NCBI GenBank assembly: GCA_902604855.1
Contig: CACLAF010000001.1
Coordinates: 1 to 64,000 of the forward strand
From: an uncultured SAR86 cluster bacterium
GTDB taxonomy: Bacteria > Pseudomonadota > Gammaproteobacteria > Magnimaribacterales > Magnimaribacteraceae
Direction: 5' to 3'
DNA length: 64,000 nucleotides
The position numbers and the translations under genes are program-made. Shown one piece after another: positions 1-64,000 of this stretch; positions within the stretch are counted from its first letter, which is position 1, and every line of letters starts with the position of its first letter. The notes beneath the pieces were generated by a model. The model made no database searches and had not been told where the DNA came from. It saw only the letters and a program-made list of their open reading frames with translations.

Positions 1-564
1 GTCGATTGGATAAATTTCGTGAACAAGACCTATTTCTAAGGCTTTCTTACCAGATATCTTCTTAGATCTCAGTATCATATCCATGGCATGGTTTTCACCA
101 ACACATTTAGCTAAACGAGCACTCCCACCCCATGCAGGAACTGCTCCAAGATCGAGTTCAGGCAATCCTATTTGTGCATCCTCATCAGCTGCAAGGCGAA
201 AATGACAGCCCAAAGGAACTTCTAGTCCACCACCAAGGCAGTAGCCAAACAAAGTTACTATCCAAGGTTTGTGCATGCTTTCAATTGCGTCAATGACTTT
301 TAGCCTTTGATCAAAAAGGGCATCAGAACTGCCCTTTCTTTCAATGCCTTCTTGGAATTGCTTAAGATTCATTCCTACTGAAAAATTATCTAATCCAGCT
401 GCTGTTAAAACTACTGCCCTAATGGCATTATCTTTTGAAATCTTATCAACAGTTTTTTCTAACGCGTCCATAAAGTCTAAAGACATACGATTATAAGGTG
501 CGTCATTTATAGTCAGTATCGCTACTGCGCCATCGATTTCAAATAAAAGATTTGTATTCATCAT
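1..564 (-). CDS. enoyl-CoA hydratase/isomerase family protein, truncated by window edge (not in ORF track)
   Basis: Reverse-strand translation from ATG at 564/561 reads MMNTNLLFEIDGAVAILTINDAPYNRMSLDFMDALEKTVDKIS...GYCLGGGLEVPLGCHFRLAADEDAQIGLPELDLGAVPAWGG, a crotonase fold; open to the window start. Confidence 0.9.
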   Translation of the reverse strand, partial: MMNTNLLFEIDGAVAILTINDAPYNRMSLDFMDALEKTVDKISKDNAIRAVVLTAAGLDNFSVGMNLKQFQEGIERKGSSDALFDQRLKVIDAIESMHKPWIVTLFGYCLGGGLEVPLGCHFRLAADEDAQIGLPELDLGAVPAWGGSARLAKCVGENHAMDMILRSKKISGKKALEIGLVHEIYPID

Positions 565-586
565 CTCCTCCTAATTGAAAATTTTC

Positions 587-874
587 TTAAAATTTTTCAT
601 TATCTTGATCACTTTCTTTAGTCATGTCCCCAGTATTTTTATTTTTAAAGTATCCTCTTAAAGCTATATAAGTCTGAATTAAATTAGCTATGACAAAGGC
701 AAATAGATCAACAAATAAAAATATTACAGCACCTGAAAATCTACTTAGGGCAGTAACTAAGTAGCCTTTCAATCTTGTTTCATGATTAACCGAACTTACT
801 TGATATAAGGCCAAAATGCTTATGACTAATATTAGCCATTGACCATATTGTAATACAAAAAAATAATCTATCAT
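587..874 (-). CDS. small membrane protein, unknown function
   Basis: ORF with hydrophobic segments; no family recognised with certainty. Confidence 0.55.
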   Translation of the reverse strand: MIDYFFVLQYGQWLILVISILALYQVSSVNHETRLKGYLVTALSRFSGAVIFLFVDLFAFVIANLIQTYIALRGYFKNKNTGDMTKESDQDNEKF

Positions 875-892
875 GGTGATAACCTCATAAAT

Positions 893-1318
893 TTAAATAT
901 AATTTCTAGATGGATTGAAAGCTGGCCTAGTCAAAGAGTAGGCCCAGAAAAAGAAGAGAAATTGTAAGGCAAGACGAAAGTAAAGCGCAAAAATTGAAAT
1001 TTCAGGAAAGGACTCTGGCGTCATGGCCATATAAATATTTGCAGGGTAAACAGCAATTAATAGAGCCAATAAGCCCCAACCTGATATTTTTCTGAAGCGA
1101 GATAGTAAAAGGCCAAGACCACCCAGAATTTCAAAAAAACCGCTTACGTATACCGCCTCAAGATGCAAAGGCAACATTGGAGGCATAATAGCTAGATAAA
1201 AATCTGGATTAATAAAATGATCAATGCCTACAGTGATAAAAAAGGATGAAAAAGCTAATAAAGCTAGTTTCCTCCACAAACCCTCAGGAAAATTTAATAC
1301 TCTCAAAAAGTATGACAA
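893..1318 (-). CDS. DoxX-like membrane protein
   Basis: GFFEILGGLGLLLSRFRKISGWGLLALLIAVYPANIYMA is typical of the DoxX/DoxX-like family. Confidence 0.7.
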   Translation of the reverse strand: MSYFLRVLNFPEGLWRKLALLAFSSFFITVGIDHFINPDFYLAIMPPMLPLHLEAVYVSGFFEILGGLGLLLSRFRKISGWGLLALLIAVYPANIYMAMTPESFPEISIFALYFRLALQFLFFFWAYSLTRPAFNPSRNYI

Positions 1319-1327
1319 AAGACAAAG

Positions 1328-2128
1328 TTATTTTTTAAAGTTTGGTTTACGCTTCTCTAAGAAAGCACCTATCCCTTCTTTAGCATCATCTTTTAATAAA
1401 TTCTCCACCATGACTTTTGAAGTGAAGTCATAAGCTTCAGCTAAGTCATAATCAGATTGAGTATAAAATGCATTTTTGCCCGTTGATACAGCCACTGAAG
1501 ATTTATTGGCAATTTTGGATGCTATATCCATAGTTTCTTTTTCTAACTCATCGATTTCATAAAAATTATTTATTAATCCTATTTCTTTTGCTTTTATTGA
1601 GTCAATAAAGTCTCCTGTAAGTAGCATTTCCATAGCATGCTTATTTTTAACTACTCTGGTAAGAGCTACCATGGGAGTAGAACAAAAAAGCCCCAAGTTG
1701 ACTCCCGGTGTTGCAAATTTAGCTGAGCTTGATGCATAAGCAAGATCACAAGTTGCAACCAACTGACATCCGGCTGCGGTAGCTATACCAGATATTTGTG
1801 CAATGACAGGTTTTGGGCAGTTGACTACAAGTTGCATCAAAGATGAGCATTGGTCAAATAATTGTTTGAAGTAAGGTTCACCATCTTCACTTTTCTCTCT
1901 TGCATCAGTAATTTGCTTTAAATTATGTCCTGAACTAAATATGCACCCCTCTGCGGCTAAAATTATGACTTTAACTGAGTCATCAATTGAAGCTTTTTCT
2001 ATTGCCTTTATTAATTTACTCATCATTTCTTCCGATAAAGCGTTGCCGCTCTTTTGATCATCCATGACAAGGCGAAGAATGCCCTCTCTGGGGATATCAC
2101 TAACGAGTATATTCATTTCATTTTTCAT
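1328..2128 (-). CDS. enoyl-CoA hydratase/isomerase family protein
   Basis: Crotonase motifs (SSGHNLKQI, GIATAAGCQLVATCDLAYAS). Confidence 0.9.
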   Translation of the reverse strand: MKNEMNILVSDIPREGILRLVMDDQKSGNALSEEMMSKLIKAIEKASIDDSVKVIILAAEGCIFSSGHNLKQITDAREKSEDGEPYFKQLFDQCSSLMQLVVNCPKPVIAQISGIATAAGCQLVATCDLAYASSSAKFATPGVNLGLFCSTPMVALTRVVKNKHAMEMLLTGDFIDSIKAKEIGLINNFYEIDELEKETMDIASKIANKSSVAVSTGKNAFYTQSDYDLAEAYDFTSKVMVENLLKDDAKEGIGAFLEKRKPNFKK

Positions 2129-2150
2129 TTTTTAGACCCTAAATAAGTTT

Positions 2151-2567
2151 CTATTTTTTTAATTCGATTTTGGGGCATCGATTCATGACAACTTTCAGGC
2201 CCTCATTTTTTGCTATTTTGAAAGCTTCTTTATCAATTATACCTAGCTGAGTCCAAAGAACTTTTGAGCTAATATTGATTGCCTCTTTGGCAATGCCTAA
2301 AACTTCTTCAGACTTTCTAAAGACTTCTACCATGTCTATGGGGAGCCCTATGGACTGAAGATCACCATAACAATATTGACCTAAAATACTTTTCCCTTTT
2401 TCGTTAGGATTTACAGGATATACCTCATAGTTTTTTTCCAATAAGAATTTCATAACCTTGTAACTATCTTTCTCTGGATTAGAACTTGCTCCAACAAGAG
2501 CTATAGTCTTAACCTCTTCTAAAATTTCTTTAATATAAATATCAGAGTGAACAAACTGTTCTTCCAT
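2151..2567 (-). CDS. CoA-binding protein (YccU-like)
   Basis: IALVGASSNPEKDSYKVMKFLLEKNYEVYPVNPNEKGKSILGQ...VVMNRCPKIE. Confidence 0.85.
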   Translation of the reverse strand: MEEQFVHSDIYIKEILEEVKTIALVGASSNPEKDSYKVMKFLLEKNYEVYPVNPNEKGKSILGQYCYGDLQSIGLPIDMVEVFRKSEEVLGIAKEAINISSKVLWTQLGIIDKEAFKIAKNEGLKVVMNRCPKIELKK

Positions 2568-2576
2568 ATTTAAAAC

Positions 2577-3392
2577 CTATAAAGGGTCACCACCCAGGAT
2601 GGCGGGAGTCTCGCAATAAGTCTTAAGAATATTTCTTTGATGATCGCGCATTAGAGGTGAAATTATATTAGCAAAATCTGGTATTTTAGAGATTGCTTCA
2701 AAGCCAGCTAACATACCCTGATTTTGTTTCGTTTTGGGCATGATATCCTCGGTTGCCGGTATCATGCACATGCTCATAGTTGCCCAATAAATGTCTACTG
2801 CTGAGAGTTCATCCCCTATCAGAAACCTTGAATTAAGTCTTTCTTGAGATTTTAATTTCGCATCAATAACTTTTAGGGCATTTATGATTTTGGAAGGAGC
2901 CGATGAGCTGTTAGCTTCGCTGTAGCCATATTTTCTCCCTAAAGGACCATCATTCAAGATTCTCATATTCCAAACCAGTCCATCCTCTGCAAGAATAATA
3001 GCGCATAGTCCGTACATTTCTGCTCTAAGTTCAAACTTTTCTGGGATGATCGAAGGACTTTCTGGTGCTCCAATTTGCTCGGCAAGAGCGAGTTGCTCTA
3101 TCCAAACATTTCTTGGCCTTTCTTCTTCATGGAACATAGTTGGTAAACTTGTCTGTTTAGTCAGGTTGTAGAGATTTGCTTGTCTATCCTCTCCAGTTTC
3201 TTTATCTATTCCCATTAAAGGATGTAAAACACGTGTTATGGCGATCTGTTTTACAAAACAAATATTCTTGAGTGCTTCAGCATAAAGGGCCTGGACGCCA
3301 GGAACAAAAGTTATCCTTGTTCCAGTATTCATTTCTGCTGCTGCTTCAAGTGTTATAAAAGTTGGATTTTCTGAGTCTTCTCTGTTGTTCAT
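2577..3392 (-). CDS. glutathione S-transferase-like protein
   Basis: GST C-terminal-like region (LIGDELSAVDIYWATM). Confidence 0.6.
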   Translation of the reverse strand: MNNREDSENPTFITLEAAAEMNTGTRITFVPGVQALYAEALKNICFVKQIAITRVLHPLMGIDKETGEDRQANLYNLTKQTSLPTMFHEEERPRNVWIEQLALAEQIGAPESPSIIPEKFELRAEMYGLCAIILAEDGLVWNMRILNDGPLGRKYGYSEANSSSAPSKIINALKVIDAKLKSQERLNSRFLIGDELSAVDIYWATMSMCMIPATEDIMPKTKQNQGMLAGFEAISKIPDFANIISPLMRDHQRNILKTYCETPAILGGDPL

Positions 3393-3441
3393 TAATTTTT
3401 TATGTTTTACAAAATCAATCTTGTTTTAAATCAATTATTTC

Positions 3442-4824
3442 TTAAATATATCCGTCCGACCTTAGATCCTCAAAGGTGTTTTTAAATGCAGAAATAACTT
3501 GATCAACTACTTCTGGAGTATGGGCATAGGACAGGAATGCTAAGTGGATGCCTGGAACAATAACATTATGGCCTAAGAGATGAAGATAAAATTCATTTTC
3601 TAAATGATAGTGACGTCTTTCTATATCTCTGGATGATTTAATATCATTATCACCAAAAATTAAATGCATCATAGATCCGGCATTCATCAACTTTGCAGGT
3701 ATCTTAGACATTGAACAAAATTCATTGATTTCTTTAGCAAGCCGATCGCCCTGTTCATGCAAATAAGGATATATATGTTCTTTATTTTCTTTTAAATACT
3801 CCAAAGCACCAATACCTCCAGCCATAGTAAGAGGATTACCGCTAAATGTACCACCAGCAAATATTGCAGGAGTATCTTCAGCTCCAGAAAAACTATTCAT
3901 AATTTTTTTAGGTCCTGCAACAACGCCGATCGGCATTCCTCCGCCTACAGCTTTACCATATGTAATCACATCGGGTTTTATGCTGTAATATTCTTGACAT
4001 CCTCCATACTCTATTCGGAAACCAGTTATGACTTCGTCAAACATTAAAAGAACATCACACTCAGTACAGACATCTCTTAAACCTTCTAAAAATTCTTGAC
4101 TATCTAGCCTTGGGTTTGAGCTCTGAACGGGCTCAATAACAACCATGGCCAAATCATTTTTATACTTTCGGATTAACTCATATGAATTTTTATCTCGATA
4201 TGGAAGCATCATCATTAGATTTTGGGAAACTTCATTTGGGATGCCTGATCCAAGGGTAAGGCTTGTGGGTGTTGATCTTTCACTCTTTGAGTCAGCTCTT
4301 AACAAAGCATAATCGTGTATCCCATGATAAGAACCATCAAATAAAGCTACCACCTTCTTGCCAGTAACAGCCCTGGCTGCGCGAAAGGCAAACATAGTCG
4401 CTTCACTACCAGAGTTACAAAACATCACTTCATCCACAGAAGGTGAAGATTCTTTTATTAATTCTGCTAAGTTGGCTTGTCCTTGTCCAGGAATTCCATA
4501 ATGCCAACCTTTCTTAATTTGAGAAGAAAGCGCATCTTCAATTGGTTTAGGTTTATTACCAAGAACATTTGGACCAAATCCACCGGTTAAGTCTATATAT
4601 TTATTTCCATCAAGATCAGTTAAATAGGGTCCTTCAGCTGAATCTATATAAATTGGATGAGGTAAATCGACAGTCTGAACAACTTCTTGTGCTAAAGCAG
4701 CTTGCCCTCTTTTAGCAAGCGATTCACATTTGGCGGTTCTACTTATTAACTTCGCTCTTACTGCATCAGATTTAGTTCCCAATTTTAGTGTTGCTTGGTT
4801 AGAAGATTTCATCTTACCTCTCAA
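3442..4824 (-). CDS. class III aminotransferase, glutamate-1-semialdehyde aminomutase-like
   Basis: PLP-dependent class III motifs (CNSGSEATMFAFRAARAVTGKKVVALFDGSYHG, LMFDEVITGFR, TYGKAVGGGMPIG). Confidence 0.85.
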   Translation of the reverse strand: MRGKMKSSNQATLKLGTKSDAVRAKLISRTAKCESLAKRGQAALAQEVVQTVDLPHPIYIDSAEGPYLTDLDGNKYIDLTGGFGPNVLGNKPKPIEDALSSQIKKGWHYGIPGQGQANLAELIKESSPSVDEVMFCNSGSEATMFAFRAARAVTGKKVVALFDGSYHGIHDYALLRADSKSERSTPTSLTLGSGIPNEVSQNLMMMLPYRDKNSYELIRKYKNDLAMVVIEPVQSSNPRLDSQEFLEGLRDVCTECDVLLMFDEVITGFRIEYGGCQEYYSIKPDVITYGKAVGGGMPIGVVAGPKKIMNSFSGAEDTPAIFAGGTFSGNPLTMAGGIGALEYLKENKEHIYPYLHEQGDRLAKEINEFCSMSKIPAKLMNAGSMMHLIFGDNDIKSSRDIERRHYHLENEFYLHLLGHNVIVPGIHLAFLSYAHTPEVVDQVISAFKNTFEDLRSDGYI

Positions 4825-4916
4825 TATTGCCTGCTTTTGTTTTACCTTAAATTAAAAATACCAAATCATCAATTTATTGTACCTTCTTGCAACGGTGGAC
4901 ATTGTAAAAAAAGATA

Positions 4917-5777
4917 TTATTTAAAATTTGATATGACTTTAGCAGATCCTTTTTCACAGTTCGGGCCCATTAAATGGACTCCATCTATACAAGGAAGAGA
5001 CATAATCTTTTCAATTAAATCTATACAAATTTTTTCACCTGTCTCTTCAGGATTATCGCTGCATTCTAATTGATTAAGAATGTCGTCAGAAATATTTATC
5101 CCCCAGAGATTCTTCCTCATCCAATCTGCCTGTTTTGCAGATTTTAGTGGTCCCATTCCTATCAATACCTTTCGATCTTTGAATATACCTTGGTCATTTA
5201 ATTTTTCTGAATATTGCTTTATTACATCAAAGTCAAAGCAGTATTGAGTCTGAATAAAGCTCGCTCCTTGTTTCATCTTTCTAGCCAAAGAATTCATTGC
5301 ATCTGGATTTGATAACTGTACATATAGGTCGTCTGCAGCACCTGAATATAATGGTAAAGGGTTTTTGATTTCTGTGCCGTCTGTTAAAAATCCTTCAGAT
5401 ATAGTCTTACAGAGCTGAATCAAACCGTTACTATTTAATTCATTAACAGCCATTGGTCCATCATCATCTGGCTGGTCTCCACTGAGACAAAGAACTTTAT
5501 CAATCTGAACCGATAAAGCACCTAAAAGTTCTGACTCTAAAGCTACCCTATTTCTGTCTCTGCCTGTTAATTGCAAAATAACGTCCAAACCACTTTTCTT
5601 AATTTCTGATGCTACTAGTAAGCTATTTAAGCGAGTTTTACAATTGGGAGAATCTGTGACATTTACTGCATCAGCAAGACCCAATAAAGCATTAATTTTT
5701 TTTGAACTTCCAGAAAGATCGGTACTTACATCAGGTGTTGTTTCTGTAGTGAATAAAAAATCCTTTTTTTCTAACAT
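4917..5777 (-). CDS. methylenetetrahydrofolate reductase-like protein
   Basis: TETTPDVS, DAVNVTDSPNCKTR, LQLTGRDRNRVALESELLGA, FIQTQYCFDFDVIKQY; MetF/MTHFR-like TIM barrel. Confidence 0.8.
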   Translation of the reverse strand: MLEKKDFLFTTETTPDVSTDLSGSSKKINALLGLADAVNVTDSPNCKTRLNSLLVASEIKKSGLDVILQLTGRDRNRVALESELLGALSVQIDKVLCLSGDQPDDDGPMAVNELNSNGLIQLCKTISEGFLTDGTEIKNPLPLYSGAADDLYVQLSNPDAMNSLARKMKQGASFIQTQYCFDFDVIKQYSEKLNDQGIFKDRKVLIGMGPLKSAKQADWMRKNLWGINISDDILNQLECSDNPEETGEKICIDLIEKIMSLPCIDGVHLMGPNCEKGSAKVISNFK

Positions 5778-6892
5778 TACCTTACCAATAGCTTTTCTTT
5801 GTCATAGAGCGGAAGGTCAACTACTTTAGCATCAAACTCACCAGACGAAGTAACGACTTTCACTTTGTAGTCAGAAGGTTTTGTTTCATCTAGCCGTATC
5901 AAACCAACTCCAGATTCTAAATAGGGAGACCAAGCGCCTGCGCTGACAAAACCAATCTCTTTTCCAGATTCTACTAGTTTATCTCCTCTAGTTAATGGAG
6001 CCTCAACACAAAGCAAGCCTTTTAACCTTAAAGATTTATGATTTGTTTCCATAAGTGCCTTTCGGCCAATAAAATCAAATTTATCTAGATGAACTAAGCG
6101 CTCAAGTCCTAATTCGAATGGATTAAGGGACTGATCTATATCTGTTCCATAATCAAGAATACCAGCTTCTATTCTTCTTATGTGCATAGATGAGACATCT
6201 GAGGGCATTAATCCTGCAGGTGATCCTTTCTCAAGTAAAAAGTTCCATAGTTTTACACCATCAAAGTCTGAATTTTTTGAATATATTTCAAACCCTCTTT
6301 CGCCAGTCCAACCTGAACGAGATATATAGAAAGAATTGCCATTTATATCTACTTCGGCTACTCCATAATAAGGAAAATCATCTATGGATATATCGCAAAC
6401 TGCTTCAAGAACATCTAAAGATGTGGGTCCTTGAATTTGTAAGACCCAAGAATCGAAATCCTCAATGGATACATCAAGATTACCCAATAGGGCTTGGGCC
6501 CAATTCAAAAAGTCTCCATTTGCTTGAACGTAAATAAATTCCTCTTCATTGGGCCTCATCAAGACGCCATCCATCATAATGCCTCCACTATGATTACAAG
6601 CAATAGCATAGCCAGCTTTTCCTACTGCTATCTTGCTGACATCTCTAGTGAATAACATGTTAAGAAATTCAATACTGTCTATACCAGTAATCTTTAAAGG
6701 CGTTTCAGGTACATCGTATAAGCAGCATTTTGAGCGCATATGCTCGTAATGCTTTATTTCATCATTTCCTGAATTTATCGGATAGAGTCTATTATTGTAA
6801 ATGCCATATAAAGTATCTTCTCTATTATTACATTCAAAGAAAGGTGACTTTTTAAATCTATGATCTGAAACAGGTAAGTAAGATATCCCCAT
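5777..6892 (-). CDS. GcvT/DmdA-family tetrahydrofolate-dependent aminomethyltransferase/demethylase-like protein
   Basis: QGPTSLDVLEAV, RSGWTGERGFEIY, IRRIEAGILDYGTDIDQSLNPFELGLERLVHLDKFDFIGRKAL; N-terminal layout resembles DmdA. Confidence 0.75.
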   Translation of the reverse strand: MGISYLPVSDHRFKKSPFFECNNREDTLYGIYNNRLYPINSGNDEIKHYEHMRSKCCLYDVPETPLKITGIDSIEFLNMLFTRDVSKIAVGKAGYAIACNHSGGIMMDGVLMRPNEEEFIYVQANGDFLNWAQALLGNLDVSIEDFDSWVLQIQGPTSLDVLEAVCDISIDDFPYYGVAEVDINGNSFYISRSGWTGERGFEIYSKNSDFDGVKLWNFLLEKGSPAGLMPSDVSSMHIRRIEAGILDYGTDIDQSLNPFELGLERLVHLDKFDFIGRKALMETNHKSLRLKGLLCVEAPLTRGDKLVESGKEIGFVSAGAWSPYLESGVGLIRLDETKPSDYKVKVVTSSGEFDAKVVDLPLYDKEKLLVR

Positions 6893-6991
6893 ATTTCCCC
6901 TTATTTTTCTAAATTTAATTTATTAGAGCTGTATTTTACTTAGGTTTAGCTTTTGCAGGTAATTTTTTAGCTTAATTTCCTAGTAATTGAT

Positions 6992-7483
6992 TTAATTGAC
7001 TATAAAACGACTAAGTACAAATTTACCTTTTTCTTGGATTCCTGCTTCGCCAATTGGCCTTCTTACAGCACTTGGTACATTTCCTACATAAAGTTGATAA
7101 GAACCAGGCTTTATTGGAACAAAGCTAACATGTGCTGAACCAATCTCATCACATTCAATCGCATTAAAACTTAATCCTTGCAGATGAATCTCAATGTCTC
7201 CGACTGTCACAAGCCTTAGATGAGAATTTCTAAGTAATTCAGGCATTTCAATTCTCCAACCCGTCAAGTCATCTTTAACATCTAGGCAATTGATATTTAA
7301 ACGATAATATTGACCTGTATAAAGAGAAATTTCTGAAGGTACAAGTTGAGGAAAGCCTTCTTTAGTAGTGCTTATATTCAAATCCACTCCCATGGGTGGA
7401 TACTGAGCTAAATTTCCCGAAGATTCGGTATAAACGAAACTTTGTGAAACAATTAAAATAAAGGTAGTTAAGGATTTAAGCAC
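6992..7483 (-). CDS. exported protein, cupredoxin-like fold suspected
   Basis: N-terminal signal-like segment; PSEISLYTGQYYRLNINC ... SAHVSFVPIKPGSYQLYVGN resembles cupredoxin-type beta sandwich proteins. Confidence 0.45.
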   Translation of the reverse strand: MLKSLTTFILIVSQSFVYTESSGNLAQYPPMGVDLNISTTKEGFPQLVPSEISLYTGQYYRLNINCLDVKDDLTGWRIEMPELLRNSHLRLVTVGDIEIHLQGLSFNAIECDEIGSAHVSFVPIKPGSYQLYVGNVPSAVRRPIGEAGIQEKGKFVLSRFIVN

Positions 7484-7530
7484 TTCTACTATGTCAATAT
7501 TTGATGTTTTTTTTTAATTGTAAGAGGAAA

Positions 7531-8523
7531 TTACTCCTTACCGAAAATCGTATTATGAGTACTATTGACTCGAACAAATGTTGTGCATTTAGAGAGAGTC
7601 TTTAGTCTAGTTGCTCCAACGTAAGTACAAGCAGATCTTATGCCACTGAGTATATCTTTAATTGTATCGTCTGCTTTACCACGATATTCAACTTCCACTG
7701 TCTTACCTTCTGCTCCTCTATAAGCATTGTGATTACCATGTCTATTCATAGCGGATTCAGATGCCATGCCATAAAATTTCATAACTCCATTTTTTACTTC
7801 GCCATCACACTCATCATGCCCAGCAAGCATGCCTCCAAGCATTACAAAATCAGCTCCTGCAGCAAAAGCTTTGACGATATCTCCTGAATTCACACAACCG
7901 CCGTCAGCTATGATGTGCGCATCAAGTCCGTGAGCAGCATCTGCACACTCTATCACGGCACTTAATTGGGGATATCCAATTCCGGTTTTTATTCTAGTAG
8001 TGCAAACAGACCCTGGCCCTATACCTACCTTAACAATATCTGCACCAGCTAAAATTAGCTCTTGAGTCATATCTGCTGTTACAACATTACCCGCAGCAAT
8101 TGTTGCATCAGGACATTTGTCCCTCAGTTTCTTCACGGCATCGACAAACTTTATTGTGTATCCGTTAGCAACATCCAAACCAATAAAGCCTGAGGTGGCC
8201 TTAGCCAAGTTGTTTATATCGTCAATGCCTCCAAACCAACATATGTTGGTTTTTCCTTTTTTGAACTTATCTTGATCTTTCTTTAGATGATGTTTAGCAG
8301 GACAAGTTATCAATTTATATTTAGATAAAACTTTGTGCATTGCTGGTGTACCAACTGTGTCCATATTTGATGACATGATTGGTATTCCAGTCCATTTCTT
8401 CTTGCTCCATAAAAAATTATGGGTACGTTCCAAATTAACTTCTCCTCTAGAACTCATGGTTGATCTTTTAGGGCGGATCAAAACATCTGAGTAATCTAGC
8501 TTTATTTCTTCATTTACTAACAA
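7531..8523 (-). CDS. guaC: GMP reductase
   Basis: [66 protein letters not shown] family without CBS domains. Confidence 0.9.
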
Positions 8524-8596
8524 TATATTTTCTCACTTAATCTGTAGCTTTATATCAATAAGACAGTAATTTGGAAAGCACTAAGTTTGAACTCCT

Positions 8597-9499
8597 TCAA
8601 GACTCAGCCACCACAAAATGCTCAAGCTTGAATATTTGATGTTCTTCGAGCTTTCTCCCCACGGGAGTGAAGTAAAGTGAGTTGAGGTCTCCTAAAGTCA
8701 CATTTTCTTTTACAGTATAACCATTTTCAAAAAGTAGACCTTCTAACTCTTCATCTTTATAGAAAGATATCCAAGGCTCGCCAACTTTAGCTGATAAGTT
8801 TTTAATCAAGTTGGCTTTTTTCACAGGATTTGGATAACCCTCACCAAAACATGCTACAGGATCTTTTTCCAAAAGTTCATTAACATAAGACATAAAGAAA
8901 ATAGATCTAGAATCCTTAGTAATCATTGCTAGTTCTTTAATTGTTGAACTTACAGCTTCTTTTGAAATGTATTGCGAAACACCTTCAAGAGTGAAAATTG
9001 TCGATTTGTTCCGATCAAATCCCTCATATAGAAGTTGTTCGCTTAAAGATTGATAAGAGAAATCTACATTTACATAAGTGATATTCTCTTGATTTGGCAA
9101 ATCCTTTGGCAACTTAGAAAGTTTTTTGTCTGAGACTTCAGGCTGATCTACTTCAAAGATTTTCAATGTAGGTGGTAGATTGAGTCGATTAGCTCTGGAG
9201 TCATATCCTGCCCCAAGAATAACATATTGCTCTATACCATCTTTTGCACTCTTTTCTATTAAATCATCAATAAAACGTGTGCGTGCTATAAGATGTTCAT
9301 GAAAACCAGGAGCAAGTTTACTGCTCAACCAAACGTTTAACCTGTGACCCATCAGCTTAATTACAGTGGAACCTAAAACAAACTTATCGGCATATGGGTC
9401 ATTTATTATACTCTTTTCAGAACCCGCAATGGTTTCTATTAAGCGTTGTTTTGCCACGCCTTGAGCAGTGCCGTCTTTAACAAAAATTGAGTAGCTCAC
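8597..9499 (-). CDS. SAM-dependent methyltransferase, leucine carboxymethyltransferase-like (LCMT) family
   Basis: RTRFIDDLIEKSAKDGIEQYVILGAGYDSRANRL, IFEVDQPEVSDKK, FTLEGVSQYISKEAV. Confidence 0.85.
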   Translation of the reverse strand: MSYSIFVKDGTAQGVAKQRLIETIAGSEKSIINDPYADKFVLGSTVIKLMGHRLNVWLSSKLAPGFHEHLIARTRFIDDLIEKSAKDGIEQYVILGAGYDSRANRLNLPPTLKIFEVDQPEVSDKKLSKLPKDLPNQENITYVNVDFSYQSLSEQLLYEGFDRNKSTIFTLEGVSQYISKEAVSSTIKELAMITKDSRSIFFMSYVNELLEKDPVACFGEGYPNPVKKANLIKNLSAKVGEPWISFYKDEELEGLLFENGYTVKENVTLGDLNSLYFTPVGRKLEEHQIFKLEHFVVAES

Positions 9500-9529
9500 T
9501 ATTTATCATGTCTCCTAATTAAAACTATC

Positions 9530-10288
9530 TTAAATTTTTTCCAGAAAATTCTGACGGATTTTATCCATCTGATTCTTGGTGATTCCTATCTTTTTGAGAT
9601 ACTCCACAACGCTTCCCCACTTTGACTCCATACCATCTAAAAAATCTTTCATAGCATTATTAGGGACTCCGGCTACGTTGATCATTTTTTTTCTATCGTA
9701 TCCATCGGGATAACCAACAGTGCTCTCAATAAAGTCTGCCTGTCTTTCAGTATCAAGGTTAGTTAGTAAATAATCTTCCTCTATCACATCTCGACTAACA
9801 CCTAGAATAGAAAGTAAGAAGGCAGTTGAAACACCTGTTCGGTCTTTACCGGCTGTACAATGTAAAACAACAGGCAGATTAGACTCATCGGCTAAAATTC
9901 CAAATAACCTAAGCCAAGAAGTAGGACCGAATTCTAAGTAACCTAAGTATCTCTTTCCTGAGATACCCGTATCGCCAACTAGTCTGCTTAATTGGTCACT
10001 CCCGCCTTTAGGTATGACCGCGATGTTTATATATTTAGCACCCATAGCCTCTAAAGGACCTCTACCTTGGTCCAAAACCTCATCGGGTTTTCTTAAATCA
10101 ATTTGAGTTGAGATCTTTAGATCGGAGAGCTTAGATAAATCCTTGTCTGACATCCTATCTTGTCTGCCAGCACGAAAGTAAAGACCTTTTTTTACTTTCT
10201 TGCCATCGTTATTTAAGTAACCACCTATATCTCTGAAGTTAAAGCAACCTTCAAAAGGATAGTGTCTTTCTATGTAGTCGTTAATCAT
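9530..10288 (-). CDS. tyrosine/serine protein phosphatase
   Basis: FNFRDIGGYLNNDGKKVKKGLYFRAGR and active-site loop VVLHCTAGKDRTGVSTAFLLSILGV. Confidence 0.9.
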   Translation of the reverse strand: MINDYIERHYPFEGCFNFRDIGGYLNNDGKKVKKGLYFRAGRQDRMSDKDLSKLSDLKISTQIDLRKPDEVLDQGRGPLEAMGAKYINIAVIPKGGSDQLSRLVGDTGISGKRYLGYLEFGPTSWLRLFGILADESNLPVVLHCTAGKDRTGVSTAFLLSILGVSRDVIEEDYLLTNLDTERQADFIESTVGYPDGYDRKKMINVAGVPNNAMKDFLDGMESKWGSVVEYLKKIGITKNQMDKIRQNFLEKI

Positions 10289-10315
10289 ATTAAAACTGGT
10301 TTAAATAAATTTAAA

Positions 10316-11677
10316 CTAATGTATTCGGGCTCCCTGTTTAAGCAATATTTGCTGGACTTTTTTAATATCAACTTCCGAGATATCGGAGTGTGTCTGAATT
10401 GAAACTGCCGCTGCAACGCCTGCACCTTGGCCATTAACTGCACAGCACATCATATTACGCACTGCAGCATGAGAGCCTTTATCTCCTCCTACAGATCTAC
10501 CCGTAACCAGTAAATTTTCGACGCCCTTTGGCAGCATAGAACGAAATGGTAATTGGAAGTATCGCCCAGTGGTAGGCAAGACAAGTACGCCATAACCATC
10601 AATAAATTCTGGAAAAATTCCTATACTGTCCTCAAATTCAGCCTCGTTATGAACATCCTCAGCAGTCATGTTGTATGCAGCATCAATTTTTCTTGTATCC
10701 CTAATACCTAGAGTCATACCGAAATTTCTCAATTTAGCCTCCTCACAACCTGGGTTATATTTTTTCAGTGCTTCTATGGCAAACATTGCCTGCCTGCGAC
10801 CCTCCATCTCCCCTTTTGTAAGGTGATCCGGATTAGTTGCATCAAGACCTGCTAAATGGATTATATTCAAATAACTTAGGTCGCCCTGCTCACTTATAGC
10901 ACCCCATGTTCCGGTAATGGTAGTTAGGTTTTTAGGGATTAGTCCAGATTCGATTGCTTGTTCAAATGGTTTTTTTAGATAGGGAGAAAATAATTCATCC
11001 TCTTTACCGGATGTCTTCATTCCCCACCCTGGGCCAAACCAATCACTATAAGTATGCGGATCAGACTTTACATCTTCAATAAAACGAGTTTTATCAACAC
11101 CATTCATTGAAAACATGACTGATGCGGCCATCATTTCTTCAACTGGTGTTTTGCGAACAATGGCTCCGGCCCTATGGGCAATATCAGCATCACCAGTTGC
11201 ATCTATCACTCGTTTTGCCAAGATTGCTTCTCGACCAGCTTTACTCTCAACAATAACACCTTTAATGACTGCATTCTCAACTATAGTTGCCACCATTGTT
11301 CTATGTAACATGGGTGTAACACCTGCTTCCTCAACTAAAACATCTGCGACGAATTTAAATGCTTCACCGTCTATTGCGTGACTATTTGATTGAGGCTCAG
11401 GATTGGAAGCACCCATAGATTTAGCACGTTCTTCAAACTCTATTCCAATACCTTCACTATCAACGGTTTTTTCATGACGGTACCAGGCAAAACCTTCGAC
11501 ACCCACCTGAGTGAGATTACCTCCAAAGCAACCATAACGTTCAAGCAAGGTAGTTTCTGCTCCTGCTCTTGCTGAAGCGATAGCAGCTGCTAAACCTCCG
11601 GGACCGCTACCAACAACTAATACTTCTGTTCGATGAATAATTGGTGTTTCTCTTGCTAATTCATTAATAGTTTCCAT
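10316..11677 (-). CDS. FAD-dependent oxidoreductase
   Basis: VLVVGSGPGGLAAAIASARAGAETTLLERYGCFGGNLTQ; FAD-binding motif. Confidence 0.9.
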   Translation of the reverse strand: METINELARETPIIHRTEVLVVGSGPGGLAAAIASARAGAETTLLERYGCFGGNLTQVGVEGFAWYRHEKTVDSEGIGIEFEERAKSMGASNPEPQSNSHAIDGEAFKFVADVLVEEAGVTPMLHRTMVATIVENAVIKGVIVESKAGREAILAKRVIDATGDADIAHRAGAIVRKTPVEEMMAASVMFSMNGVDKTRFIEDVKSDPHTYSDWFGPGWGMKTSGKEDELFSPYLKKPFEQAIESGLIPKNLTTITGTWGAISEQGDLSYLNIIHLAGLDATNPDHLTKGEMEGRRQAMFAIEALKKYNPGCEEAKLRNFGMTLGIRDTRKIDAAYNMTAEDVHNEAEFEDSIGIFPEFIDGYGVLVLPTTGRYFQLPFRSMLPKGVENLLVTGRSVGGDKGSHAAVRNMMCCAVNGQGAGVAAAVSIQTHSDISEVDIKKVQQILLKQGARIH

Positions 11678-11736
11678 AAATTCCCTTCTTTATAATTGAA
11701 GTATATCCTCCTTACACTTCGTCTTCATCTCTAATA

Positions 11737-12747
11737 TCAAGATTGAACTTTGCAATCTTTACCGCCTAACATCTTAATGAATAAATCCCACTGACTTTCA
11801 TCTAAGTCGCGGCCCGTCCACCAAGTTGCGTGTTCATTTCTATCTCTTAGATCATCAATTACTAGTCCCCACATTGGCTCAATTTGATTTGGTAGCATTG
11901 AGTAGCGAACATCTGTTACAAGACTTTTTTCTTGATCAAAGCCTAAATAGTCTTGAGAAAACCATCTGAACCTTTCAATATCTAGAGCCTGCTGACTCTC
12001 TTTATCAAGATCAGGTAGATGTTCCTGATAGTCGAAAATCTTGATACTCTCACCCAAACACACAGTAGACGTTTGAACTGTTCTAATTGCATCAACATAA
12101 AAAGTCTTTTCGTGTTCATAAATAGATTTCCACAAAATTAAATTTCCAAAAGAGGGCTTAAGTGTAAGGCGCTCAGGATTATGCCCTCTTGACTCGGCAA
12201 GATCATTCGCCGTCGACAATGCTCTTTCATATTGAATAAAGCCCATGGAGAGATAAAAAATAATCCATCCAATTGAAAAAAAGCTATAAATTTTTCTTTT
12301 GGTTTTTATTGCAGCTCCAATAAGGATTAAAACAGGAATCGTAAAGATAGGATCAACTATAGATATATTATTCCAAGTCACTCTCTCATTTGAGAAAGGC
12401 CAAAAAAGTAAAGTTCCATAGGAAGTGCATGCATCAAGTAATCCGTGGGTCGCATAACCCAAGAAACTTGCTATATAGATAGTCTTAAAATTCATGGATT
12501 TTTTAAATAAAGGGAAAATAATTGCTGCAACAATTAAAGATCCAAAGGGGATAAAAAAAAGTGAGTGAGAGAACTGCCTATGGTATTCAAGAAACAGAAT
12601 TGGGTCAGTTGATGATTGAATCAAGACATCTAAATCAGGAGCTAATCCAGCAAGAAAACCAATAACGCTAATCCTTAGTATATTTTTCTTATCCGCAGAT
12701 GACTGTGAGAAAGCGGCACCTACTGTTCCTTGAGTTAGTGGATCCAT
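11737..12747 (-). CDS. metal-dependent hydrolase, YdjM/DUF457 family membrane protein
   Basis: MDPLTQGTVGAAFSQ...FLAGLAPDLDVLI...EYHRQFSHSLFFIP...GLLDACTSYGTLLFWPFS. Confidence 0.85.
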   Translation of the reverse strand: MDPLTQGTVGAAFSQSSADKKNILRISVIGFLAGLAPDLDVLIQSSTDPILFLEYHRQFSHSLFFIPFGSLIVAAIIFPLFKKSMNFKTIYIASFLGYATHGLLDACTSYGTLLFWPFSNERVTWNNISIVDPIFTIPVLILIGAAIKTKRKIYSFFSIGWIIFYLSMGFIQYERALSTANDLAESRGHNPERLTLKPSFGNLILWKSIYEHEKTFYVDAIRTVQTSTVCLGESIKIFDYQEHLPDLDKESQQALDIERFRWFSQDYLGFDQEKSLVTDVRYSMLPNQIEPMWGLVIDDLRDRNEHATWWTGRDLDESQWDLFIKMLGGKDCKVQS

Positions 12748-12813
12748 TTTTTTTAGCTAGAGATAGATTTTATTTAAAATTATATATATGCGAAGTTATA
12801 AAACCCTTTAGAG

Positions 12814-13197
12814 TTATATAACTTTCTCAAATAGCTTTTCACGTAATTCTTTCACACCTTCATTTTTTGTAAAACAACTAAAAGAAATACTATTGATGAT
12901 TTCTGTAAGATCATGCTCTGTCTCCCCAATGACACAAGGAAAAGCATAATTTTTTTCTAAAAAACTTCCTGGGATTTCATTTCGATGTAAGACTTCTACT
13001 TTGTATTCTTTTTTTAGTTCTTTTATAAATTCTAACCATTCAGATCTCACAAAGATCTTGCTATGAGAAATATCGCAAAGTTCACAAGTAGTCCTTTTTT
13101 TTAAAAGATTCTTATTGATCCAATATTTGATTTCATTCAATAATCCACCATCAGCATTGTAGATAAAATAAATTGTCTTAAATTTTTTTATTGTCAT
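12814..13197 (-). CDS. conserved hypothetical protein with CxxC motif
   Basis: YNADGGLLNEIKYWINKNLLKKRTTCELCDISHSKI. Confidence 0.55.
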   Translation of the reverse strand: MTIKKFKTIYFIYNADGGLLNEIKYWINKNLLKKRTTCELCDISHSKIFVRSEWLEFIKELKKEYKVEVLHRNEIPGSFLEKNYAFPCVIGETEHDLTEIINSISFSCFTKNEGVKELREKLFEKVI

Positions 13198-13282
13198 AAG
13201 GTTATTGATATTAAAGTATCTGACAAAAGTTTGTCTTTAGTTTCAGTCATTTTTTTATGTATAGTGTTTTGATCTTTAAACT

Positions 13283-14020
13283 TTGCAGGGAAATATTGTG
13301 ATAAAACTAGAAAAAAAAGAGTCTATTTATTTTTTAACAATGGATGCTGGGGAGAATCGTTGGAATACGACATTCGTAAGAGAAATTGCTAAAGCTTTGG
13401 ATGCAATTGAAGATGACGAAGGTCCAGGAGCATTAATTACATCTGCCACTGATTCAAAGTTTTTTTCAAATGGTCTAGATCTAGAGTGGATGCAAGCTCC
13501 CGAAGATCATCCAGATGGAGGTGATAGAGAAGTATTCGGTGAAGAATTCATGTATTTAATGGGAAGGTTTATCACATTACCAATTCCAACTGTATGTGCT
13601 CTCAATGGACATACTTTCGGTGCAGGCTTTATGTTTGCCCTTTCTCATGACTTCAGGATTATGAGAGAAGATAGAGGATTTATATGTGCGAATGAAATGC
13701 AGCTAGGTCTACCAATCCCAAGACCAGAATTAGCCTTGTTTAAACATAAAATTCCTGCAAATGCTTTTTTTGAGACTGTCCAATTATCTAAACGCTGGAC
13801 TGGAACTGATGCTCTTAAAGCTGGTATTGTTCAAGGTGTAAGTTCAGTTGCAGAGCTTCCTGAAGCAGCTCAAAGAAAAGCCGAAGAATTAGCGCCCCTT
13901 GCGAATAATAGAAAAAACTTTGGGCATCAGAAGGAAATGTTATACGGCGAAAATGCGGCCATTAATCTCACTCATGGTCCAGCTTATATGCTTAAGAATT
14001 CAACAGATTTTGAGGTATAA
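13283..14020 (+). CDS. enoyl-CoA hydratase/isomerase family protein
   Basis: SNGLDLEWM, ALNGHTFGAGFMFALSHDFRIM; the ORF start may be a few codons upstream of the true start. Confidence 0.85.
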   Translation: MQGNIVIKLEKKESIYFLTMDAGENRWNTTFVREIAKALDAIEDDEGPGALITSATDSKFFSNGLDLEWMQAPEDHPDGGDREVFGEEFMYLMGRFITLPIPTVCALNGHTFGAGFMFALSHDFRIMREDRGFICANEMQLGLPIPRPELALFKHKIPANAFFETVQLSKRWTGTDALKAGIVQGVSSVAELPEAAQRKAEELAPLANNRKNFGHQKEMLYGENAAINLTHGPAYMLKNSTDFEV

Positions 14021-14053
14021 GAACAAAAGCGGCCCGGGCCGCTTTTGTTCTTA
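14018..14053. terminator. perfect 36-bp palindrome, putative bidirectional intrinsic terminator
   Basis: taagaacaaaagcggcccgggccgcttttgttctta is identical to its reverse complement; lies between convergent genes ending at 14020(+) and 14062(-). Confidence 0.85.
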
Positions 14054-14061
14054 CGAAGGAC

Positions 14062-14484
14062 TTACTCTATTTTAAATACTTCTGATACCGCCTCACCTGC
14101 AATTAAGTCAATTGTTCCACTTAGGAAATTTATACCATCAGTTACACTATCGACTGACTTAATGTTTATTTTCGTGCCATCCATAGTCCAAACACCCATT
14201 AAATCACCTCTTGATAGAACACCATCTGGGCTAATTCCTCTCCCATAACCGATCCATGTTCCTGAATTTGGAATATTCGGATTAGATGTCAAAGTATATG
14301 AAAGATAGACTTTTCCGTATTGACCAACATCTGTATCTGGACTGGATAAATTTATGGTACTTTCTAATTTACCAACAGTAATTGAATCAATATTCCATTT
14401 TCCAGTGAAACTATCACCGGTAACTTCAAATGAGTGTGCAGAAACTGCAAACATTAAAGTTAAAGCAAAAATATATTTCTTCAT
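14062..14484 (-). CDS. exported hypothetical protein
   Basis: Signal peptide MKKYIFALTLMFAVSAHSFEV; beta-rich mature region. Confidence 0.6.
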   Translation of the reverse strand: MKKYIFALTLMFAVSAHSFEVTGDSFTGKWNIDSITVGKLESTINLSSPDTDVGQYGKVYLSYTLTSNPNIPNSGTWIGYGRGISPDGVLSRGDLMGVWTMDGTKINIKSVDSVTDGINFLSGTIDLIAGEAVSEVFKIE

Positions 14485-14611
14485 TTTTTCTCCTTAATAT
14501 TATGAATATAAATTTATTGTAACTTTATTTTATTACCACTCACTAAATGTGGCTCAATAAATAAATTTAAATTTATAATTAATATACAATTATTTAGAAA
14601 ATGGAGAGGTT

Positions 14612-15013
14612 ATGAATCAAACAGCACTTTTAACACCAGTATTTATATTGATACTATGGACCTTTGCTATCACCGCAATTATGGCCTATGGCAGAGTAAA
14701 ATTTACAAAAGACCCGCAGGATGCGGCGCACACAAAAGATTTAAAAGGATTGATGCCTGCTTGGGTTGAGAGAACTTCAGATAACTATAATCATCTTTTT
14801 GAACAGCCCGTGGCTTTTTATGTTGTTACTTTATCAATTGCACTAATCAATAATATTGAACCTTTGATGGTTCAATTAGCATGGGCATTCGTCATAGTAA
14901 GAATAGTACATTCACTTGTTCAGCTTACTATAAATATTGTCTTACTGAGATTTGCTATTTTTGCAATTGGTTGGTTAATTATTGCCTATATGGCATTTTC
15001 CCAACTCCTGTAA
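14612..15013 (+). CDS. MAPEG family membrane protein
   Basis: ~133 aa with four hydrophobic segments; FEQPVAFYVVTLSIALI and AWAFVIVRIVHSLVQ motifs. Confidence 0.8.
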   Translation: MNQTALLTPVFILILWTFAITAIMAYGRVKFTKDPQDAAHTKDLKGLMPAWVERTSDNYNHLFEQPVAFYVVTLSIALINNIEPLMVQLAWAFVIVRIVHSLVQLTINIVLLRFAIFAIGWLIIAYMAFSQLL

Positions 15014-15028
15014 TTTGTTCCACTCTAG

Positions 15029-15931
15029 ATGGAAATTTGGAGTTATTTTAGACCTTTTAACTTTCGAGGATATGAATGTCTAGTCAAGGTGACTTTAACA
15101 TTCAGGAAAGTCTCTTCAAGCTTATATGTAAATGAAAGCCTCATGGATGAACAGTCAATGAGTTATATGGAAGGAACTACTACTTTCATACATTCTCTAA
15201 AAGCATTGGATAAATCAGAAGCTCATGTTGAGTCTGGCTATTTTAACTGGTGGAATACTGGTATCGCTGTAATTGAAGACGGGCAGATGGTATATGAAAG
15301 TCACCCTGGTGAGGATGTTCGCTATGGCGAAAAATTAGTTAAAAAAATTTACGGGGAAAATTCAGATATAAAAAACCAAAAGGATAAATGGAGAGAAAAT
15401 AAGTATTCTGTTTATGCAGATCTAGGATTAGGAGCTTTATTTTTTACAGTTGGGAAAATCACAGGAGATTTAGTTTTTGCAACAATGGTGGGTGTAGTTG
15501 CAGGTTTGAGCCTTATTCTATTGCAACGGTTTGTTAAGGTTGACCTTTTGGGCGGCTTTGCTGTTTTTGGCACAATCATGTTACTCATATCAGGTATTTT
15601 CTCTCTTATTTTACAAGACGAATACTGGGTGCAAATGAAAGGAACCTTGCTTGGGCTAATGATATCATTAGTATTTTTTCTTGATGGAATGTTCAGGCAA
15701 GGAACTTACTTCGGTGCTAGGTTCGAGCGTTATATACCCGGAGGAGCGCTCCATCAAAATAGGCTTGCCATAGGGATGAGTTTCACAGGTGTTTTTGGAG
15801 CTTTGAGTAACTATTTCGTAGCAGAAAATTTCTCGGATGACTTTTGGCTGACCTACACCACCTTTCTAGATTTTCCTATATTCATAGTATTATTTTTATT
15901 GGTTCTCAGATGGTCGCGTAAGAAAAGTTAG
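15029..15931 (+). CDS. membrane protein with IspZ/YciB-like septation protein domain
   Basis: C-terminal multi-TM region (DLGLGALFFTVGKITGDLVFATMVGVVAGLSLILLQR) resembles intracellular septation protein A; the true start may be internal. Confidence 0.6.
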   Translation: MEIWSYFRPFNFRGYECLVKVTLTFRKVSSSLYVNESLMDEQSMSYMEGTTTFIHSLKALDKSEAHVESGYFNWWNTGIAVIEDGQMVYESHPGEDVRYGEKLVKKIYGENSDIKNQKDKWRENKYSVYADLGLGALFFTVGKITGDLVFATMVGVVAGLSLILLQRFVKVDLLGGFAVFGTIMLLISGIFSLILQDEYWVQMKGTLLGLMISLVFFLDGMFRQGTYFGARFERYIPGGALHQNRLAIGMSFTGVFGALSNYFVAENFSDDFWLTYTTFLDFPIFIVLFLLVLRWSRKKS

Positions 15932-15969
15932 TAATTTTAAGATTCCTTGTTACTGTTAAAATATACACT

Positions 15970-16764
15970 TCATGAACCTTTAAACTCTGGATCTCGCTTT
16001 TCAATAAAGGATTGCATACCTTCTTTGGCATCACCAGTGGCTAAGGTAACTCTTCTCATATTGTCAATTTCTTCAAAAGCAGCTGCCTCTCCCAATTCTA
16101 AATAAACTTGAGAAGCTCTTTTTATCTCCTGAAGTGCTATAGGAGCACACCGCCCTATCTCCCTTGCAATCTCTTTAGCTCTTTCTATTTGTGATCCTGC
16201 AGATACTACCTCTTGCACAAACCCTAACTCCTTAGCCCGAGTTGCATCGAATTCATCAGCTCTGAGAAGGTGGTACATTGCATTTCCCCAACCTGCTCTT
16301 TGAATGTATCGAACGTGCGCTCCTCCGAAAACTGCCAAGCCTCTTTTGGGTTCTAGTTGGCAAAAACGACAATCATCTGCGGCGATGACAATATCTGCAG
16401 CTAATAATATTTCAATACCAATGGTGTAAGTTATGCCCTGCACAGCTGCTATGATAGGTTTAGTACATCGGCGTTTTAAGGCAAAGGCATCAGGTCGATT
16501 TTCTGAAAGTGAAGAATCTCGGGCAGAATCAGAATTCGGGCCAAAAAAACGAGGTAGGTCTAGTCCAGCCGTAGTGTGATCTCCTGCAAAACAAAGAACA
16601 CCAACCCGAAGTTGCGAGTCCTCTTCAAGTAGTTCCAGAGCTACAGTAATTCCTTCAAACATTTCAGGAGTAAAGCCATTCATCTTGTCTTGCCGGTCAA
16701 CTTCGATAATCAAAGTGCTACCTTCTGTTTCTGTTCTCACTGTGCCATTTGAATTTTGATTCAT
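15970..16764 (-). CDS. enoyl-CoA hydratase/isomerase family protein
   Basis: TAGLDLPRFFGPN, AVQGITYTIGIEILLAADIVIAADD. Confidence 0.9.
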   Translation of the reverse strand: MNQNSNGTVRTETEGSTLIIEVDRQDKMNGFTPEMFEGITVALELLEEDSQLRVGVLCFAGDHTTAGLDLPRFFGPNSDSARDSSLSENRPDAFALKRRCTKPIIAAVQGITYTIGIEILLAADIVIAADDCRFCQLEPKRGLAVFGGAHVRYIQRAGWGNAMYHLLRADEFDATRAKELGFVQEVVSAGSQIERAKEIAREIGRCAPIALQEIKRASQVYLELGEAAAFEEIDNMRRVTLATGDAKEGMQSFIEKRDPEFKGS

Positions 16765-16783
16765 GTGTTTACCTCGACGTTAA

Positions 16784-17521
16784 TCATTCTGAAAATTCTT
16801 TTTCTGCTAATACAATATTGTTGTGATAGAAATTGTCATTTTTTGGCAGAATGAATTTTAAAATCAAACCTAAGATATTAATTGGTGAAACAACCAATGG
16901 AGTAAGTATAATTCTGATGTAATTATTTTTCGGCAACACATTCTGATAAAGATAAACTGACAACATCTGCATTACTGTTTCAATATAGCCTGTCGATTTC
17001 TTTAGCTTGATAAGCTTAAAGCCATGTTTAGTCAACATATGCTCAATTGCAAATGAAGTATATCGCGCAAAATCATAAGGCTGCTCATGTTCATCCCAGA
17101 CAAAAGGACAAGTAAAAGCAAACTTTCCTCCAGGTTTCAGTACTCTGTTTGTTTCGGATAAGAGCTCGTCAATATTGAATACATGCTCAAATACCTCGGA
17201 ACTAAACACATGGTCAAAATCTTCGTTAGAGTATGGAATTACCTTGCCATCGTAAAATTTATCGACTTTGCTTGAAGCATGATTATGCCCACTTACTTCG
17301 ATGTCTATTCCACAATATTCTTCAACCTTAAATAATTCCTCATACGGCTTGCTACCACATCCAATGTCTAGAAGCTTTCCATTCTGTAAAAATGGAGAAA
17401 TTTCACGCAAACCGTCAATTAATCCTCGACGAATAATAAAGGATGGATTTATCCAGATTCCGATCAGATAAGAAGGATAAAATGCCTCACGACGCCAAAT
17501 AGTTCTCAAAAACTCTATCAT
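16784..17521 (-). CDS. class I SAM-dependent methyltransferase (type 11)
   Basis: LLDIGCGSKPYEELF, FDHVFSSEVFEHVFNIDELLSETNRVLKPGGKFAFTCPFVWDEHEQPYDFARYT. ATG at 17521 preferred over the TTG at 17539 in the ORF track, which lies in a guaA-tail duplicate. Confidence 0.85.
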   Translation of the reverse strand: MIEFLRTIWRREAFYPSYLIGIWINPSFIIRRGLIDGLREISPFLQNGKLLDIGCGSKPYEELFKVEEYCGIDIEVSGHNHASSKVDKFYDGKVIPYSNEDFDHVFSSEVFEHVFNIDELLSETNRVLKPGGKFAFTCPFVWDEHEQPYDFARYTSFAIEHMLTKHGFKLIKLKKSTGYIETVMQMLSVYLYQNVLPKNNYIRIILTPLVVSPINILGLILKFILPKNDNFYHNNIVLAEKEFSE

Positions 17522-17525
17522 CCTT

Positions 17526-17543
17526 TTATTCCCACTCAATAGT
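17526..17543 (-). repeat. duplicate of the guaA 3' end (att-like remnant)
   Basis: Minus strand ACTATTGAGTGGGAATAA matches 17/18 nt of the guaA tail ACTATTGAGTGGGAGTAA at 18097-18114. Confidence 0.75.
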
Positions 17544-17594
17544 TACACTTTTACAAAGCCTTATGTAGCAAGGGTTTGCGAGGGGCAAAACTGA

Positions 17595-17614
17595 GTTTAC
17601 AAGTAGTTTACAAG
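17595..17614 (+). repeat. short tandem direct repeat gtttacaagta/gtttacaag
   Basis: agtttacaagtagtttacaagttt in the non-coding gap next to the guaA-tail duplicate. Confidence 0.7.
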
Positions 17615-17623
17615 TTTCGTTCT

Positions 17624-18097
17624 TCATTTCTGCTTTTGTAACTCCCTAAAATTGAGATTTACTAGTTTCCGCCATCGCATTTGTCTATAGGAGTAAAAAA
17701 TGAATGCGTAGATATAGATTGGTAATGTGAAAAGACCAGCATCGATAGAAACCTCATCTGTATATCGAGTTCCGCCTCCCTCCGATTCTAAAAAAATTAG
17801 ATGATCCCAAGTTTTTGCTATAGAACCACTTCCATTATCTCTGAGAACCCAATGATCGGATTTTTGTGGAAATTCTATACCTACAATTTGTTTTCCGATG
17901 GGTAAAAAATGAAATGCGAACATTTTTACAGAGAACTTCCCCTCAACCCATTTTGACGGAAAGAAATTTGGTTCGATAGGATGGAATTTCATTAAACCAG
18001 CCACCACATAATTGAGTAGCGCTGGCGTCATTAAATAACTCTTAACCGTCTCTAAATCTGCTGCTAAATAGGTGCTGATTTTTAGCGTACGCATCAT
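17624..18097 (-). CDS. SRPBCC/START-like ligand-binding domain protein
   Basis: ~150 aa, [32 protein letters not shown]...RYTDEVSIDAG; ATG at 18097 overlaps the guaA stop codon (TAATG), so the upstream GTG at 18106 is unlikely. Confidence 0.7.
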   Translation of the reverse strand: MMRTLKISTYLAADLETVKSYLMTPALLNYVVAGLMKFHPIEPNFFPSKWVEGKFSVKMFAFHFLPIGKQIVGIEFPQKSDHWVLRDNGSGSIAKTWDHLIFLESEGGGTRYTDEVSIDAGLFTLPIYIYAFIFYSYRQMRWRKLVNLNFRELQKQK

Positions 18098-19656
18098 TAC
18101 TCCCACTCAATAGTAGCTGGTGGTTTACTAGAAATATCATAAGTTACACGAGAAACTTCAGGTATTTCATTGATAATTCTGTTAGAGACTTTCTCTAAAA
18201 AAGAATGAGGTAGTTTTGCGGACTTGGCAGTCATAAAATCAATAGTTTCAACCGCCCTTAAAGCTATAATGTATTCATAACGTCTTGCATCTCCGACCAC
18301 TCCTACTGATTTTACTGGTAAAAATACCGCAAAAGCTTGGCTAACCTTTTCATAGAAACCATCTTTAACTAACTCACTTATAAAAATTTCATCGGCTAAT
18401 TGAAGAGTCTTTATATGAGGTCGTTTTATTTCGCCAAGAATTCGGACGCCCAAACCTGGGCCAGGAAAAGGATGTCTAAACAATATTTCTTTGGATAACC
18501 CAAGCTCTAAACCAATTTTTCGGACTTCATCTTTGAAGAGGTCCTTCAAAGGCTCTATGACAGGCAGATTCAGGTAACTAGGTAGCCCACCAACATTGTG
18601 GTGAGATTTTATAACATGCGCTGATCCATTCTTCGTACCAGCTGATTCGATGACATCAGGATAAATTGTTCCTTGTGCTAACCACTTTATTTTTTTATTT
18701 CTTTTTGCTTCTTTTAGAAAGACGTCTATGAAAGTTTTGCCAATAGCTTTGCGTTTGAGTTCTGGATCTTTCTTTCCTTTTAGATCTTTTAGAAATTGCT
18801 TGCCGGCATTAGTTCTTTTTACTTTGATACCGAATTTCCCTTTGAAGGTCTCCATGACTTGATCACCTTCATTCAACCTAAGAAGGCCATTGTCTACAAA
18901 AATACAAGTTAGCTGATCACCTATAGCCTTAGAAAGTAATGCTGCTACAACGGCAGAATCCACTCCTCCTGATAAACCAAGAAGTACTTCTTGATCATCT
19001 ACCTTCTCTCTTATCTCACTTATTGCTCTATCAATAATATTTTTAGAGTTCCATAAACCTTTACAGCCCGAGATATCTCTCACAAAGTTATTTAAGATTT
19101 TTTTGCCTTGAGGAGTATGAGTCACTTCAGGATGAAACTGGAGACCAAATATCTTTTTTGTTGGATGATGAAAAGCTGCTATCGGGCTATTACTAGTTTT
19201 TGCACAGACCTTGAAATCTTTAGGTAACTTAGAAACATGATCACCATGACTCATCCAAACATTTATTTTCTTTTTATTGATACCTTTAAATAGTCCTGAA
19301 CCTTGGCTCTTGAGAGATAAATCTGCATGACCGAATTCTCTTTTATCGGCTAATTCGACTTTCCCTTTCAGGTGCTTTGCTATAGTTTGCATTCCATAAC
19401 AGATCCCAAGAAGAGGTATACCTAGCTCAAAAACTTTGTCTGGTATTTTCGGGGAGTCTTTTTGCTTTACAGTTTCAGGACCTCCAGACAGAATGATGCC
19501 CTTAGCATTAAAGTCTTTAATAGATTTAAGAGAACTACGATAGCTATATATCTCGCAATAAACACCTAATTCTCTAACTCTTCTGGCAATGAGTTGTGTG
19601 TACTGTGAACCGAAGTCAATTATTAGTATTTTATGTGCAAGAATATTCTGTGCCAT
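18097..19656 (-). CDS. guaA: GMP synthase (glutamine-hydrolysing)
   Basis: [49 protein letters not shown]-terminus KPPATIEWE. Confidence 0.98.
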
Positions 19657-19660
19657 AAAA

Positions 19661-21130
19661 TTAGCTCATTCTATAGTTAGGTGCCTCTTTAGTTACACTA
19701 ACATCATGAACATGGCTTTCATTTACTCCGGCAGAAGTAACCTGAACAAATTTTGGTTTGGTTCGCATTGACTCAATATCATGTGAGCCTGTATAACCCA
19801 TACTTTGTCTAAGGCCACCGATCATTTGGTGAATAACAGCTTCTAACCAACCTTTATAAGGAACTCTGCCTTCTATACCTTCCGGTACTAATTTTTCAGT
19901 AGCTCCAGCGCTGTCTTGAAAATAACGATCAGAAGAACCTTGATCACCTGACATAGCACCTATAGAGCCCATGCCTCTATATGATTTATAACTTCTTCCT
20001 TGATATAACTCTAATTCTCCTGGAGCTTCTTCAGTTCCAGCAAGCACACTTCCTAACATAACAGTGTGACCTCCAGCTGCTATGGCTTTAGCTATATCTC
20101 CTGAAAATCTTATTCCACCGTCTGCGATGATAGGAATATCTTTTTTTTGCAAAGCACTAGTTACTTCTGCAACTGCAGAAACTTGAGGTACTCCTACTCC
20201 GGTTACGATTCTTGTTGTGCAAATGGAACCTGGCCCAATACCAACTTTTACGGCATCAGCACCGGCCTCCACTAGAGCAAGGGCACCCTCACCCGTTGCT
20301 ATATTGCCTCCGATAATTTGTGTATCTTTAAAGGCTGATTTTACAGCTTTGATTTGTTTCAAAACACCTTCAGATTGGCCATGAGCGCTATCAAGAACCA
20401 GAACATCAACTCCAGCTGCAATTAATGCTTCGCATCTATCTAATGTATCAGCTTTAGTACCAATTGCAGCACCTGCAAGTAATCTTCCCTCCTCATCACG
20501 AGTAGCGTTAGGAAAATCCAAAGATTTATTAATATCTTTCAAAGTTACTAATCCAGTCAAAGCAAAAGAATCATCAACAAGTAGAATTTTTTCTATTCTG
20601 TTGACTTGTAACAGAGTCTTAATCACATCAGGACTTTCTCCTTCTCGCGCGGTTATCAATTTTTCTTTAGGAGTCATAATTTCTGATACTTGAACTGAAT
20701 GTTGCTCTTGAAACCTAAAATCCCTACTGGTTACAATTCCAACCAAATTTCCATGATCAACTACTGGCATACCAGAAATATTTAATTCGTTAGTCAACTG
20801 GATCAACTCACCTACTTTATTATCTGACCTTATAGTGATTGGATCTCTCACAATTCCACTTTCATATTTTTTAACTTTTTTCACTTCTGCGGCTTGATCT
20901 TGAATCGAAAGATTCTTATGAATAATTCCTATACCACCCAATTCACTCAATGCTATTCCCATGCGAGATTCAGTGACTGTATCCATGGCAGCAGATAATA
21001 ATGGAATATTTAAGTTAATTTTTTGAGTAAGACGTGTTTTTAGATCAACATCTTTTGGAAGGATATCGGAGTGATCAGGCAACAACAAAACATCATCAAA
21101 TGTGAGTGCTTTGTCTACGATACGCAACAT
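19661..21130 (-). CDS. guaB: IMP dehydrogenase
   Basis: [57 protein letters not shown]-domain insert. Confidence 0.98.
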
Positions 21131-21217
21131 TTTTAAATTATACAGAACTTGTTGGTATTTACATCAAGTACCGAAGATTCTTTAGAGATGGGGTATAGTA
21201 TAGAAAAGGGGAAAATT

Positions 21218-22192
21218 ATGATTTCAGAACAACAAAAACCTGTAGATTCAGGATTTGGCGCTAAAAGTGAACCTAAAGAGGTATTGAAAGGAATAGATCT
21301 TAACGGAAAAGTAGCTATGGTTACTGGAGGTTATTCAGGTATTGGTCTAGAAACAGCGAGAGGTCTAAAAGAAGCAGGGGCAAGGGTTATTGTGCCGGCT
21401 AGAAGAACTGATGTAGCAAAAAAAGAACTCTCTGGAATAGTTGAAGAAGAAAATATTATGGAGATGGATCTAGCAGATCCTATTTCAGTCAATCATTTCG
21501 TAAATGAATATAAAAATACGGGTAGTTCATTAGATATCTTAATTAACAATGCAGCTGTGATGGCTTGTCCCCAGATGCCAACAAAAGAAGGTTGGGATTT
21601 GCAGTTTGCAGTAAACCACATAGGTCACTTTATTCTGACAAAGGGCTTACTTCCAATAATGATGAAATCTTCAGAGGCAAGAATCGTAACCCTCTCTTCT
21701 ACAGGTCATAAATTGTCTGGTATTCAATGGAAAGATGTTCACTTTGATGAGTCTTATGATAAATGGAAAGCTTACGGACAATCTAAAACTGCTGCAAGCT
21801 TACTAGCTGTAGAAATTAGCAACAAGATGAGTAATGAAGGTATAAAAACATACTCTGTTCATCCGGGTGGAATATTTACACCTCTACAAAGACACTTGGA
21901 AAAAGAGGAAATGATTGCCTTGGGATGGTTAGGAGAAGATGGAGAACTTTCCGAAATGGCTGCTGCTAACTTTAAATCTACAACTCAAGGTGCAGCAACC
22001 AGTCTTTGGTGTGCTACTAGCCCTATGCTAGATAATGTGAGTGGAGTTTATTGTGAGAATTGTGATGTAGCAGTGAGACAAGAGGATGGGCCTTCGGCAA
22101 GATATGTGGGAGTTGCTGATTGGGCAGTAGATACTGACGAAGCATCAAAACTTTGGGAGTTAACTGAACACACTCTTTCCTCTTTGAGTTAA
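21218..22192 (+). CDS. short-chain dehydrogenase/reductase
   Basis: KVAMVTGGYSGIGLETARGLKEAGARVIVPARR, NNAAV, YGQSKTAA. RBS-like aaggggaaa before ATG at 21218 suggests this start rather than 21149. Confidence 0.85.
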   Translation: MISEQQKPVDSGFGAKSEPKEVLKGIDLNGKVAMVTGGYSGIGLETARGLKEAGARVIVPARRTDVAKKELSGIVEEENIMEMDLADPISVNHFVNEYKNTGSSLDILINNAAVMACPQMPTKEGWDLQFAVNHIGHFILTKGLLPIMMKSSEARIVTLSSTGHKLSGIQWKDVHFDESYDKWKAYGQSKTAASLLAVEISNKMSNEGIKTYSVHPGGIFTPLQRHLEKEEMIALGWLGEDGELSEMAAANFKSTTQGAATSLWCATSPMLDNVSGVYCENCDVAVRQEDGPSARYVGVADWAVDTDEASKLWELTEHTLSSLS

Positions 22193-22219
22193 AATAGCTT
22201 AAACCTCAAAAAACCTTAA

Positions 22220-23464
22220 ATGAACACTTTCTTTGGATGGCGTATGGTGGTTATAGCTATAGCCATCGACTTCTTTGCTGTTGGTTTTGCTTTCCAAACT
22301 TATCCAGTTATTCAATTGCACCTGGAAAAAGAGCTAAATCTTTCGAGATTTGTTACAACTCTTACCATCCCAATATTCATGATGTGCTCTGCAATCTTTT
22401 TTCCAATAGTCGGAAGACTTCTAGACCAATATTCTGTAAAAAAGATAATTGTTTGGGGAGGTTTCATCTATTCGATCAGCTTGATGTCACTTTACCTGAC
22501 GTTTAATTACTTCACTTTCATTTTTATTTATGGACTCCCTATTGCCTTAGGCGCGACTCTCATGGGAAATCTAGCGACATCAAAATTAGTCTCTTCTTGG
22601 TTTGAAAATCAGGCAGGAAGAGCTTTGGGTTTCGCTGCTGTTGGTGTTTCTTTTGCGGGCTTTATATTTCCTAACCTAACCCAATACTTCTTGATGGATG
22701 TTTTGTTATTAGAGTGGAGAGAAGTCTATCTTGTCTTTGGTCTGTTTTTATTAGTAATTATTTCGCCCCTCATCTTCTTACTTGTTATAGACAAACCAGA
22801 AGATGTTGGTCAGGAGATAGATGGAGGAGTAGAGATAGAAGGACTTGAACCAGAAAATAATTTTGGTGTTGAGTGGCAAATTAAGGATCTCTTAAAGAAT
22901 AGGAATTTTTGGATATTAACAGCGGTTTTCTCATTACAATTTTCTTCTATGATGGCCATTCTTGCTCATCTTACATTTTATGCTTCTGAGAGAGGTTGGG
23001 CAGATCAGGCAGCATTTATCTTTGGAATGTATGCTATTCCGGCCATGTTGAGTAAGGTTATATTCGGATGGTTGGTTGAAAAGAAACTTGATCCCAGGAT
23101 GGCAGTAACTATATCTTTATTTTTGCAAGCATTAGGTCTTCTGTTGATTACTTTTACACAGAGCCCTACTCAATTAGCATTAGTCATAGCCCTATTTGGA
23201 TTTGGTGGAGGGGCAGGACTTCCAATGAGTAATATTCTTTTCAGAAATACATTTACTCCAAAAAGCTTTGGAACTTCAAGGGGATTATCACAGCCTTTTA
23301 TTTTTTTATTCCAGGCAATTGGAACACCGGGTGTTGCTCTTCTATTTCAATACTATGGGAATTATGAAAATGCTTTTCTAATGCTTACTGGCATGGTTGT
23401 GTTGGCCATATTCATTATATGGTTCATGAAAAAACCTCAAGAAGATTTAGTCAGGAGTTCTTGA
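22220..23464 (+). CDS. MFS transporter
   Basis: 12-TM-type hydrophobic protein, 414 aa, MFS-like loops (GRLLDQYSVKKII). Confidence 0.85.
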   Translation: MNTFFGWRMVVIAIAIDFFAVGFAFQTYPVIQLHLEKELNLSRFVTTLTIPIFMMCSAIFFPIVGRLLDQYSVKKIIVWGGFIYSISLMSLYLTFNYFTFIFIYGLPIALGATLMGNLATSKLVSSWFENQAGRALGFAAVGVSFAGFIFPNLTQYFLMDVLLLEWREVYLVFGLFLLVIISPLIFLLVIDKPEDVGQEIDGGVEIEGLEPENNFGVEWQIKDLLKNRNFWILTAVFSLQFSSMMAILAHLTFYASERGWADQAAFIFGMYAIPAMLSKVIFGWLVEKKLDPRMAVTISLFLQALGLLLITFTQSPTQLALVIALFGFGGGAGLPMSNILFRNTFTPKSFGTSRGLSQPFIFLFQAIGTPGVALLFQYYGNYENAFLMLTGMVVLAIFIIWFMKKPQEDLVRSS

Positions 23465-24321
23465 ATCAGTCGATCAAGGTTCTCAATAAAAGGTAAAGGT
23501 TGGTCTAACATTAAATGATGCTGTGCATCCCTTAAACCAAAAATTGGTGAATTTTCTGGAAGAAGATCTTTCATCGTTTGCAACTCACCCTCTTTAAATT
23601 CAATAGTATGTTCACCATAATAAAAGCCGACGGGACAACTGAGTTCAGATAATATCTTTGAGTGATCTGAACCTATAATCAAGCCATCATAAGCAGATGG
23701 ATCGAATGTCCACGCCCAACCTTTTTCAGTCTCTCTAATAGAGTGATCTGCAATGTAATCAACTAAATATTGATTTATGCATTGCTGAGGAGGCATTAAT
23801 CTGAATCTTTTTATGAGCTCCTCTCTTTCTTTTACAATTCTTGGTGGTCTCGCAGGTGCTCTATCCTCATACCATTCATGATGTTCCTCAGGTTTATTCA
23901 CCACAAAATCAACTAGCAAAAGACCTGACATATCTTGACTATGTTTTGAAGCAGTTATTAAGGAGACCATACCGCCAAAACTATGACCTACTACTATCGG
24001 ATTTTCCATCCTAGTATCCTTGACTACTCCCCAAACATCATCAACAAAAGTATCTCTTGTATAAAAAGATCTCCAGTCACTTCCTCCCATACCTGAAAAA
24101 CTCATGACAACAAAATGATATCTATCAGAGAGCATAGATCCAATGAATTTAAACCAATGAGCATGAGCATTGGTACCATGGAGCATGATTACACTTTGAT
24201 TTTCTGGATTTCCCCATTCCATGTATTCAATGCATGCGCCATTAACCTCAACGAACTTGCTTGTGTGTTCTTTGTCTAGTGCTTGGTCAAACCAATCAGG
24301 ATTAGTTGTAATGAGTGCCAT
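23437..24321 (-). CDS. alpha/beta hydrolase
   Basis: VIMLHGTNAHAHWF, VVGHSFGGMVSLI, AQHHLMLDQP. Confidence 0.9.
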   Translation of the reverse strand: MALITTNPDWFDQALDKEHTSKFVEVNGACIEYMEWGNPENQSVIMLHGTNAHAHWFKFIGSMLSDRYHFVVMSFSGMGGSDWRSFYTRDTFVDDVWGVVKDTRMENPIVVGHSFGGMVSLITASKHSQDMSGLLLVDFVVNKPEEHHEWYEDRAPARPPRIVKEREELIKRFRLMPPQQCINQYLVDYIADHSIRETEKGWAWTFDPSAYDGLIIGSDHSKILSELSCPVGFYYGEHTIEFKEGELQTMKDLLPENSPIFGLRDAQHHLMLDQPLPFIENLDRLIQELLTKSS

Positions 24322-24382
24322 CTTGTAGTTTTAAAAAATCAAGGATATTAGATGATTCTAAAGGTTAATTGAACTTTTTATT

Positions 24383-24721
24383 TTAGGTATTTAGGGTATC
24401 GGTCTTTGCAGCAGCAATAAAATCATTCTTATGGAGTCCGCCAATCTTATGCGTCCACCATGTAACTTCGACCTTGCCCCATTCTAAAAGAATTGCAGGA
24501 TGATGATCTTCCTCTTCGGCTAAGGCAGCAACTTTCTGAGTAAATCTTAAAGACTGTTCATAGTCATCAAATTTAAAAACTCTATTGAGCATTAAAACTG
24601 AATCTTTTGTTATAGGTTGCCAGTCAGGTATCTCTTTTAAGAGGGCTGGCAGCTCATCATCAGTGACCCTAGGAGCATCTGCTCTGCAAGCAACACATTT
24701 TTGTTTGAGTAAGTCTTCCAT
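24383..24721 (-). CDS. phhB: 4a-hydroxytetrahydrobiopterin dehydratase
   Basis: FTQKVAALAEEEDHHPAILLEWGKVEVTWWTHKIGGLHKNDFIAAAKTD. Confidence 0.9.
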   Translation of the reverse strand: MEDLLKQKCVACRADAPRVTDDELPALLKEIPDWQPITKDSVLMLNRVFKFDDYEQSLRFTQKVAALAEEEDHHPAILLEWGKVEVTWWTHKIGGLHKNDFIAAAKTDTLNT

Positions 24722-24723
24722 AG

Positions 24724-26130
24724 CTATTTACTAATTCCTCCTTTGGTTAATTTCGAGGGATTCAATAACTTTTTAAGTTGTGCTTCAGACAAATCTGTTT
24801 CTTCTTTTGCAACTTCAATTATTGGCTTACCCAGCTTGTAGGCTTTCTTAGCTATCTCTGCAGCTTTTTCATAACCAATAATTGGGTTAAGAACAGTAAC
24901 AAGGATAGGATTCCTTGATAAAGAAGCTTCAAGGCTTTTCTTGTTTACTTTGAAAGTTTTAATGGCTTTATTCGCTAGAACATCCATCGCTCCTGATAAA
25001 AGATTAATACTCTTCAGTAAGTTGTAGGCAATAACTGGCAACATGACATTTAATTGAAAATTTCCAGCTTGAGCTGCAACCGTAATAGAAACATCATTGC
25101 CGATAACATCGGCTGAAACCATTGTAACGGCCTCTGGTATGACAGGATTAACCTTGCCTGGCATGATACTACTCCCAGGTTGAAGTGCTTGTAATTCAAT
25201 TTCAGACAAGCCCGCTAATGGTCCACTATTCATCCACCTTAAATCATTAGAAATTTTCATCAGAATTACTGCTAGATTTTTTAATTCACCTGAGAGTTGA
25301 ACAGAGCAATCTTGTGCACTGAGTTCATGAAAGAAGTTAGAACTAGCTACGAATTTGCAATTACTTCCAGACAATTTAGTGAGCTCTTGTGCAAAAATCT
25401 TTGCAAACTGCTTGTGAGCATTTATACCACTTCCTACTGCTGTACCTCCTTGAGGCATTTCTAAAAACCTTTCTTCTATCACTTCTAGCATTTTTCGAGA
25501 AGCGGTTAACTGACTCGACCACGCTTTAAGTTCGTCAGAAAAATCTACTGGCATAGCATCCATCAAATGAGTTCTACCTGTTTTTGCTATACCTTGAACA
25601 GATTCTGCCTTATTTTCAATTTCACTTATGAGTTTATCTAATGCTGGATAGAGTTTTTTAGTCAAATCCATATGGGCCGATACTTTTATTGCAGTTGGAA
25701 TAACATCATTACTGCTTTGACTCATATTTACATCGTCATTAGGTCCTATCTCTAATTTAGAATTCTTGCCTGCTAGATTTGCAATGACTTCATTAGCATT
25801 CATATTTGAGCTAGTTCCAGAACCAGTTTGAAAAACATCTATTGGGAATTCGTTATGATGCTTTTCTTGCCAAACTTCTTTAGCAGCCTTTGATATAGCT
25901 TTGGCTTTATTGGCTGGAAGAAGTTTCAATATTAAATTTGCTCTTGCCGCTGCATCCTTGACCAACCCTAAAGAGCAGATGAAAGACTTAGTAAAAGGAA
26001 AATCCATTTTTATTCCGCTAATTGGGAAGTTGTTAACTGCTCTTTGTGTTTGCGCTCCCCAAAGGGCTTTCCTTGGAACCCTTACCTCACCTATGCTATC
26101 TTTTTCAATTCTGTAGTTCTTTATTGCCAT
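24724..26130 (-). CDS. fumC: fumarate hydratase class II
   Basis: WGAQTQRAVNNFPISG, TGSGTSSNMNANEV, LQPGSSIMPGKVNPVIPEA signature. Confidence 0.95.
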   Translation of the reverse strand: MAIKNYRIEKDSIGEVRVPRKALWGAQTQRAVNNFPISGIKMDFPFTKSFICSLGLVKDAAARANLILKLLPANKAKAISKAAKEVWQEKHHNEFPIDVFQTGSGTSSNMNANEVIANLAGKNSKLEIGPNDDVNMSQSSNDVIPTAIKVSAHMDLTKKLYPALDKLISEIENKAESVQGIAKTGRTHLMDAMPVDFSDELKAWSSQLTASRKMLEVIEERFLEMPQGGTAVGSGINAHKQFAKIFAQELTKLSGSNCKFVASSNFFHELSAQDCSVQLSGELKNLAVILMKISNDLRWMNSGPLAGLSEIELQALQPGSSIMPGKVNPVIPEAVTMVSADVIGNDVSITVAAQAGNFQLNVMLPVIAYNLLKSINLLSGAMDVLANKAIKTFKVNKKSLEASLSRNPILVTVLNPIIGYEKAAEIAKKAYKLGKPIIEVAKEETDLSEAQLKKLLNPSKLTKGGISK

Positions 26131-26226
26131 GAAATTCTTTTATATTTTTTGTAGTATGAGTTATATTTTAGCAAATATGCTAGATTAATTAGCTGAATTT
26201 AATTTATTACCTTTATCGGAGAACAA

Positions 26227-27024
26227 ATGATGGAAATAGATGTAACAAAAGGCAAGACGGAGCCAAGAAATAGAGGTGACTTAAATCCTCCTGAATTCAA
26301 TTCTATTGATGAGGAAAGAAGACATGGTCTAGAAAGATTAGCGAGTGCTTTTCGTATGTTTGCACACTTTGGTTTCGATGAAGGGCTTGCAGGTCACATA
26401 ACATTAAGAGATCCGGAACATAAGGATCATTTTTGGGTGAATCCTTTTGGAGTTCATTTCGGACAGATGAAAGTGTCTGATTTGTTATTAGTAAGTCATG
26501 ATGGGGATATAGTGATAGGAGATAAGCCAGTAAATAATGCAGCTTTTGCCATCCATTCCAGACTTCATATGAACCATCCTGATCTAAATGCAGCAGCGCA
26601 TTCTCATTCAATGTATGGAAAAACTTTTTCAACAATGGGAAGGTTATTAGAGCCTATAACTCAAGATTCTTGTGCTTTTTATGATAACCATGTCCTTTTT
26701 GATGACTTTACAGGAGTTGTTCTTGAGACAAGTGAGGGAGATAGAATTGCAGAAGCATTGGGGAATAAAAAGGCAGCTATATTAAAAAATCATGGACTTT
26801 TAACAACTGGAAAAACTGTTGATGAAGCTGCCTGGGGATTCCTATCGATGGATCGTTGTTGTCAATCTCAGCTACTAGCAGAGAATGTTGGACAGATGCA
26901 AAGAATTCCTGATGATGTGGCGGAAGTGACTAGAGGCCAGGTGGGCTCACCTTTTGGAATGTGGGCAAGCTACCAACCTATATATGACCTTATGGTAGAG
27001 AAAGACGATAGCTTTTTGAATTAA
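26227..27024 (+). CDS. class II aldolase/adducin family protein
   Basis: GLAGHITLRDPEHKDHFWVNPFG, AAAHSHSMYGKTFS, AAILKNHGLLTTG. Confidence 0.9.
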   Translation: MMEIDVTKGKTEPRNRGDLNPPEFNSIDEERRHGLERLASAFRMFAHFGFDEGLAGHITLRDPEHKDHFWVNPFGVHFGQMKVSDLLLVSHDGDIVIGDKPVNNAAFAIHSRLHMNHPDLNAAAHSHSMYGKTFSTMGRLLEPITQDSCAFYDNHVLFDDFTGVVLETSEGDRIAEALGNKKAAILKNHGLLTTGKTVDEAAWGFLSMDRCCQSQLLAENVGQMQRIPDDVAEVTRGQVGSPFGMWASYQPIYDLMVEKDDSFLN

Positions 27025-28133
27025 GCTTTTGTAAGAGCTTCTTTCATTTTATCGTCATAACCATCAACAAATCCCCAATTAGACATGTAATTGATAAATT
27101 TTGGGGAGAGACCCTCACCAGCTAGATATTCAACAGATACAGGAATGACTGGAGTTTCAAATTCTGGGTTATCTGCATAAAGTTCTGGAAAGTTATGATT
27201 CAATATTGCGGCTCTGCCTAACATTATCCAATCGATATCTTCTTCCATAGCACGAGTTGCATCTTGTGGAGTTCTGATATTGCCCGCAACGCCTAATCTG
27301 GTATTACCTTTTTCAAGTTCAGCAAAATGTTGTAACAATGATTTACCTTTGAATTCTTCTTCTTGAGGCTCTTTGAATGAATCCCATAAAGACATGTCCA
27401 AGAAATCTAGTTTGTCCGACAACATAAGCTCTTCAGCAAGTTGTTTAGATTCTCCTAACTTTATGCCAAATCTTTCGGAAGATAATCTGACACCGAGCAT
27501 AAATTCACTGGCACATTCCGATCTGACACCATCAATTATTTCATTGAGTAAACGTGCTCTACCTTCCAAATCGCCCCCATATTCATCATCTCTAAGATTT
27601 ACCTCGTCACTTAAAAACTGACAGATAATATAACCATGTGCGCCATGAAGTTCGACTCCGTCAAAACCAGCTTTTTCAGATCTTACTGCTCCAGCAATAA
27701 AATCATCTCTAAGAGTTTTGACTTCATCTAAAGTTAATGCGCGAGCTGAAAACTCCTCATTATCTGAGGGACAAACCGGATCTTCACCAATTAGTTCTTT
27801 TGGTGAACGCATACCAGCATGATGTAACTGCACAATTGAAACACTATCCTGATCATTAATTTCTTTGGCTAATCTAGTTAAACCTTCTAAATGATCATCT
27901 GAAAATACACCCATTTGACCTGGAAAACCTTTGCCTATGGCCTGTATATGAGAAGCACAAGTCATGGTAAGTCCAAAACCGCCTTTTGCTCTCATCGTTA
28001 ACCAATGGAATTCCTCTTCAGACATTACTCCATCTTCGTGACTCTGAGAATTCGTTAAAGGAGCAAGCATAAACCTGTTCTTCATATCAGGTCCTCTAGT
28101 GAAACCTAGAGGCGTAAGAAGCTTATTCACCAA
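27021..28133 (-). CDS. NADH:flavin oxidoreductase (old yellow enzyme family)
   Basis: KNRFMLAPLTNSQSHEDG, AGFDGVELHGAHGYIICQFLSDEVNLRDDEYGGDLEGRARLLNEI. Confidence 0.95.
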   Translation of the reverse strand: MVNKLLTPLGFTRGPDMKNRFMLAPLTNSQSHEDGVMSEEEFHWLTMRAKGGFGLTMTCASHIQAIGKGFPGQMGVFSDDHLEGLTRLAKEINDQDSVSIVQLHHAGMRSPKELIGEDPVCPSDNEEFSARALTLDEVKTLRDDFIAGAVRSEKAGFDGVELHGAHGYIICQFLSDEVNLRDDEYGGDLEGRARLLNEIIDGVRSECASEFMLGVRLSSERFGIKLGESKQLAEELMLSDKLDFLDMSLWDSFKEPQEEEFKGKSLLQHFAELEKGNTRLGVAGNIRTPQDATRAMEEDIDWIMLGRAAILNHNFPELYADNPEFETPVIPVSVEYLAGEGLSPKFINYMSNWGFVDGYDDKMKEALTKA

Positions 28134-28728
28134 GTTTCTCCTCTACTTGCCATAAATTATCTTTACCGAAATACATTTCATCCTCAACAAAAAAGGTGGG
28201 TATTCCAAACACTCCTCTCTCTGCTGCTGCTTCAGTATTTGATATTAATTTTGCTTTCACTTCTGGATCTTGCATCTGATTCATCAATTTATCTGCATCA
28301 AGTCCAGACTCTTCGAAAGCAGCTTTAATAACTTCTGGATCATCCATTTTTTTGGGCTCTTCCCACATATGAATCAAAATCTTATCTATGTATTCTTCGA
28401 GATAACCATCCATATCAGCAGCCACTGCACCTCTGATAATTTGTAAACTAATTACAGGAAAATGAGGATTCATTTGGAATTTATCCAAACCGTACCTTTG
28501 TATGAAACGTTGCATTTCGATATTTTGGTATTCATTTTTATTCTTTACCCCAAAGAACTGTTCCATTGGAGGTTTGTTATTAGTGAGTTTGAAAATGCCG
28601 CCTAACAAAACTGGAATGTAGTTAATTTCAGCTCCTGTTCTCTCCTTAATAGATTGCATTACCTTGTGGCTTAAATAAGCATTTGGGCTTGCAAAATCAA
28701 AATAAAAATCAACTTTCTTGGTCATCAT
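28123..28728 (-). CDS. DsbA-family/2-hydroxychromene-2-carboxylate isomerase-like protein
   Basis: KKVDFYFDFASPNAYLSHK, RGVFGIPTFFVEDEMYFGKDNLWQVE; ATG at 28728 preferred over the ORF-track start at 28857. Confidence 0.85.
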   Translation of the reverse strand: MMTKKVDFYFDFASPNAYLSHKVMQSIKERTGAEINYIPVLLGGIFKLTNNKPPMEQFFGVKNKNEYQNIEMQRFIQRYGLDKFQMNPHFPVISLQIIRGAVAADMDGYLEEYIDKILIHMWEEPKKMDDPEVIKAAFEESGLDADKLMNQMQDPEVKAKLISNTEAAAERGVFGIPTFFVEDEMYFGKDNLWQVEEKLGE

Positions 28729-30574
28729 CTTCTCCTCTATCTTCAATCCTTTTAAGTAACTCTGAATAATCCAATGATAAACAATACCCGTCACTAAAAC
28801 CATCGAATGTTTCCTGTGGTAGATCTTCTCCGTAGGTGAGTGCAAAAAGTGATTCACACTTCTCTACTAAAGTTAATCGAGTATCCTTTTCTAAATTACT
28901 TACAATTGAACTTTTAGTAATTTCATCATTTGACATGATAAGGCCTTGGTCTAACTCAGAATCCAAAATCATATATTTGCCCTGATCTGACCATGCAGTC
29001 CACTCAGGTAAATCATTTGACCTTCCCTTGCCTGGTTTTCCAGAGTAAGCAAACTCTGCCCAATATGACATCATCTGATCAGATAATTTGGTTACACTTT
29101 CTTGATCTTCGATAACCAAATTTTTAACTATTATATTTTCTAGTCCGGCAGGAAATAGAAACAATAATTCCATGGCATGAGCCGATCCAATGAGTTCTGC
29201 AAAATCCATACCTAAAACATTTGGTAACTCATCCCAATCAAATCTATAAGCAAAAGTACTTTTATAACCTGTATTTATAAGATCTCGTGACGGAGAATCA
29301 ACTGCTCTCTCTTTCCATGAATCAGAGGCATATTGATTTATTGCATTGTAATAATCTGGTCTTAATATTTCTAACGGAAGCTCATCAATACCAAATTGCA
29401 AAAGCGTTCTAGCGATAAAGCCCTCTCCTTCTCCCCATTTAACAAAGTCAGGATTTCGCATATTGAATAATTTGGTTTCATACCTGGTTGTACCGAGCAT
29501 AATGGGTACTCTTGGAAGCTTATTATTTACAAAAGTTTCATAAATACCTTCTTTTCTTATTACATAACCATCATTAAAAGCTCTCGTCATACCACCTTTT
29601 TTTGGTCTCGCATCCGAATAAGCTATTAATAGCTCTTCTGGTGATTTGGCTCTTAAATAAGTTTCTAGATCCTTTAAATCCATTGAGTCCTGTTTAAACC
29701 TGCCTTCCTCTAGACTATCAACAGTGCCATCACTTAACATAAGTCTATTGATTACTTCTTTAGAGCTTTGTATTCCAGAAATACCACTTTCTGGATAGTA
29801 AGACTCGGCATCATTTACTGAAGAATGAGAGAGTATCCCACTTTGAACAATAGCCTTATGAAATAGGCCCTCTGCTATGGGAGAGGCATATAGTGCTGCT
29901 ACATTATGACCACCAGCTGACTCACCATAAATTGTTACGTTATCTCGATCTCCTCCAAAATTTTCAATATTTTCGCTTATCCATTTAAGGGCCATAATGT
30001 TATCTAAGGTCCCAAAATTACCTGATTTATCATCTTCTGAAGAATTTTCTTGTCTGAGCGAAGGATGCCTAAACCACCCTAAATTAGACATCCTGTACTG
30101 GACTGTAACTACGATTACATTATGTTTTGAGACAATATGAGATGGATCATATGTATCAGCAGAACCAATGGTATTTCCTCCTCCATGAATCCACATCATT
30201 ACAGGCGCTTTTTTACTTTTTATATCTACCTTAGGCCAATCGGGTGTCCAGACATTCAGATACAAACAATCCTCTGATCCTGACCATCCGCCTTCATTTC
30301 CAGTCATCACCCCATCTCTTTGAAAACATATGTCAGCAAATTTTGAAGCATCAAATATTGAATCAAACTTCAATGGAGCTAAAGGGGCTTTCCATCTTAA
30401 TTCCTCTAATGGAGGTTGCGCAAAAGGAATTCCTTTCCAAGCATATGTATTATTATTGGCTTCTACGCCTATCAATTGTCCCTGCGAAATATTTCTTAGT
30501 AAGTCTTCTTCATTTGTGCTTCCACATCCGTAAATGAAAGCCAAGAAGCAGCCTATGGCCATTATTTTTTTCAT
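28709..30574 (-). CDS. carboxylesterase type B, predicted lipoprotein
   Basis: Lipobox-like FLAFIYGCGS; GESAGGHNVAALYASP nucleophile elbow; EDCLYLNVWTP. Confidence 0.9.
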   Translation of the reverse strand: MKKIMAIGCFLAFIYGCGSTNEEDLLRNISQGQLIGVEANNNTYAWKGIPFAQPPLEELRWKAPLAPLKFDSIFDASKFADICFQRDGVMTGNEGGWSGSEDCLYLNVWTPDWPKVDIKSKKAPVMMWIHGGGNTIGSADTYDPSHIVSKHNVIVVTVQYRMSNLGWFRHPSLRQENSSEDDKSGNFGTLDNIMALKWISENIENFGGDRDNVTIYGESAGGHNVAALYASPIAEGLFHKAIVQSGILSHSSVNDAESYYPESGISGIQSSKEVINRLMLSDGTVDSLEEGRFKQDSMDLKDLETYLRAKSPEELLIAYSDARPKKGGMTRAFNDGYVIRKEGIYETFVNNKLPRVPIMLGTTRYETKLFNMRNPDFVKWGEGEGFIARTLLQFGIDELPLEILRPDYYNAINQYASDSWKERAVDSPSRDLINTGYKSTFAYRFDWDELPNVLGMDFAELIGSAHAMELLFLFPAGLENIIVKNLVIEDQESVTKLSDQMMSYWAEFAYSGKPGKGRSNDLPEWTAWSDQGKYMILDSELDQGLIMSNDEITKSSIVSNLEKDTRLTLVEKCESLFALTYGEDLPQETFDGFSDGYCLSLDYSELLKRIEDRGEDDDQES

Positions 30575-30596
30575 TTTCTCCCCTAATTTTTTTAAT

Positions 30597-31325
30597 CTAC
30601 CAATTCTCTGACCATGGTCTCAAATCTATCTCAAAGGACCATGTACTCTTCTTCTGCTTATGCAACATTAAAAAGTTTTCAGCAATACTATCTATATTGA
30701 GCTTACCATCTTCTCCTTTTGATTTTGCAAAATCAGGAAACCTAAGATTCACTTTGTCTCCATCTATAATGCCATCAATAATTACATGAGCTACATGTAT
30801 TCCCTGTGGTCCAAACTCTTTTGCAAGTCCTTGAGCTAATGATCTTTCAGCGCTCTTAGCAGCTGCAAAGGCAGTGAATGGAGGTTTAGATCTGATAGAG
30901 GCAGTTGCACCAGTAAAGAGAAGTGAACCTCCTCCGTCTAAAAGTCTTGGAATAGCCTGCTGTGAAATTAAGAAAGCTCCTTTAGCGCAGACCTCCCATA
31001 AGTCCTGAAAAAAGTCTAAATCCATTTCTAGAAAAGGTTTAGCATTATTGTTACCTGCATTATAAATTACAGATTCTAGCTTGGCCTCTGCTTCATCTAA
31101 TTGAGAAAAAATATTAAGTACGTCTTCTGGATTAGTCACATCACCGACTATTCCTTCAATAGGACCTTTTGAGACTTTTACTTTCTTAAGAGCATCCATG
31201 TTCTCTTGGCTTCTTCCACAACCAAAAACTCTATAACCCTCTTCAGCAAATTGCTTGCATAAAGCTACCCCTAAACCTTGATCGGGACCTACTCCCAAAA
31301 CCAATACAGATTTTTCTTTTCCCAT
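30597..31325 (-). CDS. short-chain dehydrogenase/reductase
   Basis: VLVLGVGPDQGLGVALCKQFAEEGYRVFGCGR, AAAKSAERSLAQGLAKEFGPQGIHV. Confidence 0.85.
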   Translation of the reverse strand: MGKEKSVLVLGVGPDQGLGVALCKQFAEEGYRVFGCGRSQENMDALKKVKVSKGPIEGIVGDVTNPEDVLNIFSQLDEAEAKLESVIYNAGNNNAKPFLEMDLDFFQDLWEVCAKGAFLISQQAIPRLLDGGGSLLFTGATASIRSKPPFTAFAAAKSAERSLAQGLAKEFGPQGIHVAHVIIDGIIDGDKVNLRFPDFAKSKGEDGKLNIDSIAENFLMLHKQKKSTWSFEIDLRPWSENW

Positions 31326-31466
31326 ATTTTTAACTATATCTACTTTGCCTCATTATAAGCATTAATAAGTATTAAAAGGACTATTTACTTCCACACTTTA
31401 ATGCTTGCATGAGCAAAGTTTGTTCCGTAAATTAATAACCTTAAAAGGTAAATAAGGAAATAGAAA

Positions 31467-32684
31467 ATGCAAATATCACCAATTCCCACTCTTTCAGAAG
31501 AAATTAATGATATACGTCTAAGAACAGCAGATATAGTTGCAAATAGAATTATACCCAATGAGTCGACTATCTATGCAGGTGGAGATAAATCTAAAAAGCT
31601 CAGAGAAGAAATTAACGAAGAAGTAAAGAAACAAGGTTTATGGGCTCCTCATCTTCCTTCTGAATATGGCGGAATGGATAATGGCTTTCTAGAATTAGCT
31701 TACATGAACGAAATCCTTGCCTGGTCTCCATTAGGTAATAGATTATTTGGAGTAATTGCACCTAATTCTGGAAATCAGAAAATTCTTGTTAAATACGGAA
31801 CAGATGAACAAAAGAAAAAATGGCTTATTCCTTTAATCAATCAAGAAATGGAATCGGGTTTCTCAATGACAGAACCTGATTCGGCAGGTTCAGATCCAAG
31901 ATCACTTAAAACAACAGCTGTAAAAGAAGGAGACGAATGGGTAATAAATGGTCATAAGATTATGACGTCAAATGGCAATAGAGCTGATTTTTTAGTTGTC
32001 ATGTGCAAGACCGAAGATGATGGCGATGAAGGTGGAGCTAATTCCAAAATGACTCAAATTATTGTACCTACAGATTCACCAGGATTAACGAAAGTAAGAT
32101 CTGTTCCTATATGGGGTCATACTGGTGGAGATCATATGGAAATAAAATATGAAAATGTAAGAGTGCCGCTTGAAAACGCGCTAGGTGCGAGAGGCTCTGG
32201 TCACCAGGCTGCCCAAGACAGACTTGGAGCGGGAAGAGTATATCACTGCATGAATACTATAGGACAGATGTGGAGGGCATTTGACATTATGGTTAAATAC
32301 GCAACTGAGCGAGAAGTTCATGGAGGAAAATTAGAAACAAAACAATTCATTCAAGGATTTATCGCTGACTCATATATGGATATTCAAGCTTCAAGACTAA
32401 TGACGATTCACTGTTCAGAAATTATGGACAAAGAAGGTGATGCAAGAGTAGACATCTCAGCGATTAAAGTATTTGTACCTGCAGCAGGAACTAGAGTTGT
32501 TGACAGAGCTATTCAAATGCATGGTTGGAGAGGAGTATCTAGTGATACTCCATTAGCTGGAATGTATCAGGGTTTCAGAACATTAAGACTTGCGGATGGA
32601 CCAGATGAAGTTCATAGAATCTTGATAGCTAAAGAAATCTTAAATAGATATCATGATGGACTTTCATGGGATTTTGGAGTTTAG
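31467..32684 (+). CDS. acyl-CoA dehydrogenase
   Basis: GFSMTEPDSAGSDPRSLKTTAVKEGDEWVINGHKIMTSNG, IQMHGWRGVSSDTPLAGMYQGFRTLRLADGPDEVH. Confidence 0.95.
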   Translation: MQISPIPTLSEEINDIRLRTADIVANRIIPNESTIYAGGDKSKKLREEINEEVKKQGLWAPHLPSEYGGMDNGFLELAYMNEILAWSPLGNRLFGVIAPNSGNQKILVKYGTDEQKKKWLIPLINQEMESGFSMTEPDSAGSDPRSLKTTAVKEGDEWVINGHKIMTSNGNRADFLVVMCKTEDDGDEGGANSKMTQIIVPTDSPGLTKVRSVPIWGHTGGDHMEIKYENVRVPLENALGARGSGHQAAQDRLGAGRVYHCMNTIGQMWRAFDIMVKYATEREVHGGKLETKQFIQGFIADSYMDIQASRLMTIHCSEIMDKEGDARVDISAIKVFVPAAGTRVVDRAIQMHGWRGVSSDTPLAGMYQGFRTLRLADGPDEVHRILIAKEILNRYHDGLSWDFGV

Positions 32685-32688
32685 TTAA

Positions 32689-33105
32689 TTATTTAGTAGG
32701 AACTAATCGCACCGTAGAAGTAGAACTAGCTACAAGAGCACCCTCTTGTTTGAGTTTACTTGTCATGAAAGCAGTGCTTTTTCCTAGCTGGAGAATATCT
32801 GCAGACGCAACTAGTTTTCCCTGTCTTGTAGGAGCTAAAAAGCTTACATTTATATCTAATGTCATAGGGATAATCTTAAAGTCAAATAAGCCCATCAATA
32901 AATGAGCCATAGGTGCATCTAACATACCTGTAACGAATCCACCTTGGACTACTTCCCCATCAGAATGTGTAAAATCATAAATAGCCTGAAATTCCATCTC
33001 TATGAAAGGAGGTTCGGAGGAAAAACTTGTAACTTTGGCACCTAAGGTATCTGTACAAGGTGCACTTCTGGAGTTAAGAGACTCTAGTATCTTGGAATCG
33101 TCCAT
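32689..33105 (-). CDS. PaaI-type hotdog thioesterase
   Basis: GEVVQGGFVTGMLDAPMAHLL, TLDINVSFLAPTRQGKLVASADI. Confidence 0.8.
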   Translation of the reverse strand: MDDSKILESLNSRSAPCTDTLGAKVTSFSSEPPFIEMEFQAIYDFTHSDGEVVQGGFVTGMLDAPMAHLLMGLFDFKIIPMTLDINVSFLAPTRQGKLVASADILQLGKSTAFMTSKLKQEGALVASSTSTVRLVPTK

Positions 33106-33206
33106 AGATAGTAGTCTAACCTATTATATCCGAGTAAAGGGTGGTAGATGAAACTTTTTGCTGCGCCCAACCAAAAATTAATTTTAAAGCCCCACCTACC
33201 ATAGAT

Positions 33207-33267
33207 AGTAAGATGTAGCTTAAATTTTGCTAGTGCAGCTAAAAATGGGTGACAGCTACATCTTACT
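33207..33267. other. hairpin with perfect 14-bp stem (agtaagatgtagct / agctacatcttact)
   Basis: Inverted repeat 33207-33220 and 33254-33267, loop 33 nt containing a second inner pairing; T-run follows on the + strand. Confidence 0.75.
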
Positions 33268-33272
33268 TTTTG

Positions 33273-33329
33273 AACTGAGCGAGTTACCTTGGAGAGGTTT
33301 TTCTGGGGAGAATTAAACGTCTCTCAGTT
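33273..33329. ncRNA. candidate structured RNA, copy 1 of a tandem pair (orientation unresolved)
   Basis: Core 33284-33324 ttaccttggagaggtttttctggggagaattaaacgtctct; outer stem aactgag/ctcagtt (33273-33279/33323-33329). Confidence 0.55.
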
Positions 33330-33335
33330 ACTTTT

Positions 33336-33399
33336 AATATCTAGATTGCTTACCTTGGAGAGGTTTTTTTCTGGGGAGAATTAAACGTCTCTAGATATT
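33336..33399. ncRNA. candidate structured RNA, copy 2 of a tandem pair (orientation unresolved)
   Basis: Core 33350-33392, identical to copy 1 except two extra T; outer stem aatatctaga/tctagatatt (33336-33345/33390-33399). Confidence 0.55.
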
Positions 33400-33535
33400 G
33401 ATTGTAATTATATACAAGTATAAATAATTTGTATAGTAGTAAAGAGAAAAATTATTAAATATATTTTTAAGTTTTTTTTTCTTTGATTTCCCTCTTTTTC
33501 ATTATTCGTCTAATATGAAATTAAAGTTTTAGGAG

Positions 33536-34177
33536 ATGAATTTGAATTTAAATTTAGAAATTTGGGGAGCTGGAACTGCAAGAACTCTCAGGCCAATCTG
33601 GATGGCTGAAGAATTAGATCTTAAATATAAGCTTTTTCCCATAGGTCCAAGAACCGGAGAGACTCAAACGAAAGAATTTACAAAACTCAATAAGAAACAA
33701 AAAATACCCCTTCTCAGACATGATGATTTTCTCTTATCAGAAAGTGTAGCCATATGTAGATATCTTCAAAGAATTAGTAATTCAAAAAATATTTTCTCAC
33801 CTCAAGATGATAAGACTATGGCTCTTGAAGACGAGTGGTGCAATTTTATATATGGTGAATTAGATGAAACATCTCTGTACGTTATGAGGAGGCACTTTGA
33901 TCTGAAAGATATATATGGAGATTCTCCAAAAGTAGTTGAAAGTTGTCGTAACTATTTTGAAAAATATCTTACCATTATAGAAAATATCTTGGGTAACCAA
34001 GATACGTTATTCGGTTATGACTTCGGTTTAGCTGATATTCTTCTCACTACATGCCTTGATTGGGCAGAAGCCTATGAATTTAATTTACCATTGAATGTAT
34101 CAAGGTATCATGAAGCTACTAGAAACAGAGAAGCGTATAAAATTGCTTTTGACATAAATTATAAAACGAAGATATGA
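33536..34177 (+). CDS. glutathione S-transferase
   Basis: KFTKLNKKQKIPLLRHDDFLLSESVAICRYLQR is a GST N-domain; aggag RBS. Confidence 0.85.
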   Translation: MNLNLNLEIWGAGTARTLRPIWMAEELDLKYKLFPIGPRTGETQTKEFTKLNKKQKIPLLRHDDFLLSESVAICRYLQRISNSKNIFSPQDDKTMALEDEWCNFIYGELDETSLYVMRRHFDLKDIYGDSPKVVESCRNYFEKYLTIIENILGNQDTLFGYDFGLADILLTTCLDWAEAYEFNLPLNVSRYHEATRNREAYKIAFDINYKTKI

Positions 34178-35367
34178 CGGGGCCACTAGAAGGAGTAAAA
34201 ATAATTGATTTGACCAGTATGATTTCTGGACCGATGGGAGCCATGATCTTAGCCGATCAAGGAGCAGAAGTGATAAAGGTAGAACCGCTGGGAGGAGAAC
34301 AGCTTAGGCATATGGCAGCCCCTCATAATGGAGTAAATGCCCCCTTTTATTCTTGTAACAGAGGGAAAAAATCTCTAGCAATTGATCTTAAATCGGAAGA
34401 AGGAAAAGAAGTACTTATCAAACTAACTAAGGGGTCAGATGTTTTTATGCAAAACTTCAGGCCTGGAACTACGGATAGAATGGGTTTTGGTTATGATGAA
34501 TTGAAAAAAATAAATCCAAATCTAATATACCTCTCAATAAGCGGCTTCGGCAATAAAGGTCCATATGCGCAGTCAAGAGTTTATGATCCGGTTATTCAAG
34601 CTTTGTCAGGTGCCACAGACATTCAAGCCGATAGGAATTCTGGAGAGCCAAAAATGTTCAGAATAGTTATAGCTGATAAGGTTACATCTTTAACTGCCGC
34701 TCAAGCCATCTCCTCAGCACTCTATGCAAGAGAGAAAAATTCTCAAGGCCAACATATCAAACTCTCTATGCTTGATTCCGTTGTTGCTTTCTTTTGGCCC
34801 GAAGGAATGACAGGTTTAGTTTTTAAAGATAATGAATTCGATGTTAGGAAGTTGCAGGGATCTCAAGATCTTATTTATAAAGCAAAAGATAGATATATAA
34901 CTGCCGGAGCTGTCTCCGATGCTGAGTGGAAAGGAATGTGTAGTGCACTCGATATGGAAGATCTCATAGAAGATGAAAGATTTGCCACCTCAGCAGCTAG
35001 AGTAATTAATTCAGAGGAAAGAAAAAAAATAACAGGTGATGAGATTAAAAAATGGGACAGTGAAGAAATATTAGATAGATTTCAAACAGAAGGTGTGCCA
35101 AGTGCTCCATTATTAGACAGAATGGAATTAATGGAACATGAACAGATTATTGCCAATCAAACCATTCTTAGGGACAAATATGAAGGATTTGGAGAAATCA
35201 GGCAAGCAAGGCCCGCAGCTTTATTTGAAGGCACGCCAAGCAAAATAAAAAGGCCTGCACCTAAACTAGGTGAGCATGGAGAAGAAATACTTAATTCGAT
35301 TGGTATATCAGCTGTTGCTATAAAGAAACTTATAGACGAAGGGAAGATTGTTATTACTAAAAGCTAA
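34174..35367 (+). CDS. CaiB/BaiF-family CoA-transferase
   Basis: GPLEGVKIIDLTSMISGPMGAMILADQGAEVIKVEPLGGE, QNFRPGTTDRMGFGYDELKKINPNLIYLSISGFG; ATGA overlap with the upstream GST gene. Confidence 0.95.
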   Translation: MTGPLEGVKIIDLTSMISGPMGAMILADQGAEVIKVEPLGGEQLRHMAAPHNGVNAPFYSCNRGKKSLAIDLKSEEGKEVLIKLTKGSDVFMQNFRPGTTDRMGFGYDELKKINPNLIYLSISGFGNKGPYAQSRVYDPVIQALSGATDIQADRNSGEPKMFRIVIADKVTSLTAAQAISSALYAREKNSQGQHIKLSMLDSVVAFFWPEGMTGLVFKDNEFDVRKLQGSQDLIYKAKDRYITAGAVSDAEWKGMCSALDMEDLIEDERFATSAARVINSEERKKITGDEIKKWDSEEILDRFQTEGVPSAPLLDRMELMEHEQIIANQTILRDKYEGFGEIRQARPAALFEGTPSKIKRPAPKLGEHGEEILNSIGISAVAIKKLIDEGKIVITKS

Positions 35368-35397
35368 AAAAGAGGGGCACTAGGCCCCTTTTTTTTA
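35366..35397 (+). terminator. rho-independent terminator
   Basis: aaaaaagaggggcactaggccccttttttt, GC stem followed by T-run, immediately after the CoA-transferase stop. Confidence 0.85.
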
Positions 35398-35407
35398 TTT
35401 AATAAAA

Positions 35408-36124
35408 CTAATTAGTAAAATAAGTCTGTTCACATTCTTCAAAACTATCAGAAATTATAGTGCCTCCTACTGCTTGAAGAGCTAGCCACTCATTAGTCCA
35501 AGAAGCCTCACCATCAAAATACTCATCAAAGAGTTTTCCAAAAGATGAAGCATCAGGAGTAACACTTCTGACCATCAAAGTTTGAGCTTCATGTGTTCCT
35601 CCACCGATTGGAATGAAAACACCATTAAAGAATTCTGAGTGACCAGCCTCAATAATTGCTTTCTCTAAATCACTCATGGCAGAGACGAAATCCTGAAGTT
35701 TATCAGCAGGTAAATTAACTCTTTGAACTCTTTCATAGCCAGGGTCTAGTCTCCATGGTTTTGCTGCTTTCCATGTTACTCCATACTTTGGCTCCCTTAA
35801 TTCCGCAAAGCTTGCTGGAGCTTTTTGTGGATCATATTTTAATGAACCTGCTAAAGCTGCTTCAACACTAGAAAATGCACTCCATACCATCATCTGACCT
35901 GCATATTCGTTTCCCGATCTTGTTACACACACTCCAGCATCAGACGCGCCAGTAGTGGCGAAAGCAGAAGTATTGGATTTCAGCGTATCTATATATTTAT
36001 CAATATCAGGTGATGCCAGCATTAAAGTTGTAAACGCACCATCTGTTGTACCTCTATTGAGAGGTTCATCTGAGAAAATTCCATAAGATAGCATTAAGCT
36101 TAATAATAAAATTATTTTATTCAT
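35408..36124 (-). CDS. exported hypothetical protein
   Basis: N-terminal signal-like MNKIILLLSLMLSYGIFSDEP. Confidence 0.6.
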   Translation of the reverse strand: MNKIILLLSLMLSYGIFSDEPLNRGTTDGAFTTLMLASPDIDKYIDTLKSNTSAFATTGASDAGVCVTRSGNEYAGQMMVWSAFSSVEAALAGSLKYDPQKAPASFAELREPKYGVTWKAAKPWRLDPGYERVQRVNLPADKLQDFVSAMSDLEKAIIEAGHSEFFNGVFIPIGGGTHEAQTLMVRSVTPDASSFGKLFDEYFDGEASWTNEWLALQAVGGTIISDSFEECEQTYFTN

Positions 36125-36145
36125 TTTTTTCCTTTTTATAAAAAA

Positions 36146-36463
36146 TTATTTACTGATAGCATCATAGTAAATAGTTGTACCTAAGTTTAATAGATCTGGA
36201 TGTTGTTCCCCGATCCATTCGATTGCATTGGTCCACCAATCAGAATTCAACATAGCATCAGAAAATTTACCATATGCTTCTTGCGAATCAAATTCTATTG
36301 AGTAATATGCTTGTTCCATGTTGCCTCCAGCGCCGGCTCTCCACAATCTAGGATTTTTTGCTCCCATTGATTCATGAATCGAGGCTGATTGTTTCGAAGC
36401 TTCTACCAAAATCTCTAAAGCTTGTGGTGTACCTTCCCAAGTGGTTACTGCTTGTATAGTCAT
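36146..36463 (-). CDS. small hypothetical protein (possible dimeric alpha-beta barrel)
   Basis: 105 aa ORF in series with the upstream/downstream genes. Confidence 0.5.
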   Translation of the reverse strand: MTIQAVTTWEGTPQALEILVEASKQSASIHESMGAKNPRLWRAGAGGNMEQAYYSIEFDSQEAYGKFSDAMLNSDWWTNAIEWIGEQHPDLLNLGTTIYYDAISK

Positions 36464-36532
36464 TTTTTTCTCCCTTAAGATAACAAGAGATAAATATATC
36501 TGATTTAAGTAACTTTACAATAATAAAAAGAA

Positions 36533-36609
36533 TGGTCGGGACGGCTGGATTTGAACCAGCGACCACCACACCCCCAGTGTGGTGCGCTACCAAACTGCGC
36601 CACGCCCCG
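36533..36609 (-). tRNA. tRNA-Pro(GGG), CCA encoded
   Basis: Minus strand CGGGGCGTGGCGCAGTTTGGTAGCGCACCACACTGGGGGTGTGGTGGTCGCTGGTTCAAATCCAGCCGTCCCGACCA; cloverleaf pairs manually, anticodon loop CTGGGGG. Confidence 0.95.
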
Positions 36610-36610
36610 A

Positions 36611-36937
36611 TTATTTTATTTCGATAAGAAGTCTTTCTAGATCTGCAAGCATACTTTGAATTCTTAAATCTTTCCTCTGTTCTTGAATAGAAGATTTTAA
36701 ATTTCTTTTTGCTCCAGCAATTGTCAAGCCGTCTTCATACAACAAAGAATATATCTGTTTGATAAGTTCAATATCATCTTTTTGATAATGCCTTCTATTC
36801 CCTTTACGAGTAAAGGGCTTTAAATCCTTAAATTCCTTTTCCCAAAACCTCAATGTATGAGCTTTTACTTTGCAAAGTTCAGCTACTTCTGTAATGGAGT
36901 AATATTTCTTCTCTTGATTTAGTACCTTACCCATCAA
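36611..36937 (-). CDS. MerR family transcriptional regulator
   Basis: [49 protein letters not shown]; canonical position after ihfA. Confidence 0.95.
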
Positions 36938-37223
36938 AAGAATTCATTTTTTGTCTTAGTTTATTCCCTGCTCTAAAAGTAACTACCCTTCTGGCACTAA
37001 TTATTGCATCTTCACCCGTTTTAGGGTTTCTTCCAGGTCTTGCTTTTTTATCTATTAATTCAAAATTGCCGAAACCAGATAATTTAACTTCTTCATTGTT
37101 AGTTAGAGTATCTCTAATTTCTTGAAAAAAGTCTTCTACCAGTTGCTTGCATTCACTTTTAGTAAGTCCAAGCTCATCATGAAGATGTTCGACAATATCT
37201 GCTTTAGTAATAGTTCTATTCAT
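36927..37223 (-). CDS. ihfA: integration host factor subunit alpha
   Basis: [45 protein letters not shown]; adjacent to pheT. Confidence 0.97.
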
Positions 37224-39257
37224 CTAGACTCTTAATTCTCCACCCAATTCTATTTTCATCGAGTTTACTATTCTTTCTACGGCGAAATCAATATCAGAAT
37301 CTTTGAGCGTCAGTTTCGCTGATTGCCAAGAAACTGAAACTGCAATGCTTTTTTTCTCTTCTTCTATGCCTTGCCCTTCATAAACATCGAATATTTCAAT
37401 ATCTTTAAAGAATTTTCCCGCTGAGGATTTAATAACATTCTCAATAGATGATGAAGCGATACTTTTATTTACGATAAAGGACAAATCTCTTGAGCTTGAA
37501 GGAAATTTTGAAAAATCTTTATAAGAGGATAAAACATTTTTTTCAAGACCATCAAGTTCTATAGAGAAAATATAGATATCTTCGTTTAGACCTAACCGAT
37601 CTAAGTAAGATGGTTGAAGAGAACCCATAAATCCAAGAATTTTATTATTTAATTTTATCAAGCTAGACATGCCAGGGTGTAAAAAATCTATTTTACAATT
37701 CTCGAATGTACTAGGTCCTTTGAATTCTGTTAAAAGATCTTGAACAACACCTTTTAAATCATAAAATGAAATATCTTTTGCTTTTTCTTTCCAGTTATCT
37801 TTATTAACTTTTCCATACATTAAACCGGCAAGAGTATTTTTTTCAGCAACTTCTTTAATATTTTTTAAAGAGAATGTATTTCCAATTTCAAATAGTCTCT
37901 GAGTATCTTGCCCATGATTGAGATTATGGAGAAAGGTACTCACCAAACCTGAAACAAGGTTTGTTCTCATAACAGACATATTCTGAGAAATGGGATTTTC
38001 AACTTCCAGAGCCGTTACTCCTTCGCCAAAAAGATCATGGTCTTCTCTGCTGATAAAAGAGTAGCTTATAATCTCATTGAAGCCTTTGGATGACAAAAGA
38101 TCACTCAAATGACTTTGTGAGTTTAGTTCTATTTTTTTGTAAACAGGACTTAGTGATAATTGCGGAAGAGAATCATAGCCTTCAAGCCTAGCTAACTCTT
38201 CAACCAAATCTGCTTCAATAGTTAGATCATATCTCCATGAAGGAGGAATGGCAGATATGGAGGTTTTCTTTAAGCTTTCAGGTGCAAAACCTAGTCCTTT
38301 AAAATATCTTAAAGCAACTTGTTTAGAAATCTTTGTTCCTAAAAGAGCATTTGATTTTTTTAAATCTAAATTTATTTTTGTTTGTTTCGGTAATTGATTC
38401 TTTAAAATTGATGAAGTGACTTCACTAAACCTCCCACCAACAGTATCTCTCAATAAAGTGGAGGCTCTATCGATAGCAATTTCTTGTATTTTATAATCCA
38501 CTCCCCTTTCAAATCTAAGAGATGCATCTGTTTGAAAGCCATAGCGTCTAGCCTTACCTCTTATTATGGAAGGTTTAAAAAAAGCACTCTCGAGGAATAT
38601 TGAATTTGTTGAGGCAGACACAGCAGATTCTTTTCCTCCCATAATCCCTGCAAATGCTACTGCACTTTGTTCATCAGATATGATCAGACACGAGTCATCA
38701 AGTACAAGTTCTTGATCATCTAAGAGCTTAATCTTTTCTTTATTAAATGCAGTTCTAACAGTTATATTTCCCCTTAGTTTATCTCGATCAAATGCATGTA
38801 AGGGCTGTCCAAGTTCAAGCAGAATATAGTTTGTGATGTCTACAACTGGATCAATTAGTTTTTGATCACTGAATTTGAGTCTTTCCGCTATTAAAGGCAA
38901 AGTCTTAGAATTAATAGAAATATCTCTTATGGTTCTTCCAAAATAAGATGGTGCCTCTGCGCAAGCTTTTACTTTTATGTCATCTTTAAAGGAACTCTCA
39001 ATAGAAGAAATATTTGGCAAACTTAATTTCAAATTATTTATTACAGATAACTCTCGAGCGATACCAAGAACACTAAAACAATCTCCTCGATTTGGCGTGA
39101 TGTCTAGCTTAATAATTGAGTCTTTGCCTGTAATTTTGGAACTTACATCTTCATAACCATCAACCTCTAGTCCGGCCATTGTCAGCTGCGAGCAAATAGT
39201 CTCCGTTGATATATCTATATCAATGAAATCTTTCAACCAATTCTTACTAAACTGCAT
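37224..39257 (-). CDS. pheT: phenylalanyl-tRNA synthetase beta subunit (short form)
   Basis: LDITPNRGDCFSVLGIARELSVI, GGKESAVSASTNSIFLESAFF, C-terminal FDX-ACB region; adjacent to pheS. Confidence 0.95.
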   Translation of the reverse strand: MQFSKNWLKDFIDIDISTETICSQLTMAGLEVDGYEDVSSKITGKDSIIKLDITPNRGDCFSVLGIARELSVINNLKLSLPNISSIESSFKDDIKVKACAEAPSYFGRTIRDISINSKTLPLIAERLKFSDQKLIDPVVDITNYILLELGQPLHAFDRDKLRGNITVRTAFNKEKIKLLDDQELVLDDSCLIISDEQSAVAFAGIMGGKESAVSASTNSIFLESAFFKPSIIRGKARRYGFQTDASLRFERGVDYKIQEIAIDRASTLLRDTVGGRFSEVTSSILKNQLPKQTKINLDLKKSNALLGTKISKQVALRYFKGLGFAPESLKKTSISAIPPSWRYDLTIEADLVEELARLEGYDSLPQLSLSPVYKKIELNSQSHLSDLLSSKGFNEIISYSFISREDHDLFGEGVTALEVENPISQNMSVMRTNLVSGLVSTFLHNLNHGQDTQRLFEIGNTFSLKNIKEVAEKNTLAGLMYGKVNKDNWKEKAKDISFYDLKGVVQDLLTEFKGPSTFENCKIDFLHPGMSSLIKLNNKILGFMGSLQPSYLDRLGLNEDIYIFSIELDGLEKNVLSSYKDFSKFPSSSRDLSFIVNKSIASSSIENVIKSSAGKFFKDIEIFDVYEGQGIEEEKKSIAVSVSWQSAKLTLKDSDIDFAVERIVNSMKIELGGELRV

Positions 39258-39258
39258 A

Positions 39259-40254
39259 CTAAAATTGATCTAAAAAGCGAATATCATTTTCAAAAAAAGC
39301 CCTTAGGTCTGGGATGTTATATTTCAGCATAGCCATTCTTTCAACGCCTAATCCAAATGCAAATCCACTGTATTTTTTAGTATCAACACCGACGCTCTTC
39401 AGAACATTTGGGTGGACCATACCGCATCCTAGTACCTCTAACCAATTATCTTTCCATCTTATATCCACTTCAGCGGAGGGTTCTGTAAAGGGAAAATATG
39501 AGGGCCTAAATCTCAACTCGACCTCTTCTCCAAAGAAATCAGTTAAAAAATCATTCAATAAACCTTTTAGTTGAGCAAATGAGGCTCCCTCTTCAACTAC
39601 AAGCCCTTCTATCTGATGAAACATAGGAGTATGAGTTAAATCTGAGTCTTTTCTATAAACTTTTCCTGGGCAAATGATCCTATGTGGAGCCTCACTCTTT
39701 TCCATGGTCCTTATTTGAACTGGAGAAGTATGAGTTCTTAATAATCCCTCATTATTAAGGTAAAAAGTATCATGCATGTCTTTTGCAGGATGATCTTCAG
39801 GAACATTTAAAGCTTCAAAATTATAGTAATCTATTTCAGCTTCAGGCCCAGCCTCGACATCAAAACCCATTCGTTCAAAAAAATCGCAAACATCACGGAT
39901 AGTTCGTGTTACGGGATGGATAGATCCTTTTTTATTGCTAAATCCAGGAAGACTAATATCAAGCTTATCCTTTTCTAATCTTGATAGATTGGCTTTATCG
40001 TTAAACAAAGAGCTAGTGAGAGCATAGTTTTTCTCTAAATCACCTTTTAAATTATTAAGGAGTTTTCCGGCCTCCTTTCGTTTCTCTTGAGGCAAAGATC
40101 CTAGAGACTTCAAAAGAAGATTAACTTCACCTTTTTTTCCTAAATAAGAACGATAAATATTATCGAGTTCCGACTTATCATTAGCCGAGCCGAATTCGGT
40201 CTTAGCGTTTGATTCTAAATCAGATATTTTCTTTTTGAGAGAGTCTAAGTTCAT
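39259..40254 (-). CDS. pheS: phenylalanyl-tRNA synthetase alpha subunit
   Basis: THTPMFHQIEGLVVEEG, FTEPSAEVDIRW, GCGMVHPNVLKSVGVD, FAFGLGVERMAMLKYNIPDLR. Confidence 0.98.
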   Translation of the reverse strand: MNLDSLKKKISDLESNAKTEFGSANDKSELDNIYRSYLGKKGEVNLLLKSLGSLPQEKRKEAGKLLNNLKGDLEKNYALTSSLFNDKANLSRLEKDKLDISLPGFSNKKGSIHPVTRTIRDVCDFFERMGFDVEAGPEAEIDYYNFEALNVPEDHPAKDMHDTFYLNNEGLLRTHTSPVQIRTMEKSEAPHRIICPGKVYRKDSDLTHTPMFHQIEGLVVEEGASFAQLKGLLNDFLTDFFGEEVELRFRPSYFPFTEPSAEVDIRWKDNWLEVLGCGMVHPNVLKSVGVDTKKYSGFAFGLGVERMAMLKYNIPDLRAFFENDIRFLDQF

Positions 40255-40317
40255 GATCTAACTATACTTTAGACCATTATACTAATAATAGGTTGGAGCT
40301 TATTAAGAGAATTTTAA

Positions 40318-40677
40318 TTAAGCTGCTAAATTTGATTTAGCTTGTTCTGCTATTAAAGAAAATGCTTCCTTATCGTTGACAGCAAGACTAGCCAGAACTT
40401 TTCTGTCCAAATCTATATTGGCCTTTTTTAATCCAGCTATAAGCTGACTGTAAGTAATACCATTATCTCTAGCAGCAGCATTGATTCTTACAATCCATAA
40501 AGAACGAAACACTCTCTTCTTTACTCTTCTATCTCTATAGGCATATTGGCCAGCGCGCATAACAGCTTGCTTTGCTACCTTATATGTTCTGCTCCTAGCA
40601 CCTCTGAAGCCCTTAGCTTGCTTAAGTACTTTTTTATGCCTAGCCTTTGCTTGGACCCCTCTTTTTACTCTTGCCAT
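40318..40677 (-). CDS. rplT: 50S ribosomal protein L20
   Basis: [51 protein letters not shown]. Confidence 0.99.
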
Positions 40678-40686
40678 TATTTTCTC

Positions 40687-40884
40687 TTAAGTTTTAATTT
40701 TTAACATCTTATCGACAAGCTGTTGATCGCCTTTAGCTATCTCTGTTGTGCCTCTAAGTTGTCTCTTTCTTTTAGTTTTCATTTTGGTGAGAATATGACT
40801 CTTATTGGCTTTTTTTCTTTTCAGCCCAGAACCTGTGCTCTTGAACCTTTTACTCGCTCCACTATGTACTTTTAATTTACTCAT
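40687..40884 (-). CDS. rpmI: 50S ribosomal protein L35
   Basis: MSKLKVHSGASKRFKSTGSGLKRKKANKSHILTKMKTKRKRQLRG. Confidence 0.98.
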   Translation of the reverse strand: MSKLKVHSGASKRFKSTGSGLKRKKANKSHILTKMKTKRKRQLRGTTEIAKGDQQLVDKMLKIKT

Positions 40885-40886
40885 AA

Positions 40887-41429
40887 TTAATTTTTCTTGT
40901 TGGGGGCCATCATCATGACTAGTTGTCTTCCCTCTAAAGTTGGAAATTGTTCAACACTCGCCATACTCTCTAGATCAGATTCAACTCTTTTTAAAAGCTC
41001 CATGCCTATCTGTTGATGGGCCATTTCTCTGCCTCTGAATCTTAATGTAATTTTTGCTTTGTCTCCATTTTCTATAAAACTTTTAATTTTATTTACTTTT
41101 ATCTCATAGTCATTTTTTTCAGTTACAGGTCTAAATTTTATTTCTTTTATTTGTTGTCTTTTTTGTTTCTTTTTTGAAGCAGCCTTTTGTTTTTTTGCAT
41201 CAAAAATATGTTTGCCATGATTAAGAAGCCTGCAAACTAAAGGGTCACCTTCCTTAGCCATTTGAACTAAATCTAGATCTGCTTCTTCAGCTTTCTTAAG
41301 AGCCTCAGATAAACTTAAAATTCCTAATTGTTCTCCCGTTTCACTAATGAGTCTGACTTTATCTGCCTTTATTTCACCATTTATAGGTAAGCGTTTTTCA
41401 GACTTCTTAAAAGATTTTCTTTGAGCTAT
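40887..41429 (-). CDS. infC: translation initiation factor IF-3, with a non-ATG (ATA) start
   Basis: Extending the 124-aa ORF upstream in frame gives AQRKSFKKSEKRLPINGEIKADKVRLISETGEQLGILSLSEALKKAEEADLDLVQM, the IF3 N-domain; AGGAG 6 nt before ATA; total 180 aa. Confidence 0.92.
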   Translation of the reverse strand: MAQRKSFKKSEKRLPINGEIKADKVRLISETGEQLGILSLSEALKKAEEADLDLVQMAKEGDPLVCRLLNHGKHIFDAKKQKAASKKKQKRQQIKEIKFRPVTEKNDYEIKVNKIKSFIENGDKAKITLRFRGREMAHQQIGMELLKRVESDLESMASVEQFPTLEGRQLVMMMAPNKKN

Positions 41430-41445
41430 GTGATTCTCCTATTAA

Positions 41446-43371
41446 CTATATTTTCTCATCCACTACATTCTGAAGTTTTTGGATGAAGTTATCAATCGAC
41501 ATTTCTCCAAGATCTTCTCCTCCTCTAGCTCGAACAGAAATCGTATTATTTTCCATCTCCCTGTTACCCGCTATCAAAAGAAAAGGTGTCTTCTGCATAG
41601 AGTGGTCGCGAATTTTATAAGTGATCTTCTCATTCCTCAAGTCCGAATGAGCCCTAAATCCATTTTTTTTCAATAAATCACCTAATTTTGAGCAATATTC
41701 GGCTTGTTTGTCAGTAATATTAAGAATTTCCACCTGAATTGGTGACAACCAAGTTGGTAGTGCACCACCATAATGTTCGATGAGAACTCCTAAAAATCTT
41801 TCAAATGAACCAAGAACAGCTCTATGAATCATGACAGGATGGTATCTTTCACTATCGGAACCGACAAACTTAGCATCTAATCTCTCAGGTAAAATGAAGT
41901 CTGCTTGAAAAGTACCACATTGCCATTCTCTACCCAAAGCATCGATCAGAACAAAATCTAATTTGGGACCATAGAAAGCTCCATCTCCTTCCACTATTTC
42001 ATAAGGTAAATTGAGGTTTTTTATAGCACTCTCTAATGCAAGCTCTGCTTTATCCCAAACTTCTTCTGAACCAGCTCTTATCTCGGGTCTGGTTGAAAGT
42101 TTTATTTCAAATGCATCAAATCCTAATTGAGAATATATATCAGACAGTAATTCTATAAATTTTTTCGTCTCATCCTGAATTTGGTCCTCTGTGCAAAAAA
42201 TATGCCCATCATCTTGAGTAAATCCTCGGACTCTCATCAGGCCATGTAGAGTTCCAGAAGCTTCATATCTATGGCATGAACCAAATTCAGAAAATCTTAT
42301 AGGCAAGTCTTTATAAGATCTTAGGCCTTGATTAAATATTTGAACATGACAAGGACAATTCATTGGCTTTAGAGCATTTGTTCTCTTTTCGTTTGCATGA
42401 TCATCATCGATTTCCGTAATAAACATATTTTCTCGATATTTATCCCAGTGTCCGGAAGCCTCCCATAACTTTCTATCAACAATTTGAGGAGTATTGATTT
42501 CTTGATAATCATATTCGTCTTGTTTAATTTTTATAAAGTCTTTTAAGGCCGAATAAATAGACCATCCCTTAGGATGCCAAAAAACCATACCGGGTGCCTC
42601 TTCTTGAAAATGAAATAAATCTAGTTGTCTTCCTAATTTCCTATGGTCTCTCTTTTCTGCTTCTTCCTGCTGGAGGATGTAATTCTCCAAGTCTTTTGAA
42701 CTTGGCCAAGCTGTTCCGTATATTCTTTGAAGCATTTCATTTTTGGAGTCTCCCCTCCAATAAGCACCTGATACTTTAGTAAGCTTAAAGGCCTGTAGGT
42801 GTCGCATATTGGTTACATGGGGACCTCTGCACATATCTATATATTCTTCATGATGATATAACGCTATTACTTCATCATCAGGTATTTCTTCTGCTAGGTT
42901 TACTTTATAAGGTTCATTTCTATCTTTGAAAGTCTTGATAGCTTTTTTTTGTGATACTACTTCTCTCCTGACATCATATTTAGTCTTAGCGAGCTTTTTC
43001 ATTCTCTTCTCGATAGCTTCTAAGTCTTCATCTGATAGATTTTTATCGAGTTTGATATCGTAATAAAACCCGTCTTTAATTACTGGACCTATTGCCATTT
43101 GGGCCTTTGGATAAAGCTGTTTAAGGGCATGAGCCAATAGATGTGCGCATGAGTGTCTGACTATCTCAAGGCCTTCATCATCTTTTATTGTTAAGATTTC
43201 TACGCTGCAATCGTTGGAAATAATTTCTGACCCGTCAACTAATTTACCATCGATTTTTCCTGCTACAGCAGCTTTTGCAAGGCCTGAACCAATGTCTTTA
43301 GCGATATCATCGATACTTAAGGGATTATCGAAATTTCTTATGGAATTATCTGGAAGTTTTATAGAAGGCAT
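41446..43371 (-). CDS. thrS: threonyl-tRNA synthetase
   Basis: TGS domain, [50 protein letters not shown]. Confidence 0.99.
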
Positions 43372-43379
43372 ATTCAGTG

Positions 43380-43401
43380 GTGACCTATACTAAAGGTCAC
43401 T
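43380..43401 (-). promoter_or_regulatory. small hairpin just upstream of thrS
   Basis: gtgacct-atactaa-aggtcac inverted repeat ~9 nt upstream of the thrS ATG. Confidence 0.4.
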
Positions 43402-43438
43402 TGTAATTAAAAAAAAACATTGTAATAGATATTTTGAT

Positions 43439-44041
43439 TTAAGGCGACAAAAGTACCTTTTTCCATTCACTTCCTTGTTTTTTATATAGCTCTCTTATGT
43501 GTAACCTATTCTTTTGATCTACCCAAAATTCTATGGACTCTGGCTCTACTATGAATCCTCCCCATCTTTGTGGTCTCGTTATATCTCTTCCATTATTATT
43601 CGATTCAAATTCCTGAGACCGGTCAACTAATGATTCATATGTATCTATTTCTTCACTTTGCAAGGAAACAGAGGCTGAAATCTGCGAACCTCTTGGTCTT
43701 GAAGAAAAATATTCATCATTTTCTTCTTCGCTTGCTTTGGAGCATTTACCTTCTATTCTGATCTGTTTATTTGTTTTCGCCCACCAGAAATTTAAGGCAA
43801 CATATGGTGATTCGATAATCTGCTTTCCCTTATTGCCATCATAGTCAGTAAAGAAAACAAATCCTTCTTGGCCTATTCTCTTTAGTAAGACCATTCTTGA
43901 AGACGGTTTGCCATCAAAATTTATTGAGGAAATATTCATGGCATGTGGTAATGCAACGCCATTTTGCTGAGCTTCTTTAATCCATTCATGTACCTTACTT
44001 ATTGGTTCCAGAAGATTATGTGAGGCCTGATATAGTTCCAT
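43439..44041 (-). CDS. pdxH: pyridoxamine 5'-phosphate oxidase
   Basis: PHAMNISSINFDGKPSSRMVLLKRIGQEGFVFFTDYDGNKG, RPQRWGGFIVEPESIEFWVDQKNRLHIR. Confidence 0.95.
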   Translation of the reverse strand: MELYQASHNLLEPISKVHEWIKEAQQNGVALPHAMNISSINFDGKPSSRMVLLKRIGQEGFVFFTDYDGNKGKQIIESPYVALNFWWAKTNKQIRIEGKCSKASEEENDEYFSSRPRGSQISASVSLQSEEIDTYESLVDRSQEFESNNNGRDITRPQRWGGFIVEPESIEFWVDQKNRLHIRELYKKQGSEWKKVLLSP

Positions 44042-44482
44042 TTATTTATTACTTGATACCCAATAATCAAGGCTCAAATATTTTCCTCCGCCAAAACATA
44101 ATAAAGTAAGAAGCATCAATGAATAAATAGCAGCAAATTCAATACCATTTGCTTCATGAGGCCACCCATTTTGCCAATGCACAAGATATCCAGCAAAGAA
44201 CATAACAACTAAAAGTGGAACTGAAGACCACCTAACAAATAGACCTACTAGAATTAATGCTGCGCCTCCAGCTTCTGTGACAATCACTAACCAAGTAAAT
44301 ATATCTGGAAGGGGCACTCCGAGTGTTCCCAAATAACCCGAAAACTTATCAAAAGAATCTATTTTATTTATCCCAGCAAACCAAAGTACATAAAAAAGAT
44401 AGAGCCTTATCAGGAATAAGGGTAAAAACTCCAAGCTTTCAAAGCTCTTCAATGTATTATGAATTCTAGATAAAAATTTCAT
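44042..44482 (-). CDS. DoxX family membrane protein
   Basis: LIRLYLFYVLWFAGINKI, VTEAGGAALILVGLFVRWSSVPLLVVMFFAGYLVH. Confidence 0.85.
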   Translation of the reverse strand: MKFLSRIHNTLKSFESLEFLPLFLIRLYLFYVLWFAGINKIDSFDKFSGYLGTLGVPLPDIFTWLVIVTEAGGAALILVGLFVRWSSVPLLVVMFFAGYLVHWQNGWPHEANGIEFAAIYSLMLLTLLCFGGGKYLSLDYWVSSNK

Positions 44483-44483
44483 A

Positions 44484-45596
44484 TTAAATCTTTTGTAAAA
44501 TTACACTTCCAACTGAGTATCCAGCTCCAAAAGAACTTATAACTCCAATTTCATTGGATACAAAGTCACCTTTTGTTTGGTGAAAGGCTATTATAGAGCC
44601 AGCTGAACTAGTATTAGCATAATCATTCAAAATAATTGGCATTTCTTGTTCGTCAGGCTCTCTTCCGAAGAGTTTCTTAGCAATTAGCTGGTTCATACTT
44701 AAATTTGCCTGATGAAGCCATAATCTTTTTACTTCTTGTATGTCAATATCTAGATTACTTAAATGACCAGCAATATGAGTCTGGACCATAGGAACAACTT
44801 CTTTGAAAACACTCCTACCTTTCTGGATGAATAATTTGTCAGGAGCGTTGGGGTCAGAGTTTTCAGGTAAATTCAAAAATCCAAAGTTATTTCGTATATT
44901 GTTTGAGAACTGTGTCTTTAGGCTTGTTCCAAGAATTTTAAAGGCAGACTGGGAGTTACTATCTCTTTCAAGGATAACGGCAGTTGCTGCATCTCCGAAT
45001 ATGAAATGTGCATCTCTATCTTTGAAGTTTAAATGTCCTGAACAAATTTCTGGATTAACTACTAGGACCTTATCCGCAAGACCTGATTGAATATCATTGT
45101 AGGCATTTTGTATGGAGAATGTTGCCGATGAACACGCGACATTCATATCATATGCGTAGCCAGAAATTCCAAGTTCATGCTGAACCTCTATAGCTACAGC
45201 CGGATATGCTCTTTGAAGATTTGAACAACCGCATATGACCGCATCGATATCGGAAGAGTTTATTCCTGATTGTTTTATGGCTTCCTCAGAAGCTTTTATT
45301 GCCATCTCAGCAAGAATAGAAACCTCGGAATTAGATCTTTCTTTCAATTTAGGTCTCATTCTAGTTACATCAAGTATTCCTTCTTTATCTTGAACATATC
45401 TTTGCTCAATGCCAGAAGCTTTTTTTATGAACTCACTGCTTGATGGTACTAAAGCATCGATAGCACCAGAATCTATTTGATCCTTATATTCTTCATTAAA
45501 ATTTATGACGTACTGATTGAAACTTTGGACTAGTTCGTCATTGGTTATGGACTCTTTAGGAGTGAATAGACCTGTACCTGAAATAATTACTGACAT
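44484..45596 (-). CDS. beta-ketoacyl-ACP synthase III (FabH)-like protein
   Basis: MNVACSSATFSIQNAYNDIQSGLADKVLVVNPE, LWLHQANLSMNQLIAKK, NTSSAGSIIAFHQT, thiolase-fold. Confidence 0.85.
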   Translation of the reverse strand: MSVIISGTGLFTPKESITNDELVQSFNQYVINFNEEYKDQIDSGAIDALVPSSSEFIKKASGIEQRYVQDKEGILDVTRMRPKLKERSNSEVSILAEMAIKASEEAIKQSGINSSDIDAVICGCSNLQRAYPAVAIEVQHELGISGYAYDMNVACSSATFSIQNAYNDIQSGLADKVLVVNPEICSGHLNFKDRDAHFIFGDAATAVILERDSNSQSAFKILGTSLKTQFSNNIRNNFGFLNLPENSDPNAPDKLFIQKGRSVFKEVVPMVQTHIAGHLSNLDIDIQEVKRLWLHQANLSMNQLIAKKLFGREPDEQEMPIILNDYANTSSAGSIIAFHQTKGDFVSNEIGVISSFGAGYSVGSVILQKI

Positions 45597-45632
45597 CTAG
45601 ACAGATAATAAGGGAAATAAAATTGGAAATCT

Positions 45633-46364
45633 TTATTTATTTTTTTGCTTTTCTATTTCTTCAAAGGCCGATTGGATTTCAATAAATTTTTCTTTGGCTT
45701 TCTCTAATAATTCTTCAGGCAAACCCTTTGATAATAAAGTATCAGGATGAAATTCTTTTCTTTTTCTTTGGTAAGCAATTTTTATATCTTTAAATGCCAT
45801 ATCTTCTGTTACTCCAAGGATGATATAGGCATCAGATATATTTCCTCCATACTTCTTTTTATTAATTTTGAAAAATTCTTGATCAATTTGAAAAATCTCT
45901 ATCGCTTCGAGTAGAAGATTTTCTTCTGAAGGGTCCAGATGGTCATCTGCCATTGAAAGTTCAAATAGAAGATCATAAAACATTATCAAGGCTGATTTAT
46001 CGGATGACAAAAGTGAAGCAAGTTGGCTAGCATAATCTCGAAAGGAATTATGATCATCTTTTGCATGATTAAATATTTCAATAGCAAATACTCTTTGATC
46101 TGATGGAAATTTGAATCTCTCCTTTATAAAGTGATCAACTTTATCTACTTCTTCTCGAGTTACTTTGCCGTCAGCCTTTGCAATTTTGGCGAAACATGCG
46201 AAAAGAGCAGTAAAAAAAGCAGCTTGATTTCTCTGCTTCATTGATGGTTTAGCTTGCTCTCTACCTGATAGTTTTGATCCAATTATTGCGCCGAGTATTC
46301 CTCCAATAGGTCCTCCTATTGAGAAACCAATCATCCCACCTATTCCTGCTTTCCAAAAACTCAT
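45633..46364 (-). CDS. TerB/DjlA-like co-chaperone with C-terminal J-domain
   Basis: TerB-like central region (FACFAKIAKADGKVTREEVDKV) and DAYIILGVTEDMAFKDIKIAYQRKRKEFHPDTL J-domain with HPD motif. Confidence 0.85.
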   Translation of the reverse strand: MSFWKAGIGGMIGFSIGGPIGGILGAIIGSKLSGREQAKPSMKQRNQAAFFTALFACFAKIAKADGKVTREEVDKVDHFIKERFKFPSDQRVFAIEIFNHAKDDHNSFRDYASQLASLLSSDKSALIMFYDLLFELSMADDHLDPSEENLLLEAIEIFQIDQEFFKINKKKYGGNISDAYIILGVTEDMAFKDIKIAYQRKRKEFHPDTLLSKGLPEELLEKAKEKFIEIQSAFEEIEKQKNK

Positions 46365-46424
46365 AGTCAGCTATTGTAATTAAGTTAAATATATATAAAA
46401 CTAGAATTAATTATAGGGGGAATA

Positions 46425-46832
46425 ATGAGTTTACCTGTTGTTGAATATCTAAAGCTGCCGGAAGGCGGAGAACCTTATCTTGAAGGTCATAAATGTAGTG
46501 AGTGCGGTTCAATCTTTCTAGGAGAAAGGAATGTTTGTTCGAATTGTTTTGCGCGAGACTCTATGCAATCTATTAAGCTGAATAATACTGGAAAACTCTA
46601 TTCTTATTCTATTGTTTTTAGGTCTTTTCCTGGAATAGAAGTTCCCTACATATCTGCGATAGTTGATCTTGATGGTGGAGGAACAGTAAAAGGTAATCTG
46701 ATAGATTGTGAACCAGATCCAGATAAGATTAATTTTGATATGCCAGTAGAAGTTATATTTGACGATGCTTTAGGTAGAAAAGATAAAGATGGAAATAGTT
46801 ATATCAGCTATTTCTTTAAACCAATTACATAA
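46425..46832 (+). CDS. DUF35/OB-fold Zn-ribbon protein
   Basis: GHKCSECGSIFLGERNVCSNCFARDSM two CxxC; paired with thiolase. Confidence 0.9.
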   Translation: MSLPVVEYLKLPEGGEPYLEGHKCSECGSIFLGERNVCSNCFARDSMQSIKLNNTGKLYSYSIVFRSFPGIEVPYISAIVDLDGGGTVKGNLIDCEPDPDKINFDMPVEVIFDDALGRKDKDGNSYISYFFKPIT

Positions 46833-46843
46833 GGGAGAAAATT

Positions 46844-47983
46844 ATGAGTGATGTATACGTTTTAGGTGTTGATATGATCAAGTTTGGACGATTTCCAGAT
46901 AGAACAGTACCGGATCTTGGTGCCGAAGCAGCATTACTGGCGCTAGATGATGCTGGTCTAAATATTGGAAATATGGAAGCCTTCTATTGTGGAAATCTTG
47001 GACAAGCTAATGCTATGGTTGGTCAAAGAATATTGCAGGAAATAGGACAGACAGGCATACCAGTTGTAAATTGTTCTAATGCGTGCGCTACAGGAGCTAC
47101 TGCTTTTAGAGAAGCTTGGACTTCTATTAAAGCAGGTTTGTATGATGTGGTACTGGCTGTTGGTGTAGAGCAAATGGGAACAGGTCTTCTTGGAGGTTCT
47201 GGAAGTGGATCCGGAATTCCAAAAGAAGGGTTATTAGGATCAGGCACTATGCCTGCAGTATTCGCCGAGGCCGGCATGGAACATGCAAGGCAATATGGTA
47301 CAACATTTGAACAGTTTGCAAAGATTTCTGTTAAGAATCATCATCATTCAACAATGAATCCAAAAGCAAGATACCAAATTGAAACACCTTTGGATGAGGT
47401 TATGAATGCTGAGATGATTTCTTATCCCAATACTAAACTTATGTGCTCCGTAAATGTTGATGGAGCTGCGGCTGCAGTGCTTGTCTCTGAAAAGAAAGCA
47501 AAAGAACTTGGTATGCAAAGAGCTGTAAGAATTAAAGCCTCAGTAATGACTAGCGATCCTTATCAAGAAAGAGATCTTGTAATGCCAGATGTAAATTCTT
47601 GTACTCGAAAAGCAGCAGCAGAAGCTTATGAGATGGCTGGTCTAGATTCTAGTGATGTTGATCTTGTAGAGTTACATGATTGTTTTGCAACTGCAGAGAT
47701 GCTTCATTACGAAAATTTAGGTTTATGCGAAGATGGAGAAGCTGGAAGATTAATTGATGAAGGTGAAGTTGAACTTGGTGGAAGAATTCCAGTGAATGTT
47801 TCAGGAGGTCTCCTATCTAAAGGCCATCCCTTAGGAGCAACTGGCATAGCAAATATTTATGAAGTTTGTTCGCACTTAAGAGGCGAGGCTGGAAAAAGGC
47901 AAGTTGAAAATGCAAGAATAGGAATGACTCATGTCATTGGATTGGGAAGTGCATGCGGCATACATATTCTTGAAAAAGTATAG
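46844..47983 (+). CDS. thiolase family protein, SCP2/lipid-transfer type
   Basis: VNCSNACATGATAFREAWTSIKAGLYDVVLAVGVEQM, ELHDCFATAEMLHYENLGLC, VNVSGGLLSKGHPLGATG. Confidence 0.9.
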   Translation: MSDVYVLGVDMIKFGRFPDRTVPDLGAEAALLALDDAGLNIGNMEAFYCGNLGQANAMVGQRILQEIGQTGIPVVNCSNACATGATAFREAWTSIKAGLYDVVLAVGVEQMGTGLLGGSGSGSGIPKEGLLGSGTMPAVFAEAGMEHARQYGTTFEQFAKISVKNHHHSTMNPKARYQIETPLDEVMNAEMISYPNTKLMCSVNVDGAAAAVLVSEKKAKELGMQRAVRIKASVMTSDPYQERDLVMPDVNSCTRKAAAEAYEMAGLDSSDVDLVELHDCFATAEMLHYENLGLCEDGEAGRLIDEGEVELGGRIPVNVSGGLLSKGHPLGATGIANIYEVCSHLRGEAGKRQVENARIGMTHVIGLGSACGIHILEKV

Positions 47984-47989
47984 AGCGTT

Positions 47990-48481
47990 ATGTTGATTGG
48001 TGTTGTAAGTGACACTCATAATAATATTAAAAATATAAAGAAGATAATTGCTCTCTTTAATAAAGAAAAGGTTGATTTTGTAATTCATACTGGTGATATC
48101 TGTAATGCCAAAACCTTCGAAAAGTTTTCTTCTTTAAACTGTAAACTGATAGGTGTTTATGGTAACAATGATAGAAACGAACTAGGGCTCGAAGATATAT
48201 CCAATAAATACTCTTTTGAGTTTCAAGAGCCCCCTAAAAGTATAAATATTGGAAATAGAAATATTGCGATCTTTCACGAACCTAACTTAATTGATAATTT
48301 TTTATCAAGAAATCAAGACATTGATGTTGTCTTGCATGGTCATACACATAGGTATAGAAAAGAGATAAATAATGACGTTCTATATTTTAATCCAGGTGAA
48401 TCTGCGGGAATGCAAAAAGGCAAAAATGCAATAGGTATTCTTGATCTTGAAGCACTTACAGCTAGAAGAATTTTCTTTTAA
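47990..48481 (+). CDS. YfcE/MJ0936-type metallophosphodiesterase
   Basis: IGVVSDTHNNIKNIKKI, VIHTGDICNAKTF, GVYGNNDRNE, VLHGHTHRYRKEI. Confidence 0.9.
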   Translation: MLIGVVSDTHNNIKNIKKIIALFNKEKVDFVIHTGDICNAKTFEKFSSLNCKLIGVYGNNDRNELGLEDISNKYSFEFQEPPKSINIGNRNIAIFHEPNLIDNFLSRNQDIDVVLHGHTHRYRKEINNDVLYFNPGESAGMQKGKNAIGILDLEALTARRIFF

Positions 48482-48752
48482 GGACTGCATACAATGACAA
48501 AAACAAGATAGAGATCGGCAAAGTTAAGAATATTGGCCTTAAAACTCTTGCTGTCAAATTATTTTCAAAAATTATATTAAATAGAAAGGTAAAAAAAGAG
48601 GGTGCGTAATTTAAACCTTGAGGATCGATTGTTGTGGGTGTAAGAAAAAAAACAAGAAGAATGATAAATAAATAAAAATAATATTTTTTACTTAACCTTG
48701 CTAAGGTTAAGCTAATCAAAAATGAAGATATAAGGTAAAGGGACCAAAACAT
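48462..48752 (-). CDS. small membrane protein, hypothetical
   Basis: Hydrophobic 96-aa ORF; overlaps the 3' end of the convergent metallophosphatase gene. Confidence 0.5.
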   Translation of the reverse strand: MFWSLYLISSFLISLTLARLSKKYYFYLFIILLVFFLTPTTIDPQGLNYAPSFFTFLFNIIFENNLTARVLRPIFLTLPISILFLSLYAVLKRKFF

Positions 48753-48756
48753 AAAG

Positions 48757-49584
48757 TCATCCTAGTATTTTAAGTACATCATTTCTTATTAGTTTACTTC
48801 TCCAAGAAGTAATATCCGCACAGGCGAAGTCCAATCCTTTAATAAACACTGTCCTCAAGAAGTCCTTTTGTGCTTTTTTTGAAAAAAACAAGGTTTGATT
48901 AATCCTTTCTTTCTCAGATATCCTTTCAATTATTTCATTTAATTTTTTAAGCATCTCAACCTCTTGTGCTTTGGTCAGCGTCCTCTCTGATTCATTATTA
49001 TTTGATAGTGGAGTAAATGTGAGCTTCAATAACCTTTCAACGTCTTGGTAGAGCCAGTCTAATTTTGAAGACTTAGATAATTCTTTCACTTGCCTTTCAT
49101 AAAGATGGATTAGATACTCAACATCTAGAGATGCATATTTCAATTGAGAGTCAGATAGAGGCCTTCTCATCCAATTTGATCTTGTCTCATTTTTCTCTAG
49201 GATTATTCCTAATTCTTTTTCAACTAAACCCTGATAACCAATGGTGAACTCTCCCTCCAAGAGCGAATTAGCTATCTGTGTATCATAAACATTTACAGGC
49301 TCTTTGTTTGTCCATGCAAAAATGGCTTCAAGATCTTCTTTACAAGAGTGGAAGATCTTAGTCACAGACTCAGAAAATAAAAAACTAGCGTGATTGCCTG
49401 GCTCTTTGATAAATATAGCATCAATAAGATAAACCTCTTCTCCATCATTAACTTGCAGAAGAGCAAGGCACATATTTTCTTTATTTGTTCTCCTAAATTC
49501 TGTATCAACTCCTATATGAGGTTTTCCTAACAGCTCTTTATTAAGAAAAGCTAAGTCGTCTATGTTATCTATATAAGTAAACAA
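48757..49584 (-). CDS. rnd: ribonuclease D, short form
   Basis: HIGVDTEFRRTNKENMCLALLQVNDGEEVYLIDA, IFHSCKEDLEAIF, YDTQIANSLL, YASLDVEYLIHLYE. Confidence 0.9.
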   Translation of the reverse strand: MFTYIDNIDDLAFLNKELLGKPHIGVDTEFRRTNKENMCLALLQVNDGEEVYLIDAIFIKEPGNHASFLFSESVTKIFHSCKEDLEAIFAWTNKEPVNVYDTQIANSLLEGEFTIGYQGLVEKELGIILEKNETRSNWMRRPLSDSQLKYASLDVEYLIHLYERQVKELSKSSKLDWLYQDVERLLKLTFTPLSNNNESERTLTKAQEVEMLKKLNEIIERISEKERINQTLFFSKKAQKDFLRTVFIKGLDFACADITSWRSKLIRNDVLKILG

Positions 49585-49598
49585 TTTAAGGGTGCATA

Positions 49599-50663
49599 TT
49601 ATTTTGATTTATGATCTCTTTTATTGTGTTTACTAAGAGGATATTTGATGATCAAGTAGTAAACTAGCCAGATTGTTAAAAATCCAAAAAATTGAAAAGA
49701 TTCTTCGACTTTTTGAGATACAAAAAAAAGTAGAGTGGTGCTAGAAATTATAGAAATGGAAAATAATATTATTAAAACTGCTTTTTTGGTTAAGCCTGCA
49801 TCAAGCATCAGATGATGAATATGAGTTCTGTCGCCTGCAAAAATAGATTTCCTATTTGCTAACCTGGTTAGGAATGTCGATAAAGCATCAATGAGAGGAA
49901 TAGAAACCAGCCAAAGTGCATTGACAGGTTTAATGATTGACTCATTTCCACTAGAAGATAGTGTAACCAAAAACCAAGCAGTGATGAAACCAACCCACAT
50001 TGCCCCAGAATCACCTAAGAATACCTTTCTTTTTCTTCCCAATAGTCCAAGGTTAAAAACTAAAAAAATAATTAGAACTACACTTCCTAAAAATAAGACG
50101 CCGCTCTCTCCATTTATCCATGCAAGAATTGAAACTACTGTGGCAGCAGAAAAAGCAACTAAACCAACTAGCCCATCAATTCCGTCTAACATATTGAACG
50201 CATTACAAACTCCGACAACCATAAATATGGTTATAGGAATACCTATATCTCCAACGTAAATATTGCCAAAGCCAAAGAGGTTTCCAAAATCTCTCAGATA
50301 TACATCAGTTAATATAATCACTAGCCAGCTCGATAAGATTTGAATAATCAATCTAAAAGATGCGGGTAAAGGCTTTATGTCATCTAAAAAACCCATTGCC
50401 AGAATAATAATTGAGGTGAACCATACTACAGATAGTGCTTGAAATTTATGATTTACGCCAACTGAATATTCCGGAAAAAGAACATACATGAAAACAGTAG
50501 TGGAAAGAAATAGACCTATCCCCCCACCCAAGCTTATTTCTCCTTTGTGAATTTTTCTTACTCCATCAGGTCTATCAACAATTCCAAAACGAGGAAAAAT
50601 AAATGTAATGAACCAGAAAAAAATTACTGTTAATGTCGTTGCTATCAAATAATTTACTAACAT
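49599..50663 (-). CDS. WecA-like undecaprenyl-phosphate N-acetylaminosugar-1-phosphate transferase
   Basis: GFLDDIKPLPASFRL, NAFNMLDGIDGLVGL, VFLGDSGAMWVGF, AGDRTHIHHLML. Confidence 0.9.
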   Translation of the reverse strand: MLVNYLIATTLTVIFFWFITFIFPRFGIVDRPDGVRKIHKGEISLGGGIGLFLSTTVFMYVLFPEYSVGVNHKFQALSVVWFTSIIILAMGFLDDIKPLPASFRLIIQILSSWLVIILTDVYLRDFGNLFGFGNIYVGDIGIPITIFMVVGVCNAFNMLDGIDGLVGLVAFSAATVVSILAWINGESGVLFLGSVVLIIFLVFNLGLLGRKRKVFLGDSGAMWVGFITAWFLVTLSSSGNESIIKPVNALWLVSIPLIDALSTFLTRLANRKSIFAGDRTHIHHLMLDAGLTKKAVLIILFSISIISSTTLLFFVSQKVEESFQFFGFLTIWLVYYLIIKYPLSKHNKRDHKSK

Positions 50664-50754
50664 ATTTCCCGATTCTATTTTATTTCTTAGTAAGGTTTAT
50701 TGAATAATAATATTTTTCAACCCATCTTGTACTAAAAAAGCTTTCCATCATGTC

Positions 50755-51357
50755 TTATGTACTTAAATCTTTTATGTAAATAATAGAATTAACACCCTTA
50801 TGTACTTCCATTTCTCCTACAGGAATGGAGCCCATCTTTCTATAAAAGGCATGTGCTCTATCTAAGCTTTTACCAACAGTGATACTAAAACTTTTTATAC
50901 CTTTATATCTGAAATGCTTACAAAGATCATTGAATAGGTTCTCAGCATGCCCTTTACCATGATAAGCAGGATTGACCACAATCGAGAGTAATTCTTGATT
51001 AGGAATATCTAATGAAGTCTTGCTGTCTTTATTTAGCAAAAGTACCTCCATAATTTTATAAAGCTTAGAAATAGATAAAAAACATGATTTAAGAGAATAA
51101 ATTAATCTAAGAGGCTTTAATAAAAGTTGCTTATATATTGGTCCTAAACCAGTGCCTCCTGTCACAAAACCAACAATATTGTCTTCATCTCTCTTAACAA
51201 GCAAAACACTATCATTGTCTTTGTCTATTGCTTCATACAATAGAGCAAGAAAAGGAACACCTAAGGTTGCCAAGAACCCCTTACTAAGATGGTAACAGTG
51301 CAGTCTTGCAACAACTTCATAGTCACTAAAGCTAAGTTCATTTTCTTTTAGATCCAT
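50755..51357 (-). CDS. GNAT family N-acetyltransferase
   Basis: LLSIVVNPAYHGKGHAENLFNDLCKHFRYKGIKSFSITVGKSLDRAHAFYRKMGSIPVGEMEVHKG. Confidence 0.85.
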   Translation of the reverse strand: MDLKENELSFSDYEVVARLHCYHLSKGFLATLGVPFLALLYEAIDKDNDSVLLVKRDEDNIVGFVTGGTGLGPIYKQLLLKPLRLIYSLKSCFLSISKLYKIMEVLLLNKDSKTSLDIPNQELLSIVVNPAYHGKGHAENLFNDLCKHFRYKGIKSFSITVGKSLDRAHAFYRKMGSIPVGEMEVHKGVNSIIYIKDLST

Positions 51358-52019
51358 TTATTCAATACTTTTGAAGGAGGAGGTAGATCTTGGAATAGTC
51401 TCCAGATCAAGGTAGAACTAAAGCCTAATACAACCCAAATACTAAGAATGATGAGTATAAAGTATAATTGTATGCGTTGATTTGCAACATACCAGGCCTC
51501 CAGAGATCCTTTGTAAGGCATTACAATTTCATCATAAAATTTATCTGGATCATTGTGCGAAAGCATCATATCTTCCTCATTTCGGAAAATTATAGATCCA
51601 ATTCCAGACAGTCCAGGACGAACTTTGATAATTTCATTTTGAAATGCCAAAGGAAATGCATCAAAGCAACGCTGAGTCTGAGGACGAGGCCCAATGATAC
51701 TCATATCACCTTTGAGGATGTTCAAAAGTTGAGGTAATTCATTAATTTTAGTTTTACGCAAAAATTTTCCAACAGGGAGTACACGTGGATCATCTTTAAG
51801 AGTTACAGTCCCTGTTCCCATGCTTGGGCTTTTTTTAAGCATTGTGGCAAACTTGTATAACTTAAATTGATCACCGCCTGTTCCCACGCGGCCTTGAAGG
51901 AAGAAAATTTCTCCCTCACCAGTTAACCTTAAGATGAGTATTATAGGAATAAGAAGTGGGGAGAGTATGGCGAGAGCTATACAAGAAAAAAAAATATCAA
52001 ACATTCTTTGCATCTTCAC
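51348..52019 (-). CDS. bacterial sugar transferase (phosphoglycosyl transferase, PglC/WcaJ C-domain type)
   Basis: MQRMFDIFFSCIALAILSPLLIPIILILRLTGEGEIFFLQGRVG, LRKTKINELPQLLNILKGDMSIIGPRPQ. Confidence 0.95.
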   Translation of the reverse strand: MKMQRMFDIFFSCIALAILSPLLIPIILILRLTGEGEIFFLQGRVGTGGDQFKLYKFATMLKKSPSMGTGTVTLKDDPRVLPVGKFLRKTKINELPQLLNILKGDMSIIGPRPQTQRCFDAFPLAFQNEIIKVRPGLSGIGSIIFRNEEDMMLSHNDPDKFYDEIVMPYKGSLEAWYVANQRIQLYFILIILSIWVVLGFSSTLIWRLFQDLPPPSKVLNKWI

Positions 52020-53203
52020 ATTCTGCCATCTAGATATTTACCTGTCTCAATGTGATTGAAGTCAGGAAGTATTTTATTGAAAAGATCTATTAATGGTGCC
52101 TTCTCCCAAATTGATTGACTACGAAATTTGTCCATTTCTTCCAAAAAATGTTGCAGCATTTGTGGATTAAAATCTAGCTCACTTTTGATAACTCCTAAAT
52201 TTTCAAACTTTTCTAGGTCTATTATTTCATTATTTGTAAAAAACTCTTCAAAATCTTTTTCTCCTGAAGTGTCTGATTTAAAGAAATAAAGAGGCCATCT
52301 TTTTGATGCTATCAATTCTCCAGCTAACTCTCTAGCCTCTTTTTCAGTTGAACAATGATAAGGTTCATAGCCCAATGCCTTTATATACCTTTCAGCTATT
52401 TCAGAAAAAGTGGTCAAATGTAACTGCTCACTTAATTTCGGGAAAAAAATATCCTTATTCTCACCTAAAAGGCAAGACATTAGGCACAATTCTCCAGATT
52501 CCTGAGGAGTTACAAAGTAACGCTTCACATCATTTGGGGCTGAAATAGGTTGTTGCTTAGAGAAGCGTTGATTAAATCCATGCAAAAGTGAACCATCAGA
52601 GAAGGCAACATTAGCAAATCGAGCTGTTGAGATGTCAATCGACTCACTTTCTTTCATGAGAAACATCTCCATGATCCTTTTACTAGCCCCCATCATATTA
52701 ACTGGATTAGCTGCTTTATCTGTAGATACACAGAAATACTTTTTTGCTCCAAATGATTTTGCTTTTTGAATGGTTTTAATCGTATTAAGAATATTGACTT
52801 CAATAAGACGCATTAGTGTAAAAGGATCTTTTTCACTCCTAACATGCTTTAGTGCTGAAAGATTAAGAACAAAATCATATCCTTCTCCGCCATTCATTAA
52901 AGCTGAAAATTCTTTACCTCCACAATCTATAGCAAAAGTTCGAAAATCACCATCTATATAACCGAGAGTACTGCGAATATCTCTTACAAGCTCCACCATG
53001 TTATTCTCGCTGATATCAACTATATGGAGCCCAAGAGGATTTCTTTTAAAGATTTCACGAGTAACAGCCTGACCTATTGAACCAGCACCACCTATGACCA
53101 AGAATCTGCTACTGGCAACCAATGATTTGAGTTCAGATCTGTAATAAGTAATATCTGATTCAAATAAAGGTGATGTTCTGCCAATGAGTTTTAATATATT
53201 CAT
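52016..53203 (-). CDS. UDP-N-acetylglucosamine 4,6-dehydratase-like (CapD/PglF/LegB-type) SDR
   Basis: RFLVIGGAGSIGQAVTREIFKRNP, FVLNLSALKHVRSEKDPFTLMRLIEVNILNT, KKYFCVSTDKAANPVNMMGASKRIME. Confidence 0.9.
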   Translation of the reverse strand: MNILKLIGRTSPLFESDITYYRSELKSLVASSRFLVIGGAGSIGQAVTREIFKRNPLGLHIVDISENNMVELVRDIRSTLGYIDGDFRTFAIDCGGKEFSALMNGGEGYDFVLNLSALKHVRSEKDPFTLMRLIEVNILNTIKTIQKAKSFGAKKYFCVSTDKAANPVNMMGASKRIMEMFLMKESESIDISTARFANVAFSDGSLLHGFNQRFSKQQPISAPNDVKRYFVTPQESGELCLMSCLLGENKDIFFPKLSEQLHLTTFSEIAERYIKALGYEPYHCSTEKEARELAGELIASKRWPLYFFKSDTSGEKDFEEFFTNNEIIDLEKFENLGVIKSELDFNPQMLQHFLEEMDKFRSQSIWEKAPLIDLFNKILPDFNHIETGKYLDGRM

Positions 53204-53219
53204 ATCAATATTTAATGAT

Positions 53220-54389
53220 CTATTTTTTTAGTGAACCTGGAGGTACGCTTGAAGGAATATTTACTACTCTATCTTCTAACCAAAGAGAATTCTCTAGTCC
53301 ATCTGTAAGACAATCCTTAAACATTGGAAGTCTTGACATCAGAGTCCAGATCGGACGAGTCATAACATTATTTTCATTAGTGAATTTAAGAAATTCATCA
53401 CGATCTTGTTTTGAATCTAAGATTATTGTATTGAGCCAATGATTTACTTTATTATTATCTATTGATTCAACAAAGATAACGTCTCTATCTGAAAAAAAAC
53501 TTTTCCACTGATTTGCTAAATCTGACTTCACAGTCAGAAAGTCCTCTAAAAGTTCCATCTGAGCACAGCCAAGAGCTGCGTTTAAATTTGGCAAGCGGTA
53601 ATTGTATCCTATCGCATCATGTATAAAATCATATGCATGAGGTATCTTTGCAGTAGTAGTAATATGCTTAGCTCGCTTAGCTAAATCAGTATTGTCAGTA
53701 ACGATCATACCTCCTCCGCCAGTAGTTATAACCTTATTTCCATTGAAACTAAGAGTGCCGAGTAAGGCAAAGGTGCCGGTATGTTGATTGCCCACATAAC
53801 TACCCAGAGATTCAGCAGCATCTTCAATCAAAGCTATATCCCAATTTTTACATATCTCTGCAATTTCTTTAATGCGACATGAAAAACCAAAAGTATGCAT
53901 TGGAACACAACCAGATATTTTTTTTCCTGAGATTTTATTAAAAGTACCATCTATTCTTTTTTCAGCATTTTTATTTAGGTAGTTTTGTAATGCTTTAGGA
54001 CTTAAACCCATAGTATCTAGATCAACATCTATAAAGACTGGATTTGCACCTGCATAATTAATTGCGTTACAGGTAGCTATAAACGTAAGTGCCTGTGATA
54101 TAACTTCATCTCCTGGCCTAACTCCAGCAAGTTCAATTGCTACATGGAGAGCGCTGGTGCCATTGACAGTTGCTATTGCATATTTAGAACCTAAGAACTC
54201 AGCTACTTTATCTTCAAACTCTGTAACTTTTTGTCCCACAGAAGATACAAAATTAGAATCGATACAATCGATTAAATAATCACGTTCGTTGCCTTCAAAT
54301 ATAGGCTGATGAAGAGGAATGAAATCATCACCGAAAATACCTCTAGCGAAAGTTACCATCTCTCTAGAAATCGTGTCTATCTTAGCCAT
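53220..54389 (-). CDS. LegC/PglE-type DegT-DnrJ-EryC1 aminotransferase
   Basis: FIPLHQPIFEGNERDYLIDCIDSNFVSSVGQKVTEFEDKVAEFLGSKYAIATVNGTSALHVA, LIEDAAESLGSYVGNQHTGTFALLGTLSFNGNKVITTGGGGMIV. Confidence 0.93.
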   Translation of the reverse strand: MAKIDTISREMVTFARGIFGDDFIPLHQPIFEGNERDYLIDCIDSNFVSSVGQKVTEFEDKVAEFLGSKYAIATVNGTSALHVAIELAGVRPGDEVISQALTFIATCNAINYAGANPVFIDVDLDTMGLSPKALQNYLNKNAEKRIDGTFNKISGKKISGCVPMHTFGFSCRIKEIAEICKNWDIALIEDAAESLGSYVGNQHTGTFALLGTLSFNGNKVITTGGGGMIVTDNTDLAKRAKHITTTAKIPHAYDFIHDAIGYNYRLPNLNAALGCAQMELLEDFLTVKSDLANQWKSFFSDRDVIFVESIDNNKVNHWLNTIILDSKQDRDEFLKFTNENNVMTRPIWTLMSRLPMFKDCLTDGLENSLWLEDRVVNIPSSVPPGSLKK

Positions 54390-54392
54390 TTT

Positions 54393-55634
54393 TTACTTTT
54401 TAAGTCTATTACTATAAACAACTTCTAACTGATTAACCCACTTAGAAGCCAAATCCCTTCTATCAAATCTACTGACTGCCAAAGCTCTTGCTTTATAGCC
54501 TTTGGCTTTGAGTTCTTGACGATCATCTGCTGCCTCTTCTAATTTATCTGCAAAAATTAAAGGATCATCAGGAGGTATACAAAAACCACAATCATTTTTC
54601 TTAATCAATTCTGCTAACCATCCGGGGTAGTTATTTAGAACTGGTATTCCAGCTGATATGTAATCAAAGAATTTATTGGGTGAGGTACCATAATAGAATA
54701 CAGGTATATTGGCCAAGACCTGTAAACCTATGTCGGTAGATGCCATTAAACCAGCTAATTGAACTTTATTTACAGGATCGTGAAATACTATATTATCCAA
54801 ACTTTCTTGATTTGCTCTTGCCATCAGAGATGATTTAAGTCTTCCTTGGCCTATTAGCATGAACTTTATATCCTCTCTACCTCTTCGTTTAATTTCTTTG
54901 GCAGCATCTAAGATAGAATCTAACCCATTTGCAATTCCATGAGTTCCAGCAAAAAGCGCTAGAAAATCGCTCTCTTTAATATCTGGAGGTCTCCATTTCT
55001 CGACTTGCTGATTGAAAATATCTAAATCACATCCATTAGGGACCAGACTTATTTTATCCTCATTCACTCCTCTTTTTTTAATTCCTTCCAACATGCCCGG
55101 AGATAGAGCAATAATATGATCAGCAGAATAATAACTCAACCATTCAAGAAATGACATTAATGATAGAATAAGAGGGTTTGAAATTACTCCCATAGCCTTT
55201 GGAAGTTCTGGCCAAAGATCTCTTACTTCAAAAACGAAAGCTTTTTTTAATATCCAACTCGAGACAATGCCTGGTATGCCTGAAGTTAATGGAGTAGAGG
55301 TAGAAAAAATTAAATCATATTTTTCAGAAAATAATAACCGTAACCCTTTGAATGCATACAAAATAAATACTTTTGTTCTCTTGATAAGATTATCTTTATT
55401 GGCATAGTTTAAGTCGAATTCAATTACATCTATTCCGTCAACAAAACCTCTTCTTTTACCATTACTAAAAGGTTCTTTTAAACCTGTATCTGAACCTAAA
55501 TAACTTCCACATACCATAATCACCTCGTGTCCTTGTTTGATTAAAGACTGGGCCATGCTATAAGATCTTATTGCGGTAGAGCCCTTAGGAGAAGAAAAAT
55601 GTTGATGAAAATATAAAACTTTCATGAACTCCAT
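54393..55634 (-). CDS. glycosyltransferase family 4
   Basis: YFHQHFSSPKGSTAIRSYSMAQSLIKQGHEVIMVCGS, FEVRDLWPELPKAMGV, LFAGTHGIANGLDSILDAAK. Confidence 0.92.
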   Translation of the reverse strand: MEFMKVLYFHQHFSSPKGSTAIRSYSMAQSLIKQGHEVIMVCGSYLGSDTGLKEPFSNGKRRGFVDGIDVIEFDLNYANKDNLIKRTKVFILYAFKGLRLLFSEKYDLIFSTSTPLTSGIPGIVSSWILKKAFVFEVRDLWPELPKAMGVISNPLILSLMSFLEWLSYYSADHIIALSPGMLEGIKKRGVNEDKISLVPNGCDLDIFNQQVEKWRPPDIKESDFLALFAGTHGIANGLDSILDAAKEIKRRGREDIKFMLIGQGRLKSSLMARANQESLDNIVFHDPVNKVQLAGLMASTDIGLQVLANIPVFYYGTSPNKFFDYISAGIPVLNNYPGWLAELIKKNDCGFCIPPDDPLIFADKLEEAADDRQELKAKGYKARALAVSRFDRRDLASKWVNQLEVVYSNRLKK

Positions 55635-57469
55635 TTAAACTCGGTTCTAAAGATTCCAGGTTTAGTTATCTCAACCTCCATAACAGGAACTTTCTTTTTT
55701 TTCATGTAAAACAATGAAGACCAGCCCTCTACTATTTCAGCTCGAACGATATTAACATCTGAATTAATTGTTAGCGTATTAGATCCATCTGATAATTGAA
55801 AGCATTCTCCATTTTCGATTAGTGACCAGGAATGATCTAGTAATCGCCATCTAATAACTGCTTTATCATCAAAGCCACTTACTTTATCAATAATTTCAAG
55901 TCTATTCTCATTTAAAGAAACTTTTCTAGAGTGTTCAACTTTCTTAAAGTCTTTGTAACTTGCAAAGCACTCTACTCCTCCTTCAGAAGATTTTATAACG
56001 GATAGATTTTTTGCATTTAACCAATTTCCGTACAAAAATCTTCCTAACTTTGGCATCTGATCTCTATCATCAAATTGAACAGTATTATGACTAATAGTTC
56101 CGCTAAAATAATTATGCAAATCAGTTGAAGAACTGTAACTATAAGTACCAGCGTCAGATAAATAATTTAAACCCTTTGCCCAAAAATCTATATGCATTGC
56201 ATCTGACTGACTAGGCCTAAACCTAAACTTAGGAAATTTAAAAATTACTTTACTATTATGGCTACGCATTATCTTATAACCTCCACAGTCAAAGTCACAA
56301 TTTTCATATGATAGAGATTTAGATTCTTTATTTTCAACACCTAACCAAGCGAGATGTAAGTCCCATAAACCTTTTTCAAGGTATGCTGATTTGTTTATAA
56401 ACAAAGATGAAGCAAGATTTACACATGGCCTATAGTCTCCATAATCACTGTCTGTTAATTGCAACAAAAGAGAACCGTCATTTGCACCTAGGTTTGGGAC
56501 TTCACCAGTCAAAGGACACACCATTTGATATAACCAGTTAGTTGCTAATGTGGCATTTTGATAAAACACAGAGGTAAACTCTTTGAGGTTAAGCTTTTCT
56601 CGCCAGATTTCACAAATTGAAAGTGTGTCCAGCATCATGCGATGGTAGTTTAAGGAATATTGACTAAAGCTCCCATCTTTTTCTATCAACTTAGAGACCC
56701 TTTCATTCAATAATTTACGGCCAATTCTTTCATAACTTTCTCCATCCCTAGCTCCAAGATAATTTAGCCAACTTCCACCCATGAAAAGAGCAGCAGCTTC
56801 TGAAGTGCCATGATTATTATCTTGTGCAATTGCGTAGTTTATTGTGGGAGCTATTCTCTGTAGATGTAATCTTATGAGATCTTGAAGGCCTATTAACGAT
56901 TCTTTTTCTTGTCCAAGTATTAGACTAGCGCAACAAAGATTGATTACTCGTATGGAGGCTTCCTGGCCACATTTCCAGTTTAGACCAAGATAGGGAGGAT
57001 TTTTCTCCAACCAATCCGTTAGCCATATATTTAAGCGATCCAATGAATCTTGATCACCTTGACTGGCGCGTTGTGAAAAAGCAATAACCCAATTCATTCT
57101 GGATTGTTCCCATATTAATTTTATATCGCCTCTCGATTCGTCAAAGTCAGATAATTTCCACCATGAAATTAATCTGGAATCAGATTTATTTTCATCCAAA
57201 GGGTTGCTTAGCCAATTTGGTATAGTGCCATTTAAATTTACCCTAATGTGACTAAAAATATTGCTAGAAGTATCCCATGCTGATGTGGCATAAAGATCAA
57301 TGTGCTTTAATTTTGCTTTACTAAAAAATGGTCCCTTTGGAATTTCGTTCTTAATAAAACAAACAGGATGCAATGAGAAATATAATAATAATCTGTATGA
57401 AATTACAAATAGGCAATTTTTTAAACCCAAAGCGAAAACTGTATTTACTTTGGAAATGAATAGTTTCAT
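55622..57469 (-). CDS. heparinase II/III family (alginate lyase-like) protein
   Basis: NHGTSEAAALFMGG, SQYSLNYHRMMLDTL, SDAMHIDFWAKGLNYLSDAGTYSY, SHNTVQFDDRDQM. Confidence 0.92.
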   Translation of the reverse strand: MKLFISKVNTVFALGLKNCLFVISYRLLLYFSLHPVCFIKNEIPKGPFFSKAKLKHIDLYATSAWDTSSNIFSHIRVNLNGTIPNWLSNPLDENKSDSRLISWWKLSDFDESRGDIKLIWEQSRMNWVIAFSQRASQGDQDSLDRLNIWLTDWLEKNPPYLGLNWKCGQEASIRVINLCCASLILGQEKESLIGLQDLIRLHLQRIAPTINYAIAQDNNHGTSEAAALFMGGSWLNYLGARDGESYERIGRKLLNERVSKLIEKDGSFSQYSLNYHRMMLDTLSICEIWREKLNLKEFTSVFYQNATLATNWLYQMVCPLTGEVPNLGANDGSLLLQLTDSDYGDYRPCVNLASSLFINKSAYLEKGLWDLHLAWLGVENKESKSLSYENCDFDCGGYKIMRSHNSKVIFKFPKFRFRPSQSDAMHIDFWAKGLNYLSDAGTYSYSSSTDLHNYFSGTISHNTVQFDDRDQMPKLGRFLYGNWLNAKNLSVIKSSEGGVECFASYKDFKKVEHSRKVSLNENRLEIIDKVSGFDDKAVIRWRLLDHSWSLIENGECFQLSDGSNTLTINSDVNIVRAEIVEGWSSLFYMKKKKVPVMEVEITKPGIFRTEFKWSS

Positions 57470-57481
57470 TTTAAAGCTGTA

Positions 57482-59626
57482 TCATTGTTTTTGTAATAAA
57501 TTATTTGCTTCAATAGTGATTCGAGCCACCTCAAATATCTCATGAACAGGTATGCAAGGAGATCCAGATTTAACTGATTCAATGAAAGCTTTCGGACAGG
57601 CAGTTTGTCCTTTATCTTGCTTCCAAAGATTAAATTTCTTAAAGTTTTTCCAACCGTAACCATGCAATTTTCTGAAATTATTTAACTGAAGGGCTTTTCC
57701 ATCTGTGAAGACCTCAATTCTTTCTTTAGGAAAACTGGAAGGACCATTTGCCAAGTATAAAATAGAACCAAATGAACCATCCTCGAACCCCAATGTAATT
57801 GAAGATGTATCAGACATGATAGTGCTTGAAAATGTCGATTCCATTGCTCTAGCACTCACTGAGATTATCTTCTTTCCTACAAGAAATCTCATTAGATCAA
57901 TGAAGTGACAACACTCTCCTATTATTCTTCCACCACCTTGTTTTGAATCTTGCGTCCAATGGTCTTGCGGTATGAATCCAGCATTTATTGTCATAACAAT
58001 ACTCTTTGGAGCTTCTACATCGGACAACAGACTGTGCATTTGTAAAATCTGAGGGGAATATCTTCTGTTGAATCCAACCATTAGTTGCACACCCCGAGAT
58101 GAATCAGTTTTGTCATTATATCTGTTGTATGTATCTTCGATTAGAGATAGATTCTCAAAATCTAAAGCCAGAGGCTTCTCAACCCAAATATTTTTATTAG
58201 CCTTAAGGCCATCAACAACATATTTTGGATTTAAGTGGTGTCTCGTAGCAATTACTAATGTATCGATCTCAGGATTATTCATAATACTGTCAACATCAGT
58301 TGAAGCATGTAAAAAACCTTCCTTCTTACCATGTATTACACTATTGATGCCATTAGCAGTTACAAGAGAATGTAAAGAAGCACCTGTACTTCTAAATGCA
58401 GGGATTAGTATTCTTGAAGCATAATTCCCACCACCTATAAATCCTAAGATTGGAGTTTCACCACTAATTGTAGTATTTGTATTAAGCGCAATTGATCGAG
58501 ATAAGCGATCTTTGATATGGGAATTATATTCAAGAATAATGCCCAAATTAGAGGCATTTCCTTTTAATTCTTGATAAGCCTTTGCCGCTTCCGTAAACGC
58601 ATATCTAGAAGAAATGAGTGATCGAACATCAAGTACACCTTTTGAGAGAAGATCTAAAAACGCTTCAAAGTTTCTTTGTTCGGTCCACCTTACATATCCA
58701 ATTGGGTAATCAATTCCTTGGTCTTCATATAAAGAATCATACCTGCCGGGTCCGTAAGAGCAACTTACCTGTAAACTAATCTCTTTTTCATAGAAATCTG
58801 ATCTATCTAGATCTAACCCTACAACTCCTACTAAAATAATCCTTCCTTTTTTTCTACACATTTGAGCGGCTTGCTTTATAAGATCATTTGATTTGGTAGA
58901 TGCAGTAATGATTACCCCATCAACTCCTTGATCTTTGCTGAAAGAATTTGCTTTAGACAAAAAGTCACTTTCCGAGAGAGGGTTATATGTTTCAGCTCCA
59001 AAATCAGCCGCCAGTTTAAGTTTATCTTCATCAGGATCAATAGCCAAAACTCGACATCCATTTGCTCTTAGTAATTGGACGGTGAGTAAACCAATTAAAC
59101 CAGCTCCTGCAACCACAAAGCTCTCTCCTAAAGTTGGTTTAGCGAGTCGTATACCTTGTAGTGCTATACTTCCAACAACTGTAAATACAGCGCAATCATC
59201 TTCCACATTATCCGGAATACGTGCACAAAGATTATTCTTGACCGCGACAATATCAGCATGAATACCATTTGAAACAACTCTATCACCAACTTTGAAACTT
59301 GATACATCTGCGCTCACTTCCTGAACCACTCCCACATTTGAATACCCAAGTGGTATAGGTTGGGATAATTTTGATTTTACGGCTTCATATGTTGTTGTAA
59401 TTCCATCATTAAATGCCTTATCAATAACCATTTTAACTTTCTCTGGTTGTTGCAATGCTTTATTCAGGTATGAAGCCTCTCCAAAGTCTACCAACATCCT
59501 TTCTGTTCCTGTAGAAATCAAAGATAAAGATGTTGCTATCTTTACTGAGTTACTTGAAAGGGCTGGAGCGGGACATTCAACAATCGAAGTTTCACCAGAG
59601 TTGATATCTTGTAATATTTGTTTCAC
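57482..59626 (-). CDS. bi-domain oxidoreductase: zinc-type alcohol dehydrogenase fused to Gfo/Idh/MocA
   Basis: N-half ADH motifs (VVAGAGLIGLLTVQLLRANGCRVLAIDPDEDKLKLA), C-half Gfo/Idh/MocA motifs (ILGFIGGGNYASRILIPAFRSTGA, NIWVEKPLALDFENL, GGRIIGECCHFIDLMRFLVG). Confidence 0.93.
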   Translation of the reverse strand: MKQILQDINSGETSIVECPAPALSSNSVKIATSLSLISTGTERMLVDFGEASYLNKALQQPEKVKMVIDKAFNDGITTTYEAVKSKLSQPIPLGYSNVGVVQEVSADVSSFKVGDRVVSNGIHADIVAVKNNLCARIPDNVEDDCAVFTVVGSIALQGIRLAKPTLGESFVVAGAGLIGLLTVQLLRANGCRVLAIDPDEDKLKLAADFGAETYNPLSESDFLSKANSFSKDQGVDGVIITASTKSNDLIKQAAQMCRKKGRIILVGVVGLDLDRSDFYEKEISLQVSCSYGPGRYDSLYEDQGIDYPIGYVRWTEQRNFEAFLDLLSKGVLDVRSLISSRYAFTEAAKAYQELKGNASNLGIILEYNSHIKDRLSRSIALNTNTTISGETPILGFIGGGNYASRILIPAFRSTGASLHSLVTANGINSVIHGKKEGFLHASTDVDSIMNNPEIDTLVIATRHHLNPKYVVDGLKANKNIWVEKPLALDFENLSLIEDTYNRYNDKTDSSRGVQLMVGFNRRYSPQILQMHSLLSDVEAPKSIVMTINAGFIPQDHWTQDSKQGGGRIIGECCHFIDLMRFLVGKKIISVSARAMESTFSSTIMSDTSSITLGFEDGSFGSILYLANGPSSFPKERIEVFTDGKALQLNNFRKLHGYGWKNFKKFNLWKQDKGQTACPKAFIESVKSGSPCIPVHEIFEVARITIEANNLLQKQ

Positions 59627-59639
59627 TTTTTATATACTC

Positions 59640-61595
59640 CTAAGAGATGCTTACGTTGATGAATTGCGCATCCAAATGCTGACGACACCATATTTCTATG
59701 CACATTAAAGAAAAAATTGTATAGGAGGCATCTATCTCTCCCTTATAATTTTTTTCAAGAAGCAACTGAACTTTGTCAGGATTGAAAAGTCCTCTGTTGT
59801 TAAGCGACTTGTTGCTTAACAAATCGTTAACATAATCATGCAATTCTACTTTTAACCACTCGCGTAAAGGTACGCCGAAACCAGTTTTGGGTCTGTAAAT
59901 TATATTTTTTGGTAAATAAGTTTCCATAGTTTTCTTGAATATCCACTTTCCTTCTGTGCCTTTTTGCTTTAAATCATCGGGTATATTTGCCACAAATTCT
60001 ACTAAGCTTTTTGCTAAAAGAGGAACACGAACCTCTACTCCAGCAGCCATAGACATCTTATCAGTGTAGAGTAAGTTATGATCAGTTGTGAAAAACCTCT
60101 GTTCAAGGGCTAAAACCTTATCTAATCCGCTAGAGTTCGAATTAGAATGCTTAAGAAAATCAAGCATAGGTTGTTCTGCAATTTCATCTTTAATTTCATT
60201 CTTAAAATCTTCAGTATAAAGAGTCGTTAGTAATGACCTATCAATCCATCTAAAGTAATTTACTATCCTATCCTCGCCAGTAAGAGAAGAGCCACTAAAT
60301 AGCTTTGCCAGTCGTCTAAAGGTGGTAACCCTTTTATCAAGTTTCCCAGTTAATCTCTCTAAAGTCATTAATAAAGAATTGGGCAAAAATCGCATTTTTT
60401 CATCGAACATAACTGCCTGATGACGTCGATATCCTGTAAAAATATCATCACCTCCGGCACCAGACAAAAGTACTTTCATTCCAGTCGATTTAGCCAATTC
60501 TGATATATAAAGAACATTTAAGGGTGCAGGATCACCTAAGGGTTCATCGAGCATCCAAACCATCTTTTCTAAATTATTGACTAAATATGAAGAATCTACT
60601 TTAACAACCTCTAAGGGGACATTAAGATGTTTCGCAGCGGCAATAGCATAAGGTAGGTCGTTAACTAATCCATCATTGGATGAATTCTGAGTGTCGATTG
60701 TAAAACAAGTTATGTTTGAGTCTATCTCTCTAGCAAAAGCTACCACACTTGAAGAGTCTAAACCTCCCGAAAGAAAAGCTCCCACAGGTGCATCAGATAA
60801 CATTTGATCATGTACAGCTTTTCGTAATTCAGAATCTAATCTGTTTAAGATATCGTAAGTTTTTTTTCTTGGGGTTTTTTTTACAAAATTGTGTATCGGT
60901 AGAGAGTAAAAAGCTTTTGTTTGAATAACTTTACCATTTTTAATAACTTGAACTTCACCGGGATTTTGCATCTTTATCTCAGTATATGGCGTACCTTCGC
61001 CAGGGCACCATTGGTAAGTTAGATAACGATTGAGACTTTTCTTATTAAGGCTTAGTTTGTGACTTCCAACTAATCTCTCCATAGATTTGATTTCGCTTGA
61101 GAATATGAAACAGCTATCTTGATAATAGTAATACAGAGGTTTTATACCAAGAGCATCTCTAGCTAAAATGAGGTTGTTAGATTCCTCATCAAAAATTCCA
61201 AGAGAAAAAATACCATCAAGCATTTCAAAACAATCAATGCCAAATTCTTTATAAAGATTTAATAAAACTTCAGTATCAGTATTGCTAAAGAACTCATAGC
61301 CTAGATTGATTAAAGTTTGTCTTAAACTTGGAAAGTTATATATCTCTCCATTGAAAGTTATTGTCACTTTCTGGTCTTGACAGGTCATTGGTTGATCACC
61401 GGCCGAGCTTAAATCTTGAATAGATAGTCTTGTATGACCTAAAACAATTCCAGATTGAGGTATAGTCTTCACTCCCTGGGCATCAGGACCTCTATGAGAC
61501 AATAGCCCAAGGGCTTCATTAAACTGACCCAAAAAACCCTCATCAAAACGGTCTTTGGTAAGGCTCTTATCTGATATACCTAAAATACCACACAT
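59640..61595 (-). CDS. asnB: asparagine synthase (glutamine-hydrolysing)
   Basis: MCGILGISDK, LSHRGPDAQGVKT, FNGEIYNFPSLRQTLINLGYEFFSNTDTEVLLNLY, GAFLSGGLDSSSVVAFA. Confidence 0.97.
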   Translation of the reverse strand: MCGILGISDKSLTKDRFDEGFLGQFNEALGLLSHRGPDAQGVKTIPQSGIVLGHTRLSIQDLSSAGDQPMTCQDQKVTITFNGEIYNFPSLRQTLINLGYEFFSNTDTEVLLNLYKEFGIDCFEMLDGIFSLGIFDEESNNLILARDALGIKPLYYYYQDSCFIFSSEIKSMERLVGSHKLSLNKKSLNRYLTYQWCPGEGTPYTEIKMQNPGEVQVIKNGKVIQTKAFYSLPIHNFVKKTPRKKTYDILNRLDSELRKAVHDQMLSDAPVGAFLSGGLDSSSVVAFAREIDSNITCFTIDTQNSSNDGLVNDLPYAIAAAKHLNVPLEVVKVDSSYLVNNLEKMVWMLDEPLGDPAPLNVLYISELAKSTGMKVLLSGAGGDDIFTGYRRHQAVMFDEKMRFLPNSLLMTLERLTGKLDKRVTTFRRLAKLFSGSSLTGEDRIVNYFRWIDRSLLTTLYTEDFKNEIKDEIAEQPMLDFLKHSNSNSSGLDKVLALEQRFFTTDHNLLYTDKMSMAAGVEVRVPLLAKSLVEFVANIPDDLKQKGTEGKWIFKKTMETYLPKNIIYRPKTGFGVPLREWLKVELHDYVNDLLSNKSLNNRGLFNPDKVQLLLEKNYKGEIDASYTIFSLMCIEIWCRQHLDAQFINVSIS

Positions 61596-61664
61596 AGATT
61601 TATACTCTTTTACAATTAACGAAAATAAACATTGGATGATGTTACATTGGCAATACTGGGAAAT

Positions 61665-62939
61665 CTATAAGGCCTTCTTGAGACTAATTTCATATCTTGT
61701 CCTTATGATTTCTTGCTCACACAAAAGGAAAAAAATAAGACAAAATATATAAGAATCCCATAGTATAGAATTAGTAATGGCCAAGGATAAAAATACCCAA
61801 AAAAGATAAATGTACTTCGAAGATCCCGCTCCCCAAGGCAAGACTTCTTTTAAAGCTAGTATCCAAATTAGTAAGCCAATTAGGCCAAATTGAAGAACTA
61901 GAAGGAAAAAAGAGTTATCTGACCAGATAATCCCTTTGAAACTTGTGCTTTCTACTGTTTTTGCAGGCACACCCCATAAAAAACTTGAAAAGGATTCGAG
62001 CCACATTGTAAGGGCAAGGTATCCTTTTATTATTCTCGGATCATTAAAACCTCCAAACTCAGAGAATCTATTGGATAAATTAAGTTGATTTAAGCTTGTT
62101 AATATTGATTCGCTTCTTGGATCAAGGAAATACAAAATTAAAGTTAGTATTGAAAAAGTTAACACTAAATTTAGGGTATTGGTCTTAGACCTTTTGGTCT
62201 TAGTTTTTTTTGTCTGGATCCTGACTCTTAAAATCTTCCACATTAAGACAAACAACAAAATTATTGCCAATCTAGTAAGGGTTAAGAAAATAGTTACTGC
62301 AAGGAAAAAAGCTATCGTCAATAACAAAGTATGATACAAATAAGGAACCGCATTATTCCTCAATATAGACCAAATTAAAAAGAGTCCTAGGATGCAATGA
62401 TAAGCTGCATACGATGATCCGAGTAGTCCCATCCTTGTAGACTCCCCATCAAAATTGTAGCCCATGCTTAATGTTGAATCTGTAATTATCTGAACATTAG
62501 GAAAAAATATATAACCCATAAATTGAACAGAAGTAATTGTAACGATGGCGGCCAAGATAATTATCTGTATGCTTAAAATAGAAATATGATTTCTGAAGAA
62601 GTAAAAAGCACCAAGACATATGACTACATTAAAAAAATACCTATGAGATGAAGGCAATCTTATCTCATGGACTTGAACAAGCAATGCAAACTCAGACATT
62701 AAAAAACTAAAGGTTAACAAAAAAGTAAGCAATAAAAGATTTAAACGATGTTGACTGGACTTCAAGGCTGACACTAAGTATGTGAGAAAAAAAACAACTA
62801 TAGGAACGACTACGAATAGATTATCACCACCAATTCTTAATCCCGACAACAACCCAAAAAATCCGCTCAAGCCTAAGGTAACAAGTAGAAAGTAAAGAAA
62901 TATTTTCTTAAATAAATCTAAATTTACGTTTAGTTTCAC
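61665..62939 (-). CDS. O-antigen ligase/polymerase-like membrane protein
   Basis: Multi-TM protein embedded in the polysaccharide locus; no strong motif, so positional plus topology evidence. Confidence 0.6.
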   Translation of the reverse strand: MKLNVNLDLFKKIFLYFLLVTLGLSGFFGLLSGLRIGGDNLFVVVPIVVFFLTYLVSALKSSQHRLNLLLLTFLLTFSFLMSEFALLVQVHEIRLPSSHRYFFNVVICLGAFYFFRNHISILSIQIIILAAIVTITSVQFMGYIFFPNVQIITDSTLSMGYNFDGESTRMGLLGSSYAAYHCILGLFLIWSILRNNAVPYLYHTLLLTIAFFLAVTIFLTLTRLAIILLFVLMWKILRVRIQTKKTKTKRSKTNTLNLVLTFSILTLILYFLDPRSESILTSLNQLNLSNRFSEFGGFNDPRIIKGYLALTMWLESFSSFLWGVPAKTVESTSFKGIIWSDNSFFLLVLQFGLIGLLIWILALKEVLPWGAGSSKYIYLFWVFLSLAITNSILWDSYIFCLIFFLLCEQEIIRTRYEISLKKAL

Positions 62940-62986
62940 CAGTTAATTCCTTGGTATTTTATAACTTATGAGATAGAAAAATATGA

Positions 62987-63940
62987 TTAAGAATAATCCT
63001 TTTGAATTTCGCCGTATAAACGATCATAACTTTCATGAACTGATATTATAGTAGAAAAATCTACATATCTTCTTTCATTGAAATTTTTGACCGCTATAGC
63101 GAGTGATTCCATATCGCCGTATTCACATAGAATACAAGCTTCATGTCGTCTGATACAGTTTGTGGCAATAACTGATGTTTTAAAAAATAAAGATTCCATA
63201 ACAGATATAGAATCTCCATCTGTTGATGTGTATCTTATAAAGCAATCACTCTGTTGAATGAGGTAACAAAAATCAATATCTTCTTCAATAATAATTACGT
63301 TATCTGGCAATGATTTGCCAAATTCTTTTGAATAATCTCCAGATGTATCTGAAATAATTAGTATGCTTCCTTCTAAATCCTTAAAAAAGTTAATTAAGTA
63401 TGTAATACCGTATAGCTCTCTATTTTGCTTATCAAAACAAAAGCTATTCGCATTTGTGCAATAAATAATTTTTCCTTCAATAGAGGATAGAATGTCATCG
63501 ACTGTCCGATCTGCGTCAACATTTGGCTCAATAAAGGAGGATAAAGAAATAGAGTTCTGATTAATTCTTAGAGCCTTTTCGATACTTCCCATCCCAACAA
63601 CTGGCTTATGAGAAAATCTTATAGCTAACTGTTCGATTAAATTTAAAAAAGTACCAGAAATACCTACTTCCGCATGGATAGACAGGATCAATTTCTTATC
63701 GAATACATGACACAAAATTGAAATAAAAAACATTGCAAGAGGATTAGAGCCATTAAAATGAACAAATGAAGAATTACAAATAAGAAGCCCTAATCTAAAA
63801 GGATTAAAACTCTTTGTCGAATAAAACTCATACTTGTGAGAATTAAGAAATTTTGAAGCAGCGAGTAACCTAGATACAAAAATAACTACGCCTCCGATAT
63901 TATTGGGTTCAGGTAGCCTTCCAATGATTAACGGATGCAT
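62987..63940 (-). CDS. glycosyltransferase (GT4-like)
   Basis: Start MHPLIIGRLPEPNNIGGVVIFVSRLL..., QQSDCFIRYTSTDGDSISVMESLFFKTSVIATNCIRR. Confidence 0.75.
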   Translation of the reverse strand: MHPLIIGRLPEPNNIGGVVIFVSRLLAASKFLNSHKYEFYSTKSFNPFRLGLLICNSSFVHFNGSNPLAMFFISILCHVFDKKLILSIHAEVGISGTFLNLIEQLAIRFSHKPVVGMGSIEKALRINQNSISLSSFIEPNVDADRTVDDILSSIEGKIIYCTNANSFCFDKQNRELYGITYLINFFKDLEGSILIISDTSGDYSKEFGKSLPDNVIIIEEDIDFCYLIQQSDCFIRYTSTDGDSISVMESLFFKTSVIATNCIRRHEACILCEYGDMESLAIAVKNFNERRYVDFSTIISVHESYDRLYGEIQKDYS

Positions 63941-64000
63941 GCTTTGAGCAATAAAAAGAATGATTTTAACCTAAGCTCGAAAGAACAATTTTTTTGAAAG

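Follow-up and report, generated by a model that had tools for sequence, protein, structure and literature searches.

The question raised by this locus is what the pair of nearly identical short repeats between two divergent genes of an uncultured SAR86 bacterium might be. SAR86 bacteria are among the most abundant uncultured bacteria of the surface ocean. The window analyzed here is a stretch of 64,000 nucleotides, and the repeats lie in an intergenic gap of 430 bp (33106-33535), which has a 4HBT thioesterase gene (minus strand) on one side and a GST gene (plus strand) on the other, the latter followed by a CoA-transferase III gene, also on the plus strand. A preliminary description of the locus reported this gap, two repeat cores at 33284-33324 and 33350-33392 that differ solely by two T in a T-run, and an outer stem closing each copy (33273-33279 with 33323-33329, and 33336-33345 with 33390-33399). 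All of this is confirmed, and the outer stems contain no mismatch. The spacing from core to core is 66 nt ahead of the T-run and 68 nt beyond it. A scattered repeat of the MITE or REP type is ruled out: a search of the 1.36-Mb assembly allowing up to three mismatches recovered the two copies of the core and no others, and the RNA gene described below occupies one locus in this genome.

The repeat pair is not a chance occurrence: relatives have conserved it together with some 300 bp of surrounding sequence, and in them the repeat element always lies inside the conserved block. This block covers 33136-33440 in the window, so that the preliminary description was correct as to the exact pair and made the conserved element too small. 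The two repeated hairpins are predicted to make up the first half of a small RNA (sRNA) gene not described before, which runs for about 265 nt on the minus strand and has the following parts.

33407..33435, minus strand: predicted sigma-70 promoter, with a -35 box TATACA at 33435-33430, a 17-nt spacer and a -10 box TATAAT at 33412-33407
33136..33400, minus strand: predicted sRNA of about 265 nt, with its 5' end near 33400 and its 3' end near 33136, in the conserved block
33336..33399, minus strand: unit 1 (copy 2 of the preliminary description), a three-way junction with stems P1 33390-33399/33336-33345, P2 33380-33369 and P3 33364-33352; covariance model R1, 85.4 bits; covariation
33273..33329, minus strand: unit 2 (copy 1 of the preliminary description), folded as unit 1, with stems P1 33323-33329/33273-33279, P2 33312-33301 and P3 33298-33286; covariance model R1, 49.8 bits; covariation
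33207..33267, minus strand: SL3, a 14-bp hairpin with a conserved CACCCA loop segment; perfect 14-nt inverted repeat; covariation
33142..33201, minus strand: SL4, the terminal hairpin, with a conserved (G)GUUGGGCGCAGC internal segment, then CCCUUU (terminator-like); covariance model R2, 83.6 bits in the window's genome
33136..33138, minus strand: short U tail, UUU, read from the sequence

Each unit, in the minus-strand reading, consists of P1 and two mini-hairpins, P2 (UUCU[CCCC]AGAA) and P3 (ACCU[CUCCA]AGGU). P1 is the outer stem of the preliminary description, and in relatives it comprises 12 bp plus GUU/AAC. The 265-nt RNA has a minimum free energy of -68 kcal/mol (z -3.9), which none of 200 shuffled sequences equalled. 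Model R1, which has 64 positions and was built from ten units, matches the relatives, and its stems covary. In the alignment fitted to this model (42 distinct rows), 90.5% of cells are paired and 15 of the 24 pairs have changed on both sides (P1, 12/15); a fitted alignment favours its own structure, and for comparison none of 500 shuffles reached any of these measures, while sliding by one column left 49% of cells paired. P2 and P3 change little, though P3 reads AUCU/AGAU in L050, and UAC/GUA occurs in L047. All 15 pairs of SL4 covary, and across two SAR86 families 99.3% of its cells are paired; in SL3 the figures are 6 of 14 pairs and 93.7%. The earlier suggestion of a structured RNA with covarying closing stems is thus borne out, and the comparison of relatives establishes a modular architecture of units followed by SL3 and SL4. 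The stems turn over, and the loops are the least-changing bases, near-invariant over the two families; SL3 and SL4 hold further invariant unpaired segments.

Two kissing interactions and a small ORF were also considered and rejected. Judged by eye, pairing of the SL3 loop (AGCUGC, CACCCA) with the SL4 loop (GCAGC, UUGGG), and of CCCCAG in P2 with UUGGG in SL4, is possible in some sequences and broken without compensation elsewhere, the latter sequences including L041, L044, L046, L050 or L051. The ORF, which overlaps SL4 (L027, L028), loses its frame to indels, and also its start codon, among relatives.

Wobble pairs allow the strand to be assigned. Counted over the aligned cells, SL4 shows 79 G.U against a single A.C on the minus strand (an A.C there would be a G.U on the plus strand), and the units show 47 G.U against 15 A.C. 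Summed over the arm duplexes of SL4, pairing amounts to -228 kcal/mol on the minus strand and -122 on the plus strand. The P1 stems of the window's close relatives do not distinguish the strands; divergent units pair much better on the minus strand (-12.1 vs. -5.0 in L045, and -14.4 vs. -7.6 in L047). The wobble asymmetry and the better pairing together assign the RNA to the minus strand; the plus-strand fold UUCU[GGGG]AGAA, which had been proposed originally, is its mirror image.

This bears directly on two other explanations of the locus. The first is an RNA of the plus strand that sequesters CsrA in the manner of CsrB or RsmZ, for which it may be said that both units carry a GGA in a loop on that strand (UUGGAGA and GGGGAGA), and that CsrA is found in 29 of the 35 genomes of the window's family. 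It is very improbable, being largely refuted by the 79:1 ratio in SL4, while the conserved -10 and -35 boxes point to the minus strand and the terminators of the second family, described below, fit a minus-strand reading. The likeness to CsrB and RsmZ extends to repeated short hairpins, an invariant loop motif and the presence of CsrA, but the loop motif of the SAR86 RNA is C-rich and not GGA; multiple GGA loops on the transcribed strand were not found. The second explanation is an element acting as DNA (operator repeats, a cruciform or a mobile repeat), which would also present inverted repeats in a conserved block. We consider this the least probable account of all, since covariation that tolerates G.U occurs in three independent helices and the asymmetric wobbles refute it; in addition, assembly duplicates aside, each genome has a single locus, and neither viral contigs nor phage records contain a match.

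Transcription would start from the sRNA gene's own promoter and end at the terminal hairpin. A consensus scan gives the promoter 10/12, which alone is no more than chance would yield (mean of 1.6 in shuffles). The pattern CTATACAnA...TATAAT is near-invariant throughout the window's family, and the promoter block recurs ahead of the single-unit copies in genus g2. At the other end, the U tail has six or seven U in the relatives L030, L037 and L041; the three U of the window are too few for the terminator scan to score. From these elements we infer both ends of the sRNA and transcription itself. The promoter-like element (33405-33440) also contains a palindrome, TATACAA-N11-TTGTATA, which overlaps the -35 and -10 boxes. 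Only some relatives retain its arms, and it is a possible operator.

Within the window's family (f1), model R1 detects the sRNA in 26 of 35 genomes. Two units are present in 21 of these 26, and one true unit in genera g2 (four genomes) and g7 (one genome). A second SAR86 family (f3) carries it in 35 of 40 genomes: a looser loop pattern finds it in 6/7 genomes of g9, 8/9 of g13 and 7/8 of g17, and the SL4 model adds 14/16 of g12 (seven loci read). The RNA is therefore spread over two families. The remaining 128 genomes (families f2 and f4) gave no convincing copy, and as most genomes are incomplete these absences are soft. Weak R2 matches in f2 and f4 showed no unit at the six loci that were read; f2 also has weak R1 matches (E 0.02-0.05), at loci left unread. 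Promoter-like BLAST matches in g12 proved unrelated. Searched in 84,980 species genomes, the loop pattern occurs, with five exceptions, in genomes titled SAR86 or in gammaproteobacterial MAGs of the same order set. The five single loop matches outside SAR86 lack the unit fold, and by our estimate about four are expected by chance. A mobile or phage origin was rejected on the lack of any match to the RNA in the viral and phage collections. One double locus (G008) is an assembly duplicate, 99% identical over 3 kb including ihfA, merR and tRNA-Pro, and copies at contig ends in G032, G034 and G020 are probably strain variants. Several contigs (L090, L091 and L092, from G032 and G020) end in the sRNA promoter and share a near-identical upstream block, GGCGTAAAAAGAATTAGAATC, preceded by different genes, which could reflect strain variants or recombination at the locus.

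The gene neighbourhood differs between the two families. With INDEPENDENCE from neighbours, the sRNA of f1 sits in a pheT-ihfA-merR-tRNA-Pro(GGG) neighbourhood, and the gene downstream is mostly the thioesterase, with others in G027, G029, G024 and g7; in g2 it is a convergent gene. The f3 sRNA is flanked by a gene that resembles a dehydrogenase (its start suggests the saccharopine dehydrogenase type) and by a photolyase gene, both names being taken from the N-terminal sequence. The RNA of f3 has a single, simpler unit, formed by P1 and one loop with UUCUCCC...CUCUCC, usually with P2 and without P3; it is followed by a GC-rich hairpin and then by SL4 with a UUGGGC segment, SL4 being absent from g17. 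In g12 and most of g17 a T-run follows the GC-rich hairpin, making an intrinsic terminator in the minus reading. SL4 ends a few nucleotides ahead of the photolyase start codon. The f3 sRNA (L158-L178, L218-L222) is preceded by a conserved pair of TATAAC(C) boxes, separated by about 20 bp and followed in most by a TATAGAAT-like -10; the paired boxes resemble a site at which an activator would act on the sRNA promoter.

These neighbourhoods can be used to weigh a cis-acting leader, that is, a riboswitch or an attenuator. The preliminary description had compared the pair to tandem aptamers, a comparison that finds no support here, as the RNA runs on the minus strand, away from the GST and CaiB genes, toward a neighbour that varies and that in g2 is convergent. 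A leader would suit the position of the f3 RNA just upstream of the photolyase, with a terminator between them in g12 and g17, and the thioesterase that often lies downstream in the window's genus. Set against this, downstream genes vary among f1 species, f1 carries the same SL4 where there is no photolyase, and inspection by eye revealed no alternative pairing that could serve as an antiterminator. A constant downstream gene on the same strand, as a riboswitch leader would have, was not found over the whole distribution, although f3 does keep the photolyase. The convergent gene downstream in g2 leaves no room for a cis-acting leader, whereas an independent RNA fits all cases. A leader is accordingly rather improbable, if less so than either explanation rejected above, and an additional cis effect on the photolyase in f3 (L164, L218 and other loci) is possible. 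The conserved -35 and -10 boxes and the terminator-like ends, which are canonical in g12 and most of g17, would suit an sRNA gene. The varying or convergent neighbours and the f3 terminator are what such a gene would have, and they show, at the level of genome comparison, an RNA that is independent of its neighbours.

Rfam 15 was scanned at the gathering threshold with the window region and seven relatives, and only tRNA reached the threshold; a permissive scan of the same sequences likewise matched no family, in line with the candidate unknown RNA of the preliminary description. The next-best match near the element is to a snoRNA model (E 2.4), on other bases. The open-access library searched yielded no report of a SAR86 regulatory RNA; early work on putative small RNAs in ocean metatranscriptomes lies outside this scope, and the transcript may have been seen there and left unnamed. 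The RNA is thus a new family, with a new architecture and a likely mode of action that is already known.

What the RNA does is suggested by its loops. CUCCCC and CUCUCC are complementary to the strong Shine-Dalgarno (SD) sequences GGGGAG and GGAGAG, and for this reason the RNA most likely represses translation by masking ribosome-binding sites (RBSs). Our main reading, to which we assign a probability of roughly 0.6, is that this is a stand-alone, trans-acting sRNA gene of SAR86, the C-rich loops of which would cover the RBSs of a set of mRNAs without the help of Hfq. The working part would be the hairpin unit, in one or two copies, which displays the loops CUCCCC(AG) and CUCUCC(AA); by covering SD sites these would repress translation of the set, and doubling of the unit would provide more avidity or more targets. 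A search for Hfq (PF17209) found it in none of the 35 genomes of f1. The anti-SD action and the targets are what we infer from this complementarity, and C-rich loops match any GGAG, which makes complementarity by itself a weak argument. Moreover, the C runs lie in hairpin loops of 4-5 nt in P2 and P3, so that pairing with an mRNA must open short stems.

Conservation of the loops over two families could equally mark a binding site for a protein or a ligand. An RNA-binding protein might recognize the C-rich loops and the GUUGGGCGCAGC segment, making the RNA a sponge or a scaffold that does not act on mRNAs. Near-invariant loops on stems that are free to change, the further invariant unpaired segments of SL3 and SL4, and units in tandem, which are typical of titrating sponges, are all consistent with such a role. 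CsrA, the obvious candidate, requires a GGA in a loop, which the minus-strand RNA does not have, Hfq was not found, as described, and no candidate protein is known. We regard a protein-binding RNA as unlikely, if a little less so than a cis-acting leader.

Repression by SD masking has precedents. LhrC of Listeria has three redundant UCCC sites in loops, blocks RBSs and can dispense with Hfq (PMC4132741). The SAR86 RNA resembles it in its CU-rich loop sites and multiplied recognition sites, RBS masking being here the predicted function. LhrC is a set of five gene copies of 111-114 nt with simple stem-loops, whereas the SAR86 RNA is one gene with up to two three-way-junction units and the conserved SL3 and SL4. 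In RsaE and other C-rich-loop sRNAs of Staphylococcus, a UCCC motif is proposed to pair with SD sequences (PMC9266662, PMC4132741). The UCCC is alike, but phylum and fold differ and there is no homology. The alphaproteobacterial anti-SD sRNAs are alike in having C-rich anti-SD loops in small hairpins and in belonging to Gram-negative bacteria, a comparison made via Rfam only. They include alpha-r14/NfeR1 and, reportedly, PmaR of Agrobacterium, and the lineages concerned possess Hfq. The 6C RNA of Actinobacteria, an Rfam family, is also a stand-alone RNA with C-run loops on hairpins; the SAR86 RNA shares such loops and gives no match to it in the Rfam scan.

Duplex energies with RBSs were computed for candidate targets. 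In genus g1, AAUUCUCCCCAG of the sRNA pairs with the csrA RBS CUGGGGAGGGUU over 12 bp (-19.9 kcal/mol), more strongly than with any of 64 ORFs of the window (best -17.5, mean -8.1, sd 3.2). In g2 (G004) both partners have changed, to UUUCUCCCCAUGA and UCAUGGGGGGGAA, and 13 bp are kept; partners swapped between g2 and the rest form mostly 8-11 bp, with unit 2 of G012 reaching 13. The csrA pairing does not clearly surpass that of exchanged partners: the fraction of permutations of swapped partners that pair as well is about 0.08 in f1, where the change is effectively one event, and 0.83 in f3, for which csrA is unsupported as a target. csrA retains CUGGGGAG in incomplete genomes where the sRNA was not found. 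As a candidate predicted from sequence, csrA is the best target seen in the window's family. We consider it doubtful that in f1 the sRNA serves specifically to regulate csrA translation by base-pairing, its P2 loop having changed together with the RBS of csrA.

The best value within the window belongs to a MAPEG-family gene, whose RBS, AATGGAGAGGTTATG (14587-14614), matches the P3 loop by complementarity (-17.5 kcal/mol); this gene is a second predicted candidate target. A carboxylesterase gene has an RBS, TTAGGGGAGAAAATG (30575-30600, minus strand), with complementarity to the P2 loop at -15.4 kcal/mol. The csrA leaders themselves (L292-L296, L282, L327-L332) have in most of f1 a TAAGGT-type element, often ctgataaggt, about 35-45 nt before the start, which is possibly the csrA -10 box or a regulatory site.

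If csrA does prove to be regulated in this way, ocean bacteria lacking Hfq would use an antisense sRNA to control CsrA, a task for which other gammaproteobacteria rely on GGA sponges. More generally, SD-masking sRNAs would gain a new architecture, that of tandem three-way junctions with two C-rich loops each, and riboregulation in streamlined, seemingly Hfq-less marine bacteria becomes testable through existing metatranscriptomes.
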